From assembly GCA_018385335.1 (NCBI GenBank), contig JAHAZN010000052.1, positions 1 to 64,000 on the forward strand: a DNA stretch of 64,000 nucleotides, written 5' to 3'. Positions 1-64,000 of the stretch are shown here, piece after piece. The notes under the pieces are model-generated. The model saw only the letters and a program-made list of their open reading frames with translations, ran no database searches and was not told where the DNA came from. The translations under genes and the position numbers were made by a program. Every line of letters begins with the position of its first letter. Positions within the stretch are counted from its first letter, which is position 1. This stretch comes from Prevotella sp. GTDB taxonomy: Bacteria > Bacteroidota > Bacteroidia > Bacteroidales > Bacteroidaceae.

Positions 1-55
1 AAGCCCGCTTGCGCCGATGGTACTGCAATGCAATGTGGGAGAGTAGGAGGCCGCC
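1..55 (+). rRNA. rrf: 5S ribosomal RNA, 3' end only
   Basis: Ends ...GCCGATGGTACTGCAATGCAATGTGGGAGAGTAGGAGGCCGCC, the typical Bacteroidota 5S 3' end, followed by T-run and terminator hairpin. Confidence 0.85.
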
Positions 56-63
56 TTTTTTTG

Positions 64-106
64 AACTTGCCTTGTGACAGTAGTGTCATGAGGCAAGTTT
101 TTTTAT
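64..106 (+). terminator. Intrinsic terminator of the rRNA operon
   Basis: AACTTGCCT...AGGCAAGTT stem with inner TGACA/TGTCA extension followed by T-run. Confidence 0.8.
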
Positions 107-260
107 GTCCTTTTGCTTGAGAATAGGTTTTTGAGGCTTTCTTATTATAGATAAATGTTAAATAATCATCTTTTTATTCTGTGATTGATATTTTGGCATT
201 ATCTTTGCTATGTACAATTAAGTATTCATTTTTTTATTAATCGTTTAATTTACAAGTATT

Positions 261-824
261 ATGAGTTCTGGAATGATTGTCTTATTTGTCCTTTGTTTTA
301 TCGTAGGACTTTGTATTGTATGCTACAATAACCTGGTAAAGCTTCGCAATAATCGTGAGAATGCCTTTGCCAATATTGATGTACAGTTGAAGCAGCGTCA
401 TGATCTTATTCCTCAGCTCGTTGCTACCGTGAAGGGTTATGCAGCGCATGAGAAGGAGACCTTGGCAATGGTGACTAATGCGCGAGCTGCTGCAATGGGA
501 GCCACCAGTATCAATGATAAGATTGCTGCAGAGAATGCGCTCTCAACTGCTTTGGCAGGCTTGAGAGTTTCATTAGAGGCTTATCCTGATCTTAAGGCTA
601 ATCAGAACTTCCTACAGTTACAGGGTGAAATCGCTGATGTAGAGAACAAGTTGGCTGCTACACGTAGATTCTTCAACTCAACGACGAAGGAGTTGAATAA
701 TGCTGTACAGACCTTCCCTTCCAATCTCCTGGCTGGTATCTTTGGCTTCCATAAGGAACCGATGTTTGAGATTCCACAGCAGGACCGTGCAGCATTAGAT
801 AAAGCACCTGAAATAAATTTCTGA
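261..824 (+). CDS. LemA family protein
   Basis: N-terminal TM helix then YNNLVKLRNNRENAFANIDVQLKQRHDLIPQLVATVKGYAAHE, LemA signature; next to M48 protease. Confidence 0.93.
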   Translation: MSSGMIVLFVLCFIVGLCIVCYNNLVKLRNNRENAFANIDVQLKQRHDLIPQLVATVKGYAAHEKETLAMVTNARAAAMGATSINDKIAAENALSTALAGLRVSLEAYPDLKANQNFLQLQGEIADVENKLAATRRFFNSTTKELNNAVQTFPSNLLAGIFGFHKEPMFEIPQQDRAALDKAPEINF

Positions 825-842
825 TATTAAGACTCCACTCTG

Positions 843-1853
843 ATGAAGTATGTAGGAATGCACACACAGATACAGCGCAATAATATTTTGAGTATTGTGC
901 TGTTGATGTTGTTCCCTTTGATTATCCTTGCTACTATTTGGGGATTCTTAGCCATTTTGAATTACCTTACGAATACAGCAGATACCCTTGATGAGAATGG
1001 CTACACGGTGAACTATCTTGATGTTGCTTACGTCAATGAACAGTTTGTCAGTACCATTCCATGGGTGATAGGATTGGTAGGTATCTGGTTTGTCATTGCC
1101 TATTTTGCCAACAGTTCGATGGTGAAGCAGGCGACAGGTGCCCGCTCGTTAAGCAGACGTGAGAATCCACGGGTATATAACATTGTGGAGAACCTGTGTA
1201 TGACCTGTGGGATGGATATGCCAAAGATCAATGTGGTAGATGATCCCCAGTTGAATGCCTTTGCCAGTGGTATCAGTAAGAATAGCTATACCGTGACGGT
1301 GACCACAGGTTTGTTGGATTTGTTGGATGATGATGAGTTGGCCGGGGTCATAGGTCATGAGCTCACTCACATCAGGAATCGCGACACACGTCTCTTGATA
1401 ACAAGTATTATCTTTGTAGGTATCATCTCCACGGTGATGACATTGACCATGCGTATGGCTTATTATATGCTGTTGAGTGGAGGCGGTCAGCGACGAGATA
1501 AGGATGACAGGAACAATGGTGCGGGATTATTGGTGATACTCATTATCGGATTCATCTGTAGTGCGATAGCCTATTTCTTCACCTTGCTCACCCGTTTTGC
1601 CATCTCCCGCAAGCGTGAGTACATGGCTGATGCCGGTGGTGCAGAACTCTGTGGCAATCCTTTGGCTCTGGCTTCGGCTTTGAGAAAGATCTCCGGTGAT
1701 CCCGGTTTGCAGCATGTCAACAGAGATGATATTGCACAGTTGTATATTATCCATCCCAAGAATCTCTCGCAGGGTTTGATGAGTATGGTGAATTCACTGT
1801 TCAGTACCCATCCGAGGACAGAGGAACGTATAAGAATACTGGAACAGTTCTGA
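843..1853 (+). CDS. M48 family membrane metalloprotease (HtpX-like)
   Basis: HELTH zinc motif (GVIGHELTHIRNRDTRLL), several TM segments, C-terminal STHPRTEERIRIL. Confidence 0.93.
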   Translation: MKYVGMHTQIQRNNILSIVLLMLFPLIILATIWGFLAILNYLTNTADTLDENGYTVNYLDVAYVNEQFVSTIPWVIGLVGIWFVIAYFANSSMVKQATGARSLSRRENPRVYNIVENLCMTCGMDMPKINVVDDPQLNAFASGISKNSYTVTVTTGLLDLLDDDELAGVIGHELTHIRNRDTRLLITSIIFVGIISTVMTLTMRMAYYMLLSGGGQRRDKDDRNNGAGLLVILIIGFICSAIAYFFTLLTRFAISRKREYMADAGGAELCGNPLALASALRKISGDPGLQHVNRDDIAQLYIIHPKNLSQGLMSMVNSLFSTHPRTEERIRILEQF

Positions 1854-1862
1854 TAAACAGAA

Positions 1863-1893
1863 AACGCAAGTTCAAGAGAACTTGCGTTTTTTT
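1863..1893. terminator. Bidirectional intrinsic terminator
   Basis: AAAACGCAAGTTC-aaga-GAACTTGCGTTTTTTT perfect stem between convergent protease gene and tRNA. Confidence 0.85.
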
Positions 1894-1895
1894 AG

Positions 1896-1968
1896 TTGCG
1901 GAGGCAGGACTCGAACATGCGACCTCCAGGTTATGAGCCTGGCGAGCTACCAACTGCTCCACTCCGCG
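1896..1968 (-). tRNA. tRNA-fMet (CAT), initiator type
   Basis: Cloverleaf read by hand: CGCGGAG TG GAGC..GCTC CCAGG-CTCATAA-CCTGG ... CTCCGCAA; C1:A72 mismatch and A11:U24 are initiator traits; CCA not encoded. Confidence 0.88.
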
Positions 1969-2095
1969 ATGTTATTTCTTCTAAGCGGTTGCAAAGGTAC
2001 TATGATTTTTTGAGATATGCAAATAATTCCTCTATTATTTTTCACTTTCGCCTTTCTAGCTATTCTTTGTTGCTGAAAAAGTTTTTATCTGATGA

Positions 2096-2127
2096 TTTGC
2101 ATATTTCAAATAGAATGCCTAATTTTG
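2096..2127 (+). promoter_or_regulatory. Bacteroidota sigma-ABfr type promoter for tetR-fabG
   Basis: TTTG-N20-TAATTTTG. Confidence 0.65.
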
Positions 2128-2174
2128 CACAGCGTAATTAAGTTGTGCAATATAACGGAATAAGGAGGTAAGAT

Positions 2175-2768
2175 ATGTCTATTTCAAAAACTCGTCAGAA
2201 ATTAGTGGATGTCGCTCGTCAGCTGTTCGCTAAGAATGGTATGGAGAACACCACGATGAATGATATTGCTATGGCATCAGGCAAGGGTCGTAGAACTCTC
2301 TATACCTATTTTAAGAGTAAGGAAGATGTTTATACCGCAGTGATAGAGAGTGAACTAGAGCGTCTTTCTGATAGGTTGGATGAGGTGGCGGCAAAGCGTA
2401 CGCGCCCGCAGGACAAGATTATTGAACTTATCTATACCCATCTCAACATGATTAAGGAGACAGTGGTGCGCAATGGTAACTTGCGTGCTGAGTTTTTCCG
2501 TAATATTTGGATGGTGGAGAAGGTACGCAAGAACTTTGATGAAGATGAGATAGAACTTTTCCGTAAGGTTTATGCAGAAGGTAAGGACGATGGTGAGTTT
2601 GATATAGAGAATATCGACCTCGTGGCTGACATCACTCACTACTGTATCAAGGGGTTGGAAGTGCCCTATATCTATGGTCGTCTTGGTCATGGGATGACCG
2701 AAGAGACCAGTAAACCCCTGGTTGCCAAGGTTGTTTATGGAGCCTTAGGTAAGAGCCTTATTCGTTAG
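2175..2768 (+). CDS. TetR/AcrR family transcriptional regulator
   Basis: N-terminal HTH TRQKLVDVARQLFAKNGMENTTMNDIAMASGKGRRTLYTYFKSKEDVYTAV. Confidence 0.93.
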   Translation: MSISKTRQKLVDVARQLFAKNGMENTTMNDIAMASGKGRRTLYTYFKSKEDVYTAVIESELERLSDRLDEVAAKRTRPQDKIIELIYTHLNMIKETVVRNGNLRAEFFRNIWMVEKVRKNFDEDEIELFRKVYAEGKDDGEFDIENIDLVADITHYCIKGLEVPYIYGRLGHGMTEETSKPLVAKVVYGALGKSLIR

Positions 2769-2844
2769 GTATACACTGGCTACAGGAACAAAGAGAATTT
2801 TGATTATCAATCAACAATATTTATTTTTCATAAAACAGAAAAAA

Positions 2845-3603
2845 ATGGGATTATTATCAGGTAAGACAGCTCTTATTACAGGAGCTGCACGAGGCATCGG
2901 TAAGGCCGTTGCCATCAAGTTTGCTCAGGAAGGTGCCAATATTGCCTTCACCGATCTTGTGTTAAATGATGAGATGGCTGCAGGTCTGGAAGCTACCCGT
3001 AAGGAGATTGAGGCGCTTGGCGTGAAGTGTAACGCTTATGCAGGCAACGCTGCCGACTTTGCTGAGACCGAGGCTGTGGTAGCTAAGATCAAGGAAGATT
3101 TTGGAAGCATTGACGTTTTGGTTAACAATGCCGGCATCACCAAGGATGGTCTGATGTTGCGTATGACCGAGGCACAGTGGGACCAGGTGCTTTCTGTCAA
3201 TCTTAAGAGTGCCTTCAACTTTATCCATGCCTGTGCTCCTATCATGTTGCGTCAGCGTGGAGGTTCTATCATCAACATGTCGAGTGTTGTGGGTGTGCAC
3301 GGCAACGCAGGTCAGTGCAATTACTCAGCTTCAAAGGCAGGTATGATCGGATTGGCTAAGTCAATAGCTCAGGAGCTCGGTCCTAAGGGTGTTCGTGCCA
3401 ACGCTGTTGCTCCCGGTTTCATTGAGACAGCCATGACAGCCCAGTTGCCCGAGGAGGTGCGTAACGACTGGATGAAGAAGATTCCTCTTCGCCGTGGTGG
3501 TAAGGTAGAAGACATTGCCAACGTATGTCTCTTCCTGGCTTCTGATATGTCAAGCTACGTATCTGGTCAGGTTATCCAGATTGATGGTGGAATGAACATG
3601 TAA
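2845..3603 (+). CDS. fabG: 3-oxoacyl-ACP reductase FabG (SDR family)
   Basis: GAARGIGKA, NNAG, YSASKAG motifs, C-terminal YVSGQVIQIDGGMNM; start chosen at MGLLSGKTALITG rather than ORF start 2800. Confidence 0.94.
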   Translation: MGLLSGKTALITGAARGIGKAVAIKFAQEGANIAFTDLVLNDEMAAGLEATRKEIEALGVKCNAYAGNAADFAETEAVVAKIKEDFGSIDVLVNNAGITKDGLMLRMTEAQWDQVLSVNLKSAFNFIHACAPIMLRQRGGSIINMSSVVGVHGNAGQCNYSASKAGMIGLAKSIAQELGPKGVRANAVAPGFIETAMTAQLPEEVRNDWMKKIPLRRGGKVEDIANVCLFLASDMSSYVSGQVIQIDGGMNM

Positions 3604-3606
3604 TCT

Positions 3607-4269
3607 ATGATTCCTCTTTACGAAGACAATCATGTGATTATAGTATATAAGGAAAGCGGAGAGATTGTCCAGGGCGATAAGACTGGCGATACTCCGCTTT
3701 CGGACATTGTGAAAGCTTATCTGAAGGAGAAGTATCAGAAGCCGGGCAATGTCTTCCTTGGTGTCGTACATCGTTTAGACCGCCCCGTGAGTGGACTGGT
3801 GATTTTTGCGCGCACATCTAAAGCATTGTCACGCCTCAATGAGATGTTTCGTGTTGGTGATATTCACAAGACCTATTGGGCGATAACCCAGTCGGCTCCC
3901 TCGGAGAATGAGGGTGAGCTTGAACATTGGCTGGTGCGCAATGAGCGTCAGAACAAGAGTTATGCCTATACTCGTGAGGTGCCTGGTTCCAAGCGCGCAG
4001 TGTTGCGTTATCGTCAGTTGGCTCAGGGCGAGCATTACAGTCTTTTAGAAGTGACGCTCCTCACCGGCCGTCACCATCAGATACGTTGTCAGTTGGCTGC
4101 CATGGGCTGTCCTATCAAGGGCGACCTGAAGTATGGAGCGCACCGAAGCAATCCTGATGGCAGTATCTCTCTTATGTCGCGGCGCGTCGAGTTTCTTCAT
4201 CCGGTGAGCAAGCAGCCCATCAGTGTAGAGGCACCACTTCCTGTCGATAGTTTGTGGACAAAGTTTTAA
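3607..4269 (+). CDS. RluA family pseudouridine synthase
   Basis: HRLDRPVSGLVIFARTSKALSRL catalytic motif, TGRHHQIRCQLA. Confidence 0.93.
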   Translation: MIPLYEDNHVIIVYKESGEIVQGDKTGDTPLSDIVKAYLKEKYQKPGNVFLGVVHRLDRPVSGLVIFARTSKALSRLNEMFRVGDIHKTYWAITQSAPSENEGELEHWLVRNERQNKSYAYTREVPGSKRAVLRYRQLAQGEHYSLLEVTLLTGRHHQIRCQLAAMGCPIKGDLKYGAHRSNPDGSISLMSRRVEFLHPVSKQPISVEAPLPVDSLWTKF

Positions 4270-4296
4270 TCATATATCCTACGTATAGGGCATCGC

Positions 4297-7200
4297 ATGA
4301 AAAAGGTATTTCTCTGGATAGGTCTTGTCCTGCTCAGTCCCGTTCTTCTCTTCCTGTTGTTGACATTACTCATCTATATGCCTCCTGTACAACGATGGGT
4401 AGTGGGACAGGTGACAGCTTATGCTACAGAGGCAACGGGGATGCAGGTGAGTGTGTCTGGCGTATCGTTACAGTTTCCTTTAGACTTAAGCATCCATGAT
4501 TTTCTTGTTGTAGAAGACCATGATACGGTGGCATCCGTGGCCCGTCTTGTTGTGGACGTGCAACTGATGCCATTGGTGGAGCAGAAGGTGCTCCTCAATG
4601 CCTGTGAACTTAACGATGCCAAAGTCAACACTTCTGATATGATCGCCTCTGCGCGGGTGAAGGGCAGTCTGAAGCGCTTAGCCCTCCTTGCCAACAGCAG
4701 AGGTAACCTACCTGTGGGCATCCATCTTCAACAACAGTCGGTAGCCATAGGCAACATCATCCTCGACGGTGCCCGTCTCGATGTCGCATTGAGTGATACC
4801 GTCCCGCCCGACACTTCCACTACCCCAACACTATGGAAGATTGCCGTTGATGAGTTGAAGGTCAGTCGCTCTCTGCTCAGCCTTCATCTTCCTGGTGATA
4901 CGCTACAGTTGGATGCCACACTCAACAAAGCCATGGTCTATCAGACCCATATTGACCTTGGTGATGCCCGCTATACCGTAGGTCGTCTTGACCTTTCTGA
5001 TGGCGCCCTCGCCTTCAATAATCATTACGAGCCCACTGCCCAAGGGTTCGATCCCAATCATATCGCCCTCTCCTCCATCTGCTTACAGATAGACTCTGTC
5101 CTCTATCGCAGCATAGCACCCAAGGACAGCAGTTCGCAGGGAGGACAGATTGTCAGTCTGTCGCTCCGCGAGCTCCGTCTCAGGGAGAAGAGCGGTCTGG
5201 TACTCAGTCATGCAGAAGGTAACATCGCGATGGATACGCTCCGTCTTAGCGTTCCGTCGTTCCGTCTCCTCACCCCCAGCTCCACCCTCAGTGCCGAGAT
5301 GAAGATGGATCTCAACGCTTTCGACGAGCATCATCCCGGTCAACTTTTTGCCTGTGTCGATGCTGCCGTCAGCAAAGAAGATGTCCATCAGTTTGTGGGT
5401 ATTGCCGATGCACGTGTAGCCCATGAGTATCGTAATTTCTTTGCGCGCTACCCCGACCATCCGCTCACCCTCAAGCTGTGCGTTGATGGCAATCTTCAGC
5501 AGGCCTATCTCCGCACTTTTGATTTCCGCCTTCCCACCGCCTTTGAGATGACCGCAGAGGGAAAGGCCATCCAACCTATGGATGCCAAGAAAATCAAAGG
5601 TCAGCTGTCCCTACGTGCCAAGACCCACAACCTCAGTTTCCTCATGGGACTACTCCCCCGTTCCGTCGCCTCCAGCTACCGCATCCCCTCTGGTATCTCT
5701 CTTGATGCCAAGGCCGTTGTCAATGGTCCACATTACGATTTGCGGATGATGCTTCGCGAGGGTGAGGGTAGCGTGAAGACAGAAGCGAAGGTGAATACCG
5801 ATGTCATGGCCTATCAGGCACAGATGGATATCCACCGTCTCAATCTCCATCACTTCATGCCCAAGGACTCCCTGCGTCATCTCACAGCCCAGTTGACGCT
5901 CTCAGGACGAGGTACCGATATCAGGTCAAAACACTGTCTTGTTGACCTTCAGGCAGAGCTTCAACAATTAGAATATGGTTCGTGGTTATTAGACCAGGTG
6001 CATGCTGTTGCTGGTTTAAAGGATGGGGTAGGCCATCTCACCCTCGACAGCCACAATGCTCTTCTCGATGGACATATCGGTCTCGATGCGCTGTTGAGCA
6101 AGCAGCGAGTGGAGGCCACCCTGGGTGCCGATGTGCGCAAGGCCGACCTCTATCAGTTGCGTGTGATGGACCGTCCTTTCGAGGTTGGTGTGTGCGCACA
6201 TATTGACATGTCTTCCGACCTAGAGCAGACCCATCGCCTCTTAGGCACTGTCAACGACCTTACTATCCGTGATGAGGCAAAGACCTACCGTCCCGCCTCC
6301 TTGGATGTAGATATCCTCACCTGTCCCGACACCACATGGGCGAAGGTGAACAGTGGCGATTTCTTCCTCGATCTTGCAGCGTCGGGTGGGGTAGAGCAAC
6401 TCAGCAACCAAGGCAATCAGCTCCTCGCCCAACTTCAGGATCATGTGCGTCAGCGCATCATCGACCAGAACTCCCTCCGTGCCCTCCTGCCCGTGATAAA
6501 GATGCAGATGAACAGTGGTCAGGAGAACCCCGTGGCAGCCTTCCTGCGCATGAATGGCCTCACCTTTAAAGACCTCGCATTCAGTTTAGATGCCTCGCCC
6601 GAGAAAGGTATCAACGGAAGAGGAATCCTCCATTCCCTTGTCTATGACAGCACCCGTATAGACACCATAGAGTATCATCTTGTTCAGACAGGCACCAAGC
6701 TCACCTTCAACGGTCATGTGGAGAACAACAAGAAGAACCCCCAGTTTGTCTTTAAGACCTTGTTTGATGGAGAGCTCCTTGAGCGTGGAGCCCAACTCAA
6801 TGTCACCTACTATGATGCAGACAATGTGATAGGAGCACAGTTGGGTGCCAAGGCAGAGATGTGCGACAGTGGACTATATGTCCACCTCCTTCCCTACCGT
6901 CCCATCCTGGGCTATAAGGAGTTTAATCTCAACCACGACAATTTTGTGTTCATGGGTGCCAACAGGAAGATACAAGCCAAGATCGACCTTATCGCTGATG
7001 ATGGTACAGGTGTGAAGATCTATTCGGAAGACCAGGATCCCACGATGCTGCAGGATATCACCGTCAGTCTCAACAAGTTTGACCTTGCCAAACTCACTTC
7101 AGTCCTTCCTTATGCTCCCCGTATGAGTGGTCTGCTCAACGGCGATTTCCATATCCTCCTTGATGCCGATGAGCGTATCTCTATGCTCTCCGATATGTCG

Positions 7201-8946
7201 ATAGCCGAGATGACCTATGAGCAGTGTCCCATGGGTAACCTCTCCACCGAGTTTGTCTATCTTCAGCGCGGCGACAGTGCCCATTATGTGGAGGCACGTA
7301 TCAACCGCAACGACATGGAGATAGGCGTGCTCAATGGCACATATCGTCCCGAGGGAAAAGGCTGGCTTGATGCCACCTTCACCATGGAACGCTTCCCCCT
7401 CTCTCTGGCCAACGGTTTTGTGCCCGACCAGCTCATCGGACTTGAAGGCTATGCCGATGGTAAGGTGGCTATCTGCGGGCCATTGAGTGCTCCCGATGTG
7501 GATGGAGAAGTCTATCTCGACTCCTCCTATCTCGTCAGCGTTCCCTATGGCATGCGACTCCGTTTCGACAACGACCCTGTGCGTATTGTCAATAGCAAGC
7601 TGCTGTTAGAGAACTTCACCATGTATGCTTATAACGACAACCCCCTCACCCTCTATGGTCATATTGATTTCTCTAATCTCGACAGAGTGATGGTGGACAT
7701 GAAGATGCGTGCCCGCAACTTCCAGTTGATCAACGCCAAGAAGAACCGTCGTTCCTTGGTCTATGGCAAGACCTTTGTCAACTTTGGCGGCACTGCCAAC
7801 GGCCGTATCGATCGACTGAAGATGCGCGGTCAACTCGATGTATTGGGTACCACCAACATGACATACATACTGAAAGACTCTCCCCTCAGCACCGACGACC
7901 AGTTGAAGGAGCTTGTCACCTTCACTGATTTCCGCGATACCACCGGCGTAGCTGCCGAACGTCCCGTCGTCGAGGGTCTCGATATGCTGCTGCTCATGAA
8001 CATCGAGCAGGGAGCACGTATCGTCTGCGCCCTCAATGCCGCTGAGTCCAACTACGTCAATCTCGAAGGAGGCGGTGAACTGCGTATGGTCTATAACTCC
8101 ACCGACGAGCTCCAACTCTTCGGTCGTTATACACTCAATCAGGGTGAGATGAAATATGAGTTGCCCATCATCCCCCTCAAGACCTTCACCATCAAGGAAG
8201 GAAGTTATATTGAGTTTAATGGCGACATCATGAATCCCCGCCTCAACCTCACTGCCACTGAGCAGGTGAAAGCCCTCGTAGGTGCAGAGACCACCGGTAG
8301 CCGCAGTGTCAACTTCGAGTGTGGTGTGAAGGTGACTCAGACCCTTGCTAACATGGGACTGGAGTTTACCCTCGATGCCCCCGATGACATGAGTGTCAAG
8401 AACGAGTTGGCAGCCATGGGTGTGGAGCAGCGTGGCAAGCTCGCCGTCACCATGCTCACCACAGGCATGTATCTCGCCGATGGCAATACCAGCGGGTTCT
8501 CTATGAACAGTGCCCTTAACTCCTTCCTTCAGAGCGAGATCAACAACATCACCAAGAGTGCCATGCGCACGGTAGATCTCAGTCTCGGTCTTGACCAAAG
8601 CTCTGATGCTGCCGGCAACACCCATACCGACTACTCTTTCAAGTTTGCCAAGCGTTTTTGGAACAACCGCTTCAATTTTGTCGTAGGAGGCAAGCTCTCC
8701 AACAGTGAGAATAACGAGCAAGACCAGTCGTTCATCGACAATGTCTCTCTCGAATACCGATTAGACCAGAGCGCCATGCGCTATGTTAGGATGTTCTACA
8801 ATAAAGAGGCCGACGACCTGCTCGAAGGACGTATCTCTGAGTATGGTGCCGGTTTCGTCTGGCGTAAGAAGATGGACAAACTCCATCAACTTTTCGACAT
8901 CCGCAGTAAAACCCTTTATCCCGACAACTCCACTTCTGTGAAATGA
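4297..8946 (+). CDS. tamB: TamB-like translocation/assembly module protein
   Basis: 1549 aa, N-terminal TM anchor, AsmA/TamB-like beta-rich body, C-terminal DUF490-like region; adjacent TamA/BamA-like gene overlapping by 4 nt. Confidence 0.88.
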   Translation: MKKVFLWIGLVLLSPVLLFLLLTLLIYMPPVQRWVVGQVTAYATEATGMQVSVSGVSLQFPLDLSIHDFLVVEDHDTVASVARLVVDVQLMPLVEQKVLLNACELNDAKVNTSDMIASARVKGSLKRLALLANSRGNLPVGIHLQQQSVAIGNIILDGARLDVALSDTVPPDTSTTPTLWKIAVDELKVSRSLLSLHLPGDTLQLDATLNKAMVYQTHIDLGDARYTVGRLDLSDGALAFNNHYEPTAQGFDPNHIALSSICLQIDSVLYRSIAPKDSSSQGGQIVSLSLRELRLREKSGLVLSHAEGNIAMDTLRLSVPSFRLLTPSSTLSAEMKMDLNAFDEHHPGQLFACVDAAVSKEDVHQFVGIADARVAHEYRNFFARYPDHPLTLKLCVDGNLQQAYLRTFDFRLPTAFEMTAEGKAIQPMDAKKIKGQLSLRAKTHNLSFLMGLLPRSVASSYRIPSGISLDAKAVVNGPHYDLRMMLREGEGSVKTEAKVNTDVMAYQAQMDIHRLNLHHFMPKDSLRHLTAQLTLSGRGTDIRSKHCLVDLQAELQQLEYGSWLLDQVHAVAGLKDGVGHLTLDSHNALLDGHIGLDALLSKQRVEATLGADVRKADLYQLRVMDRPFEVGVCAHIDMSSDLEQTHRLLGTVNDLTIRDEAKTYRPASLDVDILTCPDTTWAKVNSGDFFLDLAASGGVEQLSNQGNQLLAQLQDHVRQRIIDQNSLRALLPVIKMQMNSGQENPVAAFLRMNGLTFKDLAFSLDASPEKGINGRGILHSLVYDSTRIDTIEYHLVQTGTKLTFNGHVENNKKNPQFVFKTLFDGELLERGAQLNVTYYDADNVIGAQLGAKAEMCDSGLYVHLLPYRPILGYKEFNLNHDNFVFMGANRKIQAKIDLIADDGTGVKIYSEDQDPTMLQDITVSLNKFDLAKLTSVLPYAPRMSGLLNGDFHILLDADERISMLSDMSIAEMTYEQCPMGNLSTEFVYLQRGDSAHYVEARINRNDMEIGVLNGTYRPEGKGWLDATFTMERFPLSLANGFVPDQLIGLEGYADGKVAICGPLSAPDVDGEVYLDSSYLVSVPYGMRLRFDNDPVRIVNSKLLLENFTMYAYNDNPLTLYGHIDFSNLDRVMVDMKMRARNFQLINAKKNRRSLVYGKTFVNFGGTANGRIDRLKMRGQLDVLGTTNMTYILKDSPLSTDDQLKELVTFTDFRDTTGVAAERPVVEGLDMLLLMNIEQGARIVCALNAAESNYVNLEGGGELRMVYNSTDELQLFGRYTLNQGEMKYELPIIPLKTFTIKEGSYIEFNGDIMNPRLNLTATEQVKALVGAETTGSRSVNFECGVKVTQTLANMGLEFTLDAPDDMSVKNELAAMGVEQRGKLAVTMLTTGMYLADGNTSGFSMNSALNSFLQSEINNITKSAMRTVDLSLGLDQSSDAAGNTHTDYSFKFAKRFWNNRFNFVVGGKLSNSENNEQDQSFIDNVSLEYRLDQSAMRYVRMFYNKEADDLLEGRISEYGAGFVWRKKMDKLHQLFDIRSKTLYPDNSTSVK

Positions 8947-11273
8947 AACATCTGTCATCCCTTAGTCTTGTGCTTGCCTTGGTGTTTAGTGCCTGTTCCT
9001 CCACCAGTCATCTGGAAGAAGGAGAAGTGTTATATACCGGTATCAAGGAGTTAACCTACACCAATCCTATGCTCCTCGATACCTTAGCCAAGGTGTCAGC
9101 CTCCACCCATCTTGTCGATGTGCAGGAGGAGGTAGAGGCCGCTCTTGCCTATGCGCCCAATGGAGCCATCCTCGGCAGCCCCTATTATCGCACCCCCTTC
9201 CAATTTCGTCTGTGGATCTATAACCATTATGCCAATTCCCAGTCTAAGTTCGGCACCTGGATGCGCAACTCCTTTGGCCATGAGCCTGTGCTGATGAGCA
9301 GTGTCAATCCAGAGATGCGTGCGCTCGTAGCCCGCAATATCCTTCGTTCCAACGGCTATTTCGATGCCAAGGTCGTTTCAGAGGAGCTACCCCAGAAGAA
9401 TCCCAAGAAAGCCAAGCTCCGTTATCAGCTCACTCCTGGTCTGCTCTATACCATTGATACTGTGAGCTATGTGGGCTATACCCCCTTAGCCGATAGTCTC
9501 ATCAGAGCCACCCTCCCTGGCAGTATGCTTCAGCCCCATAGTCCATTCTCTGTGGCTCATCTCGATGCCGAGCGTGTGCGTCTCAACACCCTTTTCCGCA
9601 ACAACGGCTACTATTATTATCGCTCCGGCTATCAGTCGTTTCAGGCCGATACCGTGTCCGTCCCTGGTCAGGTGTCAGTACGTCTTATTCAGAATCCAGA
9701 GATTCCTGCTGAGGCTCTCAAACAGTGGTATATGGGTAAGCGCCGTATTATCCTCCGTCGTTCTGTTACTGATGTGCCTACCGACTCTACCGTGCGTCGC
9801 AACCTCACGGTATGCTACTCGGGCAAGAAAGCACCTATCCGTGCCCGTGCCATCCTGCGCGACGTGAAGCTCCGTCGCGGACAACTCTATTCTCAGAGCG
9901 ATTATAATGAGACACTTAACAACATCAACAGTCTTGGTCTCTTCAGTCTCTCTGACATCTCGTTCACTCCTCGCGATACCTCAGCTGCCTGTGACACCCT
10001 TGATATGACCATCAGCTGCGTGTTCGACAAAGCCTATGATGCCTCTATCGAAGCCAACTTCGTTACGAAGAGTAACGACCGAATGGGACCAGGGCTCTCC
10101 CTTGGTCTCACCAAGCGCAATGCCTTCCGTGGAGGTGAGAAACTCACGTTGAAGTTGAAAGGCTCATACGAATGGCAGACGGGGCGCCGTGTGGCAGGTA
10201 ACGACAATGCCATCAACTCCTATGAGTATGGGGCAGAGGCCACTATCGAGTATCCACGCATTGAGGCACCCTTTGGTTGGGGCAGCCGTCATCGGTTCTA
10301 TCGTCCACCTTCCACCCTTTTCTCCCTCTCAGCCGACGTGCTCAACAGGGCCGACTTCTTCAAGATGCTCACCGTCACGGGAGCAGTGACCTATAAGTTT
10401 CAGACCTCTCCCAACAGCAAACACGAGCTGAGCCCCTTACTCTTAGACTATAACTACCTCCAGCACACCACGGCCCGTTTCGACTCCATCATCAGCGATA
10501 ACCCCGCCGTCTATGTCTCCATGCGCAACCAGTTTGTGCCCAAGATCAAGTACACCTATTTATATACCAGTCCTGAGGGCACGCGCAATCCTTTGAGTTG
10601 GGAGACCTCTTTCACAGAGTCCGGCAATCTCCTCTCGCTGTGTTACGTTGCAGCAGGAAAGAAGTTTAATGACAAGGAGAAAGACCTTTTCGGCAATCCC
10701 TTTGCCCAGTTCCTCAAAGTCACCTCCACCCTTCGTAAGTCGTGGAAGACGGGACTGAAGTCGCAGTTAGTCGGTAGGGTGTCGGCAGGAGTCATTTGGG
10801 CATACGGCAACTCAGAGCGTGCTCCCTATAGTGAACAGTTCTATGTCGGTGGTGCCAACAGCATCCGTGCCTTTGCCGTGCGCAGCATAGGTCCTGGCAA
10901 ATATGTTGCTCCTACCACCACCTACGCCTATCTCGACCAGACGGGTGACATCAAGTTAGAGGCCAACCTCGAATATCGTTTCAATCTCTTTGGCTCCCTC
11001 TATGGTGCCACGTTCCTCGATGCCGGCAACATCTGGCTGTTGAAGAAAGACGAGACCCGTCCCGATTCAGAGTTCAAGCCAACAACCTTCTTCAAGCAGT
11101 TGGCCACAGGAACGGGTGTCGGTCTGCGTTACGACTTGGAGTTTCTTGTCTTGCGCTTCGATCTTGGCGTAGCCCTTCATGTACCCTACGATACCGGCAA
11201 GTCGGGCTACTACAACATTCCCAAGTTCCGTGATGGTCTCGGCTTCCACTTTGCCATCGGCTATCCGTTCTGA
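8943..11273 (+). CDS. BamA/TamA family outer membrane lipoprotein (TamL-like)
   Basis: Lipobox VFSACSS, POTRA-like N-terminus, C-terminal 16-strand-like barrel with VGGANSIRAF and RYDLEFLVLRFDLGVALHVPYD. Confidence 0.88.
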   Translation: MKHLSSLSLVLALVFSACSSTSHLEEGEVLYTGIKELTYTNPMLLDTLAKVSASTHLVDVQEEVEAALAYAPNGAILGSPYYRTPFQFRLWIYNHYANSQSKFGTWMRNSFGHEPVLMSSVNPEMRALVARNILRSNGYFDAKVVSEELPQKNPKKAKLRYQLTPGLLYTIDTVSYVGYTPLADSLIRATLPGSMLQPHSPFSVAHLDAERVRLNTLFRNNGYYYYRSGYQSFQADTVSVPGQVSVRLIQNPEIPAEALKQWYMGKRRIILRRSVTDVPTDSTVRRNLTVCYSGKKAPIRARAILRDVKLRRGQLYSQSDYNETLNNINSLGLFSLSDISFTPRDTSAACDTLDMTISCVFDKAYDASIEANFVTKSNDRMGPGLSLGLTKRNAFRGGEKLTLKLKGSYEWQTGRRVAGNDNAINSYEYGAEATIEYPRIEAPFGWGSRHRFYRPPSTLFSLSADVLNRADFFKMLTVTGAVTYKFQTSPNSKHELSPLLLDYNYLQHTTARFDSIISDNPAVYVSMRNQFVPKIKYTYLYTSPEGTRNPLSWETSFTESGNLLSLCYVAAGKKFNDKEKDLFGNPFAQFLKVTSTLRKSWKTGLKSQLVGRVSAGVIWAYGNSERAPYSEQFYVGGANSIRAFAVRSIGPGKYVAPTTTYAYLDQTGDIKLEANLEYRFNLFGSLYGATFLDAGNIWLLKKDETRPDSEFKPTTFFKQLATGTGVGLRYDLEFLVLRFDLGVALHVPYDTGKSGYYNIPKFRDGLGFHFAIGYPF

Positions 11274-11488
11274 TACTTGTTGAAGATAATGTATTGACGA
11301 GATGAAAGCATTGGTCGTGGCTCTAATGAGCCTTTTCCTGTTGATAGTAAAGCCCTTCCACCTCTTCAATACTCAGGTGGGTGATAGCGCAAATTTGTCA
11401 GACAGTCATGTCTTTCTCGCACTTTAGTGCCGGGTACTCCGGTGGATGATAGCTGAAATCTTTTTCTCAGACTAAATTCTATGATATT

Positions 11489-11521
11489 TTTGTGCAGTCT
11501 CAGAAATATTCGTTACTTTTG
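11489..11521 (+). promoter_or_regulatory. Bacteroidota promoter for nucleotidyltransferase gene
   Basis: TTTG-N21-TACTTTTG. Confidence 0.65.
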
Positions 11522-11591
11522 CAGGTGTTAACGTCGGTTGAAAAACAAAGATGGAACATAACTTTACTCTAACTAAAAATAAACAACGAAC

Positions 11592-12503
11592 ATGAAACCA
11601 ACTTTATTGCTCCTTGCCGCCGGAATGGGTAGCCGTTACGGTGGACTGAAACAACTCGATGGGCTGGGACCTAATGGTGAAACCATTATGGACTACTCCA
11701 TTTATGATGCTATCAAAGCAGGATTTGGAAAGATAGTATTTGTCATCCGCAAGGATTTTGAACAGGATTTCCGTGAGAAGATTCTGAGCAAATATGAGGG
11801 ACATGTCCCCGCAGAGCTCTGTTTCCAGAGCCTTGATGCGCTCCCTGAAGGTTTCAGCTGCCCTGCTGACCGCGTAAAACCATGGGGCACCAATCACGCT
11901 GTGCTGATGGCAAAAGATGTGATAAAAGAGCCTTTCTGTGTGATCAACTGTGATGACTTCTACAATCGTGATGCCTTTATGGTGATAGGAAAGTTTCTTT
12001 CAGAGTTGCCCGAGGGCAGCAAGAACACCTACGCCATGGTAGGTTTCCGCGTGGGCAATACCCTCTCAGAGAACGGAACGGTGGCACGAGGCATCTGTTC
12101 TAAGGATGCTGCCGGCAACCTCACCACCGTTGTTGAACGTACCGAGATTATGCGTGTCGATGGTCCTGTATGCTATAAGGATGAGCAGGGCGCATGGGTA
12201 GCTGTAGAAGACAATACCCCTGTGTCGATGAATATGTGGGGTTTCACACCCGACTATTTCACCCATAGCGAAGAATATTTTAAGGAGTTCCTTGCTGACG
12301 AGAAGAACATGAGCAACCTCAAGGCAGAGTTCTTCATCCCCTTGATGGTGAATAAACTCATTAATGAGGGAACAGCCTCGGTGAAGGTGCTCGACACCAC
12401 AAGCAAATGGTTTGGTGTGACCTATGCTGCCGACCGTGAAGATACGGTGGCTCGCATACAGCAGCTCATCGATGAGGGTGTTTATCCAGGAAAACTCTTC
12501 TGA
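11592..12503 (+). CDS. Sugar-phosphate nucleotidyltransferase family protein
   Basis: LLLAAGMGSRYGGLKQLDGLGPNGETIMDYSIYDAIKAGF nucleotide-binding N-terminus. Confidence 0.88.
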   Translation: MKPTLLLLAAGMGSRYGGLKQLDGLGPNGETIMDYSIYDAIKAGFGKIVFVIRKDFEQDFREKILSKYEGHVPAELCFQSLDALPEGFSCPADRVKPWGTNHAVLMAKDVIKEPFCVINCDDFYNRDAFMVIGKFLSELPEGSKNTYAMVGFRVGNTLSENGTVARGICSKDAAGNLTTVVERTEIMRVDGPVCYKDEQGAWVAVEDNTPVSMNMWGFTPDYFTHSEEYFKEFLADEKNMSNLKAEFFIPLMVNKLINEGTASVKVLDTTSKWFGVTYAADREDTVARIQQLIDEGVYPGKLF

Positions 12504-12538
12504 TGACAGGCAGCCCGACGGCTGAAGAAAATAAAAAA

Positions 12539-12579
12539 AAGAAAAGACCAAGAGTGTCTCCCGACAGTCTTGGTCTTTG
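12539..12579 (+). terminator. Intrinsic terminator
   Basis: AAGACCAAGA...TCTTGGTCTT hairpin then TTGTTTT. Confidence 0.75.
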
Positions 12580-12699
12580 TTTTCTAACTAACTTATTATC
12601 AACTATTCATTACTCATTCTGAATCTTTTTGTGTATTTATTTCTGATGCAAAGGTAAGGATAATACTAAATGATTATTAAAAATTTACCAACAAAAGCA

Positions 12700-12715
12700 A
12701 CGTAAACGTTTGCGG
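12700..12715. promoter_or_regulatory. LacI/PurR-family type operator upstream of lacI-like gene
   Basis: ACGTAAACGTTTGCGG, near palindrome with central CG; 14/16 identical to the PurR-type box ACGCAAACGTTTGCGT. Confidence 0.6.
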
Positions 12716-12770
12716 CATTGAATTAAAATGAGTAACTTTATCGGCCCAAACTACTAATAAATCATAGGCT

Positions 12771-13784
12771 ATGGCAGTAAACAAACGTCGCATATCGTTG
12801 AAAGATCTTGCGCGCGAATTGGGAGTGAGCATTGCTACTGTGAGTCGCGCGTTGAGGAATAGTCCGGAGATAGGCACGGAGATGCAGCAGCGAGTGAAAG
12901 AATTGGCCCGCCAACTCAACTATCGTCCTAATCCTTTTGCTCAGAGTCTTCGTAAGGAGGCTCCGCGCATCATTGGCGTGGTAGTGCCCAATCTGGTGAC
13001 ACATTACTATGCCTCTGTGCTCGATGGAATAGAGGAGGAGGCTGCTGAGGAAGGCTATTCGGTTATCAGTGCCAATAGTCATGAGGATGTAGAGGCGGAG
13101 ACAAGGGCCATAGATAACTTCATCGGGATGCATGTCGAGGGTATTGTAGCCTGTCTCGCACAGACCACCACCGACTATGCACATTTTGAGGAACTGTCGG
13201 AGATGGGTATCCCACTCGTCTTCTTCGGTCGTACCTGTCTCGCCGAGAAGTTCTCCTCAGTGAAAGCAAATGGTGATGAGGCTGCCCAGTTAGCCACCGA
13301 ACACCTTATCTCTACTGGTTGCCGGCGCATAGCTTTTGTCGGTGGTCCCAATCACCTTGATATGGTGAGGCGGAGGAAACACGGTTATCTTGAAGCATTG
13401 AGAGAAGCGCGCATCCCCATCGACCGCAACCTGGTGGCATGTGGGTCTATTGACTATAAGTTGGCGATGGAGCGAACCAAGGAGATGCTTCTGCAACCGG
13501 AACGTCCAGATGCTATCCTTGCTTTCAACGACATTATCACCTTTGCTGCGCTCACAGCGATCCGCACAGTAGGACTGCGTGTGCCCGAGGATGTATCGCT
13601 CATTGGTTTCACCGACGATGCCCATGTGCAGTATGTCACGCCTCGCCTCACAGCCATTGAAGACCAGTCGAAGCTGATGGGACGTACTGCCTGTCGCCTG
13701 CTCCTCGACAATATCTCTGGCAATCACAAGATCTGCCATAAGATAGTGCCTCAGAAACTCGTTATCAGAGAGAGTACGAGGTAG
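12771..13784 (+). CDS. LacI family transcriptional regulator
   Basis: ISLKDLARELGVSIATVSRALRNSPEIG HTH and periplasmic-binding-like ligand domain. Confidence 0.94.
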   Translation: MAVNKRRISLKDLARELGVSIATVSRALRNSPEIGTEMQQRVKELARQLNYRPNPFAQSLRKEAPRIIGVVVPNLVTHYYASVLDGIEEEAAEEGYSVISANSHEDVEAETRAIDNFIGMHVEGIVACLAQTTTDYAHFEELSEMGIPLVFFGRTCLAEKFSSVKANGDEAAQLATEHLISTGCRRIAFVGGPNHLDMVRRRKHGYLEALREARIPIDRNLVACGSIDYKLAMERTKEMLLQPERPDAILAFNDIITFAALTAIRTVGLRVPEDVSLIGFTDDAHVQYVTPRLTAIEDQSKLMGRTACRLLLDNISGNHKICHKIVPQKLVIRESTR

Positions 13785-15012
13785 AGATGCGTCGGTTGGG
13801 ATTCTCTTTGGCTCCCAGTTCTATCAGCTCACGCCCTTTCTTCACCACGCTCTGTGCTCCCGACGACAGTTTGTTGTCGGCATGGTCGTATTGTTTTTTC
13901 ACCTTCTCGATGGCTTCACCCAGGTCATTATAACGTTTGATGAAGTCGCCGAGACGGTCGAGGAGCTGTTCAGCCAATCCAAACACTTTTTCCTGATTCT
14001 CCGTCTGCTGATGCTGGACCCATGCGATATGGATGATGTGCAGGATGCCCATAAGGTTCTGCTCTCCCGTGATAAACACCTTACGGGCGAAGGCATCACG
14101 CCACAGTGTTGGGTCGGCAGCCAAAGCCAACTGGAGCGACGACTCGAACGGTACGAACATGATGACAAAATCTACCGACTCGCGCGGTGCCTTGATATAT
14201 TTACTATAGTCTTTACGTGCCAGTTCGTTGACGTGTGCCCTCACGCTCCGCAGATGTTCCTGGAGATAGCGTTCCTTCTCCTCGGGTGTCTCCGCATTGA
14301 CATATTTCTCATAGGCCACCAGCGACACCTTGGCATCGATGATGGCATCCTGTGCCTGCGGATAATGAAGGATGACGTCGGGCTGCATCTCCCTACCCGT
14401 ATCATCGTTCTTGATAGGTCGCCCCTGCTCGTCGCGCAGTCGTGCCTGCACCTCATAGTGAATACCTTCGGTGAGTCCCTGTGAGCTGAGCAAGTCTCCG
14501 AGGATGATTTCCCCCATGTTGCCTGCCACTTTATTATCGCGTCGCAGCGCGTTGGTCAGTGATTCTGCTTTCTCGCCAATCTTCTGGTTACTCTCAACCA
14601 GCATCCTTATCTGCTCTTTGAACGAGGCAGAGTGGGAGGCAGCATCCTTCATGCTCTCGTTGATGGCCTTGCGCACCTCACCGATAGCCTCCTTGATGGG
14701 TTGAGTGAGGTGACTCATCTCCTCATCGTTCTCCTTCTTCAGTTTGTTGGCATGCTGTTCCAGCAGCTGTTGTGCGATGTTGGCCATCTGAGCCTTCGAG
14801 GCTTCTATCTGTTCGTTGAAGCGCCGTTCCTGTAGCTTAGCCTGTTCAGCGGCATGCTCTTTGAGCAGAGTTATCTCATGTGCTGCTGAGGCAGCATCTA
14901 TGGAGAGCTGTTTATTGAGCTGTTCGGTGCGACTGATTCTTTTCTGCATCAGATAGGCGGTGATGATGATGCCGCTGAGGGCACCGAGGACAAAGAAAAT
15001 GAGTGTGTTCAT
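13765..15012 (-). CDS. rmuC: DNA recombination protein RmuC
   Basis: N-terminal TM, coiled coil, then GEIILGDLLSSQGL, QPDVILHYPQAQDAIIDAKVSLVAYEKYVNA. Confidence 0.93.
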   Translation of the reverse strand: MNTLIFFVLGALSGIIITAYLMQKRISRTEQLNKQLSIDAASAAHEITLLKEHAAEQAKLQERRFNEQIEASKAQMANIAQQLLEQHANKLKKENDEEMSHLTQPIKEAIGEVRKAINESMKDAASHSASFKEQIRMLVESNQKIGEKAESLTNALRRDNKVAGNMGEIILGDLLSSQGLTEGIHYEVQARLRDEQGRPIKNDDTGREMQPDVILHYPQAQDAIIDAKVSLVAYEKYVNAETPEEKERYLQEHLRSVRAHVNELARKDYSKYIKAPRESVDFVIMFVPFESSLQLALAADPTLWRDAFARKVFITGEQNLMGILHIIHIAWVQHQQTENQEKVFGLAEQLLDRLGDFIKRYNDLGEAIEKVKKQYDHADNKLSSGAQSVVKKGRELIELGAKENPNRRISTSYSL

Positions 15013-15578
15013 TGTTGTTGGGTTGCTATGGTGCAGACATATCCTGCCCGCTGATTGATGATGGTTTGAAAGCAGATGTCGCGATAAGTGGTCAGCACGT
15101 CGGGGAGCGGCATACGCAGTCCTTCGCCCGTGAGTTTAAGCACGCTCTCCTTCATCGTCCATAGTCGGATGAAGCTGAGGGCAGGATGAGCCGCCTGTTC
15201 CACTTCTTCCAGCTCGTCACTACTTAGTACATGGCGGGCGAGTGTGGGGTTATAGGGGCGGATAGTCTCGATATCTACACCCACAGGATGTTGCGCTATG
15301 GCACAGGCTACAGCCTTACGGCTGTGGCTCATGCTGAAATGTAGGTGAGGGTGGTCTGCCAGGTAGGGTTTGCCTCCCTGGTGATAGGCGAACACAGGAG
15401 CCTCGGCGATATGATACTCGTCGCGCAGTCCTTCCTGCAGCAGGAGGTAGGCACCTAAACTCTGCCGGCGGACTGCCTCGTTGCTGATAGCCATCACTGT
15501 CTGTCGGCGCTGCTCAGAGATGAGCTTCATGCTCTCTTCGATAGAGAGATCTTCTATGTGGTCGTTGATATAAATCAT
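15009..15578 (-). CDS. 4'-phosphopantetheinyl transferase superfamily protein
   Basis: HFSMSHSRKAVACAIAQHPVGVDIETI and FIRLWTMKESVLKLTGEGL; start taken at MIYINDHIEDL. Confidence 0.88.
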   Translation of the reverse strand: MIYINDHIEDLSIEESMKLISEQRRQTVMAISNEAVRRQSLGAYLLLQEGLRDEYHIAEAPVFAYHQGGKPYLADHPHLHFSMSHSRKAVACAIAQHPVGVDIETIRPYNPTLARHVLSSDELEEVEQAAHPALSFIRLWTMKESVLKLTGEGLRMPLPDVLTTYRDICFQTIINQRAGYVCTIATQQQ

Positions 15579-17011
15579 GAGCGAGGAGATTCTTTCCAGT
15601 TGACGAGAAAAAGTTGACTTGTGGCTCGGGTGAAGGCGGTATAGAGCCAGTGGATATAGTCGTTGTTGAGCATATCGTCGGTGAGATAGCCCTGGTCGAT
15701 ATAGATATGCTCCCATTGTCCACCCTGTGCCTTGTGACAGGTGACGGCATAGCCAAACTTCACCTGCAGCGCATTATAGTGGATATCCTGCTTGAGTTTG
15801 TCCATGCGTTCCTTCTTGTGTGGAATGTCGGCATAGTCGGCCATCACCTCCTCGTAGAGGTGTTGCTGTTGCTCATGGGTGAGTGCCGGTGCTTCGGTGG
15901 TGAGTGAGTCGAGGACGACGGTGGCAGTGAGCTCCTGGTCGTCGTAGTCGGGGAATCTCAGGGTGAGATCGACAAAGGTGAAGCCATAGAGCTGGCGCTC
16001 ATGTCTCACCCGTCGCACGAGTGCTCTGTCGCCGTTGGCGATGAAGGAGAGTTTGTTCTCTCCCTCCTTACCCAAGCCCAGGGATGCCGCCCAGTGGTAG
16101 TTGTTCTTCACCACCATCAGCAGGTCGCCCGATGAGATGCGCTCCTCCCTGTCGAGCAGTCGGGCTCTGATGCCCTGGTTATAGATATTGGCTCGTTTGT
16201 TGCTGCGTGTCACCACCATGGTCTCGTCGATGCCTACAGCCGCATAGCTTGAGGCGAGCGACTCGATGAGGTCGTTGCCGCTGACGAGATGGATATCGGC
16301 AAATCCCTTGAGATGGAGCGGTGGCAGTCCAGACAGGTTGTCGCTGCTGATGAGTTGGCGGATGAGCGTGGCATTGAAGAGGATGCCCGACAGTTGGCTC
16401 TGTCGCACAACGGTGAGGAGGTCAGCCTCATACACCTCTGCCCCATAGCTCGCTATCACGTCGGTCTGTAGGGCAGGACTCTCTTCTTCGCCCACGGGAG
16501 GGAGCTGAGCGCTGTCGCCCACGAGCAGCAGGGAGCAGTTGCGTCCCTGAAACACATATTGCATCAGGTCGTCTAACAGTCTGCCACTGCCGAAATTGCT
16601 GTCGCTGAAGCCGCTATTGGCTATCATCGAACACTCGTCAACGATGAAGAGCGTGTCCTGGCTCCTGTTGTCAGACAAGGTAAAGGCAGAGAAGGTGCCT
16701 GCCACCTTCTGTCGGTAGATACGTCGGTGGATGGTGAATGCCGTATGCCCCGAGAAGAGCGACATCACCTTGGCAGCCCTTCCCGTCGGTGCCATCAGCA
16801 CCTGAGTCTGTCGAAGCATGGTCAATGCCCTTACGATGGCCCCCACGAGCGTGGTCTTTCCCGTACCGGCACATCCGCGGAGAATCATCGCCTTCATCTG
16901 TTGGTTGCTACATAGAAAGGCAGTGAAGGTGTCGATGGCTGTAAGCTGTTCTTCGGTGGGTTGATGAGGAAAAGCCTGAAGGATGCGGTGATGGAGCTGG
17001 TAGGGCGTCAT
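15575..17011 (-). CDS. ATP-dependent RecD-like DNA helicase (AAA, UvrD-like C-terminus)
   Basis: Walker A LRGCAGTGKTTLVGA, DECSM, C-terminal GYAVTCHKAQGGQWEHIYID...YTAFTRATSQL. Confidence 0.92.
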   Translation of the reverse strand: MTPYQLHHRILQAFPHQPTEEQLTAIDTFTAFLCSNQQMKAMILRGCAGTGKTTLVGAIVRALTMLRQTQVLMAPTGRAAKVMSLFSGHTAFTIHRRIYRQKVAGTFSAFTLSDNRSQDTLFIVDECSMIANSGFSDSNFGSGRLLDDLMQYVFQGRNCSLLLVGDSAQLPPVGEEESPALQTDVIASYGAEVYEADLLTVVRQSQLSGILFNATLIRQLISSDNLSGLPPLHLKGFADIHLVSGNDLIESLASSYAAVGIDETMVVTRSNKRANIYNQGIRARLLDREERISSGDLLMVVKNNYHWAASLGLGKEGENKLSFIANGDRALVRRVRHERQLYGFTFVDLTLRFPDYDDQELTATVVLDSLTTEAPALTHEQQQHLYEEVMADYADIPHKKERMDKLKQDIHYNALQVKFGYAVTCHKAQGGQWEHIYIDQGYLTDDMLNNDYIHWLYTAFTRATSQLFLVNWKESPRS

Positions 17012-17031
17012 TGAGGGGTGTGAAGATACGA

Positions 17032-17580
17032 CTATTGAGGTGAGGGTGCTCCCTTGAAGATAGAGAAGTTAACACTTCCATACGACCGATGCTCCACAAA
17101 GAGTGGATGCTTGCTGAAATCGTTGGTCTTGCCATGCTCAAAGACGAGGATGCCCTCGGGTTTCAGCAGCGGTTTGTTGAGAATGAGGTCGGGTAGGGTA
17201 GGGAGCTCTTTCAGCGCATAGGGTGGGTCGGCAAAGACAAAGTCGAAGCGCATCCTGCAACTCTTGATGAAGCGAAAGACATCACCGCGGAGCGGCGTAC
17301 AACGGTCGGTGCCCAATTTCTTCAGACACTCCGTGATGAATCGGTGATGGTCGCGGTCCATCTCCACACTGTACACCTCGCTGCAACCTCGTGACAGCAG
17401 TTCAAAAGAGATACTTCCCGTGCCAGAGAAAAGGTCGAGAGCCTGTGCACCCTCAAAATCGATATAGCCTCCCAGTACGTTGAAGATATTCTCCTTGGCA
17501 AAGTCTGTCGTGGGACGAGCTTTGAATGAGCGGGGAATCTCAAAATGTCTTCCCTTATATTGTCCTGTAATGATACGCAT
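17032..17580 (-). CDS. rsmD: 16S rRNA (guanine(966)-N(2))-methyltransferase RsmD
   Basis: MRIITGQYKGR, ALDLFSGTGSISFELLSRG, FVFADPPYA. Confidence 0.93.
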   Translation of the reverse strand: MRIITGQYKGRHFEIPRSFKARPTTDFAKENIFNVLGGYIDFEGAQALDLFSGTGSISFELLSRGCSEVYSVEMDRDHHRFITECLKKLGTDRCTPLRGDVFRFIKSCRMRFDFVFADPPYALKELPTLPDLILNKPLLKPEGILVFEHGKTNDFSKHPLFVEHRSYGSVNFSIFKGAPSPQ

Positions 17581-17585
17581 AGTCT

Positions 17586-18428
17586 CTATCTTCCCTTAAT
17601 AAAATAGGTCATCATGTCAAAAGGCAATCCCTCTACCTGTGTTGCCGGTGCCCTGTTGAACTCTCCCGATGGGTTGATGACATAAACCTTCTGCAGATAA
17701 CGTCGCAGTTCGCTCACCATCCATTCGCGCTCAGGCACCTCTCCCATGAGATGCAGTTCGTCGAGTTCCGTCTTCAGTGCCAGCTGTTGCCACACATTGA
17801 GAATAAAATAGATAGCATCGTTGCAGCAGGCATGGAGGCTCCCACTGTGAGTGAGAGAGAAGGCGTTGGCAAACTTAAACCTGTTCTGAGAGAAACAGAA
17901 GATGTCAACCTTATCATCATGAAAATAAGCATAGAGCTTGTTGAATATGGTGGCGAAGTTACGCTGATAAAGGTAACGCCATACGGGGCAGAGCACATTC
18001 ATAAACTGTGCCGAGGGATAGCGGTCGGTGATCACAGTATATAGGTCTTTGTTGATCATGTATGCCGCCACCGTCTTCAGGTCGGGGATGATGGTGTGCA
18101 ACACCCTGCCCCCTTCAGTGTCGGGGAAGGTATAGCGATAGTGGAGCGCCACCTCATCCTCAGAGAAGAGTGAGATGGGTTCGAGGAGCACATCGCTGTC
18201 AACCATCACCATCACGCGCTGATAGTCAGCTGTTGTGAGTTCAGAGGTCTTGAAGGCTTCGCGCAGATTAGCAGCCACCGATATGCCACTCTTCAGCTGA
18301 TAGGGCTCATGGGTAATCAGCATCTTCCCTTCGTCAAAGGTGAGGGAAGAGAACGATAGCGAATGGGCGCTCGTACGGATGGTCAGACGTGATGAGGCTG
18401 ACGGCTTGACGGATACTGTTGTTGACAT
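17586..18428 (-). CDS. DUF3822 family protein
   Basis: Position adjacent to rsmD and sequence character; start taken at MSTTVSVKPSASSRL instead of ORF start 18587. Confidence 0.75.
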   Translation of the reverse strand: MSTTVSVKPSASSRLTIRTSAHSLSFSSLTFDEGKMLITHEPYQLKSGISVAANLREAFKTSELTTADYQRVMVMVDSDVLLEPISLFSEDEVALHYRYTFPDTEGGRVLHTIIPDLKTVAAYMINKDLYTVITDRYPSAQFMNVLCPVWRYLYQRNFATIFNKLYAYFHDDKVDIFCFSQNRFKFANAFSLTHSGSLHACCNDAIYFILNVWQQLALKTELDELHLMGEVPEREWMVSELRRYLQKVYVINPSGEFNRAPATQVEGLPFDMMTYFIKGR

Positions 18429-18602
18429 GATATGTGATATAATTTCCTGCAAAATTAGTGTTTCTTGCAGAATATTCCAAATAATCTGGTGAAAAGGTGG
18501 ATAACCACCCATGTTCACCTCCTCTCGTCCCCTTGACAGGTGAGGAATAGCCACCGATACCCCTACTTTTTGCTGATGAGCATGCAAAAATGAGCATTAT
18601 TT

Positions 18603-18632
18603 TTTGATTTTCCCAAAAAATGACTAATTTTG
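18603..18632 (+). promoter_or_regulatory. Candidate corA promoter
   Basis: TTTG-N18-TAATTTTG (spacing slightly short of the 19-21 norm). Confidence 0.45.
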
Positions 18633-18696
18633 CACGCTGATAGCGGGCTGCTCCCCTGCTGGAGGGTCCCAAGATGTTTCATCAATTTAATTCACT

Positions 18697-18738
18697 ATGG
18701 ACGATTATCACGCGGAGAACTATTACGAGTTGGCGTGA
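18697..18738 (+). CDS. Putative corA leader peptide uORF MDDYHAENYYELA
   Basis: ATG GAC GAT TAT CAC GCG GAG AAC TAT TAC GAG TTG GCG TGA upstream of corA; 4 of 13 residues acidic; an overlapping 33-codon uORF lies at 18674..18775. Confidence 0.4.
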   Translation: MDDYHAENYYELA

Positions 18739-18797
18739 GGATGGCATAGAAGACCAATCCTCGTGCCTGGAATAATTATTTTCAAAACAGGATTGGT
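18732..18797 (+). promoter_or_regulatory. Candidate attenuator-like RNA leader of corA
   Basis: Two mutually exclusive stems: 18732-18742/18757-18767 (11 bp incl. 2 GU) and 18753-18761/18789-18797 (9 bp perfect, ends 3 nt before corA ATG). Confidence 0.5.
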
Positions 18798-18800
18798 ACA

Positions 18801-19727
18801 ATGAGAACATATTGGAATACTACCGGTGGGCTGAAGATGATAGACCAATGGCAGCCCAACTGTTGGATACAGGTCACCTGTCCAACAGACGAAGATCAGG
18901 AATTGCTCGAAAAGCAGTTTGATATCCCCGACTATTTTTTCTCCGACGTGAGCGATACCGACGAGCGTGCACGTTATGAATATGACGATGGATGGATGCT
19001 CATCATCTTGCGTATCCCCTATGTCAAGGAGATAAGGTCGAGAACGCCCTATACCACCGTGCCCCTCGGCATAATACACAAGCGTGATGTCACCATTACA
19101 GTGTGCTATTACGAGACCAACATGATGATTGATTTCCTGAGCTTCCAGCAAAAGAGAGGCGAGGGATTCACCGACCATGTGGATATGATCTTCCGTCTGT
19201 TCTTATCCTCGGCAGTGTGGTATCTGAAACGACTCAAGCAGATAAGTACGCTGATAGAGAAGGCGAAACGTAATCTCGACAAGGAGGTGAACAACGAGAG
19301 CCTCATCGGTCTGAGCCGCCTGCAGGACTCGCTCACCTATTTCATCACCTCTATCCGTGGCAATGAGAACCTCCTGTCGAAGCTGAAGTTCAAGCTCCAG
19401 ATCGACGAGTTGGATGCCGACCTTATCGAGGATGTCAATATCGAGATGACTCAGGCGAGAGAGACCACCAACATCTATTCCAACATTCTTGAATCGACCA
19501 TGGACACCTATTCGAGCATCATCAATAACAACATGAACACAGTGATGCGTACGCTCACCTCTGTATCCATTCTTATGATGTTCCCCACGCTGATAGCCAG
19601 TCTCTTTGGTATGAACCTCGTCAACGGCATGGAGACAAGTCCCTTCGGATTTGCCGTTGCGCTGTTTATATCTGTGGCAGTGTCTGGTCTCTTTTGGTGG
19701 GTTTTCAGACATAAACGTCTCATTTAG
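18801..19727 (+). CDS. corA: CorA family magnesium/divalent cation transporter
   Basis: C-terminal two TM helices with GMN signature (ASLFGMNLVNGM). Confidence 0.93.
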   Translation: MRTYWNTTGGLKMIDQWQPNCWIQVTCPTDEDQELLEKQFDIPDYFFSDVSDTDERARYEYDDGWMLIILRIPYVKEIRSRTPYTTVPLGIIHKRDVTITVCYYETNMMIDFLSFQQKRGEGFTDHVDMIFRLFLSSAVWYLKRLKQISTLIEKAKRNLDKEVNNESLIGLSRLQDSLTYFITSIRGNENLLSKLKFKLQIDELDADLIEDVNIEMTQARETTNIYSNILESTMDTYSSIINNNMNTVMRTLTSVSILMMFPTLIASLFGMNLVNGMETSPFGFAVALFISVAVSGLFWWVFRHKRLI

Positions 19728-19848
19728 AGCAGAAAAACAAAAAAAAATGATGAATAACGGCGCACTTTGACTTTTTTTTACTAAGTTTGTGCCGTCAATA
19801 GAATGACATACCATACATAAATATTTGAACCAAACAAACATTATTACA

Positions 19849-21666
19849 ATGGACTCTCAAGAAAAGGCTCCTGAAATGGGCATGGAAAAACTGCAGGCTG
19901 AGGCTGTGCAGGAGGAACAGGTTGTCAACGAACCCCAGCAGGTTGTGGCCGATGAAGTGAAGGAAAAGAAAGTGTATGCCTCAAAGAAAGAGGTCGTAGA
20001 GCGCGTAAAAGAAATCGCACATGGCGAAGAGAATCCTCAGAAAGAAGAGGTGGACTATCTCAAGATGATGTTCTACAAACTCCTTGTTACCGAGAGGGAG
20101 GCAACACTCAAAGACTATATAGAGAAAGGTGGAGACCCTGAGACCTATCAGGTGATACCCGATGAGGATGAGGAGGTGTTTAAGGCTGAGATGGCGGTCA
20201 TCAAGGAGCGTCGTGCACAGCTCTTCAAACAGCAGGAAGAGGAGAAGGAGAAGAATCTGAAGAGAAAACTTGAGATCATCGAGCGCATCAAGTCGATGAT
20301 TACCTCACCCGAAGAAGCTAATCAGTCATTCCAGGAGTTTAAAGCACTCCAGCAGGAATGGAAAGAGATAAAGAATGTGCCCGCTCCTCAGGTGAGTGAG
20401 CTGTGGCGCAATTATCAGCTCTATGTGGAGCAGTTCTATGACCTCCTGAAGCTCAATAGCGAGGCGCGTGAATACGACTTCAAGAAAAACCTGGAGACGA
20501 AGACTCGTCTGTGCGAGGCTGCTGAGAAGTTGGCAGAGCAGGACGACCTCATCAGTGCTTTCTACCAGTTGCAGGAGTTGCATCAGGAGTATCGTGAGAC
20601 CGGTCCTGTTGCAAAGGAGATGAGAGAGGAGATTTGGGCACGTTTCAAGGCTGCCTCTACCGTTATCAACAAGCGTCATCAGCAGTATTTTGAACAGCTC
20701 AGAGCCAAGGAGGAAGAGAATCTTGTCAAGAAGACCGAACTCTGTGAGAAGGCTGAGGCTCTCCTTGCTGAAGAGCGAAAAGGGTCGGCAGACTGGGAAC
20801 GTCATACCAAGGAGATGATTGAGATACAGACGGAATGGAAGACCATTGGCTTCGCTCCACAGAAGATGAACGTGAAGATCTTTGAGCGCTTCCGTGCTGC
20901 CTGCGATAGCTTCTTCGAGAAGAAGGCTGCCTATTTCAAAGAACTCAAGGAGAACTTCAAGATCAATGCAGAGAAGAAACGTGCGCTCATTGCCAAGGCC
21001 AACGAGTTGAAGGACAGTCAGGAGTGGCGTTCTACCTCAGATAAACTCATTGCCCTGCAGAAAGAGTGGAAGACCATCGGTGCCGTGCCTAAGAAGCTTG
21101 GTGACCAGCTGTGGGAGGAGTTTCTTGCTGCCTGCAACCATTTCTTCGAGGCACGCAATGCTGTTGGTGCCGGACAGCGCTCTGAAGAGCACGGCAACTT
21201 AGAGAAGAAACGTGATGTGATAGCACGTCTCAAGGCACTCCAGGAGTCGGCAGCAGACAATCTGCAGGAGGCTGTTCAGCAACTTGTGGATGAGTATGGT
21301 CAGATTGGTCATGTGCCTTTCAAAGAGAAGGATAAGCTCTATGCTGAATACCATGAGACGCTGAATGCGCTCTACAGAACACTCAATGTCAACGTGGCTA
21401 AACGCCGTTTGAACAACTTCAAAAACAAACTGAAGACGGTGGCTGAGCAGGGTGGAAATGCCTTGGACAACGAGCGTGCTCGTCTCGTGCGTCACTATGA
21501 GACACTGAAGCAAGAGGTGCAGACCTATGAGAATAACCTTTGTTTCCTCAGTGTGAGCAGCAAGAAGGGCAACAGTCTGATAGATGAGATGAACCGTAAA
21601 GTGCAGAAGTTGAAGGATGACATGAACCTTGTGCTCGAGAAGATTAAGGCGATAGACAATCAATAA
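19849..21666 (+). CDS. DUF349 domain-containing protein
   Basis: Repeated LxEWKxIGxxPxKxxxxLWxxFxxAxxxFF units. Confidence 0.92.
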   Translation: MDSQEKAPEMGMEKLQAEAVQEEQVVNEPQQVVADEVKEKKVYASKKEVVERVKEIAHGEENPQKEEVDYLKMMFYKLLVTEREATLKDYIEKGGDPETYQVIPDEDEEVFKAEMAVIKERRAQLFKQQEEEKEKNLKRKLEIIERIKSMITSPEEANQSFQEFKALQQEWKEIKNVPAPQVSELWRNYQLYVEQFYDLLKLNSEAREYDFKKNLETKTRLCEAAEKLAEQDDLISAFYQLQELHQEYRETGPVAKEMREEIWARFKAASTVINKRHQQYFEQLRAKEEENLVKKTELCEKAEALLAEERKGSADWERHTKEMIEIQTEWKTIGFAPQKMNVKIFERFRAACDSFFEKKAAYFKELKENFKINAEKKRALIAKANELKDSQEWRSTSDKLIALQKEWKTIGAVPKKLGDQLWEEFLAACNHFFEARNAVGAGQRSEEHGNLEKKRDVIARLKALQESAADNLQEAVQQLVDEYGQIGHVPFKEKDKLYAEYHETLNALYRTLNVNVAKRRLNNFKNKLKTVAEQGGNALDNERARLVRHYETLKQEVQTYENNLCFLSVSSKKGNSLIDEMNRKVQKLKDDMNLVLEKIKAIDNQ

Positions 21667-21689
21667 TCAGCGAATTTCAGCAAATAAAT

Positions 21690-21720
21690 TTTGCTATCTC
21701 GCGTTGTTTTATTACTTTTG
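21690..21720 (+). promoter_or_regulatory. Promoter of tRNA-Ser
   Basis: TTTG-N19-TACTTTTG, 11 nt before the tRNA. Confidence 0.75.
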
Positions 21721-21731
21721 CACCGCTGAAA

Positions 21732-21819
21732 GGAAAGTTGGCAGAGTGATCGAATGCGCTGGACTCGAAATCCGGTATACCCCTTTCGGGTATCGGGGGT
21801 TTGAATCCCTCACTTTCCG
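21732..21819 (+). tRNA. tRNA-Ser (CGA)
   Basis: GGAAAGT...ACTTTCCG acceptor stem, CTCGAAA anticodon loop, long variable arm, discriminator G. Confidence 0.93.
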
Positions 21820-21833
21820 CTTAACGTTGCAAC

Positions 21834-21867
21834 AAAAAAGGAAACCTGTTATGGTTTCCTTTTTTTG
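21834..21867 (+). terminator. Intrinsic terminator after tRNA-Ser
   Basis: AAAAAAGGAAACC-tgttat-GGTTTCCTTTTTTT. Confidence 0.85.
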
Positions 21868-21889
21868 TTGGCAGCGATGCGTGCCAATG

Positions 21890-22804
21890 TTATTGTAAGC
21901 CCCAGGATGATAGGGAGCAGAGCTTCTCTACAGAGTTCTCAATATTGTCGGGGAGATTACAGAAGAAATCAATGCCTGTGAGTTCTTCCAACCGGTCTAT
22001 CGATATCAGGTAAGGGGTGAGTTTGGTTGAACGATCGGCTTTGTGCTCTGCCCAGAAGGCAATCGCCTTATACCCTTCGTTCTTCTTGCAGAGGATAGCC
22101 ATGAAGAAATACTTGGGTACGAGGAGCTTCATGCTGCTGCCAGGAACGAGTGTTCCCGGGTCGAGCGTCTGTCCTTCGGCGATGGTACCACCCTTACATA
22201 CAAACAGCGTATCGCGGAATCTGTTCTCGTTCCATTTCCTCAGTTGGTTCTCCATATTCCCCCAGACGCCAGCATTGAAGTCGTAAATCTGCGGCTGCAT
22301 ATTAGAGAGATAGAACGTCTGCTCATTGGCATTCTTACTGCATAGGCGGTCGGCAGAAGGACAGATATGTCCGCGGTTATAACGAGTACCCCTGTAGTCT
22401 TCCAGCTTAGTGCGATATTTTGCAGGAAGTAGGGGGTCTATCTGGAAAGGGTCTCCCTGCCACTCGGTGTTCTGCCAGTTGTTTCTGTTCCACGGCCCTT
22501 TGGTGTTCTTGTCATACATCTGGTAGGCAGTCCATCGCTGTGCTTTCTTCTTGCAGTCCCATTCGATGATCATGTTCACACCGATATCTACACTCTTATG
22601 CACCAGCAGCATATACTGTGAACCGTTGGCAAGATGTGGCATCTCTAACCGTCCTGCTTCGGGGATGGCAGCAGTGATGTTCCTGTTTGTATTGTCCGAA
22701 GACGAATTTCCATTCGTCCCTCCCTCTTCATCGTCGCTACAAGCTACCAATAGGAATGGTGCAAAGAGTAGCAGAAAGAAATAGCTTGTTAGTTTGTCCG
22801 TCAT
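21890..22804 (-). CDS. DNA/RNA non-specific endonuclease (NUC1 family), lipoprotein
   Basis: Lipobox LLVACSD; YRGTRYNRGHICPSADRLC...NEQTFYLSNMQPQ nuclease motif. Confidence 0.92.
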   Translation of the reverse strand: MTDKLTSYFFLLLFAPFLLVACSDDEEGGTNGNSSSDNTNRNITAAIPEAGRLEMPHLANGSQYMLLVHKSVDIGVNMIIEWDCKKKAQRWTAYQMYDKNTKGPWNRNNWQNTEWQGDPFQIDPLLPAKYRTKLEDYRGTRYNRGHICPSADRLCSKNANEQTFYLSNMQPQIYDFNAGVWGNMENQLRKWNENRFRDTLFVCKGGTIAEGQTLDPGTLVPGSSMKLLVPKYFFMAILCKKNEGYKAIAFWAEHKADRSTKLTPYLISIDRLEELTGIDFFCNLPDNIENSVEKLCSLSSWGLQ

Positions 22805-22860
22805 TGATATTCTTTTAGCTCAAAATTGAGCGTTGTTGCATCTTTTGTATAGATAATAGA

Positions 22861-22885
22861 ACCTACGCCCGGCAAGGGCGTAGGT
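22861..22885 (-). terminator. Terminator hairpin of the DUF6359/DUF5689/TonB operon
   Basis: ACCTACGCCC-ttgcc-GGGCGTAGGT (minus strand), perfect 10-bp stem. Confidence 0.7.
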
Positions 22886-22915
22886 TACTAAAGTTGTTTC
22901 CTATGGTCAGTCAAC

Positions 22916-24358
22916 TCACTGGGCGTAGGTGATTTCGATTGTCTTTACACGCAACTGTACTCCACCACTGTTGCCTGTATGATCGTTGACAACCTTCCAT
23001 GTGTTGCCATCTACTGCGGTGTACAACAATTCATTGCCCACATAGTTGGTTCCTTGATAGGCATCACAAATGAGCTTAACGGCAGCAATAGCTTTGGTTC
23101 CTGTGATAGTCATTGAGTTGAGTGCATACATTCGCACACCTTTGCTCGCTTCATAATACTTAGGTGCATTGTTTCCTCCCTCCTGTGCGAATGAGATGGT
23201 GGTACCATCAGACAATGTGACTACTTTGGGCTCTGTTGCATTCTCCCATCCATATTCACCCAGATTACATGTCACCGTCTCAGAGGAAGGAGTGGCTTTG
23301 TCGTAGGTGATGGTAATGATGTTCTCCGCCTTGCTCACCGTTGCCTTCTCGCCTTCAATAGGTGTTTCTGGCTCCTCTGTGCCAGGCTCATCGCCACCAG
23401 TCTCCTCGCCTTCGGTCTTTCCATTAAGCGAATAGAGGTAGGCTTCACCTTGAACAGTCTCGGGAGTATTGCCTTTGAAGTTGACTAATTTACCACAGAT
23501 AATCACCTCGTCGCCCTCTTTCAGCAGGTCGCCAGAGGCATACTTCTTGTTGCCAAGATAATTGGCACGCCATACCAAGAACTGGTTAGCAGAGGTGCCG
23601 TCATCGGAAACATAGAAAGAAGCGTTACCAAAGGTTGTCCCATAGTTTTCTGTGATGCTCACCACCTTACCTTTGAAATAGCAGTCTTCTGTCGTCTTCT
23701 CGTCAGCACCAAGGGCTTGTGTTTTAGCCAAAACAGCTGCAACATTATAAGGATTGTTCAGCGAACCATCACCGGTGCTCTCGCCTGGAGTAGAGGGCTC
23801 CTCGGTGCCAGGTTCGTCGCCACCACCGATAGTTGCGCCATCCTTTTTCTTTAACTGATAGATATATGCTTTATTCTGTACAGTCTCATAGGTGCCGTTG
23901 TAGTTGGTAATCTTTCCGCAGACGATGACGGTATCGCCCACCTCGATCTGTGTATCACCATCAGCAAACTTCTTGTTGTCGATGTAATAGGCACGATAGA
24001 CATAGAAGTCATTGGTAGTTGTTCCATCTTCAGAAATATAGAAGGTTCCGTTGCCAAACTGGGTGCTGAAGGCTTCCTTAACTTTGGAGATGACACCCTT
24101 GATATATACGTCACTCGCAGTCTCTTCGCCAGAAGCCAACTTCTTAGCACATTCGTTGGCAGCTATTGCATTGAATGGAGATGCCAATGTTCCATCACCT
24201 TCAGCAACAACTTCACCACTACCACCACTTCCTTCACCATTGCCTCCACTGGCAGATACAGGGATAGAATAAGGTTCGGGCACATCCTCGCAACTTGTGA
24301 ATGAGAAGGCCACAGCGGCCAGTGCCATCACTGCATAGATAAATTTCTTTGCTTTCAT
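22916..24358 (-). CDS. DUF6359 domain-containing lipoprotein with two tandem OB-fold-like repeats
   Basis: FSFTSCEDVPEP lipobox; two repeats GDGTLASPFNAIAA...YVYRAYYIDNKKFADGD...GDTVIVCGKITNYNG and GDGSLNNPYNVAA...LVWRANYLGNKKYASGD...GDEVIICGKLVNFKG. Confidence 0.82.
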   Translation of the reverse strand: MKAKKFIYAVMALAAVAFSFTSCEDVPEPYSIPVSASGGNGEGSGGSGEVVAEGDGTLASPFNAIAANECAKKLASGEETASDVYIKGVISKVKEAFSTQFGNGTFYISEDGTTTNDFYVYRAYYIDNKKFADGDTQIEVGDTVIVCGKITNYNGTYETVQNKAYIYQLKKKDGATIGGGDEPGTEEPSTPGESTGDGSLNNPYNVAAVLAKTQALGADEKTTEDCYFKGKVVSITENYGTTFGNASFYVSDDGTSANQFLVWRANYLGNKKYASGDLLKEGDEVIICGKLVNFKGNTPETVQGEAYLYSLNGKTEGEETGGDEPGTEEPETPIEGEKATVSKAENIITITYDKATPSSETVTCNLGEYGWENATEPKVVTLSDGTTISFAQEGGNNAPKYYEASKGVRMYALNSMTITGTKAIAAVKLICDAYQGTNYVGNELLYTAVDGNTWKVVNDHTGNSGGVQLRVKTIEITYAQ

Positions 24359-24401
24359 ATCTTTTGTTTTTTTAATTATCAATTATATATATAATAAAGT
24401 A

Positions 24402-25277
24402 TTATTTGATTTCCTCGATGTCATTCTCATCGCGGATGATGAACTCCCATTTGTTGTTGTAGCGTTTCACGATACCCGTGATGTTACACTTGCCCTGAGG
24501 CATTGTGCGCCCGGCAAAGTCGCAGTAGGGAGAGGTATAAATCATGATCGTTTCACCGCTGAACTCATTGAAATAGTAGCTCACGGATTCTCCTGCATCG
24601 GGGTCAGCGAAGAGGCTGTTGGGGGTGATGTCGCGGAACGACACGTTCTTGATGATGCCGAGTTTACCGCCATCAGCTTCGAGCGACCATGAGGTTGTGC
24701 CACCTGTTGCACCATCGGCAAAGAGCACGGGCTCTATCACCTTCTTGTTGCCTGTAATCTTAAAATGCTGCTGCCAGAGGAAGCGGCTCATTCTGCTCAC
24801 ATAGGTGTTGCCCTTGCTGTTGGTGTAGGGGACGCCTATCTCAGCCTGCTTGCCGTAGTTGCCTACGTAGAGGCCCTTGAGGTCCACCACGATCTCTGTG
24901 CCTACGGGCAGGTAGCCGAAGATGCCACCCTGCGACACAGCGATGATGATAGCCTGATTGCTCTCATCCTGGATCACTACCTCGTTGTAGATGTTGCCAG
25001 CCAGATCATTTCCGGTTACATAACCTTTGATTTGCAGCTCTTCCTCTACTTTGATATAAGAGTAGCTCGTGTTGATATACGTATGAAAGCGCTCTTTCAG
25101 TGCCTTGATTGTTACCACATTTGTCTCCTTGATGTTGTTGTTGCCATAAGGAGACTCTTTCATTAGCGGTTCCTGCCATCCGTCGCCAAAGCCGATATCC
25201 TCACCATCAACACATGAGGAAAGACCTAAGCAGAGACTTGCTGAGATTAAAAGATATCTAAGATTTTTCATTGTCAT
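24402..25277 (-). CDS. DUF5689 domain-containing lipoprotein
   Basis: LGLSSCVDGEDIGFGD lipobox; LQIKGYVTGNDLAGNIYNEVVIQDESNQAIIIAV OB-fold-like region. Confidence 0.85.
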   Translation of the reverse strand: MTMKNLRYLLISASLCLGLSSCVDGEDIGFGDGWQEPLMKESPYGNNNIKETNVVTIKALKERFHTYINTSYSYIKVEEELQIKGYVTGNDLAGNIYNEVVIQDESNQAIIIAVSQGGIFGYLPVGTEIVVDLKGLYVGNYGKQAEIGVPYTNSKGNTYVSRMSRFLWQQHFKITGNKKVIEPVLFADGATGGTTSWSLEADGGKLGIIKNVSFRDITPNSLFADPDAGESVSYYFNEFSGETIMIYTSPYCDFAGRTMPQGKCNITGIVKRYNNKWEFIIRDENDIEEIK

Positions 25278-25283
25278 AACACA

Positions 25284-27875
25284 TTAGAATTTGTAGGCGA
25301 TGTTCAGCATTCCGTTGGTACCGAATGCGTAGAATTTCTTAGGATTGTTAGAGAACGAATAGGTACGGTTGTTGTTCTTTGTTGCTGTTGTCGTACCATC
25401 AGCATTGGTTGTTCTCGTGGTAGTATAGTCGCTGCGGCTCTGCTCGTAACCACCGGTTACCAACTTGATGTTGTTCAGGATGTTGGTCACAGAGAGGTTG
25501 ATAGAGAGTGAACCGTGTTTCAGACGGATATTCTTACCGATAGAGGCATCGACCATCAACCCACCTTTACCTTCAGCCTGGTCGGGTACGTCCGTTGATT
25601 TGATGATATTGCCGTTTGCGTCAACCACCTCCTGCTCCCATACACCCATGGTCTTGAGCGTACCTACATAGCGCAGGCAGGGAGACCATGAGAGGTAGAT
25701 GCGGTCGTAGTAGTTGCCGTTGAGGTCGATATACCATCCGTTGGCATGGTAGCTCAGTCCGAGGCTGAGGGCGGTGAGAGGTGTGCCGCTCTCACGCATG
25801 CCGTCGCTCATCACCCTGTCTTTGGTATAGACACCCTTGGTGGAGTTCATATAGCATACGTCAGCATTGTTGATATACTGAGCTTCGCTCCAGGTACCGA
25901 TAGCATTCAAGTCGAGGAAAGAGGCGAGCTTAAACTTCATTCCCAGTTCCACACCATAATATTCCTTCTCCATGCCCGTCATTGAGACATAAGAGAACGA
26001 GTTGATATCGTCGAAATAGAAGTTCTGCCATTCCGTAGCGTCCTTGATACGGCTGTAGTAACCGCTGATGTTAGCAGTGAGCCATGAGCCCTGGTACATA
26101 TAACTTGCCTCAGCACTCATCACCTGCTCGTTCTTCAGGTTGCTCACGTAGTCGTTGTTGATTTCAGGAGCTGCGAATGCTGTTGATGCCAAGGGAGCAC
26201 GCCATTCGTAGCCGCCGCCGATCTTCAGGAAATGTCCTCTTCCTGGTGCCCATGTGATGCTGGCTTTTCCGCCGCCGTCGAAGAACTCAGCTTTGCCACT
26301 CTTTCCGTATGAGTTGGTAGGAGCCAGACCGTTTCTCATCTTTCCCTCGCGCTGCATCTGAGTGCCAGTGACGCGTGCTGCCAGTCCGAAGCGGAAGTTA
26401 CCCACCTTAGCCTCATAGTTGGTCCATGCGGTGGCTTTGTTTACATACAAGTTATAGTCGTAACCGAACCTGTCACCCTCGCGTATTGCCCTATTTGGAT
26501 TGTTTAAGTCATACTGGATGATGGGTGAAGAGGCAGGGTAGGTGCCGAGCGCATAGGTGTTGATGTTATGATAAGAGGTAGCTCCAAGCATGTCCTCCAT
26601 CGTCTGATAATGCATACCCTTGTTGGTGGCTGCATTGAAACCGATGTTCCATGTGCTGTTCTTTGTCAACTGAGTGTTGAGTGCAGAAGAGATGGCGAGG
26701 TTGAGATTATCGTTGTGCTTAGCCTGGATAAAGTACATAGCATCCAATCCCTGAGCATTGGCCTGAGTGTTGGCATAATAGAGCTGGTCCCAGTCTATCT
26801 GTCTGTTCTCCTCGCAGGCAGTCCAGTAGTTATAGGCGGTGTGCCAGTCTTCCAGCGCCTGAACGGTGTTGTTGGTGTTCGATGGGTCCCACACATCATA
26901 GTAACTTGATGGCATGCGCTTCCAGTAGTCGGGCTGTGGGTTGTCGCTGTTGTTGTAGTTGAGTTTGGTGCTCTTATAGCGACTGTATTTGCCGAAGATA
27001 GAGGTGGTGAGCTTCATATCGTCGGTGATCTTATAGTCCCAGGTGAGCAGTGCCGAGGGAGCGAAGTCGTTCACCACGCGTGAGTTTCTCACCTTGCCGT
27101 TCTGATAGCCCCAGTAAGGGTTGTAGAAATTGCTGTTGGCCAACCAGTAGGCTTCGTCGGTAGAAGCACCCTGTGACGCCCTTTCTGTGGGGTTGCCCCA
27201 GGTGGTGAAGGCGAGACTGTGCTGGTCATTGATCTTCTTCTCTACAGCAAAGAAATAGGAGAGGGAGTTGTAGAACGTACCTTTGATGTATCCACGGTCA
27301 GCCCAGCGGTAACCGATGCTACCTGCAAACGACCATCCGTTGTCGCTGATGCCCGTGCCAAAGGAGTACATCGCCCTTATTGTATAGCTGCGGTTAGCCC
27401 CGCTGAGGGTGAGTTTGTTGCCGCTCGCCATGTGAGAGGCGCGGAAATCATAGTTGTTACTTCCTCCCATGCCCGACATGCCGAAGGTAGAGTTCTCGAA
27501 GGGAAGGGCAAAGTCAACGTTACGTGTCATGTTGTTGATACCGCCCACCAGAGAGTAGCGGAATTGTCCCGATTCCATGTCATTCATTGGTGTACCATTG
27601 ATATACACATCATTGAATTTCTGATTGAACGCACGATAGCGGAATCTCACGGGAGAAAAGAGGTATCCCACCTCACTTGCATACACATTGTTGCTTGAGT
27701 TGAGGATGGTGACGTTTTGCGACATGTCGTCATCTTCGCCCAACTGTGCTTCCGTAAAAGTGAATGCCTGTTCTGATTGCATTCCGTCTGTCTGCTCTTT
27801 TGTCTCCGTGTTCTGAGCAAAAGAGGTGACAGTGCAAGCCAATGCAATAGCGACTAATTTCAGCTTTTTCTGCAT
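25284..27875 (-). CDS. TonB-dependent receptor-like outer membrane protein
   Basis: Signal peptide, plug-like VYINGTPMNDMESGQFRYSLVGGINNMTRNVD, beta-barrel, C-terminal aromatic MLNIAYKF. Confidence 0.87.
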   Translation of the reverse strand: MQKKLKLVAIALACTVTSFAQNTETKEQTDGMQSEQAFTFTEAQLGEDDDMSQNVTILNSSNNVYASEVGYLFSPVRFRYRAFNQKFNDVYINGTPMNDMESGQFRYSLVGGINNMTRNVDFALPFENSTFGMSGMGGSNNYDFRASHMASGNKLTLSGANRSYTIRAMYSFGTGISDNGWSFAGSIGYRWADRGYIKGTFYNSLSYFFAVEKKINDQHSLAFTTWGNPTERASQGASTDEAYWLANSNFYNPYWGYQNGKVRNSRVVNDFAPSALLTWDYKITDDMKLTTSIFGKYSRYKSTKLNYNNSDNPQPDYWKRMPSSYYDVWDPSNTNNTVQALEDWHTAYNYWTACEENRQIDWDQLYYANTQANAQGLDAMYFIQAKHNDNLNLAISSALNTQLTKNSTWNIGFNAATNKGMHYQTMEDMLGATSYHNINTYALGTYPASSPIIQYDLNNPNRAIREGDRFGYDYNLYVNKATAWTNYEAKVGNFRFGLAARVTGTQMQREGKMRNGLAPTNSYGKSGKAEFFDGGGKASITWAPGRGHFLKIGGGYEWRAPLASTAFAAPEINNDYVSNLKNEQVMSAEASYMYQGSWLTANISGYYSRIKDATEWQNFYFDDINSFSYVSMTGMEKEYYGVELGMKFKLASFLDLNAIGTWSEAQYINNADVCYMNSTKGVYTKDRVMSDGMRESGTPLTALSLGLSYHANGWYIDLNGNYYDRIYLSWSPCLRYVGTLKTMGVWEQEVVDANGNIIKSTDVPDQAEGKGGLMVDASIGKNIRLKHGSLSINLSVTNILNNIKLVTGGYEQSRSDYTTTRTTNADGTTTATKNNNRTYSFSNNPKKFYAFGTNGMLNIAYKF

Positions 27876-28043
27876 AATAATATTCATTTATAATAAAGAT
27901 TTTGTGCAAAGTAACTAAATTTTATCTGAAGGGAGAAGAAAAAGTTTTGATTTTTTCGTTTTAATTGCATTTTTATGGAACAAATTGCCGATATTTGCAG
28001 TGCACAACGAAAAATAATCAATAATTGTAAAGATATCATAGCT

Positions 28044-29096
28044 ATGAGACGACTTTTTCCGCTCTTTCTTATGCTCTTTGTCGTGAGCATTGTGGCCACA
28101 GCACAGCAACGAAAATTTAATGTTTATGCCGTAGGGTTCTATAACCTTGAGAATCTCTTCGACACCTGTCATGATACGGGAAAGAACGATTTTGAGTTCT
28201 TGGCCAACGGCAGTTACAAGTGGAACGGCATTAAGTATTCAAATAAGTTGGCCAATATGTCGCGCGTTCTTGCTGAGATGGGTACCGACGTGCTGCCCTC
28301 ATCCGTGGGATGTGCGTTGATAGGTGTGAGTGAGGTGGAGAATGCCCGTGCGCTCAGCGACCTTATCGCCCAGCCAGCATTGGCAGCCCGCGGCTACCAG
28401 TTCTGTCATATTGAAGGTCCCGACCGCCGAGGTGTAGATTGTGCACTGCTCTATCAGCCCAAACTCTTCGAGGTGAAGAGTGTTCATCTCCATCCCTATG
28501 TGCAGACATTGGAGAAAGACTCTGCCTACAAGACCCGCGGGTTCCTTACTGTCAACGGCGTCCTCGCAGGAGAGTCGGTAACAGTCATCGTCAACCACCT
28601 TCCCAGTAGATTCAATGGCTCTTTCTACCGTGAGCAGGGTGCTAAGCAGATCACCGTCATCAAAGACTCTATCCTTCGCGAGTCACCAGCTACCAAGATT
28701 ATTGTGATGGGCGATATGAACGACGACCCTATGGATAAGTCGATGGCAGTAGAGTTACGTGGCAAACGATATATCAAGGATGTGGAACCTATGGATATGT
28801 ACAACCCCTGGTGGAATGTGCTGGTCAAGGATGGCAAGGGAACCCTGATGTATGACGGCCGTTGGAACCTCTTCGATCAGATTCTCCTCTCCTCTAATCT
28901 GCTCTGCAAGGCTGGGGTAAAAGATTATTCCACGCTGAAATATCTCAAACACCAGATATTCACCCGCGACTATATGCTTCAGACCGAAGGAAAATATAAG
29001 GGAAGTCCCAAACGTACCCATGCCGGAGGTGTATGGCTCAACGGTTTCAGCGACCACTTTCCCACAGTCGTCTATCTCGTCAAGGAGCTCAAATGA
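28044..29096 (+). CDS. Secreted endonuclease/exonuclease/phosphatase family protein
   Basis: Signal peptide; NVYAVGFYNLENLFD, VGDMNDDP, NGFSDHFPTVVYL motifs. Confidence 0.92.
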   Translation: MRRLFPLFLMLFVVSIVATAQQRKFNVYAVGFYNLENLFDTCHDTGKNDFEFLANGSYKWNGIKYSNKLANMSRVLAEMGTDVLPSSVGCALIGVSEVENARALSDLIAQPALAARGYQFCHIEGPDRRGVDCALLYQPKLFEVKSVHLHPYVQTLEKDSAYKTRGFLTVNGVLAGESVTVIVNHLPSRFNGSFYREQGAKQITVIKDSILRESPATKIIVMGDMNDDPMDKSMAVELRGKRYIKDVEPMDMYNPWWNVLVKDGKGTLMYDGRWNLFDQILLSSNLLCKAGVKDYSTLKYLKHQIFTRDYMLQTEGKYKGSPKRTHAGGVWLNGFSDHFPTVVYLVKELK

Positions 29097-29160
29097 GCGA
29101 TATGACCTCACCATAAAATAGTATTCACTGTTTTCCCCTTATTCACATTATTTATCTGAT

Positions 29161-29796
29161 ATGACCATCATTGGAATTGCAGGAGGCACGGGGTCAGGCA
29201 AGACCACCGTTGTCAAAAAGATTGCTGAGGCACTCCCTCCACACTATGTCACCGTTGTCCCATTGGACTCCTATTATAATGACACCTCGCACATGACCGA
29301 GGAAGAGCGTCATGCCATCAACTTTGATCATCCCGATGCATTCGACTGGAAACTCCTCACTGAACACATCAAGAGTCTGAGAGCAGGTCAGGCGGTAGAG
29401 CAGCCAACCTACTCATATATCAAATGTAATCGTCTTAAGGAGACCATTCATGTGGAGCCCAAGCCAGTGATCATCATCGAAGGTATTATGACCCTGCTCA
29501 ACAAGAAGTTGAGAGAGATGATGGACCTTAAGATCTTTGTCGATACCGATTCCGACGAGCGGTTGATAAGGAACATACAGCGTGATGTGGTGGAGCGTGG
29601 GCGCACCGTGGAGATGGTCATCGACCGTTATCTCAAGGTGCTCAAACCCATGCATGAGCAGTTTATTGAGCCCACTAAAAAATATGCGGACATCATCATA
29701 CCTCTTGGAGGCGAGAACAAGACAGGTATCCATATCCTAAAGACATTTATCGAAGGTATTGTTACCTCACCCAATACCTTTGCCTTCCACGAATGA
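29161..29796 (+). CDS. udk: Uridine kinase
   Basis: IGIAGGTGSGKTTVVKKI P-loop, VPLDSYYND, INFDHPDAFDW. Confidence 0.94.
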   Translation: MTIIGIAGGTGSGKTTVVKKIAEALPPHYVTVVPLDSYYNDTSHMTEEERHAINFDHPDAFDWKLLTEHIKSLRAGQAVEQPTYSYIKCNRLKETIHVEPKPVIIIEGIMTLLNKKLREMMDLKIFVDTDSDERLIRNIQRDVVERGRTVEMVIDRYLKVLKPMHEQFIEPTKKYADIIIPLGGENKTGIHILKTFIEGIVTSPNTFAFHE

Positions 29797-30305
29797 CAGA
29801 GCTGCTCTTGGTCCGTCATGGGGAGACGGAAGATAACGTGCGACAGATTATGCAGGGTCAGACCCATGGGCGGCTGACGGCGCATGGACGTCAGCAGGCG
29901 GAGGCACTGGCGCAGCAACTGTCGTCGAAGAAGATTGACGTTTTGGTGTCGAGCGACTTGCAGCGTGCCATCGATACCGCCGTGATTATTGGTGCTCCCC
30001 ATCATCTCCCCTTAGTCACTACACCACTGTTGCGTGAGCGCGACTGGGGAGGGTTCACTGGACGTTTTATCCCCGATCTGAAAGATGAGAAATGGCCCGA
30101 TGATGTTGAGACGATGGCACAGCTCATGGCACGCTCACGTGATTTCATCGACTTTGTCCTCACTCACTATGCCGGCTGTTGCGTGGTGGCGGTGGGACAC
30201 GGCATCATCAACAAAGCCATACAGGCCGTATATCACAAAAAGCCCATACACGAAGTTCCGCGTATGGGCAATGCTGAGGTGAGGACACTTATCTTTTCCC
30301 ACTGA
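29793..30305 (+). CDS. Histidine phosphatase family protein
   Basis: LLVRHGETEDNVRQIMQGQTHGRLTAHGRQQA; overlaps udk by 4 nt. Confidence 0.92.
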   Translation: MTELLLVRHGETEDNVRQIMQGQTHGRLTAHGRQQAEALAQQLSSKKIDVLVSSDLQRAIDTAVIIGAPHHLPLVTTPLLRERDWGGFTGRFIPDLKDEKWPDDVETMAQLMARSRDFIDFVLTHYAGCCVVAVGHGIINKAIQAVYHKKPIHEVPRMGNAEVRTLIFSH

Positions 30306-31383
30306 ATCCGCCGCCTCTTGATGAGCTGCCGCCTCCACGAGAGATACCACTTGTAGATGACGAACGTGTCACGCTACTTGATGATGGACGACTCACTGTC
30401 GATGGACGACTCACTGTCGATGGACGACTGATGCTTGATGATGGACGACTGATGCTTGTCGATGGACGACTGATGCTTGACGAACCGCTGGAATGAATCA
30501 CTCCCTGTCTTGATGAGCTGCGCGAAGTGATGCCCGATGGGCGTGTCGTTGTCGTAGTGCTACCGCTGTTAGTGTGATGGACGGTGGAGCTTGGACGAAT
30601 CACGGTATAGCCACCATCACCTATACGTTCGCCAACGCGCTCACCTACTCTTGAAGCACCTGCACGGTTGGCTGTGATACGGGTAGAACTGCTCTGTCCC
30701 TCACGTCCTGTGTTTCTGTCCACGCCAATCTCTCTGTTGCTGTTAGAGCTCCCATGGTTGTTGCTCCCATGGTTACCACTGTTGTGGCCGCCATTGTCGC
30801 GGAAACCATTGTCGCGGTTGTCTTTGTCATGTCGGCCGTTGGTGCTATGGTTAGCAGTGCCACGGTAGGTGCCATTGTCTTTCCTGTCTCTCATTCCGTA
30901 GTGTCTGTCACCATGATGAAAATCGTGCCTGCGGTCATAGTAGTAGCTACGTCCTCCGTTGCTTCTCCAGCTATGTCCTCCACGGTAAGAGACGTACACG
31001 GTGGGATGACTGAAATAGAAATAGGTGCGGTGATAGCGTCCATAGACTCCAAAATGCCAGCAACCTGCGCTCCAGTAGAGCGGACGATAGAAATATGTTG
31101 CGGCCTGGAATGCCGACCACTGCCAGTCGAGCAAGATATAACTCAGGTCGAGATTGCGTCGTGTCCAGTAAGGACCATAGACGTCATCTCTGCTCGTCAC
31201 ACCCATCAGATAATCCAGGTTAATCTCGTAGGCTGCCTCATACTGAGCATCGTTGAGGTTGAGTTCATAAGCCATCTTGTCGGTGAGGAAGAGAGCTTCC
31301 CGACGAGCCTGCTCATAACTCATAGCTTTCACCGATGTTGCTATCGTCAACATGGCTAATAAGGCAAACATTATCTTTTTCAT
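30289..31383 (-). CDS. Secreted hypothetical protein with Ser/Arg/Pro/Gly-rich low-complexity C-terminal half
   Basis: Signal peptide MKKIMFALLAMLTIATSVKA, Trp/Tyr-rich N-terminal half, SRPST(V/S)-type repeats. Confidence 0.75.
   Translation of the reverse strand: MKKIMFALLAMLTIATSVKAMSYEQARREALFLTDKMAYELNLNDAQYEAAYEINLDYLMGVTSRDDVYGPYWTRRNLDLSYILLDWQWSAFQAATYFYRPLYWSAGCWHFGVYGRYHRTYFYFSHPTVYVSYRGGHSWRSNGGRSYYYDRRHDFHHGDRHYGMRDRKDNGTYRGTANHSTNGRHDKDNRDNGFRDNGGHNSGNHGSNNHGSSNSNREIGVDRNTGREGQSSSTRITANRAGASRVGERVGERIGDGGYTVIRPSSTVHHTNSGSTTTTTRPSGITSRSSSRQGVIHSSGSSSISRPSTSISRPSSSISRPSTVSRPSTVSRPSSSSVTRSSSTSGISRGGGSSSRGGGFSGKR
30383..30481. repeat. Tandem repeat, 2 x 18 bp + 3 x 21 bp units
   Basis: gatggacgactcactgtc x2 then gatggacgactgatgcttg(at/tc/ac) x3; in frame, encodes SRPSTV/SRPS(S/T)SI. 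Confidence 0.93.
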
Positions 31384-31581
31384 TGTCGTGATATTTTAGG
31401 GTTCAACATTTGTGATTGTTCACTTTTTGATGATGCAAAGAAAAGAATAATTTATGGCATTCCAAAAGGTTTTTCCCTAAGAGGTAGGGGAAAATCCCTA
31501 AAGCTATTTTTTTCTCCTTGATGATGTTTTCAAAAAATATATGTATCTTTGCGGTATTCAAATTCAGATACCCCTAATTCA

Positions 31582-33129
31582 ATGATGAGACACCGATTCC
31601 TTCTTGTTGCCTGGATGCTCTCTGTCCTCATACTCTCTGTGTCTGCGCAGCGTCTTATGAACGATATGGAATATCGGGTGGAGATGCAAGCTTCCCTAAG
31701 CGATGGCAATACCCCTCTCTGGCTCAATGCCAACCGTTATGGCTTGAGTTCGCTAGAAGAACAGAATGGCTATCTGAGGACCACCGTTGTGCGCCCTCTC
31801 GCTGCCGACTCCCTCCGTCGTTGGGGAGTGGGCTATGGGGTCGATGTGGCTGCCACATGGCATCATAGCAGCCGTTTCATCGTGCAGCAGTGCTTCGCCG
31901 AACTGCGTTGGCTCAAAGGTGTGCTCACTGTGGGTAGCAGATACTATCCCATGGAACTGAAGAATAACAGGCTCTCGAGCGGTTCGCAGACACTGGGTAT
32001 CAATGCACGCCCCGTGCCACAGGTGCGTTTGGCACTGCCCGACTATTGGACCTTGCCCATCTTCAATGGGTGGTTACACCTTAAGGGACATGTCGCCTAT
32101 GGTAAGATGACCGATGATAACTGGCAGCACGACTTCACCCAGCGTAAGTCGAAGTATGCCGATGACGTGCTCTATCACAGCAAGGCAGGCTATCTGAAGA
32201 TTGGCAACGATGAGGTGTTCTGTCCGTTTTCTGTAGAGATGGGTCTGGAGATGGCTTCAACCTTTGGAGGTACAGCTTACCGTCCTAAAGGCGATGGAAC
32301 GATGGAGCCACTCCAAAATGCCACAGGACTGAAGGCTTTCTGGCAGGCTTTCGTACCGGGAGGAGGCGATGTGAACGAGACTACCTACCGCAATATGGAG
32401 GGTAACCAGCTCGGCAGTTGGCTCCTGCGCCTTAACTACGACAATGATACATGGGGCTTGAGCACTTATGCAGACAAGTATTTCGAAGACCATTCGGCCA
32501 TGTTCCAGCTCGACTACGATGGGTATGGTGAAGGAGACGAATGGGATAAAAGCAAGAAACGACGCTATTTCATGTATGATTTCAAAGATATGATGGTGGG
32601 TCTTGAGCTCCGTCTTCATAGGAGTGTTTACATCCGTAATGTCGTCCTTGAATATCTCTATACCAAATATCAGAGTGGTCCCATCTATCACGACCATACG
32701 CCCTCTATGAGCGACCATGTGAGTGGACAGGACGATTTCTATAACCATTCTATCTTCACGGGATGGCAACACTGGGGACAGGTGATGGGTAACCCCCTCT
32801 ATCTCTCACCTATATATAATTCCGATGGTAACATCATGGTGAAGAACAACCGCTTTCAGGCGATTCATCTCGGTGTCGATGGCATTATCCTTCCTCAGCT
32901 CTACTATAGGGCACTGTTCTCCTGGCAGGATGGTGTGGGTACCTATAAGCTCCCCTATACCAAGAACCTCAGCAATACCAGTTTCATGGTTGAGGCCGAC
33001 TATCATTTCACCCGTCGCTTGTTGAAGGGGTGGGGCATCCGTGGTGCCTATGGCATGGATTTTGGGAAGATACGTGGCGATAATGCTGGATTCCAACTCA
33101 CGGTCACCAAGTGTGGACGGCTTTTCTAA
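31582..33129 (+). CDS. Capsule assembly Wzi family protein
   Basis: Signal peptide; LWLNANRYGLSSLEEQNGYLR and outer-membrane barrel features typical of Bacteroidota Wzi-like proteins. Confidence 0.82.
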   Translation: MMRHRFLLVAWMLSVLILSVSAQRLMNDMEYRVEMQASLSDGNTPLWLNANRYGLSSLEEQNGYLRTTVVRPLAADSLRRWGVGYGVDVAATWHHSSRFIVQQCFAELRWLKGVLTVGSRYYPMELKNNRLSSGSQTLGINARPVPQVRLALPDYWTLPIFNGWLHLKGHVAYGKMTDDNWQHDFTQRKSKYADDVLYHSKAGYLKIGNDEVFCPFSVEMGLEMASTFGGTAYRPKGDGTMEPLQNATGLKAFWQAFVPGGGDVNETTYRNMEGNQLGSWLLRLNYDNDTWGLSTYADKYFEDHSAMFQLDYDGYGEGDEWDKSKKRRYFMYDFKDMMVGLELRLHRSVYIRNVVLEYLYTKYQSGPIYHDHTPSMSDHVSGQDDFYNHSIFTGWQHWGQVMGNPLYLSPIYNSDGNIMVKNNRFQAIHLGVDGIILPQLYYRALFSWQDGVGTYKLPYTKNLSNTSFMVEADYHFTRRLLKGWGIRGAYGMDFGKIRGDNAGFQLTVTKCGRLF

Positions 33130-33171
33130 TGTGAGGCAACACCTTTTTAGTAGATATCAAACAAGAAGAAT

Positions 33172-33630
33172 ATGAGAAAGATTTTCCTTTATTATATAGC
33201 AATGGTCCCTATGCTGAGTCTGACCTTGGGTGGATGCAGCATTGAGATGTCTGACAATGGTGAGCTTGATGGCTATTGGCATCTTGAGAGGGTTGACACC
33301 CTGTCCACTGGTGGTGTATGTGACCTCAGCGGACAACTGCGTTTCTGGGCTGTGCAGGCCAAGATGCTTGCCTTGATGGACAGAGGCAATGATGCCAATG
33401 GTGGTGCCTTTGGCTATCTCCTGAGGTTCGAACATAACGGTAGCAAGTTGAGGCTCTATCAGCCCCTCCTCAACGACCGCGTGAATGGTGACTCCAAGGT
33501 AGAGGACGCGAAACTGCTGGCACCCTTTGGTGTAAATGCACTCGACGAGACCTTCCGTGTGGTCAGTCTGTCTGGAAGTAAGATGACGTTAAGGACCGAA
33601 GAGCTGCAACTCTCCTTCAAGAAATTCTGA
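33172..33630 (+). CDS. Lipocalin-like domain lipoprotein (DUF4488-like)
   Basis: Lipobox TLGGCSIEMSDNGELDGYWHLERVD; short beta-rich domain. Confidence 0.6.
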   Translation: MRKIFLYYIAMVPMLSLTLGGCSIEMSDNGELDGYWHLERVDTLSTGGVCDLSGQLRFWAVQAKMLALMDRGNDANGGAFGYLLRFEHNGSKLRLYQPLLNDRVNGDSKVEDAKLLAPFGVNALDETFRVVSLSGSKMTLRTEELQLSFKKF

Positions 33631-33632
33631 GT

Positions 33633-34271
33633 TTAGAATTTCTTACCGCCAACGATACTGAGGAAGGTGTTGGCAAGAATCTTGATGTCAAACCACCAGG
33701 AACGGTGCTCCAGATAATAGAGGTCGAGTTCCAAGCGTCGCAACATCTTCTCCATCGTATCAGTGTAACCATTATAGAGTGTGGCATAGGAGGTGACACC
33801 TGGTCTTATCTGATAGAGACAGCGATAGCGAGGGTCGTGCTGGATAATCTGATCGATATAATATTTCCTCTCTGGTCGAGGACCGACAAAAGCCATGTCG
33901 CCCTTCAACACGTTCCATAGCTGGGGCAGTTCGTCTAAATGATGGTCGCGCAGGAATCGTCCTATCTTTGTCAGACGATCATCCTGCTCCTGGTTATACA
34001 AAGCAGGACCGTTCTTCTCTGCATCCACCTTCATGCTCCTAAACTTGTAGATATAGAAGGGTTTGCCAAACCTTCCAATACGTTCCTGCCTGAAGATGAC
34101 TGGTTCCCCATCTTCCCGTTTAATAGCAATGTAACAATAGAGGAAGAGTGGAGAGAAGATGATGAGACAGATGAAGGCAATAACAAAGTCAACAATGCGT
34201 TTCACATTGCGTTCGACCTCTGTCATCCCATCGAAAATATAGGTAGTCGTTTCTGTTGCAGTTTGCGCCAT
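33633..34271 (-). CDS. Sugar transferase (bacterial sugar transferase family)
   Basis: VFRQERIGRFGKPFYIYKFRSM, LRDHHLDELPQLWNVLKGDMAFVGPRPE, RPGVTSYA. Confidence 0.93.
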   Translation of the reverse strand: MAQTATETTTYIFDGMTEVERNVKRIVDFVIAFICLIIFSPLFLYCYIAIKREDGEPVIFRQERIGRFGKPFYIYKFRSMKVDAEKNGPALYNQEQDDRLTKIGRFLRDHHLDELPQLWNVLKGDMAFVGPRPERKYYIDQIIQHDPRYRCLYQIRPGVTSYATLYNGYTDTMEKMLRRLELDLYYLEHRSWWFDIKILANTFLSIVGGKKF

Positions 34272-34384
34272 TATTTGTTTCTTTTATTGTAATAACTCAC
34301 AATCCAAACAAATATTGCTTTTAATACACAAATAATTTTTTTGTTTTTTGAATCAGGAATGCTCAAGAGTGTTGTGCTACCTCG

Positions 34385-35188
34385 TCAGATGTTTCTTTTC
34401 TCCCTAAGGTAACGATAACTGTCAATTTTCTTCTTCATTACCTTCATTCCATAACAAGGTAGGAAGAGAAAGAAGAAATAGATATAGGATTTGATGGTGG
34501 AGAAACCCAGCACTTCCTGATAGACGCGCGCATTGTATTTTATCAGGTATATTTTACTCTGCGACACCGACCCCTGCCGAATGCGGTAATAGGCCAGTGG
34601 AGCGGTGATGGCTTTTGCCTGTTTACATTTCTTGATGATTTTGAGAAACAACCCCCAGTCCTGACGTTTCCTCAGTGTGGGCATGTAATATTTCTCTCCC
34701 AACAGTTGTGTGTCATAGATGGCAGTGAGACAGCCCACCTTATTGTCTTTTAGCATCATCTTATAGGTGATTGTCTCGGGGGCGATGCAGATACCACACT
34801 CCTTGCCGTCGCTGTTACAGATGATATAAGAAGAGCAACAGAGGGCGCACCCCTCCTGTCGCATGTAGGCTAACTGCCGCTCCAGTTTGTCGGGCATCCA
34901 TCGGTCATCGCTGTCACAGAAGGCAATGTATCGTCCCTTGGCTGCCGAGATGCCTGTGTTGAGTGCTACACCCGGACCGGAGTTCTCCTTCAGTCTGAAC
35001 ACTTTCACGCGCTCGTCCTTCTCTTCGTAATAAGCCAACAGTCGAAGCGTCTCCTCATCGGTGGAGTTGTCGTCCGCTATCAACAGCTCAAGGTGCTCAT
35101 ACGTTTGGTTGAGCACACTCTCTATGCTGTCAGCCACATATCGACTGGCATTATATGTAGGCATAATAACGGATACGAGTTCTTTCAT
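34385..35188 (-). CDS. Glycosyltransferase family 2 protein
   Basis: VSVIMPTYNASRYVADSIESVLNQTYEHLELLIADDNSTD; start taken at MKELVSVIMP. Confidence 0.92.
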   Translation of the reverse strand: MKELVSVIMPTYNASRYVADSIESVLNQTYEHLELLIADDNSTDEETLRLLAYYEEKDERVKVFRLKENSGPGVALNTGISAAKGRYIAFCDSDDRWMPDKLERQLAYMRQEGCALCCSSYIICNSDGKECGICIAPETITYKMMLKDNKVGCLTAIYDTQLLGEKYYMPTLRKRQDWGLFLKIIKKCKQAKAITAPLAYYRIRQGSVSQSKIYLIKYNARVYQEVLGFSTIKSYIYFFFLFLPCYGMKVMKKKIDSYRYLREKRNI

Positions 35189-35276
35189 ATGTTTTTTGGA
35201 AACGACTGCAAAGGTACTAATTATTGATGACAACCGAGGCATAAGTACTAACTTTTTCGCCTATTTATCGCTATGA

Positions 35277-35339
35277 GACGAAAAAACAAACTCTTTAGAC
35301 GTATCCTAAACCTACTTTATTTCCATTATTCTAATTTTG
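35277..35339 (+). promoter_or_regulatory. GH30 promoter with AGAC motif pair and -7 box
   Basis: AGAC at 35277 and 35297; TAATTTTG at 35332 (35 nt from AGAC). Confidence 0.5.
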
Positions 35340-35391
35340 CTGCCGAAAACCTAAAACTAAAAATTGATTCGAAATAAAAAAATACAGAAAG

Positions 35392-36987
35392 ATGATAAAA
35401 AAGTCACTCTTTTTCACGCTTGCGTTGATTGCGCTCAATGGTTTTGCACAGGATGGTGTCCTACCTACAATAGTACCGGAGACCGATGCTAATCTGTCCA
35501 CCCTAACAGCCCGTGCTGGAACGACACGCTATCAGTATGTCACTGGTTTTGGTGCTGCTGCCTGCTTTGGTGCGATGGAACCTATCCGTGATACCAATGT
35601 CATCGACTCCCTGTATGGGCCGAAATCGCGCGTAGGATTGAACATCGTGCGCATGGAGATCTCTCCTAATACTATAGGTGATGTCACCACCCCTTGGGAT
35701 ACACCCTACGACTGGCACGGCTATCTACCCGTCACCAAGCGCGCTAAGGAATATGGAGCAATCATCTTTGGTACACCTTGGTCGCCACCCGCTGCGTTTA
35801 AGACGAATGGGAGTGCCAGCGGTGGACAGACAACAGATGCGAATGGCAATGTAGGTGGAGAGCGTGGCAAGTTGAAACCCACCAAATATAAGGATTTCTT
35901 TCCTTGGCTCAATACCTATCTCACCTATATGAAGAACAATGGTGTGGATATCGATGCCGTAGCATTGCAGAACGAGCCCGACTGGTGGGTGAACTACAGC
36001 GGATGTCTCTATACTCCCGAAGAACTTCACGACCTCGTGGTAGAGTATGCCTCACGTCTCAATAGGAGCAAGTTTAATGTGAAACTCATCAGTGGCGAGA
36101 GTCTCAACTTCACTCCAGCCTATTCTGATGCTTTGCTCGACGATTCAGCCTCAGCCAAACATATTGACATCCTCGGTGGTCACCTCTATGGCAACCCACC
36201 GCTCAAGAACATGAAGACTGTGGCTACCAAGGCCCTGAAGATGGGCAAGGAGACCTGGATGACGGAACACAGCTTCGACCCACGCGGTGAGGGAGCCAAT
36301 CCCGTACGCGACCTGCCCACCTGGGACGAGGAACTCCTTTTTGCCGAGGAGGTGAACGAGTCGATGCAGGCCAACTGCTCCGCTTATATCTATTGGTATA
36401 TGATGGCACATTGGTCGTTTGTTGGCAATGGTGATTCTACTATCCAGCCAGGCAACGACAAGGGCAAGGTGTTGCGCCGCGGATTGATTATGTCTCATTT
36501 TGCCAAGCATCTCACAGGCTCTACCCGTATCTCTCATAGCTCTAATGTTTCTCAAGTCACCAATGCAGCATTCGAGACCTCTGCCTATATCAAGGGCGAC
36601 TCGCTCATCATGATGGCTATCCTGACTAAAGACAAGGATTTCAACCTTAAGTTCACCTTACCTTATAACATCTTAGGAGGTAAGCGCATCCTTAGTACCG
36701 AGGACAAGCTCCTCGCCGAAGCCGAACTGCAGATTGATGAGCCCACGAAGGAGGTGACTTTCCGTATGCCAGCGAAGAGTATCGCTACATATATCTTCAA
36801 AATAGAGAATCCTGAGACGGCTATCGAAGAGGTGGAGAACACCTCAGCTCAGACGACAGAGCGCATCAGCTCAGACGACGCCTACTATAACCTCAATGGT
36901 CAGCGCGTAACAACGACCACCATGGGACAGGGACGTGCGCAGGGTAAGGGCCTCTACATACACAAAGGTAAATTAGTTATTAGATAA
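35392..36987 (+). CDS. Glycoside hydrolase family 30 (glucuronoxylanase-like)
   Basis: Signal peptide; VGLNIVRMEISPN, FGTPWSPPAAFKTNG, VDIDAVALQNEPDWW, MTEHSFDP. Confidence 0.88.
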   Translation: MIKKSLFFTLALIALNGFAQDGVLPTIVPETDANLSTLTARAGTTRYQYVTGFGAAACFGAMEPIRDTNVIDSLYGPKSRVGLNIVRMEISPNTIGDVTTPWDTPYDWHGYLPVTKRAKEYGAIIFGTPWSPPAAFKTNGSASGGQTTDANGNVGGERGKLKPTKYKDFFPWLNTYLTYMKNNGVDIDAVALQNEPDWWVNYSGCLYTPEELHDLVVEYASRLNRSKFNVKLISGESLNFTPAYSDALLDDSASAKHIDILGGHLYGNPPLKNMKTVATKALKMGKETWMTEHSFDPRGEGANPVRDLPTWDEELLFAEEVNESMQANCSAYIYWYMMAHWSFVGNGDSTIQPGNDKGKVLRRGLIMSHFAKHLTGSTRISHSSNVSQVTNAAFETSAYIKGDSLIMMAILTKDKDFNLKFTLPYNILGGKRILSTEDKLLAEAELQIDEPTKEVTFRMPAKSIATYIFKIENPETAIEEVENTSAQTTERISSDDAYYNLNGQRVTTTTMGQGRAQGKGLYIHKGKLVIR

Positions 36988-37121
36988 GCATAAAGTTAGG
37001 TTATTCATTCTCATTGGGTTTGCGATATAGCTTCCGACCGGAGGCGGTGACGTTTTCGGCGGGAGTGCAAATCCTTTTAAAGTTGATAGTTTTTACTGAT
37101 GCACTCCAGAGCACTCTAAAT

Positions 37122-37131
37122 AGTGCGCACT
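37122..37131. repeat. Perfect 10-bp palindrome AGTGCGCACT
   Basis: Direct reading; intergenic. Confidence 0.6.
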
Positions 37132-37257
37132 GTGATAAATAAAGAACATACCATAATAGTAATTCAATATACATGTCCAAAAAAAGATTACTTACCATAG
37201 GTAGTAGTAATAATAATCATATAAGTCACTTAATATTAACAATTTAAAATCGGTTCT

Positions 37258-40200
37258 ATGAGAACAAAAAATCTACTTATTCTGATGCTGCTGACACTGT
37301 TCGGCAGCTTGAGCGTACAGGCTCGATCAGTAGCGTATGATGCCACGAAGTCGGGGAACTTCTTCTCCTACAACTTCGCTGGTTGTACTGCTACCTTTGA
37401 TGCTGCTACTAAGACGCTCTCGTGGACAGGTAACCTGTCAATCACTGGTTTCCAAAACATTGGTGACCTCTCCGAATATGAGAGTGTCATTATCGATGTG
37501 GCTGCCGTTGATGCAGAGACTCCCATCCCTGCTGACCTGACCGCCGATTTGGAGAAAGACAACGGAGGCAAGACTTCAAAGAAGGTGACTCTTGTAGAAG
37601 GTGAGAACAAGTTGGTTCTTGCCGACATCATCGATGCCGAGACCACGCTCACACAGGCAGACCTCGCTTCAGTACAGAGCATCGGTCTGGCTTCTGCTGC
37701 TGCCGAAGGCAAGGTTGTCATCAAAGCCATTTACTTCGAGAACTCTCTCCCCGACCTTGCTCCCGAACCCGAGGAGAATGCCGTGCGCAAGGAGGCCAAC
37801 CTTGGTGGCTTGGAGGAGGTGACAGAAGGTAAAAGCTATACCTATAATCCTATCACCCACGCTTATACATGGAGCGCACCCTGGGGCAACCTGATGGATA
37901 TTAAGGACCTTCCTTATTATGACGAAGCCAAGAAGTTTACCAACTACTACATCAAGGTGAGCTATGTGCAGCCTTATGATGAGGCCAACAGCTATGCCCG
38001 TCTCTGCATCAACGATGGTACTGAGTTGATTACCCACAAACTCATAGAGGGTGTGAATGTCATCCCCGTGCCAGCTGATGCTGATGTGAAGCAGATCCGT
38101 ATCGGTGGCGCCGGTGGCTCTGGTGCCGTCATCTTCCACTATTTCTACACTGAGGTGATTGAGGCACCTTCTATCAAGGGTAACGACATCGCTGGCTTCC
38201 CTCTCACTCCTGAGATGTATAACGAGTCAACTTTCCTGAAACTCAACGAGGAGACAGACCACTTCTTCGGTACAGGTAGCGCTGACAACCCCAATGCTTA
38301 TGTTGATCTCTCTAAGTATCTCTACCTCAAATACACCATGGGTAAAGGCGAGCCTCGTCTGTTTGTATTTGGAAAGGATATGGAAAAAGCAGATATTCTC
38401 AAAGGTACCGACAGCAAATATGTGACTGCCGAAGGCAACACCTATACCTTCGACATTCAGAAATATGTTGCCGATAAGGGCTTTGCTCACCTTGGTACGA
38501 TCAAATCATCTGGTTATGGAGTGAAAGATACCCTTAAAGATGTCCAGATCCTCGATCATCAGGATGTTATCTACAACCTCTATGGTAAGGGTGAGTTGAC
38601 AGAGGAACTCATCGAGGAGATGATGGACGTTCCTTATGCCATCATCGATGCTACCGGTCTGCAGGTGACTGAGCCTATCGAGATCCCCGTGGCTAACCCC
38701 AACACCATCATCCTCGCCAATGAAGGTCAGGTGAGCAATGAGACCAACGTTGTTGTCAACGGTGAGTGTGCTGAGCTCATGCTGATGGGTGGTATGCCTT
38801 TCAAGACACCTGCTGACTTCACTGCCAAGGCTGTCACCTTCGTTAACTCTATGGCAGCTCCCCTCGCAGGAGAAGAAGTGGCCAACGAGGCATGGAACAT
38901 CTATGCACTGCCCTTCACCGCCCCCGTTCCCGAGGGAGTGAACGCTTACGTCTTCGATGAGGCTAAGGCTGCCAAGGGAATCATCTATCTCCAGGCCATC
39001 GATACCATCGTGGCCAACAAGCCCTTCATCCTCAACCACAGCGGTTTCTTCCAGCTCACAGCTGAGGATGCAAAGATTGTTGCTTCTGAGAACATCACCA
39101 CCAATGGTGCCCTCACAGCTTCTTACAGTTTTACTGACACCATCCCCACAGGGGCTTACTTCATCAACTCAGGCTACAACGGCACTGCCTTTGTTCAGGT
39201 GACTGACGACGACCAGCCCTTCCTCCTCAATGCCTTCAATGGTTATCTCACTCTCAACGAGGGAGCTGACAGCATCGCTTCTTATGCACTCGCTACCGAG
39301 AAACCTTTCATCCATGGCTATGCCAACAGCGTAGAGGAACTCACTGCTGCGATGTTCAAGGATTACACCGACAAGGAGAACCCTGCCGTTGCCTATCCCG
39401 CTTATGAACTGAACAAGGCTACCGGTATGCCTTACGGTGATGGTAACGTTGGTATGAACAACTATGCCGACCTCTCTGCTTATAAGTATCTTGGTATCAC
39501 CGTTTCCGAAGGCCAGCCCCGCTGCTGCATCAACCGTCTGACTGCTGATGGTCAGGATAATGAAGATCCTGCTCAGGCCAAAATGCTCGACTTCAACAAG
39601 GAGTGGACGATCGCCAAGTATCAGACCAAGGTGGGCAACACCTATTGGATTGACCTTGGTAAGATTGTAGAGGACTTCGGCTTTGCTTATCTCCACTGTA
39701 TCAAGGGTGCTAACTGGGCCAATGTCAATGTTACCGCGCTCAATCTCACCGATGCCAAGAGCTTCGCTGACTGCGTCTTGGTAGGCGAGGGTGACTATGC
39801 TGAGGATGTTTATAGCCTCGTTGACAGCGCATACAACTCTATCGACGTGACTGGCGTGACCGAAGAGGGTCAGCTTGAACTCTATCCTCAGAACACCAAT
39901 GCAATGATTCTTGCCAACAAGGGTCAGGTGGCTAATGAGGCTAACGTGATTGTCAACGACACATGTCAGAGCCTCCAGCTCATCGTAGGTCAGCCCTTCG
40001 TTGCTCCCGTACCTTTCGTAGCTTCTGAGGCAGCACTCTATGTTACCCTCCGTAACATGCACGGCAATGCCGTTGAGGAAGAGGGTGCCGATACTCCTGC
40101 AGAAGAGGAGGGAGTGGCTGTTAAACCCAACTGGGCAATGGTTACTGTTCCCTTCAACGCTGCTGTCCCCGAGGGCGTAGATGCTTATGCTATCAACACC

Positions 40201-40674
40201 ATCAGTGCTAAGGGTTATGTGAAACTTGATACACTCAGCGAGATCAAGGCTAATGTTCCTGTGATTATCAACTTCATCGGAGCTGCACAGATCGTAGGTA
40301 CTACACAGGCTATTGCACCTTCTGCTCAGGCTATAGCAGGTGGTCTCACCGCTTCTTACACCGGTGTTGAGGCTCCTGCAGAGTCTTATCTCTTCGGTGT
40401 GAATGAGGAAGGTAAGGTAGGCTTTGCCAAGGCTACCGAGGCAGTTGAGCTCACTCCGTTCTTCGCTTATCTCACTGTAACAGGTGAGGCTGCTGCCAAC
40501 GAGTTCCTTATCATCGGTAGCGAGCCTACAGGTATCAGCGAGGTGAACAACGCTAAGGCTAACGCCACACTCGTTCGCTTCAATATGGCTGGTCAGCAGA
40601 TCAAGGCTTCTGCCAAGGGTATGCAGATACAGCGTATGGCCAATGGTACTGTACGTAAGGTAATGAAGAAATAA
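37258..40674 (+). CDS. Large secreted protein of unknown function with two ~400-aa internal repeats
   Basis: Signal peptide; duplicated blocks NPNTIILANEGQVSNETNVVVNGECAELML / NTNAMILANKGQVANEANVIVNDTCQSLQL. Confidence 0.85.
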   Translation: MRTKNLLILMLLTLFGSLSVQARSVAYDATKSGNFFSYNFAGCTATFDAATKTLSWTGNLSITGFQNIGDLSEYESVIIDVAAVDAETPIPADLTADLEKDNGGKTSKKVTLVEGENKLVLADIIDAETTLTQADLASVQSIGLASAAAEGKVVIKAIYFENSLPDLAPEPEENAVRKEANLGGLEEVTEGKSYTYNPITHAYTWSAPWGNLMDIKDLPYYDEAKKFTNYYIKVSYVQPYDEANSYARLCINDGTELITHKLIEGVNVIPVPADADVKQIRIGGAGGSGAVIFHYFYTEVIEAPSIKGNDIAGFPLTPEMYNESTFLKLNEETDHFFGTGSADNPNAYVDLSKYLYLKYTMGKGEPRLFVFGKDMEKADILKGTDSKYVTAEGNTYTFDIQKYVADKGFAHLGTIKSSGYGVKDTLKDVQILDHQDVIYNLYGKGELTEELIEEMMDVPYAIIDATGLQVTEPIEIPVANPNTIILANEGQVSNETNVVVNGECAELMLMGGMPFKTPADFTAKAVTFVNSMAAPLAGEEVANEAWNIYALPFTAPVPEGVNAYVFDEAKAAKGIIYLQAIDTIVANKPFILNHSGFFQLTAEDAKIVASENITTNGALTASYSFTDTIPTGAYFINSGYNGTAFVQVTDDDQPFLLNAFNGYLTLNEGADSIASYALATEKPFIHGYANSVEELTAAMFKDYTDKENPAVAYPAYELNKATGMPYGDGNVGMNNYADLSAYKYLGITVSEGQPRCCINRLTADGQDNEDPAQAKMLDFNKEWTIAKYQTKVGNTYWIDLGKIVEDFGFAYLHCIKGANWANVNVTALNLTDAKSFADCVLVGEGDYAEDVYSLVDSAYNSIDVTGVTEEGQLELYPQNTNAMILANKGQVANEANVIVNDTCQSLQLIVGQPFVAPVPFVASEAALYVTLRNMHGNAVEEEGADTPAEEEGVAVKPNWAMVTVPFNAAVPEGVDAYAINTISAKGYVKLDTLSEIKANVPVIINFIGAAQIVGTTQAIAPSAQAIAGGLTASYTGVEAPAESYLFGVNEEGKVGFAKATEAVELTPFFAYLTVTGEAAANEFLIIGSEPTGISEVNNAKANATLVRFNMAGQQIKASAKGMQIQRMANGTVRKVMKK

Positions 40675-40699
40675 TTCTTTTTACTTAGATTACTCATTC

Positions 40700-40733
40700 A
40701 GAGGGTGCATCGCTCGTCGGTGCACCCTCTTTA
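40700..40733 (+). terminator. Intrinsic terminator
   Basis: AGAGGGTGCA-tcgctcgtcgg-TGCACCCTCTTT. Confidence 0.8.
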
Positions 40734-40743
40734 CATTTGCTAA

Positions 40744-40809
40744 AGACACAAAAACACAAAAGCCATAGACAAAAAGAAAAAGTAGTTAGAAGGAAAATAT
40801 GTAACTTTG
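40744..40809 (+). promoter_or_regulatory. CE1 gene promoter with AGAC motif pair and -7 box
   Basis: AGAC at 40744 and 40767; TAACTTTG at 40802 (35 nt). Confidence 0.5.
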
Positions 40810-40881
40810 CACCGAACCTAATACAATTCACTAACCTCGATTGAAAGATCGAAAAATTCTATTTAAAACTACCATTATATT

Positions 40882-42654
40882 ATGAAAAAACTTGGGATGA
40901 AGAAACTGTTTGTAGTGGCACTGATGTCACTCATAGTGTCAAGTGCTGCCTTTGCAGATAATCTCACAGTAGATGGAACAACACGTTCTTACGTCAAGTA
41001 TGTACCCAGTAACCTAGGGGAGAACCGTCCTCTGCTCATCTCTTGTCACGGTATGTCACAAAACCCCGACTACCAGAAGGGCATGCTCAAGATTGAGACC
41101 GTGGCAGATACTGCTAAGTTTGTCACTGTCTTCCCGCAGGGTATCGATAACGCATGGGATATCAGTGGCGATAGAGATATCAACTTCGTGAAGGCCATCA
41201 TCGACAAGATGGTGACCGACTATAAGATTGACCGTAACCGCGTCTATCTCTCCGGTTTCTCTATGGGAGGTATGTTCACCTACCATGCCATGACAAAGAT
41301 TGCCGACCTTATTGCCGCCTTCGCTCCTATCAGTGGTTATCCCATGGGTGGTATGTCGTTTACCAGTGCACGCCCCGTTCCCATCATCCACACCCACGGT
41401 ACCGCCGATGATGTGGTGTCTTTCAATAGGGTACAGAGCTTTATCGACGGTTGGGTGAAGCGCAACAACTGTCCTACGACAGCGAGGAAGACGACCAACT
41501 ATCGCGGAGCATCGCATATCACACGCTACGAGTATGGACCCGGTGATAACGGTGTCTATGTGGTGCTCATGGAGATGGCCAACAAGGGTCACTGGATAAG
41601 CAACGACAACGGTGTGCTCACTGGCGACGAGATATGGCGTTTCTGTAAGGAATATTCGTTGGTCAACAGAAAACCAACAGTGAGTTTATCCACCCCATTG
41701 ACAGGGACCAAGCTCTATACAATGGGCACTACAGTGGCAGAACATAGTATTCGAATCGTTGCCAATGCCAAGTCAGATAGCAGCGAGATAGCCAAGGTGG
41801 CATTCTATGGCGACAGCAAACTGCTGGCAACTCTTACAGAGCCCCCCTACGAATATACATGGACCAAAATCTTTGGTAAGGGTGCGCACAGCATCAAGGT
41901 GGTAGCCACTGATAAAGAGGGAGAGACAGCTACAGCGGTGGCTCTCCTCAATGCTTTGATAAAGGTGAAGGAGATGGACCTCTCCGCAGACTTTGAGGGT
42001 GGGGCAGTGCCTGCTGGATGGATGACCTATGACGGAGAAGAGAAACGCGTAGGTACGCTGGCCAACCTCTACTCGGGTTGCCGAGTGCTGGCGATGACAG
42101 GCGAACCACGCGACTTCGACCTCGGACTCTATATCCGCAACAAGAGCGGCAACAAGGAAGAGGGGATTGCCTATTACGCTACCGACGAGACTTCGGTGCG
42201 CCTGGCACTTACCCCTGCCAAATACAGTCTCAACTTCACGGTATGCAACTGGAACATGACAGGCTTCGGTGCCATCACCGCCCGTGTGAAGAGTACAGCC
42301 AATGGCGTGCTTGTCAAGGAGACCATCACCCCCACCTGTAACATCGGCAACTCGGCTTCCAACAGCTTTTCCGGGGCTACCAAGGTGGAGCTACCTTTTG
42401 AGGTAACGGTTGACACCCCCGTCTTCATCGCCTTCTTCACTGATGCAGCCCCCTGGGCAGATGCTATCATCGCCGACATCAAGCTCGTGCGTGAGGACCC
42501 TACGTCAGTGGAGAGCATAGTCGATGGCACAACAAAGATTGAGAAAGAAGAGTGTTTCAACCTCTCAGGACGCAGTACAGGAGCGCAAGGGCTCGTGCTC
42601 AAACGTACAACCTATGCCGATGGCAAGGTGAAAGTAGAGAAGGTGCTGAGATAA
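40882..42654 (+). CDS. CE1-type esterase (PHB-depolymerase/feruloyl or acetylxylan esterase-like) with C-terminal accessory domains
   Basis: RPLLISCHGMSQN, VYLSGFSMGGMFTYHA (GxSxGG), THGTADDVV; Ig-like and C-terminal tail. Confidence 0.85.
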   Translation: MKKLGMKKLFVVALMSLIVSSAAFADNLTVDGTTRSYVKYVPSNLGENRPLLISCHGMSQNPDYQKGMLKIETVADTAKFVTVFPQGIDNAWDISGDRDINFVKAIIDKMVTDYKIDRNRVYLSGFSMGGMFTYHAMTKIADLIAAFAPISGYPMGGMSFTSARPVPIIHTHGTADDVVSFNRVQSFIDGWVKRNNCPTTARKTTNYRGASHITRYEYGPGDNGVYVVLMEMANKGHWISNDNGVLTGDEIWRFCKEYSLVNRKPTVSLSTPLTGTKLYTMGTTVAEHSIRIVANAKSDSSEIAKVAFYGDSKLLATLTEPPYEYTWTKIFGKGAHSIKVVATDKEGETATAVALLNALIKVKEMDLSADFEGGAVPAGWMTYDGEEKRVGTLANLYSGCRVLAMTGEPRDFDLGLYIRNKSGNKEEGIAYYATDETSVRLALTPAKYSLNFTVCNWNMTGFGAITARVKSTANGVLVKETITPTCNIGNSASNSFSGATKVELPFEVTVDTPVFIAFFTDAAPWADAIIADIKLVREDPTSVESIVDGTTKIEKEECFNLSGRSTGAQGLVLKRTTYADGKVKVEKVLR

Positions 42655-42701
42655 TGCCGCTCGTAAAAGAAAGGAATGAATAACTAACCAAGAAAAAAGA
42701 T

Positions 42702-44354
42702 ATGAAGAAACTATTTACACTCTTATTGTTGGCACTGCCCCTCGGCATGATGGCGCAACCAGCCAATATGAAACCCATCCATGTGGAGGGCAACCAGCTG
42801 GTTGACAGCGAGGGTAACGTCAAGGTGCTCCACGGAGTGATGGACACCCCCAGTCCTTATTTCAACAACAATCGATGGGGGTGGAACTGCAGTTCGGATA
42901 ACATCACCCCCTGTATCGAGTATTTCAATAAGCTCTTCACTGCTATCACAGATTCTACGAGTGGAGCTTATTGCAACCTCTTCCGCCTGCATCTCGACCC
43001 CTGTTGGACCAATGACCCCAACAAGGTGAGTGATGGTAAGGAGAGCGGCGAGGCTGATATCTCACGCTTTAGTGAGACTCGTCTCACCACACTCATGTCC
43101 ACCCTCTACGGAAAGATTGCCCGTAATGCTGTGGGCAAGGGACTCTATGTCATCATGCGTCCGCCTGGAGTGTGCCCTGGCTCATTGAAAGTAGGCGACT
43201 ACTATCAAGAGTATCTCATCAAGGTATGGGATATCGTGACGAAGAACAAGCTCATCGCCAAAGAAGAATATGCCGGTTATTTCTCTATTGAGTTGGCCAA
43301 CGAGCCCGTGAGCGTGAAGAATGCCGATGGCACGGAGACCGATAACACCCTGCATGACTATTTCCAGCCTATTGTAGATAAGATACGTGAGAATGGTTTC
43401 AAGGGAATCATCTGGGTGCCTGGAAGTGGGTGGCAGAGCAACTACCGCGGTTATGCCAAGGTGCCTATCACCGACCCGCTGAACAATTTCGGTTATGCCG
43501 TTCACGACTATCCCGGTTGGTACAGTAGCAGTGATGAAAACCCCAACTACAAATATGTTTGTGCCAAGTTTAAGGAGAGTGTGCCCGTAGTGATGACTCA
43601 TCCTATCGTCATCACTGAGGTTGACTGGAGTCCTGAGGTTGAGGGCAAAGGTCACTATAATGAACATGGCGACTGGGTGCCTGGAAATATGGGTACCTGG
43701 GCCACTGCTTCCACCTCGAAATGGGGACGTGGCTTCCGCGCGATGAAAGACTATTTCGGTAATATCTCCATGACCCTCTCGGGCACAGCATGTTATATCG
43801 ACATCGATAGCTATATCAACGACGGCAAGGTGGTGCCAGCATTCAATGCAGAGGCTGAGGCTTGTGGACAAGCGTGCTTCGAGTGGTATGAGTATTATGC
43901 CAAAAACGCACCAGTGGTGCAGGATGGCTTCAAGGAGCTGATGTCGCCTGTCGATACCCTTTATGTGAAACCGGGAGAGACGAAGCAGGTTACAGTTAAC
44001 TTCGTGTGCAACAACGGACAGATGTTTGACGTGGCACTCCTCTGCAACAACCGTTCTATGAACACCACGTTGCTTACCATCGATGGCAACTATGTCACCG
44101 GTGTGAAAGAGGGTAATACAGAAATCCGATTCTCGCTCACTGATAAGAATGGTACCACACGCATGCTTATCGTTCCTGTCAAGGTCACTAACCTTGTCTC
44201 TGCTATCGACGATGCTAAGCGTGAAGACAAGGTGCACACCATCTATCGTAGCATCGACGGTCGCCGTCTCTCTTCACCTGTCAAAGGCCTCAATATCGTG
44301 GAGACAGTTAATGCTGACGGGTCAAAGGAGATAAAGAAGGTGCTCTACAAGTAA
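42702..44354 (+). CDS. Glycoside hydrolase family 5 (cellulase/xylanase-like)
   Basis: Signal peptide; GLYVIMRPPG, YFSIELANEP (acid/base NEP), HPIVITEVDWSP (nucleophile E). Confidence 0.85.
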   Translation: MKKLFTLLLLALPLGMMAQPANMKPIHVEGNQLVDSEGNVKVLHGVMDTPSPYFNNNRWGWNCSSDNITPCIEYFNKLFTAITDSTSGAYCNLFRLHLDPCWTNDPNKVSDGKESGEADISRFSETRLTTLMSTLYGKIARNAVGKGLYVIMRPPGVCPGSLKVGDYYQEYLIKVWDIVTKNKLIAKEEYAGYFSIELANEPVSVKNADGTETDNTLHDYFQPIVDKIRENGFKGIIWVPGSGWQSNYRGYAKVPITDPLNNFGYAVHDYPGWYSSSDENPNYKYVCAKFKESVPVVMTHPIVITEVDWSPEVEGKGHYNEHGDWVPGNMGTWATASTSKWGRGFRAMKDYFGNISMTLSGTACYIDIDSYINDGKVVPAFNAEAEACGQACFEWYEYYAKNAPVVQDGFKELMSPVDTLYVKPGETKQVTVNFVCNNGQMFDVALLCNNRSMNTTLLTIDGNYVTGVKEGNTEIRFSLTDKNGTTRMLIVPVKVTNLVSAIDDAKREDKVHTIYRSIDGRRLSSPVKGLNIVETVNADGSKEIKKVLYK

Positions 44355-44380
44355 CCATCACATTTCTTGAATTTAATGTG

Positions 44381-44431
44381 ACCCCCCCGAAAGTCCTCAA
44401 TACTTTCGGGGGGGTAGTTGTCAGTATTGAG
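44381..44431 (+). terminator. Hairpin / possible pseudoknot 3' of GH5
   Basis: ACCCCCCCGAAAG-tcctcaata-CTTTCGGGGGGGT 13-bp stem; loop CTCAATA complementary to TATTGAG at 44425-44431. Confidence 0.65.
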
Positions 44432-44572
44432 CTTATGCAAGCAATTATCGTTTTGCTTAAATGTAGTTTGTCATAGCGCAAAAAAAAACGGCTGTTTCAC
44501 CTGTCGTGGTCGATGAAAAGGTGAATATATGATACTTATGATGAACATCGGTATCACTTTTTTTATTGTTTT

Positions 44573-44603
44573 TTTGTTACATCAAAAAAAAAGCGTACTT
44601 TTG
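44573..44603 (+). promoter_or_regulatory. Promoter of HTCS gene
   Basis: TTTG-N19-TACTTTTG. Confidence 0.7.
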
Positions 44604-44625
44604 TCTTGAATAACGTAACTAAGCT

Positions 44626-47600
44626 ATGAAAAGAAGGATAATCTGCTTTATATTCACCCTATTGTGCTTATCGTCATGGGGACGTTCAGGTTATTTCTAT
44701 ACACCATCACCACAACAGCTGACCAGCAGTAAGATACAGGATGTGCTGCAGGATAGCCGTGGTTTCCTATGGATATCTACGGAGTTTGGCTTGAATAAGT
44801 TTGATGGTTATAACTTCACCTATTTTTTCAACGAAACCGACAATGAACAGTCACTCCGCTTCAACTCCACCACCTGTCTCTTTAATGACAGAGAAGGACG
44901 GCTGTGGGTAGGAACGGTGAAGGGACTTGACCGCTATGATGCTGAGACCAATAGCTTTATCCACTATACTGCTCTCTGTAAGGACCAGCCACGCATCAAC
45001 TGCCTCTATCAGCTGAGAGATGGACGTGTGCTTGTTGGAACAGCAGGTTACGGACTCTTTGTGGTGGACGAAGAAAAAAAGCAGCTCAAACCCCTCCATG
45101 GAATGACAGTACATGATGAAGACGGCTATTTCGTGAAATTGTTGGAAGACCGAAAGGGCAATTTTTGGAAGTTAGGTCACGCCTCTACCTTTACGATGAA
45201 GAAAGGGAAAGACATCAAAGTGTTTCATTCCCCCTGCGGCATACCCGTCGCCTTGGGAGAGGTGGATGACTTCGTCTATATCGTATGTCAGAAAGGTCTC
45301 CTTATTTACAAAAATAACAGGCTGGAACAGGCAGATATCGACCTCTCCCTTGCTGGAGGACGTGAGGCACTCTTCTGTTCTTCCTATAAGGACCATAATA
45401 AAAACATATATTTAGGTACACGTGGACGAGGCATCTTTGTGCTGAATTACGGCAAGAAGAACTTAGAAAGGGTCACCTTCTCTTCTGATAAGATAGACCT
45501 CAACTACGCCAGGGTGTCGAACATATTTATGGACAAGCATCACAACCTATGGATAGGTTGCCAGCAACGAGGTGTGGTGCTCCTGCCCAATGAGCGTCCG
45601 CAGTTCCAATCATGGATGTTCCCCATGCAGCGCTATCGTATAGGTACCTCTATCTCCTCTATTTGTGATGGAGACAACGGTATGGTATGGGCCACCGTAC
45701 AGGGCAATGGTGTCTATGGGTTCAATGCCGAAGGTGAGGTGGTTAGTCACCCCTCTGCTCCCGGTGATGTGGAGTTTATCTATCGTGATAAGGACAGAAA
45801 CTACTGGGTAGGCACCGACGATGCCCTCTACAGCTATCATCCAGAGACAGGCAGTGCTGAGAAGGTGTTTGGTTACGACTGCAACCATATGAACGATATG
45901 ACCATCGACCGTTATGGAAATATCTATCTCAGTACCTATGCCCGAGGACTCTGCATCCGTAAGGCAGCTACAGGTCAGTGGGTCAACTATAACTATGACA
46001 ACAGGAAGGCTAAACAAGGGTATCTCGCCAACAACTGGGTGATGACCCTGATGCCCGACAAGAAGGGTAGGGTATGGATAGGTACCTCCTCGGGTATGCA
46101 GGTCTATGATCCTGTGAAGGACAGTTTCTGTCCCTTGGGATGGCATAAGCTTTTAGAGGGAGCTATGGTCACCTCGCTCTGCGAGATGGTCAATGGCGAC
46201 ATCATCATAGGTACCAATAAAGGACTCTATCGTTATCATCAATCTAACAAGAAGGTTGACCTTTTCGAACACAGTCAGCCGTTGGAAGGTAAGATGATCT
46301 CCTATGTCGTGCAGGATAATAAGGGCGACGTGTGGTGTGCCACCTCCTTTGGTATCTGGCAGTGGCAACACAACGAGCGGCGTTTTGTCTGCCATTTCAT
46401 CGGTAACGGACTGGAACAGAAGGAGTATGTCAACTTCGTTGGTCTTCACACCAATGACGACCGAATCTATTTTGCTACCAGCGAAGGCATCACGTCGTTC
46501 ATGCCCGACGAGGTAAGTGTGAAGAATAAGGAGGGCGACGAACTCCAACTCACCTCTTTCAGAGTGGGTGGCAGCGAAGTGAATGTTAATACGCTCTCTG
46601 ATGGCGCCCCCATCACTGAGAAGGAGGTGATACGCTCCAATCATTTTGAGGTGGCTTATAACGACAACTCCATCACCCTGCATTTCTCACAGCTCAACTT
46701 CTTGAATGCAGAGAATGTGGTGATAGAATATCGCATCAATAATGCCAGAGACTGGGTGGCACAAAATGCTGGAGGCAACACCATCAGTCTCAACCACCTG
46801 CAGGCAGGACATTATAAGGTACAGGTACGAGCCTTCTGCAATGGTGTCTATTCGCCAGTGAAGGTATTCACAATCTCCGTGTCGCCCCCATGGTATAGCT
46901 CATCCTTGGCTATCATCCTCTATGTGGCTCTCTTTGTTCTGATTGTAGGAGGTACACTCTATATCTATGTGCGTCGCAAGAAGGTGCAGTTGGATGAGGA
47001 GAAGATGAAGTTCCTCATCAATGCCACTCACGACATACGTTCTCCGCTCACCCTCATCATGAGTCCGTTGCGCAAACTAAAGGAGCGCGGATTGGGCGAA
47101 GGTCCCAACCATGAGCTGGATATCATCGAGCGCAATGCGCAGCGCATCCTCTCCCTGGTCAACCAAATCCTCGACGTGAGGAAGTTTGACAAGCAGCAGA
47201 TGCACCTCGTCTGCCGAGAGGTCGATCTCGTTCAGTTTGTCAGTGGTGTGTTCAAAATGTACGAATATACCGCCCGTGAGCGCGGTATCACCTTCCACTT
47301 CAATCATAAGATGGAGAAGATGATGGTATGGATAGACACGGTCAACTTCGATAAGGTTGTCTCCAACCTCCTTTCCAATGCCTTTAAATACACCCTCGAC
47401 AAGGGAAAGATTGAGGTTGAGGTGATCAACGAAGACAACAGATGGGCAGTGGTAGAGGTGAAAGACAATGGTATAGGCCTGGGTGAAGATGGTGGAAAAC
47501 ATATCTTCGACCGTTTCTATCAAGGGAAAAACAGCAGAGAGAAGAAGACCTCCGGTACGGGTATCGGTCTCAACCTCTGTAAAATGATTGTCGATATGCA

Positions 47601-48549
47601 TCACGGAATCATCACTGCCGACAACCGTAAGGACGAGGAGCAGGGTAGTGTGTTCACCGTCAAGGTGCCGCTCGGCACTGCTCATCTCACCAAGGAAGAG
47701 ATAGAACAGCCCACCCTCAAGAGCCTCGCTAAGAATCCCGATATAAAGACCTCAGGGACGAAGCGCAACTATCGTGTGCTCGTGGTTGATGACGATGAGG
47801 AGATAGGCCATTATATCAGTACTGAACTCGCCCGTTACTACCATTTCACCGTGTGTCGCAATGGTAGGGAGGCCATCAAACAGTTGCTCTCCGAAGACTA
47901 TGATGTTGTCGTGAGCGATGTGATGATGCCCGAGATGGATGGCTTCAGTCTTTTACGTCTTATCAAAACCAACCTCCGCCTCAATCACATACCAGTCATC
48001 CTCCTCACCTCGAAGAACGATGTGGTCAACCGCCTCGAAGGTTTGGAGCGTGGTGCCGATGCTTATATGGCGAAACCCTTTGATATCCAGGAACTCCATT
48101 ATACCATAGAGAACCAGATGAACAACATTCTCCTGCTCAAAGGGAAGTTCTCCGGCGCGCAGCAACAGAAGGAGAAGGTGGAGGACACTGTGTTGAAGGG
48201 CAATGATGAGGTGCTGATGGAACGTATCATGAAGGCTATCAACAAGAACCTGAGCAACAGCGACTTCAACGTAGATATGCTCACCGAGGAGGTAGGTATC
48301 AGTAGGGCGCAGCTCCATCGCAAGATGAAGGAGATGACGGGTATCCCCGCCAGTGAGTTCCTTCGTAATATACGTCTTGAGCAGGCTGCCCGTCTGTTGA
48401 AGGAGCAGAAGGTGAATGTCACGCAGGTAGCTTATGCCGTAGGATTCAGTAACCTGGCACATTTCTCAACGGTCTTCCGCAAACATTTCGGCGTCTCTCC
48501 AACAGAGTATGCTGAGCGCAGCCAGGAGGAGCAGTCAGCCAAAGGTTAG
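44626..48549 (+). CDS. Hybrid two-component system regulator (HTCS): Reg_prop propeller, Y_Y_Y, histidine kinase, receiver, AraC-type HTH
   Basis: QDSRGFLWISTEFGLNKFDGYNF propeller repeats, INATHDIRSPLTLIMSPL H-box, VLVVDDDEEIGHYI receiver, C-terminal AraC VTQVAYAVGFSNLAHFSTVFRKHFGVSPTEY. Confidence 0.96.
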   Translation: MKRRIICFIFTLLCLSSWGRSGYFYTPSPQQLTSSKIQDVLQDSRGFLWISTEFGLNKFDGYNFTYFFNETDNEQSLRFNSTTCLFNDREGRLWVGTVKGLDRYDAETNSFIHYTALCKDQPRINCLYQLRDGRVLVGTAGYGLFVVDEEKKQLKPLHGMTVHDEDGYFVKLLEDRKGNFWKLGHASTFTMKKGKDIKVFHSPCGIPVALGEVDDFVYIVCQKGLLIYKNNRLEQADIDLSLAGGREALFCSSYKDHNKNIYLGTRGRGIFVLNYGKKNLERVTFSSDKIDLNYARVSNIFMDKHHNLWIGCQQRGVVLLPNERPQFQSWMFPMQRYRIGTSISSICDGDNGMVWATVQGNGVYGFNAEGEVVSHPSAPGDVEFIYRDKDRNYWVGTDDALYSYHPETGSAEKVFGYDCNHMNDMTIDRYGNIYLSTYARGLCIRKAATGQWVNYNYDNRKAKQGYLANNWVMTLMPDKKGRVWIGTSSGMQVYDPVKDSFCPLGWHKLLEGAMVTSLCEMVNGDIIIGTNKGLYRYHQSNKKVDLFEHSQPLEGKMISYVVQDNKGDVWCATSFGIWQWQHNERRFVCHFIGNGLEQKEYVNFVGLHTNDDRIYFATSEGITSFMPDEVSVKNKEGDELQLTSFRVGGSEVNVNTLSDGAPITEKEVIRSNHFEVAYNDNSITLHFSQLNFLNAENVVIEYRINNARDWVAQNAGGNTISLNHLQAGHYKVQVRAFCNGVYSPVKVFTISVSPPWYSSSLAIILYVALFVLIVGGTLYIYVRRKKVQLDEEKMKFLINATHDIRSPLTLIMSPLRKLKERGLGEGPNHELDIIERNAQRILSLVNQILDVRKFDKQQMHLVCREVDLVQFVSGVFKMYEYTARERGITFHFNHKMEKMMVWIDTVNFDKVVSNLLSNAFKYTLDKGKIEVEVINEDNRWAVVEVKDNGIGLGEDGGKHIFDRFYQGKNSREKKTSGTGIGLNLCKMIVDMHHGIITADNRKDEEQGSVFTVKVPLGTAHLTKEEIEQPTLKSLAKNPDIKTSGTKRNYRVLVVDDDEEIGHYISTELARYYHFTVCRNGREAIKQLLSEDYDVVVSDVMMPEMDGFSLLRLIKTNLRLNHIPVILLTSKNDVVNRLEGLERGADAYMAKPFDIQELHYTIENQMNNILLLKGKFSGAQQQKEKVEDTVLKGNDEVLMERIMKAINKNLSNSDFNVDMLTEEVGISRAQLHRKMKEMTGIPASEFLRNIRLEQAARLLKEQKVNVTQVAYAVGFSNLAHFSTVFRKHFGVSPTEYAERSQEEQSAKG

Positions 48550-48608
48550 TCACTATTGGCTGCTGATGAGGTGAGTAGATATTTTTGTTACATAAGGAAA
48601 AGGTTATT

Positions 48609-48651
48609 AGACAAAAAGTAAATGCTATGTGGATGTTTTTTTGTAACTTTG
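48609..48651 (+). promoter_or_regulatory. GH67 promoter with AGAC motif and -7 box
   Basis: AGAC at 48609; TAACTTTG at 48644 (35 nt), only 4 nt before the ATG. Confidence 0.5.
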
Positions 48652-48655
48652 CCAC

Positions 48656-50593
48656 ATGATGAAACACAATCTATTAACCTTTCTCTTTGCCTGTGTTGCC
48701 CTTATCGCTAAGGCCGACGATGGCAGTATGTTGTGGTTGCGACAGCAGCCCGTTAACAAGGCAGTGGTCACCGCTCATGGTGGTGGCAGTGTAGCAATAG
48801 CTAAGAGTGAACTATCCTCGTATTTCAAAGGGAACAGGGCCACGTTGCGTCTTGATGCCTCCATGCCCGACAACGACGGTTTTGAGGTGAGGGAACAGCA
48901 GGGTGACGTGACCATCCTCGCCCGACGTCCACAGGGATTGCTCTATGGCGCCTATGAGGTGTTGCGCCGACAGGAGCTCGGATGGCCCCTTGCCACCCGT
49001 TCCGTACCTACCTTCTCTATCCGTATGCTCAACCACTGGGATAACCTCGATGGGAGCATAGAGCGCGGATATGCAGGAAAGAGTGTATGGAAGTGGGAAG
49101 AGATGGAGCTGACACGGGTCACCAATCCTCATGCCCGTGGACTCTCCCCCCGGCAGCGAGCACTCCTGCTCCGACTGCAACAGTATGCGCGTGCCAATGC
49201 CTCGATAGGTATCAACGGTACGGTGCTCAACAATGTCAATGCTTCGCCAAAGATACTCTCTGCCGACTATCTCGAGAAGGTGAGATGGATGGCAGAGGTC
49301 TTCCGCCCCTATGGTATCAAAGTGTGGCTCTCCGTTAACTTCGCTTCACCGATGACCCTCGGTGGACTGCCTACTGCCGACCCCTTGGATGCTAATGTTC
49401 AGCAGTGGTGGAAGAAGAAGGCGAAAGAAATCTATCGACTTATTCCCGACTTCGGTGGCTTCCTCGTAAAAGCTAACTCTGAGGGACAACCCGGACCTGG
49501 CGATTATCACCGTTCCCATGCTGATGGTGCCAACATGCTCGCCATCGCACTCGAACCCTATGGAGGTACCGTGGTGTGGCGTTCCTTTGTCTATGGCGCT
49601 AACCACAAGGGAGAAGATCGCGTGAAACAGGCGGTAAGTGAGTTCAAACCCTGTGATGGACAGTTTCGTAAGAACGTTATCCTGCAGTCGAAGAATGGGC
49701 CCTTAGACTTCCAACCCCGTGAACCCTACGCACCTATCTTCGACCAGATGAAGCAGACACCACAGATGGCAGAACTCCAGATCACACAGGAGTATCTTGG
49801 GCAGTCGCGCCATCTTGTCTATCTCTCACCGATGTGGAAGGAGTTTTTCAGTAATGTCCGTCCTTCTCGGCTGGTAGGCGTAGCAGGCGTGGCTAATATT
49901 GGTGATGATGCCAACTGGTGCGGTCATCATTTCTCACAGGCTAACTGGTATGCCTTCGGCCGCCTGGCTTGGAATCCCGAGCTCTCATCGGAGGAGATTG
50001 CCGACGAATGGCTGCGCCTCACCTTTACCCAGGAGAAGCACTTCGTCAGCATCATGCAGGGCGTGATGATGCGCAGTCGTGAGGCTTGCGTCAACTATAT
50101 GATGCCCTTAGGACTTCATCATATCTTCATGTTCGACCACCACTATGGACCGGAGCCTGATGGTTACAAGGCATCCTATCCCTTGGAGTGGTGTCCCGTC
50201 TATTATCACAAAGCCGACAGTATGGGCGTGGGTTCCGACCGCACTGCAGCAACGGGTACAAATGCCACAGGACAGTATCCCGAACCCTATGCTTCGATGT
50301 ATGAGAATATCAATACCTGTCCTGAGGAGTATCTGCTCTGGTTCCATCATGTGGCATGGAACTACCGGATGAAGAATGGACTGACGCTCTGGCAGACTCT
50401 CTGTCTTCGCTATCAGCAGGGAGTGGATGAGGTAGATCGCACCGTCGTTGCATGGCAGAAGATGAAACCTTATGTCGATGAACAGCGATGGCGTGAGGTG
50501 GATGAGCGACTCAAACATCAAGCAGAAAATGCCCGTGAATGGCGCGATGTCTGCCTCGGCTACTTTGAAAAGTTTGCGAAGAACAATAAATAA
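48656..50593 (+). CDS. aguA: Alpha-glucuronidase, glycoside hydrolase family 67
   Basis: RRPQGLLYGAYEVLRRQ, RMLNHWDNLDGSIERGYAGKSVWKWEE, GFLVKANSEGQPGPGDYHRSHADGAN, MPLGLHHIFMFDHHYGP. Confidence 0.95.
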   Translation: MMKHNLLTFLFACVALIAKADDGSMLWLRQQPVNKAVVTAHGGGSVAIAKSELSSYFKGNRATLRLDASMPDNDGFEVREQQGDVTILARRPQGLLYGAYEVLRRQELGWPLATRSVPTFSIRMLNHWDNLDGSIERGYAGKSVWKWEEMELTRVTNPHARGLSPRQRALLLRLQQYARANASIGINGTVLNNVNASPKILSADYLEKVRWMAEVFRPYGIKVWLSVNFASPMTLGGLPTADPLDANVQQWWKKKAKEIYRLIPDFGGFLVKANSEGQPGPGDYHRSHADGANMLAIALEPYGGTVVWRSFVYGANHKGEDRVKQAVSEFKPCDGQFRKNVILQSKNGPLDFQPREPYAPIFDQMKQTPQMAELQITQEYLGQSRHLVYLSPMWKEFFSNVRPSRLVGVAGVANIGDDANWCGHHFSQANWYAFGRLAWNPELSSEEIADEWLRLTFTQEKHFVSIMQGVMMRSREACVNYMMPLGLHHIFMFDHHYGPEPDGYKASYPLEWCPVYYHKADSMGVGSDRTAATGTNATGQYPEPYASMYENINTCPEEYLLWFHHVAWNYRMKNGLTLWQTLCLRYQQGVDEVDRTVVAWQKMKPYVDEQRWREVDERLKHQAENAREWRDVCLGYFEKFAKNNK

Positions 50594-50609
50594 TAGATGG
50601 AATCACTAC

Positions 50610-50755
50610 TGTCCCGTTAAAGTGGACTAATGGACAAAACTCACCTTCGAGACCTGTTCGATAAGACTAAATTCAACGATGTCAAAGAACTCGATTATCC
50701 CCTATTTCCGGGGTTAAATATTAAATTTTAAATACGTCCCGATTTTAACGGGACA
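50610..50755. mobile_element. MITE-like element or internally deleted IS remnant
   Basis: TGTCCCGTTAAA (50610-50621) and inverted TTTAACGGGACA (50744-50755) flank 122 bp that hold a 33-codon ORF (50630-50731). Confidence 0.65.
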
Positions 50756-50795
50756 CTAATGATATAAGTGATTATATTAAATAAAAGGTAGATTT

Positions 50796-52472
50796 ATGAA
50801 AAATATTTGTTTTGTTCTTTTACTCCTGACACTTTCGGGACTAAGACTTGGAGCGATGCCTTCGCTTCCCGCTAAGGGGCAGGAGGATAGGCTGCACTTA
50901 TTTATTCTCGGTGGGGAATTGAGCAACTCGGCTGCTACCTCAGTAGAGGATATCGATCAGGTGATGCCAAGGATGAAAGCCCTCGGACTGAATACCGTTC
51001 TCGTGCCCGCCTGTTGGGATCTGATGGAGCCACAGGAAGGACAGTTTGATTTCACCCTCATCGACCGAACCATCTCACAGGCGCGACAGCAACAGCTGAA
51101 GGTGGTGTTCCTCTGGTTTGGTGTATGGAAGAACTCCATGAGTTGTTATACGCCCCAGTGGGTGAAGACCAACACCCGACGCTTCCCGAGAGCCATGACG
51201 ACAACTGGCAAACCCTTAGAAATTGTCTCGGCCTTCTCCGATGAGGTGCTGAAGGCTGACAACCGAGCCTTTGAGGCACTGATGAAACATATCAAGGAGG
51301 TGGATGCGAACAGCGAGACCGTCATCATGATGCAGATAGAGAACGAGATAGGGATGCTTGAAGATGCACGCGACCACAGCCAACTGGCCGAGGAGGTCTA
51401 TAGGAAGGGTGTGCCCGAACAGTTGCTCACTTATCTTAAGAAGAACAAACTCCATCCTTGGTTGCAGCAACGTGTCAACCTCAAGGGAAAGAGTTGGAAG
51501 GAAGTGTTTGGCGATGACCTCTTCTCTGATGAGGTCTTCATGGCCTATTCCTATGCAATATATGTGGAGACGTTGGCTCAGACAGCAAGAAAATACGCTT
51601 CGATGCCCCTCTATGTCAATGCCGCTATGAATAGTAGGGGGAGAAAGCCCGGCGAATATCCTTCGGCAGGTCCGTTAGCCCATCTCATCGACCTCTGGCA
51701 TGCGGGCGCACCGACCATCGATATGCTCTCTCCCGACATCTATGATGCGGGTTTCAAGGGCTGGGCTGACCGATATGCGTTGTGGAATAATCGCCTCTTT
51801 ATCCCCGAGACCCGATGCTGTGCCAATGCGGCTGCCCGCGCCTTCTATACTTTTGGCGAACATCGCGCCTTGGGTTTCAGTCCCTTCGCCATCGACAAGG
51901 CAGCGGCTAAGGAGGTGGAACCGATCACCAAGGCTTACCGACTGCTCAACGAGCTCCGTCCATTGCTGATGAACAACAAGATTTCTTCCTGGGGACTGCT
52001 CTTCGATCAGCAAGAGAAAGAACGCGTGATTGATGAGGGCAAGCTCCGTCTCACCTGCCGTCACTATTTCACTTTGCCATGGGATGCCAGAGCTACCGAC
52101 GGCTCCGTGTGGCCCGAGGGTGGGGCGGTGGTGATGCGCTTGGCACCGAATGATTATCTCATAGCAGGAACAGGCGTCGTTGTCTCCTTTGCTACGGCTT
52201 ATGAACAGCAGTTTGCTGTGCAACGACAGTTAGGCGAAGATGGTTTCGTCTTGGCAGACCCCCAACATAAGGAAAACCTGCTGAAGACACAAAGCAACCG
52301 CTTTGCCGGCAAGCGCATGGGCCTGCTCTTTGTTGATGAGGTGAAGGTGGAGAAGGATGGTACACTCACCTATCTCCGTCGGCATAATGGCGATGAAGAC
52401 CACCAGGGACGTCATGCCCGCATCGCCGTGGGAGACTTCAAAATCCTGCATGTCAAACTCTATGAATACTAA
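50796..52472 (+). CDS. GH35-like beta-galactosidase with DUF5597 C-terminal domain
   Basis: MPRMKALGLNTVLVPACWDLMEPQEGQFDF, VIMMQIENEIGM, IDMLSPDIYDAGF, FIPETR. Confidence 0.85.
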   Translation: MKNICFVLLLLTLSGLRLGAMPSLPAKGQEDRLHLFILGGELSNSAATSVEDIDQVMPRMKALGLNTVLVPACWDLMEPQEGQFDFTLIDRTISQARQQQLKVVFLWFGVWKNSMSCYTPQWVKTNTRRFPRAMTTTGKPLEIVSAFSDEVLKADNRAFEALMKHIKEVDANSETVIMMQIENEIGMLEDARDHSQLAEEVYRKGVPEQLLTYLKKNKLHPWLQQRVNLKGKSWKEVFGDDLFSDEVFMAYSYAIYVETLAQTARKYASMPLYVNAAMNSRGRKPGEYPSAGPLAHLIDLWHAGAPTIDMLSPDIYDAGFKGWADRYALWNNRLFIPETRCCANAAARAFYTFGEHRALGFSPFAIDKAAAKEVEPITKAYRLLNELRPLLMNNKISSWGLLFDQQEKERVIDEGKLRLTCRHYFTLPWDARATDGSVWPEGGAVVMRLAPNDYLIAGTGVVVSFATAYEQQFAVQRQLGEDGFVLADPQHKENLLKTQSNRFAGKRMGLLFVDEVKVEKDGTLTYLRRHNGDEDHQGRHARIAVGDFKILHVKLYEY

Positions 52473-52496
52473 TAACCCTTATACATGATTATAACT

Positions 52497-54395
52497 ATGT
52501 TAGGAAAGTCGATGAAATGGGCGACTTTGAGCCTGTTGGGGCTCATGGTGACGCCAATGGAGGCCAAAGTGTGGATGCCTAAGATATTCCAGGATGGAAT
52601 GGTATTGCAACGTGGTAAACCAATGGCTATTTGGGGGACTGCTGACCCTAAAGAGTTGGTAACGGTAACGTTTAAGAAGAAAGGCTATCAGACCACTGCC
52701 GACGAGAAGGGGCAGTGGCGCATCACCCTTCCTGCAACAAAGGCTGGAGGACCTTATGCCTTGACAGTGAATGAACAGACGATCAACGACGTGATGATTG
52801 GCGATGTGTGGCTCTGCAGCGGACAGTCAAACATCGATGTCGATATCGAGCGTGTTTATCCTCAGTATCCCGACGAGATAGATGCCTATAGCAACCCGAA
52901 TATCCGTCTCTTCCGTGTGCAGACCATGACCAATACCCATGGTCACAGCAAGGATGTGAAGGCCACAGAATGGCGTAAACTCGATAAGAAGAACGCATGG
53001 AAGTTCTCTGCTGTTGGCTATTTCCTTGCTAAAAGAATGTATGAACAGACAGGTGTGCCACAGGGAATCATCTGCAACAGTCTGGGAGGTACACCTATAG
53101 AGGCATGGATAGAGGCTGACTCCCTCCGTAAAGATTTTCCTCATTATGTCGCACAGACAGCATTCTACCAGGATGATGAGATGGTGGCAGCCTGGGCTAA
53201 GGCCAATCAGTTGAGCTCCAACCGATGGAATAAACTGCTCGATGACAACGATCCTGGCTTGAAAGAGGGATGGAACACATTGAACTATAACGACAAGGGA
53301 TGGAGAAAGGTGAATCAGTATGAACCTCTTGTGAAAGGAAACTCCTATGTCGGGTCGCTGTGGTTACGAAAACATATTCATGTCGATGCAGCCCATGCAG
53401 GCAAGTCGGCCCGTCTCCTCCTGGGAACACTCTACGACATGGACTATACGTTTGTCAATGGCAAGGAGGTGGGACGCACCTATTACCAGTATCCTCCTCG
53501 TCGCTATCAGATTCCCGAAGGACTCTTGAAGGAGGGCGATAATGTCATCACCGTGCGATTTATCAACAAGAACGGAGTGCCCCATTTCATCAAGGAGAAA
53601 CCCTATCAGCTCATCTTTGCTCCTGGAGATACACTGAAGCTCGATGAGCAGTGGGTGATAGCCGCAGGACAGACCATGCCCAACTGTCCCGGAGGAGGAC
53701 CGAGCATACAGAACCTCCCCTCTACATTATATAATGCGATGCTCTATCCTCTCCATCCCTATACCCTGGCCGGCGTGGTGTGGTATCAGGGAGAGTCGAA
53801 TGTAGGAAAGGCAGGTGAGTATGGCGACCTGCTCCGACTGATGCTTAACAACTGGAGGGCGGTGATGGAACAGCCCGAACTGCCTTTTGCCATCGTTCAG
53901 TTGGCCAACTTCATGCAACCTACGGAACTGCCTCAGAATAGTCAGTGGGCACGGTTGAGGGAGGCACAACGTACCGTAGCTGCTCAGGATGAGCGGGCAG
54001 AACTCGTGGTGGCTATCGACCTGGGAGAGACGGTGGATATCCATCCTCTGAGAAAGAAAGAGGTGGCACAGCGCATCGGTCAAGCCTTCGACCGCTTGGT
54101 GGGTAAGAAAAAGGTGACGCTCAGTCCTGCTGTCATCAAGAAGGAAGTGAATGGCGAAACGATTGTCCTTACCTTCGACCAACCCTTGCGTCAGACAACA
54201 CTGAATGAGTTTGAACTGGCTGGAGCCGACGGCCGTTTCTATAATGCTGAGGCCGAAGCCAAAGGCACCCAGGTGGTAGTGCGTTGTCCTCAAGTGAAGC
54301 AGCCACAACGGGTACGTTATGCCTGGAAAAACAATCCTATCAAGGCCAACTGTTACGGCATCAATGGTCTGCCGGCTTCGTCCTTTGAATATTGA
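52497..54395 (+). CDS. Sialate O-acetylesterase family / SGNH-type carbohydrate acetylesterase
   Basis: FQDGMVLQRGKPMAIWGTADP, IGDVWLCSGQSN, ICNSLGGTPIEAWI, GVVWYQGESNVG; start uncertain (52485/52497/52512). Confidence 0.9.
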   Translation: MLGKSMKWATLSLLGLMVTPMEAKVWMPKIFQDGMVLQRGKPMAIWGTADPKELVTVTFKKKGYQTTADEKGQWRITLPATKAGGPYALTVNEQTINDVMIGDVWLCSGQSNIDVDIERVYPQYPDEIDAYSNPNIRLFRVQTMTNTHGHSKDVKATEWRKLDKKNAWKFSAVGYFLAKRMYEQTGVPQGIICNSLGGTPIEAWIEADSLRKDFPHYVAQTAFYQDDEMVAAWAKANQLSSNRWNKLLDDNDPGLKEGWNTLNYNDKGWRKVNQYEPLVKGNSYVGSLWLRKHIHVDAAHAGKSARLLLGTLYDMDYTFVNGKEVGRTYYQYPPRRYQIPEGLLKEGDNVITVRFINKNGVPHFIKEKPYQLIFAPGDTLKLDEQWVIAAGQTMPNCPGGGPSIQNLPSTLYNAMLYPLHPYTLAGVVWYQGESNVGKAGEYGDLLRLMLNNWRAVMEQPELPFAIVQLANFMQPTELPQNSQWARLREAQRTVAAQDERAELVVAIDLGETVDIHPLRKKEVAQRIGQAFDRLVGKKKVTLSPAVIKKEVNGETIVLTFDQPLRQTTLNEFELAGADGRFYNAEAEAKGTQVVVRCPQVKQPQRVRYAWKNNPIKANCYGINGLPASSFEY

Positions 54396-54421
54396 CAGAC
54401 GATAAGTTGAGTCTTTTTCTT

Positions 54422-54490
54422 ATTCACTTGATAACGATGAAATGGGTTGTTTTCTGTCTATTTCATCGTTATCAAGTGAATTTTCTTTCT
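54422..54490 (+). terminator. Long perfect hairpin (22 bp) with T-rich tail
   Basis: ATTCACTTGATAACGATGAAAT (54422-54443), inverted at 54460-54481, then TTTCTTTCT. Confidence 0.8.
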
Positions 54491-54505
54491 GCGTTGTTTA
54501 ATAAT

Positions 54506-54569
54506 AGACAAAATGAAAAACACATGAGACGTGCCGAAAAGTGCACTTAAATGAATAGAGGTATCTTTG
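54506..54569 (+). promoter_or_regulatory. Promoter of 1150-aa protein gene with AGAC pair and -7 box
   Basis: AGAC at 54506 and 54527; TATCTTTG at 54562 (35 nt). Confidence 0.5.
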
Positions 54570-54620
54570 CGGCAGAAATTTTTATTCATTAACTCAGTTT
54601 ATAACCTAAAATTATCAATT

Positions 54621-57600
54621 ATGAAGAAAAACCTTTTACTTTCATTAGGTCTGTTCTTTGGATTGGCAGGTGCAAACGCCCAGACAACAATTCTCTATGA
54701 GGATTTTGAAGGCCAGCTTCCTGCAGCAGATGCTGATACCACCCAGCTCGGATGGTATGGTTTCTACAACACTCCAGAGTTTGACGAACGTGAACTCTCC
54801 AAAAACTATTCTGTGTCTGGTAGTCAGTCGCTTCACTTCTACAACGATAATGCCAGTGAGTGCGAAAATCAGCACTGGATGCGTGCAGTGAAGTTCCGCA
54901 ACCTCCCGCTCAAGGAGAATACTCCTTATCGTGTGTCTTTCTATCTTCAGGGTAGTAATACCTATAACATTGATGGTTCGACAGACAAGAAAACCAAAGC
55001 ACGTGTAGCCTTGATGCAGGGTCAGGAGTATGGTGATATCGCTCTCCTTACTGCAGACAGTACACAGATCACTTACGACCTCTCTTACTTCCAGGATGAG
55101 GACAAGGGTTTCCGTAAATATACTATGATGTTCTTCTATGCCAACCAGGCATTGCAGCAGCAGTATTACAAGAACCACCCAGGTCAGAACCCTGAACTCA
55201 TTGAAAAATTCTTCCTCACCATCAACATGATGAATCCTGGTGATTTCTATATTGACGATGTGAAGATTGAGGAGGGTGCGGAGATTGCTGGTATCAACTT
55301 CTGCAATGATGTACTGAAGGTTGACTTCGGTTATCAGACTAATGTTGCTAGCCTTATTCCCGCAGGCAAGGACCGTGTGCTCTTCCCCAACGATTGTGTA
55401 ACCGTGAAGAAGAAGGATGGAACAGAGTATGCCATTCTCAGCGTTGAAGCTTGGAAGGATGGTAGCTTCTATATCTTCCTGGATGGTGAATATCCTGAAG
55501 ATGACGAAGGTGACGATGTTGTAGTAACCTTCAAGAATCCTACTGATGAGGCTTTGCGTATCAAGTACACCTCTTCTGTACGTCCTTACTCAACAAGCGA
55601 TGATGCTTCTGTAAGAGACTTCACCGAGACTGGTATCAACTATGATGATGAAATTCAGGAGATCTATTCTTATGCTTATGCTATTCCTAAGATGATTGCT
55701 GCTATTCCTGAGAATGGTTCATTCGACCTCCCCAGTGACACCAAGGAGATCACCATGACCTTCGACAAGAAGGTGAACACCTCTGCGGCTAAGGCTTCGC
55801 TCATCGATGAGAATGGTAAGGAAGAGGCACTCACAGTAGGTCCCGATGGAAATGCAGAGGTGCTGACGCTGACTCGTACAGCTACCACTCCTCTTCAGGG
55901 TGAGTACAAAGTTGAGATCAGCAATGTAAAACCAGAGGTAGATCCTTATGATGAACCAGGTGTTTACAGCATCACATTGAACTTCGGTCAGGGTTCTAAT
56001 GATCCTAACGATGTTGCTAAGGTGCTTTGGACTGACAGCTTCTCTGTAGCTGGTGCTAATAAAATTCCTGCTGGTTGGAAAGTGAATGCTGCCAATGCAG
56101 AACTGCTTCCTGGTGATTATGGTAGCGGTCCTCGTGTATTCGATGGCTTCTCCGGTGATATGACACACGTTATCTATTATCGTATGGGTTACGCTATGTA
56201 TGGTGCTGCTCCCGATGATGATGTTCACGTGCTTGCTCTCGAGGAAGGTAAGAAATATCAGGTAAGTTTCAATGCCTTTGCATGGAAGGCAACGCCTTAT
56301 GGACGCTTTGAAGTGCTTGACGCTGAAGATAATGCTATTTATACTTCTGATTTCCAAAATCCTGCCAACCCCAATGGTGAAGGTGCAAAGGGTAATGTGT
56401 CTGTTGGTGCACAGAGCCACACCTTCAAGGCTCCTGCTACGGGTAATTACAAACTCCGTTGGATGACGCTCAAATCTGATGGTGGTGAAATGGATACTGA
56501 TGGCTGGACCGAGGCGATGCTTGGTAATATCAAACTTCAGTATGTTCCTAACACCGCTGGCGCAGTCTATAAGCAGTTGCTCGCAGATGCTCTCGCTGCT
56601 GCTAAGAATACTTTGGCAGGCAATTCCGGTGCTCGTTATGCCGGTGCTGCATGGGATGCTCTTGATGCTGCTATCAAGGCATATGACGGCAAGTCTTTCA
56701 CTGCTCCTTCTGCTTACGAGCAGGCTGCTAAAGAACTCAATGATGCAGCTAAGGCACTGAGTGATCACCGCACCAACTGCGATGCTTACGATGCTAAGCC
56801 AGCTCTCGCTTTCGCACAGGTACAGAAGTTCAAGAACACGAAGTTTGAGGCTACCGACTACTATCAGAAGTTAGTTGAGGTGACCAATAAGTACGTTACC
56901 AAGGTCGAGCTCGACCAGAACCTCAACGACAGCATCGCTGCTATCGATACCTTGATGATTGACGATCAGCTCGTTAAGGCTATCGCTGACCTCGACAAGT
57001 ACACCAACATGGTGAAGAGCATGTGTACCACACTTGATATTGATGCAACCACCGGTCTCCACAAGACCAGTCAGACCACCAATACTACCGGTGTGGCTGC
57101 CATCACCGCTCGTCATATCTACCTCGCTGATGCTCTCACCGATTTGAACAACAAGACCGGTAAGGAAGAGTTTACTGAGTATATCGAGCAGGCTAACAAC
57201 CTCCTCAAGGATGATGACGATTTGGCTGAGACACTGAAGAGCGCTGTAAAGATTAAGCTCTACACGACCCTCTCTGATCCTGAGAACACCCTCTTCGATG
57301 AGAAGATGGATTCTACAACACTCGAGAACTATCGTGACTCTATCAACCTTTCTGGATTCTTCAAGAACCCCAACACCTACCTCACCGCTACTGGTGCTTA
57401 CAATGGCAACACCAACATGATGCCCGGTTGGACGATTATTGACAAGCAGGATGGTTATGAAATTGCCGGTACAACCGGTTGGAGTCAGGTAATCAACGAG
57501 AACTGCCTCTATGCCGACGGTATGATGTCTTGCTGGGCTCGTGGCTTCATCGCCAAGCAGACCGTTACTAACCTCCCCGCTGGTACTTACTCAGTGAAGG

Positions 57601-58019
57601 TGGGCTTCGGTGAACGTCAGAGTGATGTTGCTTCTCTCGAAGGCATCAACGCATTCGTTCTCCATGGTGAGGATAGCGTAATCGTTCAGGCTCCTATCAT
57701 CGGTCAGACCTTCCCCTATGGCAATATTTATCTCGGAACTTATGTAGTGACCGACGGCACACTGACCGTAGGTGTTGAGACAACAAGCAACGCTCACGTA
57801 TTCTTCAACAATGTTGAACTCTACATGGTTAATGTGGCAGAAGGCTATGACTATGCTACAGGTATCAAGGGTGTTGAGGAGAACAAGAGCAACGAGGTTA
57901 TCCGTACCGAGTTCTACGACTTGAACGGTCGTCGCGTGAATGGTAAGATCAATGGTCTGACCATCAAGAAGGAGGTACTCTCCAACGGTAACGTTGTAGT
58001 GAAGAAAATCGTGAAATAA
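54621..58019 (+). CDS. Large secreted modular protein of unknown function (Ig-like / carbohydrate-binding-like / helical modules)
   Basis: Signal peptide MKKNLLLSLGLFFGLAGANAQ; N-terminal jelly-roll-like region, helical repeats near aa 650-900, C-terminal tail YDLNGRRVNGKINGLTIKKE. Confidence 0.8.
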   Translation: MKKNLLLSLGLFFGLAGANAQTTILYEDFEGQLPAADADTTQLGWYGFYNTPEFDERELSKNYSVSGSQSLHFYNDNASECENQHWMRAVKFRNLPLKENTPYRVSFYLQGSNTYNIDGSTDKKTKARVALMQGQEYGDIALLTADSTQITYDLSYFQDEDKGFRKYTMMFFYANQALQQQYYKNHPGQNPELIEKFFLTINMMNPGDFYIDDVKIEEGAEIAGINFCNDVLKVDFGYQTNVASLIPAGKDRVLFPNDCVTVKKKDGTEYAILSVEAWKDGSFYIFLDGEYPEDDEGDDVVVTFKNPTDEALRIKYTSSVRPYSTSDDASVRDFTETGINYDDEIQEIYSYAYAIPKMIAAIPENGSFDLPSDTKEITMTFDKKVNTSAAKASLIDENGKEEALTVGPDGNAEVLTLTRTATTPLQGEYKVEISNVKPEVDPYDEPGVYSITLNFGQGSNDPNDVAKVLWTDSFSVAGANKIPAGWKVNAANAELLPGDYGSGPRVFDGFSGDMTHVIYYRMGYAMYGAAPDDDVHVLALEEGKKYQVSFNAFAWKATPYGRFEVLDAEDNAIYTSDFQNPANPNGEGAKGNVSVGAQSHTFKAPATGNYKLRWMTLKSDGGEMDTDGWTEAMLGNIKLQYVPNTAGAVYKQLLADALAAAKNTLAGNSGARYAGAAWDALDAAIKAYDGKSFTAPSAYEQAAKELNDAAKALSDHRTNCDAYDAKPALAFAQVQKFKNTKFEATDYYQKLVEVTNKYVTKVELDQNLNDSIAAIDTLMIDDQLVKAIADLDKYTNMVKSMCTTLDIDATTGLHKTSQTTNTTGVAAITARHIYLADALTDLNNKTGKEEFTEYIEQANNLLKDDDDLAETLKSAVKIKLYTTLSDPENTLFDEKMDSTTLENYRDSINLSGFFKNPNTYLTATGAYNGNTNMMPGWTIIDKQDGYEIAGTTGWSQVINENCLYADGMMSCWARGFIAKQTVTNLPAGTYSVKVGFGERQSDVASLEGINAFVLHGEDSVIVQAPIIGQTFPYGNIYLGTYVVTDGTLTVGVETTSNAHVFFNNVELYMVNVAEGYDYATGIKGVEENKSNEVIRTEFYDLNGRRVNGKINGLTIKKEVLSNGNVVVKKIVK

Positions 58020-58065
58020 ACATCACCCAAGGAAGAGAATATCTTCCGATAGGTAATCTATCCAT

Positions 58066-58104
58066 AGTGGGCGAAGGTGCTGAGGCATTTTCGCCCACTT
58101 TTTG
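58066..58104 (+). terminator. Intrinsic terminator
   Basis: AGTGGGCGAA...TTCGCCCACTTTTTG. Confidence 0.85.
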
Positions 58105-58215
58105 TTTGCCGTTACAGAAACGTGACGCATTGCGAAACATTGGAAACATACAGAAAAGTGAAGAGACAATCACTTTCAGCGATATTTATTATCTTTGCAA
58201 TGACCTTAGCATTAA

Positions 58216-60996
<2,781 letters not shown>

Positions 60997-61014
60997 CAAA
61001 AATACAACATAGCA

Positions 61015-62382
61015 ATGAAGAAATCATTTTTGACATTATTCCTTATGTGTAGCGTGGCAGTGAGTGCCCAGAACCCTATCGTTCAAACCTGCTATACCAG
61101 TGACCCTGCTCCCATGGTGCACGGTGATAAGATCTATGTCTATACCGGTCATGATGAAAACAATGCCGACTTCTTTTGGATGTACGAGTGGCGACTCTAC
61201 TCCAGCACTGATATGGTCAACTGGACGGACCATGGCGTGCCTCTCTCCTTAGGCACCTTTAAGTGGGCTGACGACCGTGCATGGGCTGCCCAGTGTATCG
61301 AACGCAATGGCAAGTTCTACTGGTATATCTGTGCCCACTCAAAGTTGACTGGCGGAATGGCTATCGGTGTGGCTGTCGCCAACAAGCCGACAGGACCCTT
61401 CAAGGATGCCCTCGGCAAGCCTCTCTTCGATAACGGCAAATGGGACAATATCGACCCTACCGTGCTCATCGATGACGACGGACAGGCTTATGTCCTCTGG
61501 GGCAATCCCAATATCTACTATGCCAAACTCAACCCCGATATGATCACACTCGCTTCTGAGGTGAAGCAGTTGGAACTGACGGTGGAAGGCTTTGGTGCTC
61601 CCAATATGGACAAGCGGCAGAAAGGTGTGAAATATGCCGACTGCTACACTGAGGGTCCGTGGCTCAACAAACGCAACGGCAAATACCAGTTGCTCTATGC
61701 TGCCGGTGGCGTGCCCGAACACTTGGCTTATTCTGAAGCAACGTCTATCGATGGTCCATGGAAATACAAGGGAATACTCATGCCCGAAGGCAACACCAAG
61801 TCGTTTACTAACCACTGTGGTGTCATCGACTATAAAGGTCACTCTTACCTCTTCTATCACACAGGAAAACTGCCGGGAGGTGGTGGCTTCGGAAGAAGTA
61901 CTGCCGTTGAGGAGTTTACCTATAATGCCGATGGCTCACTGCCTCTTATCCAGCCCACCGACAAAGGAGTGAATCCCGTAGGAAAACTCAACCCCTATCA
62001 GCGAGTAGAGGGTGAGACCATGGCGTTCTCTAAAGGTATCACGACAGAGGTGAACAGTAAGACCGGTGTCTATGTGGCTGATGTTCATAATGGTGACTGG
62101 CTCAAGCTCCAGGCTGTTGACTTTGGAAACGAAGGACCGAAGGCGTTTAAAATGAGGGCTGCCTCTGCACTCCTCGGAGGAACAGCAGAGCTCCATATTG
62201 ACAGTATCGGAGGAACGAAGATTGCCCAGTGGGAGATTCCCTGCACGGGAGGATGGGAGACCTGGAAGACCTTCACTACAAAGGTTGAGAAGAAGGTGAC
62301 TGGTGTCCACGACCTCTATTTCGTATTCAAAGGATATAAGGGTAGGAAATTGATGAATATCGACTGGTGGAAGGCTGAATAA
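61015..62382 (+). CDS. Glycoside hydrolase family 43 with C-terminal CBM6-like domain
   Basis: YTSDPAPMVHGDKIYVYTGHDE, NIDPTVLIDDDGQAYVLWGNP, CYTEGPW; CBM6-like ending NIDWWK. Confidence 0.9.
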   Translation: MKKSFLTLFLMCSVAVSAQNPIVQTCYTSDPAPMVHGDKIYVYTGHDENNADFFWMYEWRLYSSTDMVNWTDHGVPLSLGTFKWADDRAWAAQCIERNGKFYWYICAHSKLTGGMAIGVAVANKPTGPFKDALGKPLFDNGKWDNIDPTVLIDDDGQAYVLWGNPNIYYAKLNPDMITLASEVKQLELTVEGFGAPNMDKRQKGVKYADCYTEGPWLNKRNGKYQLLYAAGGVPEHLAYSEATSIDGPWKYKGILMPEGNTKSFTNHCGVIDYKGHSYLFYHTGKLPGGGGFGRSTAVEEFTYNADGSLPLIQPTDKGVNPVGKLNPYQRVEGETMAFSKGITTEVNSKTGVYVADVHNGDWLKLQAVDFGNEGPKAFKMRAASALLGGTAELHIDSIGGTKIAQWEIPCTGGWETWKTFTTKVEKKVTGVHDLYFVFKGYKGRKLMNIDWWKAE

Positions 62383-62483
62383 GCAATATCTGACAAAAAA
62401 AACTCAGAGATAGAGATAACAAAACGGCGATTCTTCCGTTATATAACTACAAATAATACATACAACGTAAAGATAGACAAGAA

Positions 62484-64000
62484 ATGAAAAAGATATTTTC
62501 ATTTGCACTCCTCCTGTTGTCGATGACAGTAAGTGCAGAGAAACAGCAGTTGACCAGTCCTGATGGGCGTATTGTAGTGAGTGTTGACCTCAACGACAAG
62601 GGACAGCCCGTCTATGCTGTAGATTATGATGGTACCCCTGTGGTTCTGCCCTCGCTGTTGGGTGTAGAGACTAATGTTGCTGACCTCACGCAGGGCCTAT
62701 CCCTCGCGGGTAAAGATGAGCGTAAGGTGAACGACTGCTATATGCTCAGCACCATCAAGCAGTCGCATGTCAACTACGAAGCCAATGAGCTGGTATGCCA
62801 TTATGCGAAGGAGGGGAAACGCCTTCTTGATATCGAGTTTCGTGCCAGCAACAGCGACGTAGCTTTCCGTTACCGTCTGTTGCCCAAGGGCGAGACCTCT
62901 GTCTGTGTGGTGAAACGCGAGGTATCTACCTTCGGTTTGTCACAGGCTACCACCACCTTCCTCTGTCCCCAGGCGAAGCCGATGACAGGTTTTGCCCGCA
63001 CCGCTCCAAGCTATGAGACCAACTACACCCTCGATGATACAGCGGGGAAGAACGGATGGGGCATGGGTTACACCTTTCCCTGTCTCTTCAAGACCAACAA
63101 CCTCTGGCTGATGATCAGCGAGACTGGTGTTGATGGCAACTACTGCGCCTCACGACTGCTCGGTGCATCGGCGCAGAACGGCTCCTGCTATTCTTTTGCC
63201 TTCCCTATGCCCGAGGAGTGTAACGGATGGGGGACGGTAGAGCCTGCCATGGCACTGCCTTCAGCCACCCCATGGCGTACACTCACCGTGGGTACTACAC
63301 TGAAGAATATCGTTGAGACCACCGTGGCTTTCGACCTTGTAGCACCTAAGTACAACCCCTCTGTCAACTATACTTACGGCAAGGGTACATGGAGCTGGAT
63401 CATCGGTATGGACTCCAGTTGTAACTTCGATGAACAGAAACGCTATGTCGATTTCTCTGCTGCCCTCGGCTATCGCTCTGTCCTTGTAGATGCCCTCTGG
63501 GACACCCAGATAGGTTATCAGCGTATCGAGGAGCTCTCACGTTACGCCAAGAGCAAGGGCGTGGGTCTCTTCCTTTGGTACAACTCCAACGGACGTTGGA
63601 ACGATGCCCCCCAGGGACCACGTCATAAGATGGACCGTGTAGGCGCCCGTCGCCAGGAGATGGCATGGATGCAGCGTGCCGGCATCCTTGGCATCAAGGT
63701 CGATTTCTTTGGAGGCGACAAGCAGCACATGATGCAACTCTATGAAGATATCCTCACCGATGCCAACGACTTCGGACTGCAAGTCATCTTCCATGGCTGC
63801 ACCCTGCCAAGAGGATGGGAACGCATGTATCCCAACTTCGTGGCGAGCGAGGCTGTGCTGGCCAGTGAGAACCTCCATTTCTCTCAGGGGATGTGCGACA
63901 ACGAGGCCAAGAACGGCTGCACCCATACCTTCATCCGCAACACGGTGGGGAGCATGGATTTCGGCGGCTCAACCCTTAACAAGTACTATCATGCCAGCAA
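62484..64000 (+). CDS. Glycoside hydrolase family 97, truncated by the window end
   Basis: Not in ORF track (open at 3' end); read by hand MKKIFSFALLLLSMTVSAEKQQLTSPDGRIVVSVDLND...YRSVLVDALWD...GVGLFLWYNSNG...GIKVDFFGGDKQ. Confidence 0.9.
   Translation, partial: MKKIFSFALLLLSMTVSAEKQQLTSPDGRIVVSVDLNDKGQPVYAVDYDGTPVVLPSLLGVETNVADLTQGLSLAGKDERKVNDCYMLSTIKQSHVNYEANELVCHYAKEGKRLLDIEFRASNSDVAFRYRLLPKGETSVCVVKREVSTFGLSQATTTFLCPQAKPMTGFARTAPSYETNYTLDDTAGKNGWGMGYTFPCLFKTNNLWLMISETGVDGNYCASRLLGASAQNGSCYSFAFPMPEECNGWGTVEPAMALPSATPWRTLTVGTTLKNIVETTVAFDLVAPKYNPSVNYTYGKGTWSWIIGMDSSCNFDEQKRYVDFSAALGYRSVLVDALWDTQIGYQRIEELSRYAKSKGVGLFLWYNSNGRWNDAPQGPRHKMDRVGARRQEMAWMQRAGILGIKVDFFGGDKQHMMQLYEDILTDANDFGLQVIFHGCTLPRGWERMYPNFVASEAVLASENLHFSQGMCDNEAKNGCTHTFIRNTVGSMDFGGSTLNKYYHAS

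Follow-up and report, generated by a model that had tools for sequence, protein, structure and literature searches.

A conserved leader with a short upstream open reading frame (uORF) and two alternative RNA stems precedes the Mg2+ channel gene corA across much of the class Bacteroidia. It probably acts in cis as a ribosome-operated translational attenuator, in which the failure of ribosomes at two early aspartate codons at low Mg2+ would raise the production of CorA. The element was studied in the window, the complete 64,000-nt stretch of a Prevotella sp. contig analyzed here, and in the corA upstream regions of relatives. The anatomy of the putative switch is well supported by comparative data: a leader peptide starting with Met-Asp-Asp (MDD), a segment A at its stop codon that pairs with a segment B, and a segment C before the corA ATG with which B can pair instead (Table 1). 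On this evidence, the uORF and both pairings exceed chance, because all three are conserved and the pairings covary. From the target gene and the likeness to MgtL and MgtQ, we infer that Mg2+ is the signal, sensed via abortive translation of the uORF.

Table 1. Features of the corA locus; positions are counted from the first nucleotide of the window
Feature	Position	Strand	Details
DUF3822 gene (PF12864)	17586-18425	-	divergent neighbor of corA
Bacteroidota-type -7 promoter box (TAnnTTTG)	18625-18632	+	TAATTTTG; assigned by sequence
uORF, putative leader peptide	18697-18738	+	MDDYHAENYYELA*, 13 codons; MDD... in 180 of 217 corA loci
Segment A	18732-18742	+	GGCGTGAGGAT; contains the uORF stop codon; its duplex with B is the anti-sequester stem
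Segment B	18753-18767	+	18757-18767 (ATCCTCGTGCC) pairs with A, 18753-18761 (ACCAATCCT) with C; mutually exclusive
Segment C	18789-18797	+	AGGATTGGT; directly 5' of the corA ATG; its duplex with B is the sequester stem
corA, Mg2+ channel, 308 aa	18801-19727	+	PF01544, E 7.5e-48, 163.8 bits
Multi-domain DUF349 gene (PF03993)	19825-21666	+	downstream neighbor of corA

The corA gene is the single CorA match in this assembly (91 % complete). Upstream of it, the first-pass annotation had described the promoter box, the 13-codon uORF with its stop codon in the 5' arm of an 11-bp stem including two GU pairs, and a second, perfect stem of 9 bp that shares part of the 3' arm of the first and stops 3 nt short of the corA ATG. 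All of these elements were found in the sequence, with every coordinate correct to the base; the stop codon of the uORF, TGA (18736-18738), falls within the 5' arm of the A:B stem. A 33-codon ORF (18674-18775) that had been described as overlapping the uORF exists as well, but it was rejected as a coding sequence: it lies in the +1 frame of the uORF, which is unconstrained (pN/pS 1.37), and it is not conserved.

Of 122 mutually dissimilar leaders, 115 have a TAnnTTTG box in the 100 nt preceding the uORF, compared to 6 expected. Because the box usually lies 25-31 nt from the uORF ATG, in most species the corA transcript is expected to begin some 20 nt 5' of the uORF. In the window the distance is 64 nt; the region from 18633 to 18696 thus holds about 35 nt more than the usual spacing, and these GC-rich extra nucleotides may fold. 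Similarity of the promoter region to other places in the genus was attributed to shared promoter-like sequence; one of these places lies in front of an unrelated gene, and the matches within the genome itself were short and weak.

The collection of corA upstream regions comprised 217 loci, with a few species represented twice: the genus contributed 90, the remaining genera of the family 79, further families of the Bacteroidales 29 and the rest of the phylum 19. A short ORF starting with MDD was located 5' of corA in 88, 70, 18 and 4 of these loci, respectively. The last four all belong to one family of the same class, and apart from them an MDD-type ORF was not found at the distant CorA genes elsewhere in the phylum (19 loci). 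In three further Bacteroidales loci, MDD is replaced by MDE (MDEGPYHSRINY, MDEGPRYRKIKL, MDEVPDYRQIKY), which keeps the charge. Carriers of the leader include the named strains Xylanibacter brevis ATCC 19188 (L073), Hoylesella marshii DSM 16973 (L031) and H. loescheii DSM 19665 (L058). Conservation of uORF and stems in relatives had been set in advance as a test, and the peptide, the promoter box and both stems turned out to be kept through the Bacteroidaceae and beyond.

Within the genus, codons 2-8 of the uORF showed a pN/pS of 0.245 in frame versus 1.37 and 1.11 when read in the two alternative frames; judged by this substitution pattern, the uORF evolves as a protein. Tyr occupies position 4 in 84 % of the cases and an acidic residue position 7 in 70 %, and the Asp-Asp start is often followed by Pro or Glu, whereby the invariance of Asp2-Asp3 in the detected set arises partly by construction from the search pattern (ATGGA[CT]GA[CT]). 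After residue 8, both sequence and length are variable, resulting in peptides of 8-27 residues in total. Codon usage points to a constraint at the nucleotide level at codon 2 on top of the peptide constraint, since 121 of 122 leaders use GAC for Asp2 (18700-18702 in the window), while the Asp3 codon is either GAT or GAC.

The two stems were evaluated by partner swapping, in which the duplex energy of a leader's own segments is compared with that of segments exchanged between leaders. For the 122 mutually dissimilar leaders this yielded z = -20.6 for B:C and z = -16.0 for A:B, compared to z = +0.2 for the control A:C; kinship among leaders can inflate swap and covariation tests, but with the control being flat, relatedness is an unlikely cause of this signal. 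The effect was seen within the genus (B:C z = -10.9, A:B z = -8.5), outside of it (B:C z = -14.0, A:B z = -12.0) and for 27 distant leaders alone (B:C z = -9.3, A:B z = -6.1, A:C z = -0.3). The mutually exclusive arrangement of the hairpins, as initially proposed, was also recovered: one B segment is used in both duplexes in 89 % of the 122 leaders.

For B:C, an alignment of 36 sequences revealed changes on both sides at 8 of 10 pairs, with 85.8 % of the cells pairing and a covariation score matched by 0 of 500 shuffles. Shifting the partners by one base reduced pairing to 40-52 %. In most leaders the A helix is centered near the uORF stop despite the different lengths of the uORF, and this placement at the stop codon is conserved. 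Covariation had been suggested as a check by the first-pass annotation, and both alternative stems, of which B:C is predicted to lie over the corA start region, covary and are well supported as mutually exclusive structures. Folding of single sequences alone gave a modest signal (z = -2.1), and RNAalifold on the genus alignment recovered no more than part of B:C, since the position of A follows that of the variable stop codon and loop lengths differ, which is why partner swapping was used in its place. A fourth segment, formed by the 5' part of the uORF pairing with A, was rejected (z = -2.0 and thus weak in the genus, z = +0.2 elsewhere); the pairing of TCACGC with GCGTGA, which corresponds to this segment, is present in the minimum-energy fold of the window.

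According to the proposed mechanism, a ribosome reading the uORF to its stop codon would cover A and leave B free to pair with C, so that corA is shut. At low Mg2+, by analogy with known leader peptides, the Asp-Asp start, often together with the following Pro or Glu, would destabilize the ribosome and cause early failure in the uORF; A:B could then form, C would be free and corA translated. The CorA produced would let Mg2+ rise until the uORF is completed again and B:C re-forms. Early acidic residues are known to make E. coli ribosomes pause or dissociate (PMC11282234), and Asp2 and Glu5 of Salmonella mgtQ act as such early-acidic destabilizers on a Mg2+ transporter gene (PMC8092293); this destabilization by the nascent chain is known from ribosomes of E. 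coli, and the host here belongs to the Bacteroidia.

We modeled the effect of a translating ribosome by constrained equilibrium folding without kinetics, using a ribosome-sized mask of 29 nt. In this model, the accessibility of the corA start was lowest with the mask at the uORF stop (0.323, compared to 0.395 at codon 4; p = 3e-9), which is a small mean effect, and it climbed when the mask was shifted in either direction. The respective values for the window were 0.22 and 0.44. Because the minimum lies at the uORF stop, the model predicts that a completed uORF should shut corA and that early failure should open it. Intrinsic transcription termination as the read-out was rejected, as a terminator-like site is absent from 18550-18900, and the read-out is therefore most simply translational. 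The same absence, together with the lack of a codon run beyond Asp-Asp, speaks against an amino-acid attenuator of the trp/his type.

A strict version of the uORF pattern matched 48 times in 151 genomes of the family, once per genome and always beside corA. In this strict form at least, the sequence data identify the element as a corA device and speak against a wider regulon. A pattern for the whole order that included the start codons of corA as well proved too strict, with matches in 2 genomes. The locus closest by CorA identity (95 %) has corA without the uORF leader (L002:1050-1500), and this corA follows the apparent 3' end of another gene; from its sequence, either a rearrangement removed the leader or the metagenome-assembled genome is misassembled. 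Four other loci from a few genera of the family (L155, L156, L201, L202) likewise have corA without an MDD uORF. As all five carry corA without it, the leader appears to be dispensable.

The anatomy of the switch does not specify its signal. The same uORF-run A/B/C switch could thus respond to something other than Mg2+ as such, for instance to translation stress, polyamines, another divalent cation or the availability of an EttA-like ABC-F protein or of bL31, any of which would set how often ribosomes fail at Asp-Asp. In enteric bacteria, EttA and bL31 do modulate how acidic leader peptides are translated (PMC11282234, PMC8092293), but the occurrence of the uORF pattern beside corA only points to a signal concerning the CorA substrate, and we consider such another signal unlikely, with a small but real chance of being correct. 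If instead the RNA itself bound Mg2+ and B changed its partner in response, the uORF would be incidental or serve for tuning only. Mg2+ riboswitches are a known class, and alternative structures of similar energy do lie over the corA start; however, the most conserved sequence consists of the uORF codons, which are conserved as protein, a compact conserved aptamer core was not seen in the alignment, and an Rfam match is absent, all of which makes a riboswitch highly improbable. At the gathering threshold, Rfam reported two tRNAs only in the whole window, and the matches in 18560-18860 were no better than chance; a known RNA family, including the known Mg2+ riboswitches, was rejected on this basis.

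Shine-Dalgarno (SD) sequences are rarely used in Bacteroidia. Ribosomes of this class sequester the anti-SD (PMC9976891), and a GGAGG before corA is thus odd. Of the 122 leaders, 61 have it within the 20 nt that precede the corA ATG (e.g. L146-L152, AAAGGAGGCAATAAG), compared to 1 of 40 ORFs of the window, which form the entire background of this comparison. The motif may be only the partner of B or a true SD. In the latter case, corA could be a rare SD gene read by ribosomes with a free anti-SD, e.g. those without bS21, with B:C gating the SD, similar to Flavobacterium, where ribosomes without bS21 read the SD-bearing rpsU (PMC9976891). Half of the leaders, including the one in the window, lack GGAGG, however, the purine tract may merely be the pairing partner of B, and the conserved uORF would be left unexplained; we therefore see very little room for selective initiation. 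The purifying selection on codons 2-8 would also suit a functional micro-protein acting in trans, e.g. on CorA. Given its 8-27 residues, its variable C-terminus and an arm A that overlaps or abuts the stop codon and so ties the end of the peptide to the RNA switch, a role of this kind is extremely improbable.

The attenuator reading, in which early ribosome failure at Asp-Asp opens corA, has a broader implication: Bacteroidia may possess their own, independently evolved Mg2+ gauge, consisting of an Asp-Asp leader peptide and a three-segment switch over the corA start, a view for and against which we see the balance as even. If true, destabilization by the nascent chain would be a widespread bacterial way of sensing Mg2+ rather than an enterobacterial specialty, and leader-peptide control of Mg2+ uptake would extend from Enterobacteria to a dominant gut lineage. 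The element makes the idea of acidic nascent-chain ribosome destabilization as a general Mg2+ sensor testable in bacteria whose ribosomes mostly ignore SD sequences, and it may provide Bacteroides genetics with a compact, native control part that responds to cations.

Judged from sequence, the corA leader has the features of a translational attenuator, namely a uORF conserved as protein and exclusive stems, one of them predicted to occlude the start, and those of the MgtL/MgtQ type, namely acidic residues after the start (Asp2, then Asp3, or Glu3 in some families) and a Mg2+ transporter gene as target. In Enterobacteria, MgtL and CorL control mgtA and corA by uORFs and Rho-dependent termination (PMC11552253). 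CorL and the gammaproteobacterial corA motif resemble our element in the corA family gene, the leader uORF, the two RNA states and an inverse relation between corL translation and corA (PMC11552253, PMC6429828), which is the direction proposed here. In contrast, CorL has a UUG start, is poor in acidic and proline residues and acts through Rho (PMC11552253, PMC6429828), and the corA motif is reported in Gammaproteobacteria only (PMC6429828). With a uORF that begins ATG GAC GAY, encodes MDD and was seen in the class Bacteroidia only, the element described here falls outside the definition of both.

MgtL of mgtA in Salmonella and E. coli has acidic and proline residues after the start (EPDP), to which DD with the frequent Pro or Glu is the counterpart, and completion of its uORF represses the Mg2+ transporter gene (PMC11282234, PMC11552253), as proposed for corA. 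It differs in acting through Rho-dependent transcription termination and the mgtA leader structure (PMC11282234, PMC11552253), whereas the stems of the corA leader sit on the corA start codon and a terminator was not found. The closest known system in mode of action is mgtQ, located upstream of mgtB in Salmonella. There, too, acidic codons come early in a short uORF (Asp2, Glu5), one of the alternative stem-loops occludes the ribosome binding site of a Mg2+ transporter gene, control is exerted on translation, and the translation of the uORF and the downstream gene are inversely related (PMC8092293), the last of which we propose for corA as well. In contrast to the promoter-proximal corA leader, which occurs across a bacterial class and is predicted to regulate corA, mgtQ lies between mgtC and mgtB in a PhoP-controlled Salmonella operon, regulates MgtB and has four numbered segments instead of three (PMC8092293). 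The first-pass annotation knew of no counterpart in Bacteroidota, and a search of the open-access literature found no description of the element in this phylum either. We therefore regard it as a novel variant of the leader-peptide control known from mgtQ and MgtL, where the likeness is one of mode of action and implies no claim of common descent.

Follow-up and report, generated by a model that had tools for sequence, protein, structure and literature searches.

What passes through an outer-membrane receptor whose neighbors are OB-fold lipoproteins and nucleases? The question is raised by a locus in the window, the whole 64,000-nucleotide stretch of Prevotella sp. DNA analyzed here, which lies on contig C53 of a 2.33 Mb genome in 84 contigs (G000). 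The initial annotation saw in it a scavenging system that cuts extracellular DNA or RNA, binds it and imports the fragments, analogous to a Sus system for nucleic acids or organic phosphate. Genetic uptake, the phenotype known for the orthologs in Riemerella, was absent from its readings. We argue instead that the locus is, on balance, likely to be an outer-membrane module for binding and importing DNA, with natural transformation as its main job.

Layout of the five connected genes

Every open reading frame that had been annotated was found at its position and in its orientation. The initial description of four genes running in one direction with a fifth divergent from them was confirmed through reading frames, Pfam matches and folds. 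The receptor (TBDR, 867 aa; 25284–27887, minus strand) is an outer-membrane protein with the fold of a TonB-dependent transporter, assigned through Foldseek comparison with the PDB, reciprocal best hits and a tree. It is followed on the same strand by a DUF5689 lipoprotein of 291 aa with a tandem OB fold (24402–25277; PF18942, E 9e-64) and by a second OB-fold lipoprotein of 480 aa (22916–24358; PF01336, E 1.8e-9), whose likely start codon is the ATG at 24358. Last comes a lipoprotein of the NUC1 type, a nuclease non-specific for DNA or RNA (NUC; 21890–22804, minus strand; PF01223 Endonuclease_NS, E 2.4e-42). On the plus strand, a likely ATG at 28044 opens the gene of a 350-aa secreted or periplasmic protein of the EEP nuclease/phosphatase superfamily (28044–29096; PF19580 Exo_endo_phos_3, E 2.6e-90). 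From the gene layout, the region between receptor and EEP (27888–28043) is presumed to hold divergent promoters.

A terminator-like 11-bp inverted repeat with a weak T tail (22860–22886, minus strand) stands between the genes of NUC and the second OB lipoprotein, where it would end the run of TBDR, DUF5689 and OB genes. It is suggestive at most, since shuffled sequence yields about as many sites (the hairpin scan found 7 against 6.3 expected by chance). NUC is probably an accessory with its own transcription unit. A tRNA-Ser gene (anticodon cga) was seen at 21732–21820, immediately downstream of it. The uridine kinase gene udk (assigned by TIGR00235) is outside the connected set. It occurs near the locus only in two genomes of the same genus (loci L071 and L087), and the link to nucleoside salvage once drawn from it thus falls away.

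As in SusC/SusD uptake systems, one operon of the window encodes both a TonB-dependent barrel and surface lipoproteins. However, no SusD-family lipoprotein stands beside the receptor, as had been noticed at the outset, the neighbors being the PF18942, PF01336, PF19580 and PF01223 proteins. The window also differs from these systems in having no glycosidase, in the OB folds of its lipoproteins and in a receptor that matches neither the plug nor the barrel model of Pfam.

Folds and motifs of the individual proteins

A Pfam search with the receptor returned no match of any kind, and a PDB sequence search with the single proteins found nothing for TBDR, DUF5689, the second OB protein or EEP. The AlphaFold model of the receptor (pLDDT 82) matches PqqU, Fiu, FhuA and FecA in the PDB (Foldseek; best E 1.5e-26), and with these matches it has the plugged 22-strand barrel of TonB-dependent transporters, the strand number being approximate. 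Pfam models for barrel and plug recognize two of 24 homologs. Of the 24 aligned homologs, 14 have a CarboxypepD_reg domain at the N-terminus, which the window TBDR lacks. The family alignment has a conserved FTFTE-like segment N-terminal of the plug, which from its sequence is a putative TonB box. In a quick tree, all DUF5689-linked receptors fall into one clade, with two paralogs outside. A match between the N-terminal part of the TBDR profile and NOMO2 was not taken as informative, and an apparently broken receptor gene in a genome of the same genus (G159) was rejected, as the gene enters a run of N and carries no mutation.

The AlphaFold2 model of the DUF5689 lipoprotein (pLDDT 89, pTM 0.81) contains two OB-like domains, in agreement with the OB folds that the initial annotation had proposed to look for by structure prediction. 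Its best matches in the PDB are Teb1-AB, IFI16 HIN, RPA and POT1, at E 2.4e-4 and weaker, with low whole-chain TM-scores that we ascribe to differing domain orientation. As modeled, the fold resembles that of tandem-OB DNA binders. The protein is acidic, with a pI of about 5, and a general positive charge, looked for in its sequence, is absent. A match of the N-terminal part of the DUF5689 profile to BamM was set aside as uninformative. In two loci (L124 and L125, from genomes G261 and G234), a gene of 193–238 aa lies between receptor and DUF5689; it looks like a separate C-terminal half of the DUF5689 lipoprotein, because it matches a fragment of NF052645 (positions about 296–456).

The second OB lipoprotein has the lipobox SFTSC followed by EDVPEP, two OB repeats and a C-terminal domain. 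The name DUF6359, under which it had been annotated, finds no match even at E<=5. The two OB-like repeats described with that name do stand, as PF01336 covers two stretches of the protein. A profile search places it in the same slot in most loci of the window's family. In one relative, the co-located homolog (L086:12500-14779) also matches the single-stranded DNA-binding protein family SSB (PF00436, 3.2e-8) and, below the cut-off, DUF5017, a domain that in Riemerella is fused to DUF5689; the two could form a domain-swapping series.

Lipoprotein signals are found in NUC, the second OB protein and DUF5689, with acidic residues after each cysteine. In NUC the lipobox cysteine is followed by SDDEE and the nuclease motif is NRGH; its PDB matches are the nucleases 2o3b/1zm8 and 1g8t/1smn, EXOG and EndoG. 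EndA of Streptococcus pneumoniae is a DRGH nuclease used in transformation that acts on DNA at the cell surface. It differs from NUC in being a Gram-positive membrane protein and is not among the PDB matches of NUC. A signal peptide without a lipobox marks the EEP protein, and both an E-x-E-N-like and a GD-x-N motif are present in 58/58 of its homologs. One further locus (L041:13492-19501, on G108:C11) has a single EEP gene flanked on opposite sides by two receptor-DUF5689 pairs, the second receptor being a distant paralog. This suggests that EEP is paired more generally with receptors such as these two.

Orthologs in Riemerella and conservation of the core

A transposon screen in Riemerella anatipestifer, a bacterium of ducks, covered a DUF5689 gene, RA0C_RS04920, and the adjacent RA0C_RS04915, which encodes an outer-membrane protein with a carboxypeptidase regulatory-like domain. 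Markerless deletion of either one brought transformation below detection, so that each is essential, and comEC, dprA and recA mutants were also untransformable (PMC8459023). The authors' proposal makes RS04920 a DNA-binding protein and RS04915 the carrier of that DNA over the outer membrane; they reported RS04915 homologs in Flavobacteriaceae only and mentioned the EEP gene only as an unaffected upstream gene (PMC8459023). Mutants in tonBA lost transformation and retained iron uptake, and the effects of tonBB were tied to iron (PMC8383284). By analogy, the tonBA phenotype fits a receptor that would be opened by TonB.

We identified the R. anatipestifer genome (G467; 2,164,087 bp) through exact matches to both published comEC primers (PMC8383284). 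In it, four genes separate recA from comEC and two more separate comEC from a divergent EEP, after which come TBDR and DUF5689; counting locus tags in steps of five from recA (RS04870) via comEC (RS04895) makes these last three RS04910, RS04915 and RS04920. Window proteins match their Riemerella counterparts at E 5e-76 (TBDR), 1e-51 (EEP) and 1e-15 (DUF5689) by blastp. The window TBDR and RA0C_RS04915 are reciprocal best hits, at 5.9e-68 and 2.6e-67 with the runner-up in Riemerella at 2.5e-24, and the receptor family therefore reaches the Bacteroidales. TBDR is a candidate DNA channel, orthologous to RA0C_RS04915, and the DUF5689 lipoprotein a candidate surface DNA receptor, the counterpart of RA0C_RS04920.

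The two loci share these three genes and the core layout with its divergent EEP. Unlike in Riemerella, the window receptor has no CarboxypepD_reg domain and the DUF5689 lipoprotein ends without the DUF5017-type region found at the C-terminus of RA0C_RS04920; the second OB lipoprotein and the NUC1 lipoprotein are additional, and comEC sits on another contig than the locus. A position of comEC beside the locus was rejected as a general rule, being seen only within the genus Riemerella. PF07075 (DUF1343), the family of another essential Riemerella gene (RS09020, outside the locus), has no match in G000, which is 91% complete. Just downstream of the transformation locus, G467 also carries genes resembling cas2, cas1 and a 1145-aa cas9 (L152; C1:1021490-1026931), so that an adaptive DNA-defense system adjoins a DNA-uptake locus.

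How far does this arrangement extend? Sequence profiles of the window proteins and their homologs were applied to 65 receptor loci. Twenty of these are Bacteroidales loci picked through DUF5689. The receptor alone served to pick 19 in the window's family and six in the genus Riemerella, and the DUF5689 lipoprotein family NF052645 served to pick 19 in other orders of the class, mostly in Flavobacteriales. The window itself completes the set. DUF5689 lies downstream of TBDR on the same strand in 65/65, usually with a gap below 50 bp (7 bp in the window). The receptor-picked loci form an unbiased subset, and in these DUF5689 is present in 25/25. This order exceeds chance, since it is kept in every locus examined, in Bacteroidales and Flavobacteriales alike. 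In 55 of the 62 loci whose contig permits the test, EEP adjoins TBDR, usually facing away from it and occasionally running in its direction; it is divergent in 49/65, window included. The core, with EEP divergent from TBDR-DUF5689, is conserved across the class Bacteroidia. The gene-order conservation that the initial annotation had called for thus exists, in a unit of OB lipoproteins, nucleases and a TonB-type receptor. NUC occurs within the 20-kb stretch in 13/19 loci of the window's family, while a DUF349 gene and other flanks show short-range synteny only.

The distribution of the receptor differs between families. In that of Riemerella the receptor query matches 150/150 genomes and 28/28 genera; in that of the window it is patchy, present by score in about 33/61 genomes and without a clear ortholog in about 28/61. 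One genome of the window's genus (G174, 99% complete) has no receptor match and retains ComEC and DprA; judging by this genome, the genus itself has seen loss or gain of the locus.

A candidate gate for DNA and its rivals

Import of DNA needs a continuation beyond the outer membrane. G000 encodes a 511-aa ComEC, DprA and a ComEA-like protein of 299 aa that has several HHH repeats and, N-terminally, a membrane segment (contigs C65, C70 and C43). In the type IV pilus/secretin (PilQ) route the same overall task is served with ComEA and ComEC, and ComEC, DprA and ComEA-like partners are common to the window genome. The secretin, however, has no match in G000 (PF00263), and is absent from 60 of 61 genomes of the family. 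The inner machinery is thus present without the usual outer-membrane channel. The presence of ComEC, DprA and the ComEA-like protein in G000 says little in itself, because they are near universal in the family (ComEC and DprA in 59/61 each, HHH_3 proteins in 61/61); co-occurrence of the receptor with them, considered as support, was discarded as uninformative for the same reason. For the transformable Porphyromonas gingivalis, the outer-membrane step of DNA uptake has been stated as unknown (PMC11532111).

The transformation reading is supported by homology, gene order, folds, the presence of comEC, dprA and a ComEA-like gene, and the absence of a secretin. From here we infer that the lipoproteins bind DNA, that it passes through the barrel in a TonB-dependent manner, that the nucleases take part and that the window species is competent. 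In such a module, DUF5689 and the second OB lipoprotein would capture extracellular DNA at the mouth of the TonB-type β-barrel. EEP, and in the window's family the NUC1 lipoprotein, might act on DNA by nicking, trimming or degradation, either at the surface or behind it, or clear what remains. TonB energy would open the plug and pull DNA inward; in the periplasm it would be passed on to the ComEA-like protein and ComEC, and released nucleotides may also be used.

Several points stand against DNA import. The species is without any report of transformation. Flavobacterium has homologs (PMC8459023), yet F. johnsoniae was not transformed under the conditions tested (PMC7965970). The family genomes that lack a clear TBDR ortholog nearly all have ComEC and DprA, so co-occurrence lends no support. 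DUF5689 is acidic, the DUF1343 family is missing from G000, comEC neighbors the locus within one genus only, and donor DNA, too, would fall to nucleases at the surface. To our knowledge, there is no precedent for a plugged TonB-type barrel carrying double-stranded DNA.

Competence being unreported, the F. johnsoniae result, ComEC without the receptor, the acidic DUF5689 and the missing DUF1343 are the reasons for which we keep a nutritional role as a rival, though an unlikely one. Secreted nucleases would cut DNA or RNA, OB lipoproteins would hold the fragments and the receptor would import oligonucleotides as food, for nucleic acid or organic phosphate, and transformation in Riemerella would be incidental to this gate. 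In its favor, the receptor is surrounded by two nucleases and two OB lipoproteins, NUC frequently accompanies the locus in the window's family, and the locus occurs in many genomes without reported competence, besides the untransformed F. johnsoniae (PMC7965970). However, nucleotidase, nucleoside transporter and phosphatase genes were not found as conserved core neighbors, udk is linked within the genus only, and the sole measured phenotype of the orthologs is transformation (PMC8459023). Moreover, removal of phosphate lowered transformation in Riemerella (PMC8383284), so a phosphate-starvation response is not suggested, and no evidence was found for phosphate control. The initial idea of nucleic-acid import is upheld in the conserved unit and in the Riemerella pair needed for transformation (PMC8459023); no supporting evidence was found for its Sus-like nutritional part.

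It is more doubtful still that the receptor imports other cargo, such as a nutrient or metal complex, and that transformation in Riemerella fails indirectly through envelope or energy effects. Small ligands are the usual imports of TonB receptors, the tonBB effects are tied to iron (PMC8383284) and DUF5689 is acidic. Against this, each of two markerless deletions was below detection (PMC8459023), the fixed partner DUF5689 folds like DNA-binding proteins, and a nuclease-superfamily gene, EEP, is the usual neighbor on the other side of the receptor. DNA handling at the outer membrane is favored over an unrelated substrate because transformation in Riemerella requires the two orthologous genes. 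Mere co-location by chance or short-range synteny, which describes udk, the DUF349 gene and other flanks, deserves almost no credence, as TBDR-DUF5689 is kept in all loci and two orders while flanks vary; chance is refuted for the EEP-TBDR-DUF5689 core, NUC excepted.

Returning to the DNA import module, the Riemerella pair and its transformation phenotype are already published, and no later open-access papers on the receptor-DUF5689 transformation pair were found. New here is that reciprocal best hits carry the receptor family into Bacteroidales, that a divergent EEP is a conserved part of the core, and that DUF5689 is modeled with a fold like that of tandem-OB DNA binders. Also new are the version of the locus that includes another OB lipoprotein together with a NUC1 nuclease, and the finding that the window's family almost entirely lacks secretins. 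It is an evenly balanced proposition that Bacteroidota without DNA-uptake pili possess a dedicated transporter for DNA, driven by TonB and served by tandem-OB surface lipoproteins and an EEP partner; this would be a further kind of outer-membrane gate, kept across the class, besides the secretin/pilus and ComB-type ones. The locus makes a good candidate for the DNA gate in the outer membrane of such bacteria. For the Bacteroidales, it offers a conserved, testable candidate for the outer-membrane step, whose partners and folds predict DNA binding. If true, TonB-type transporters can carry DNA, many host-associated Bacteroidales may exchange genes by transformation, and a way might be opened to engineering strains that are hard to modify.
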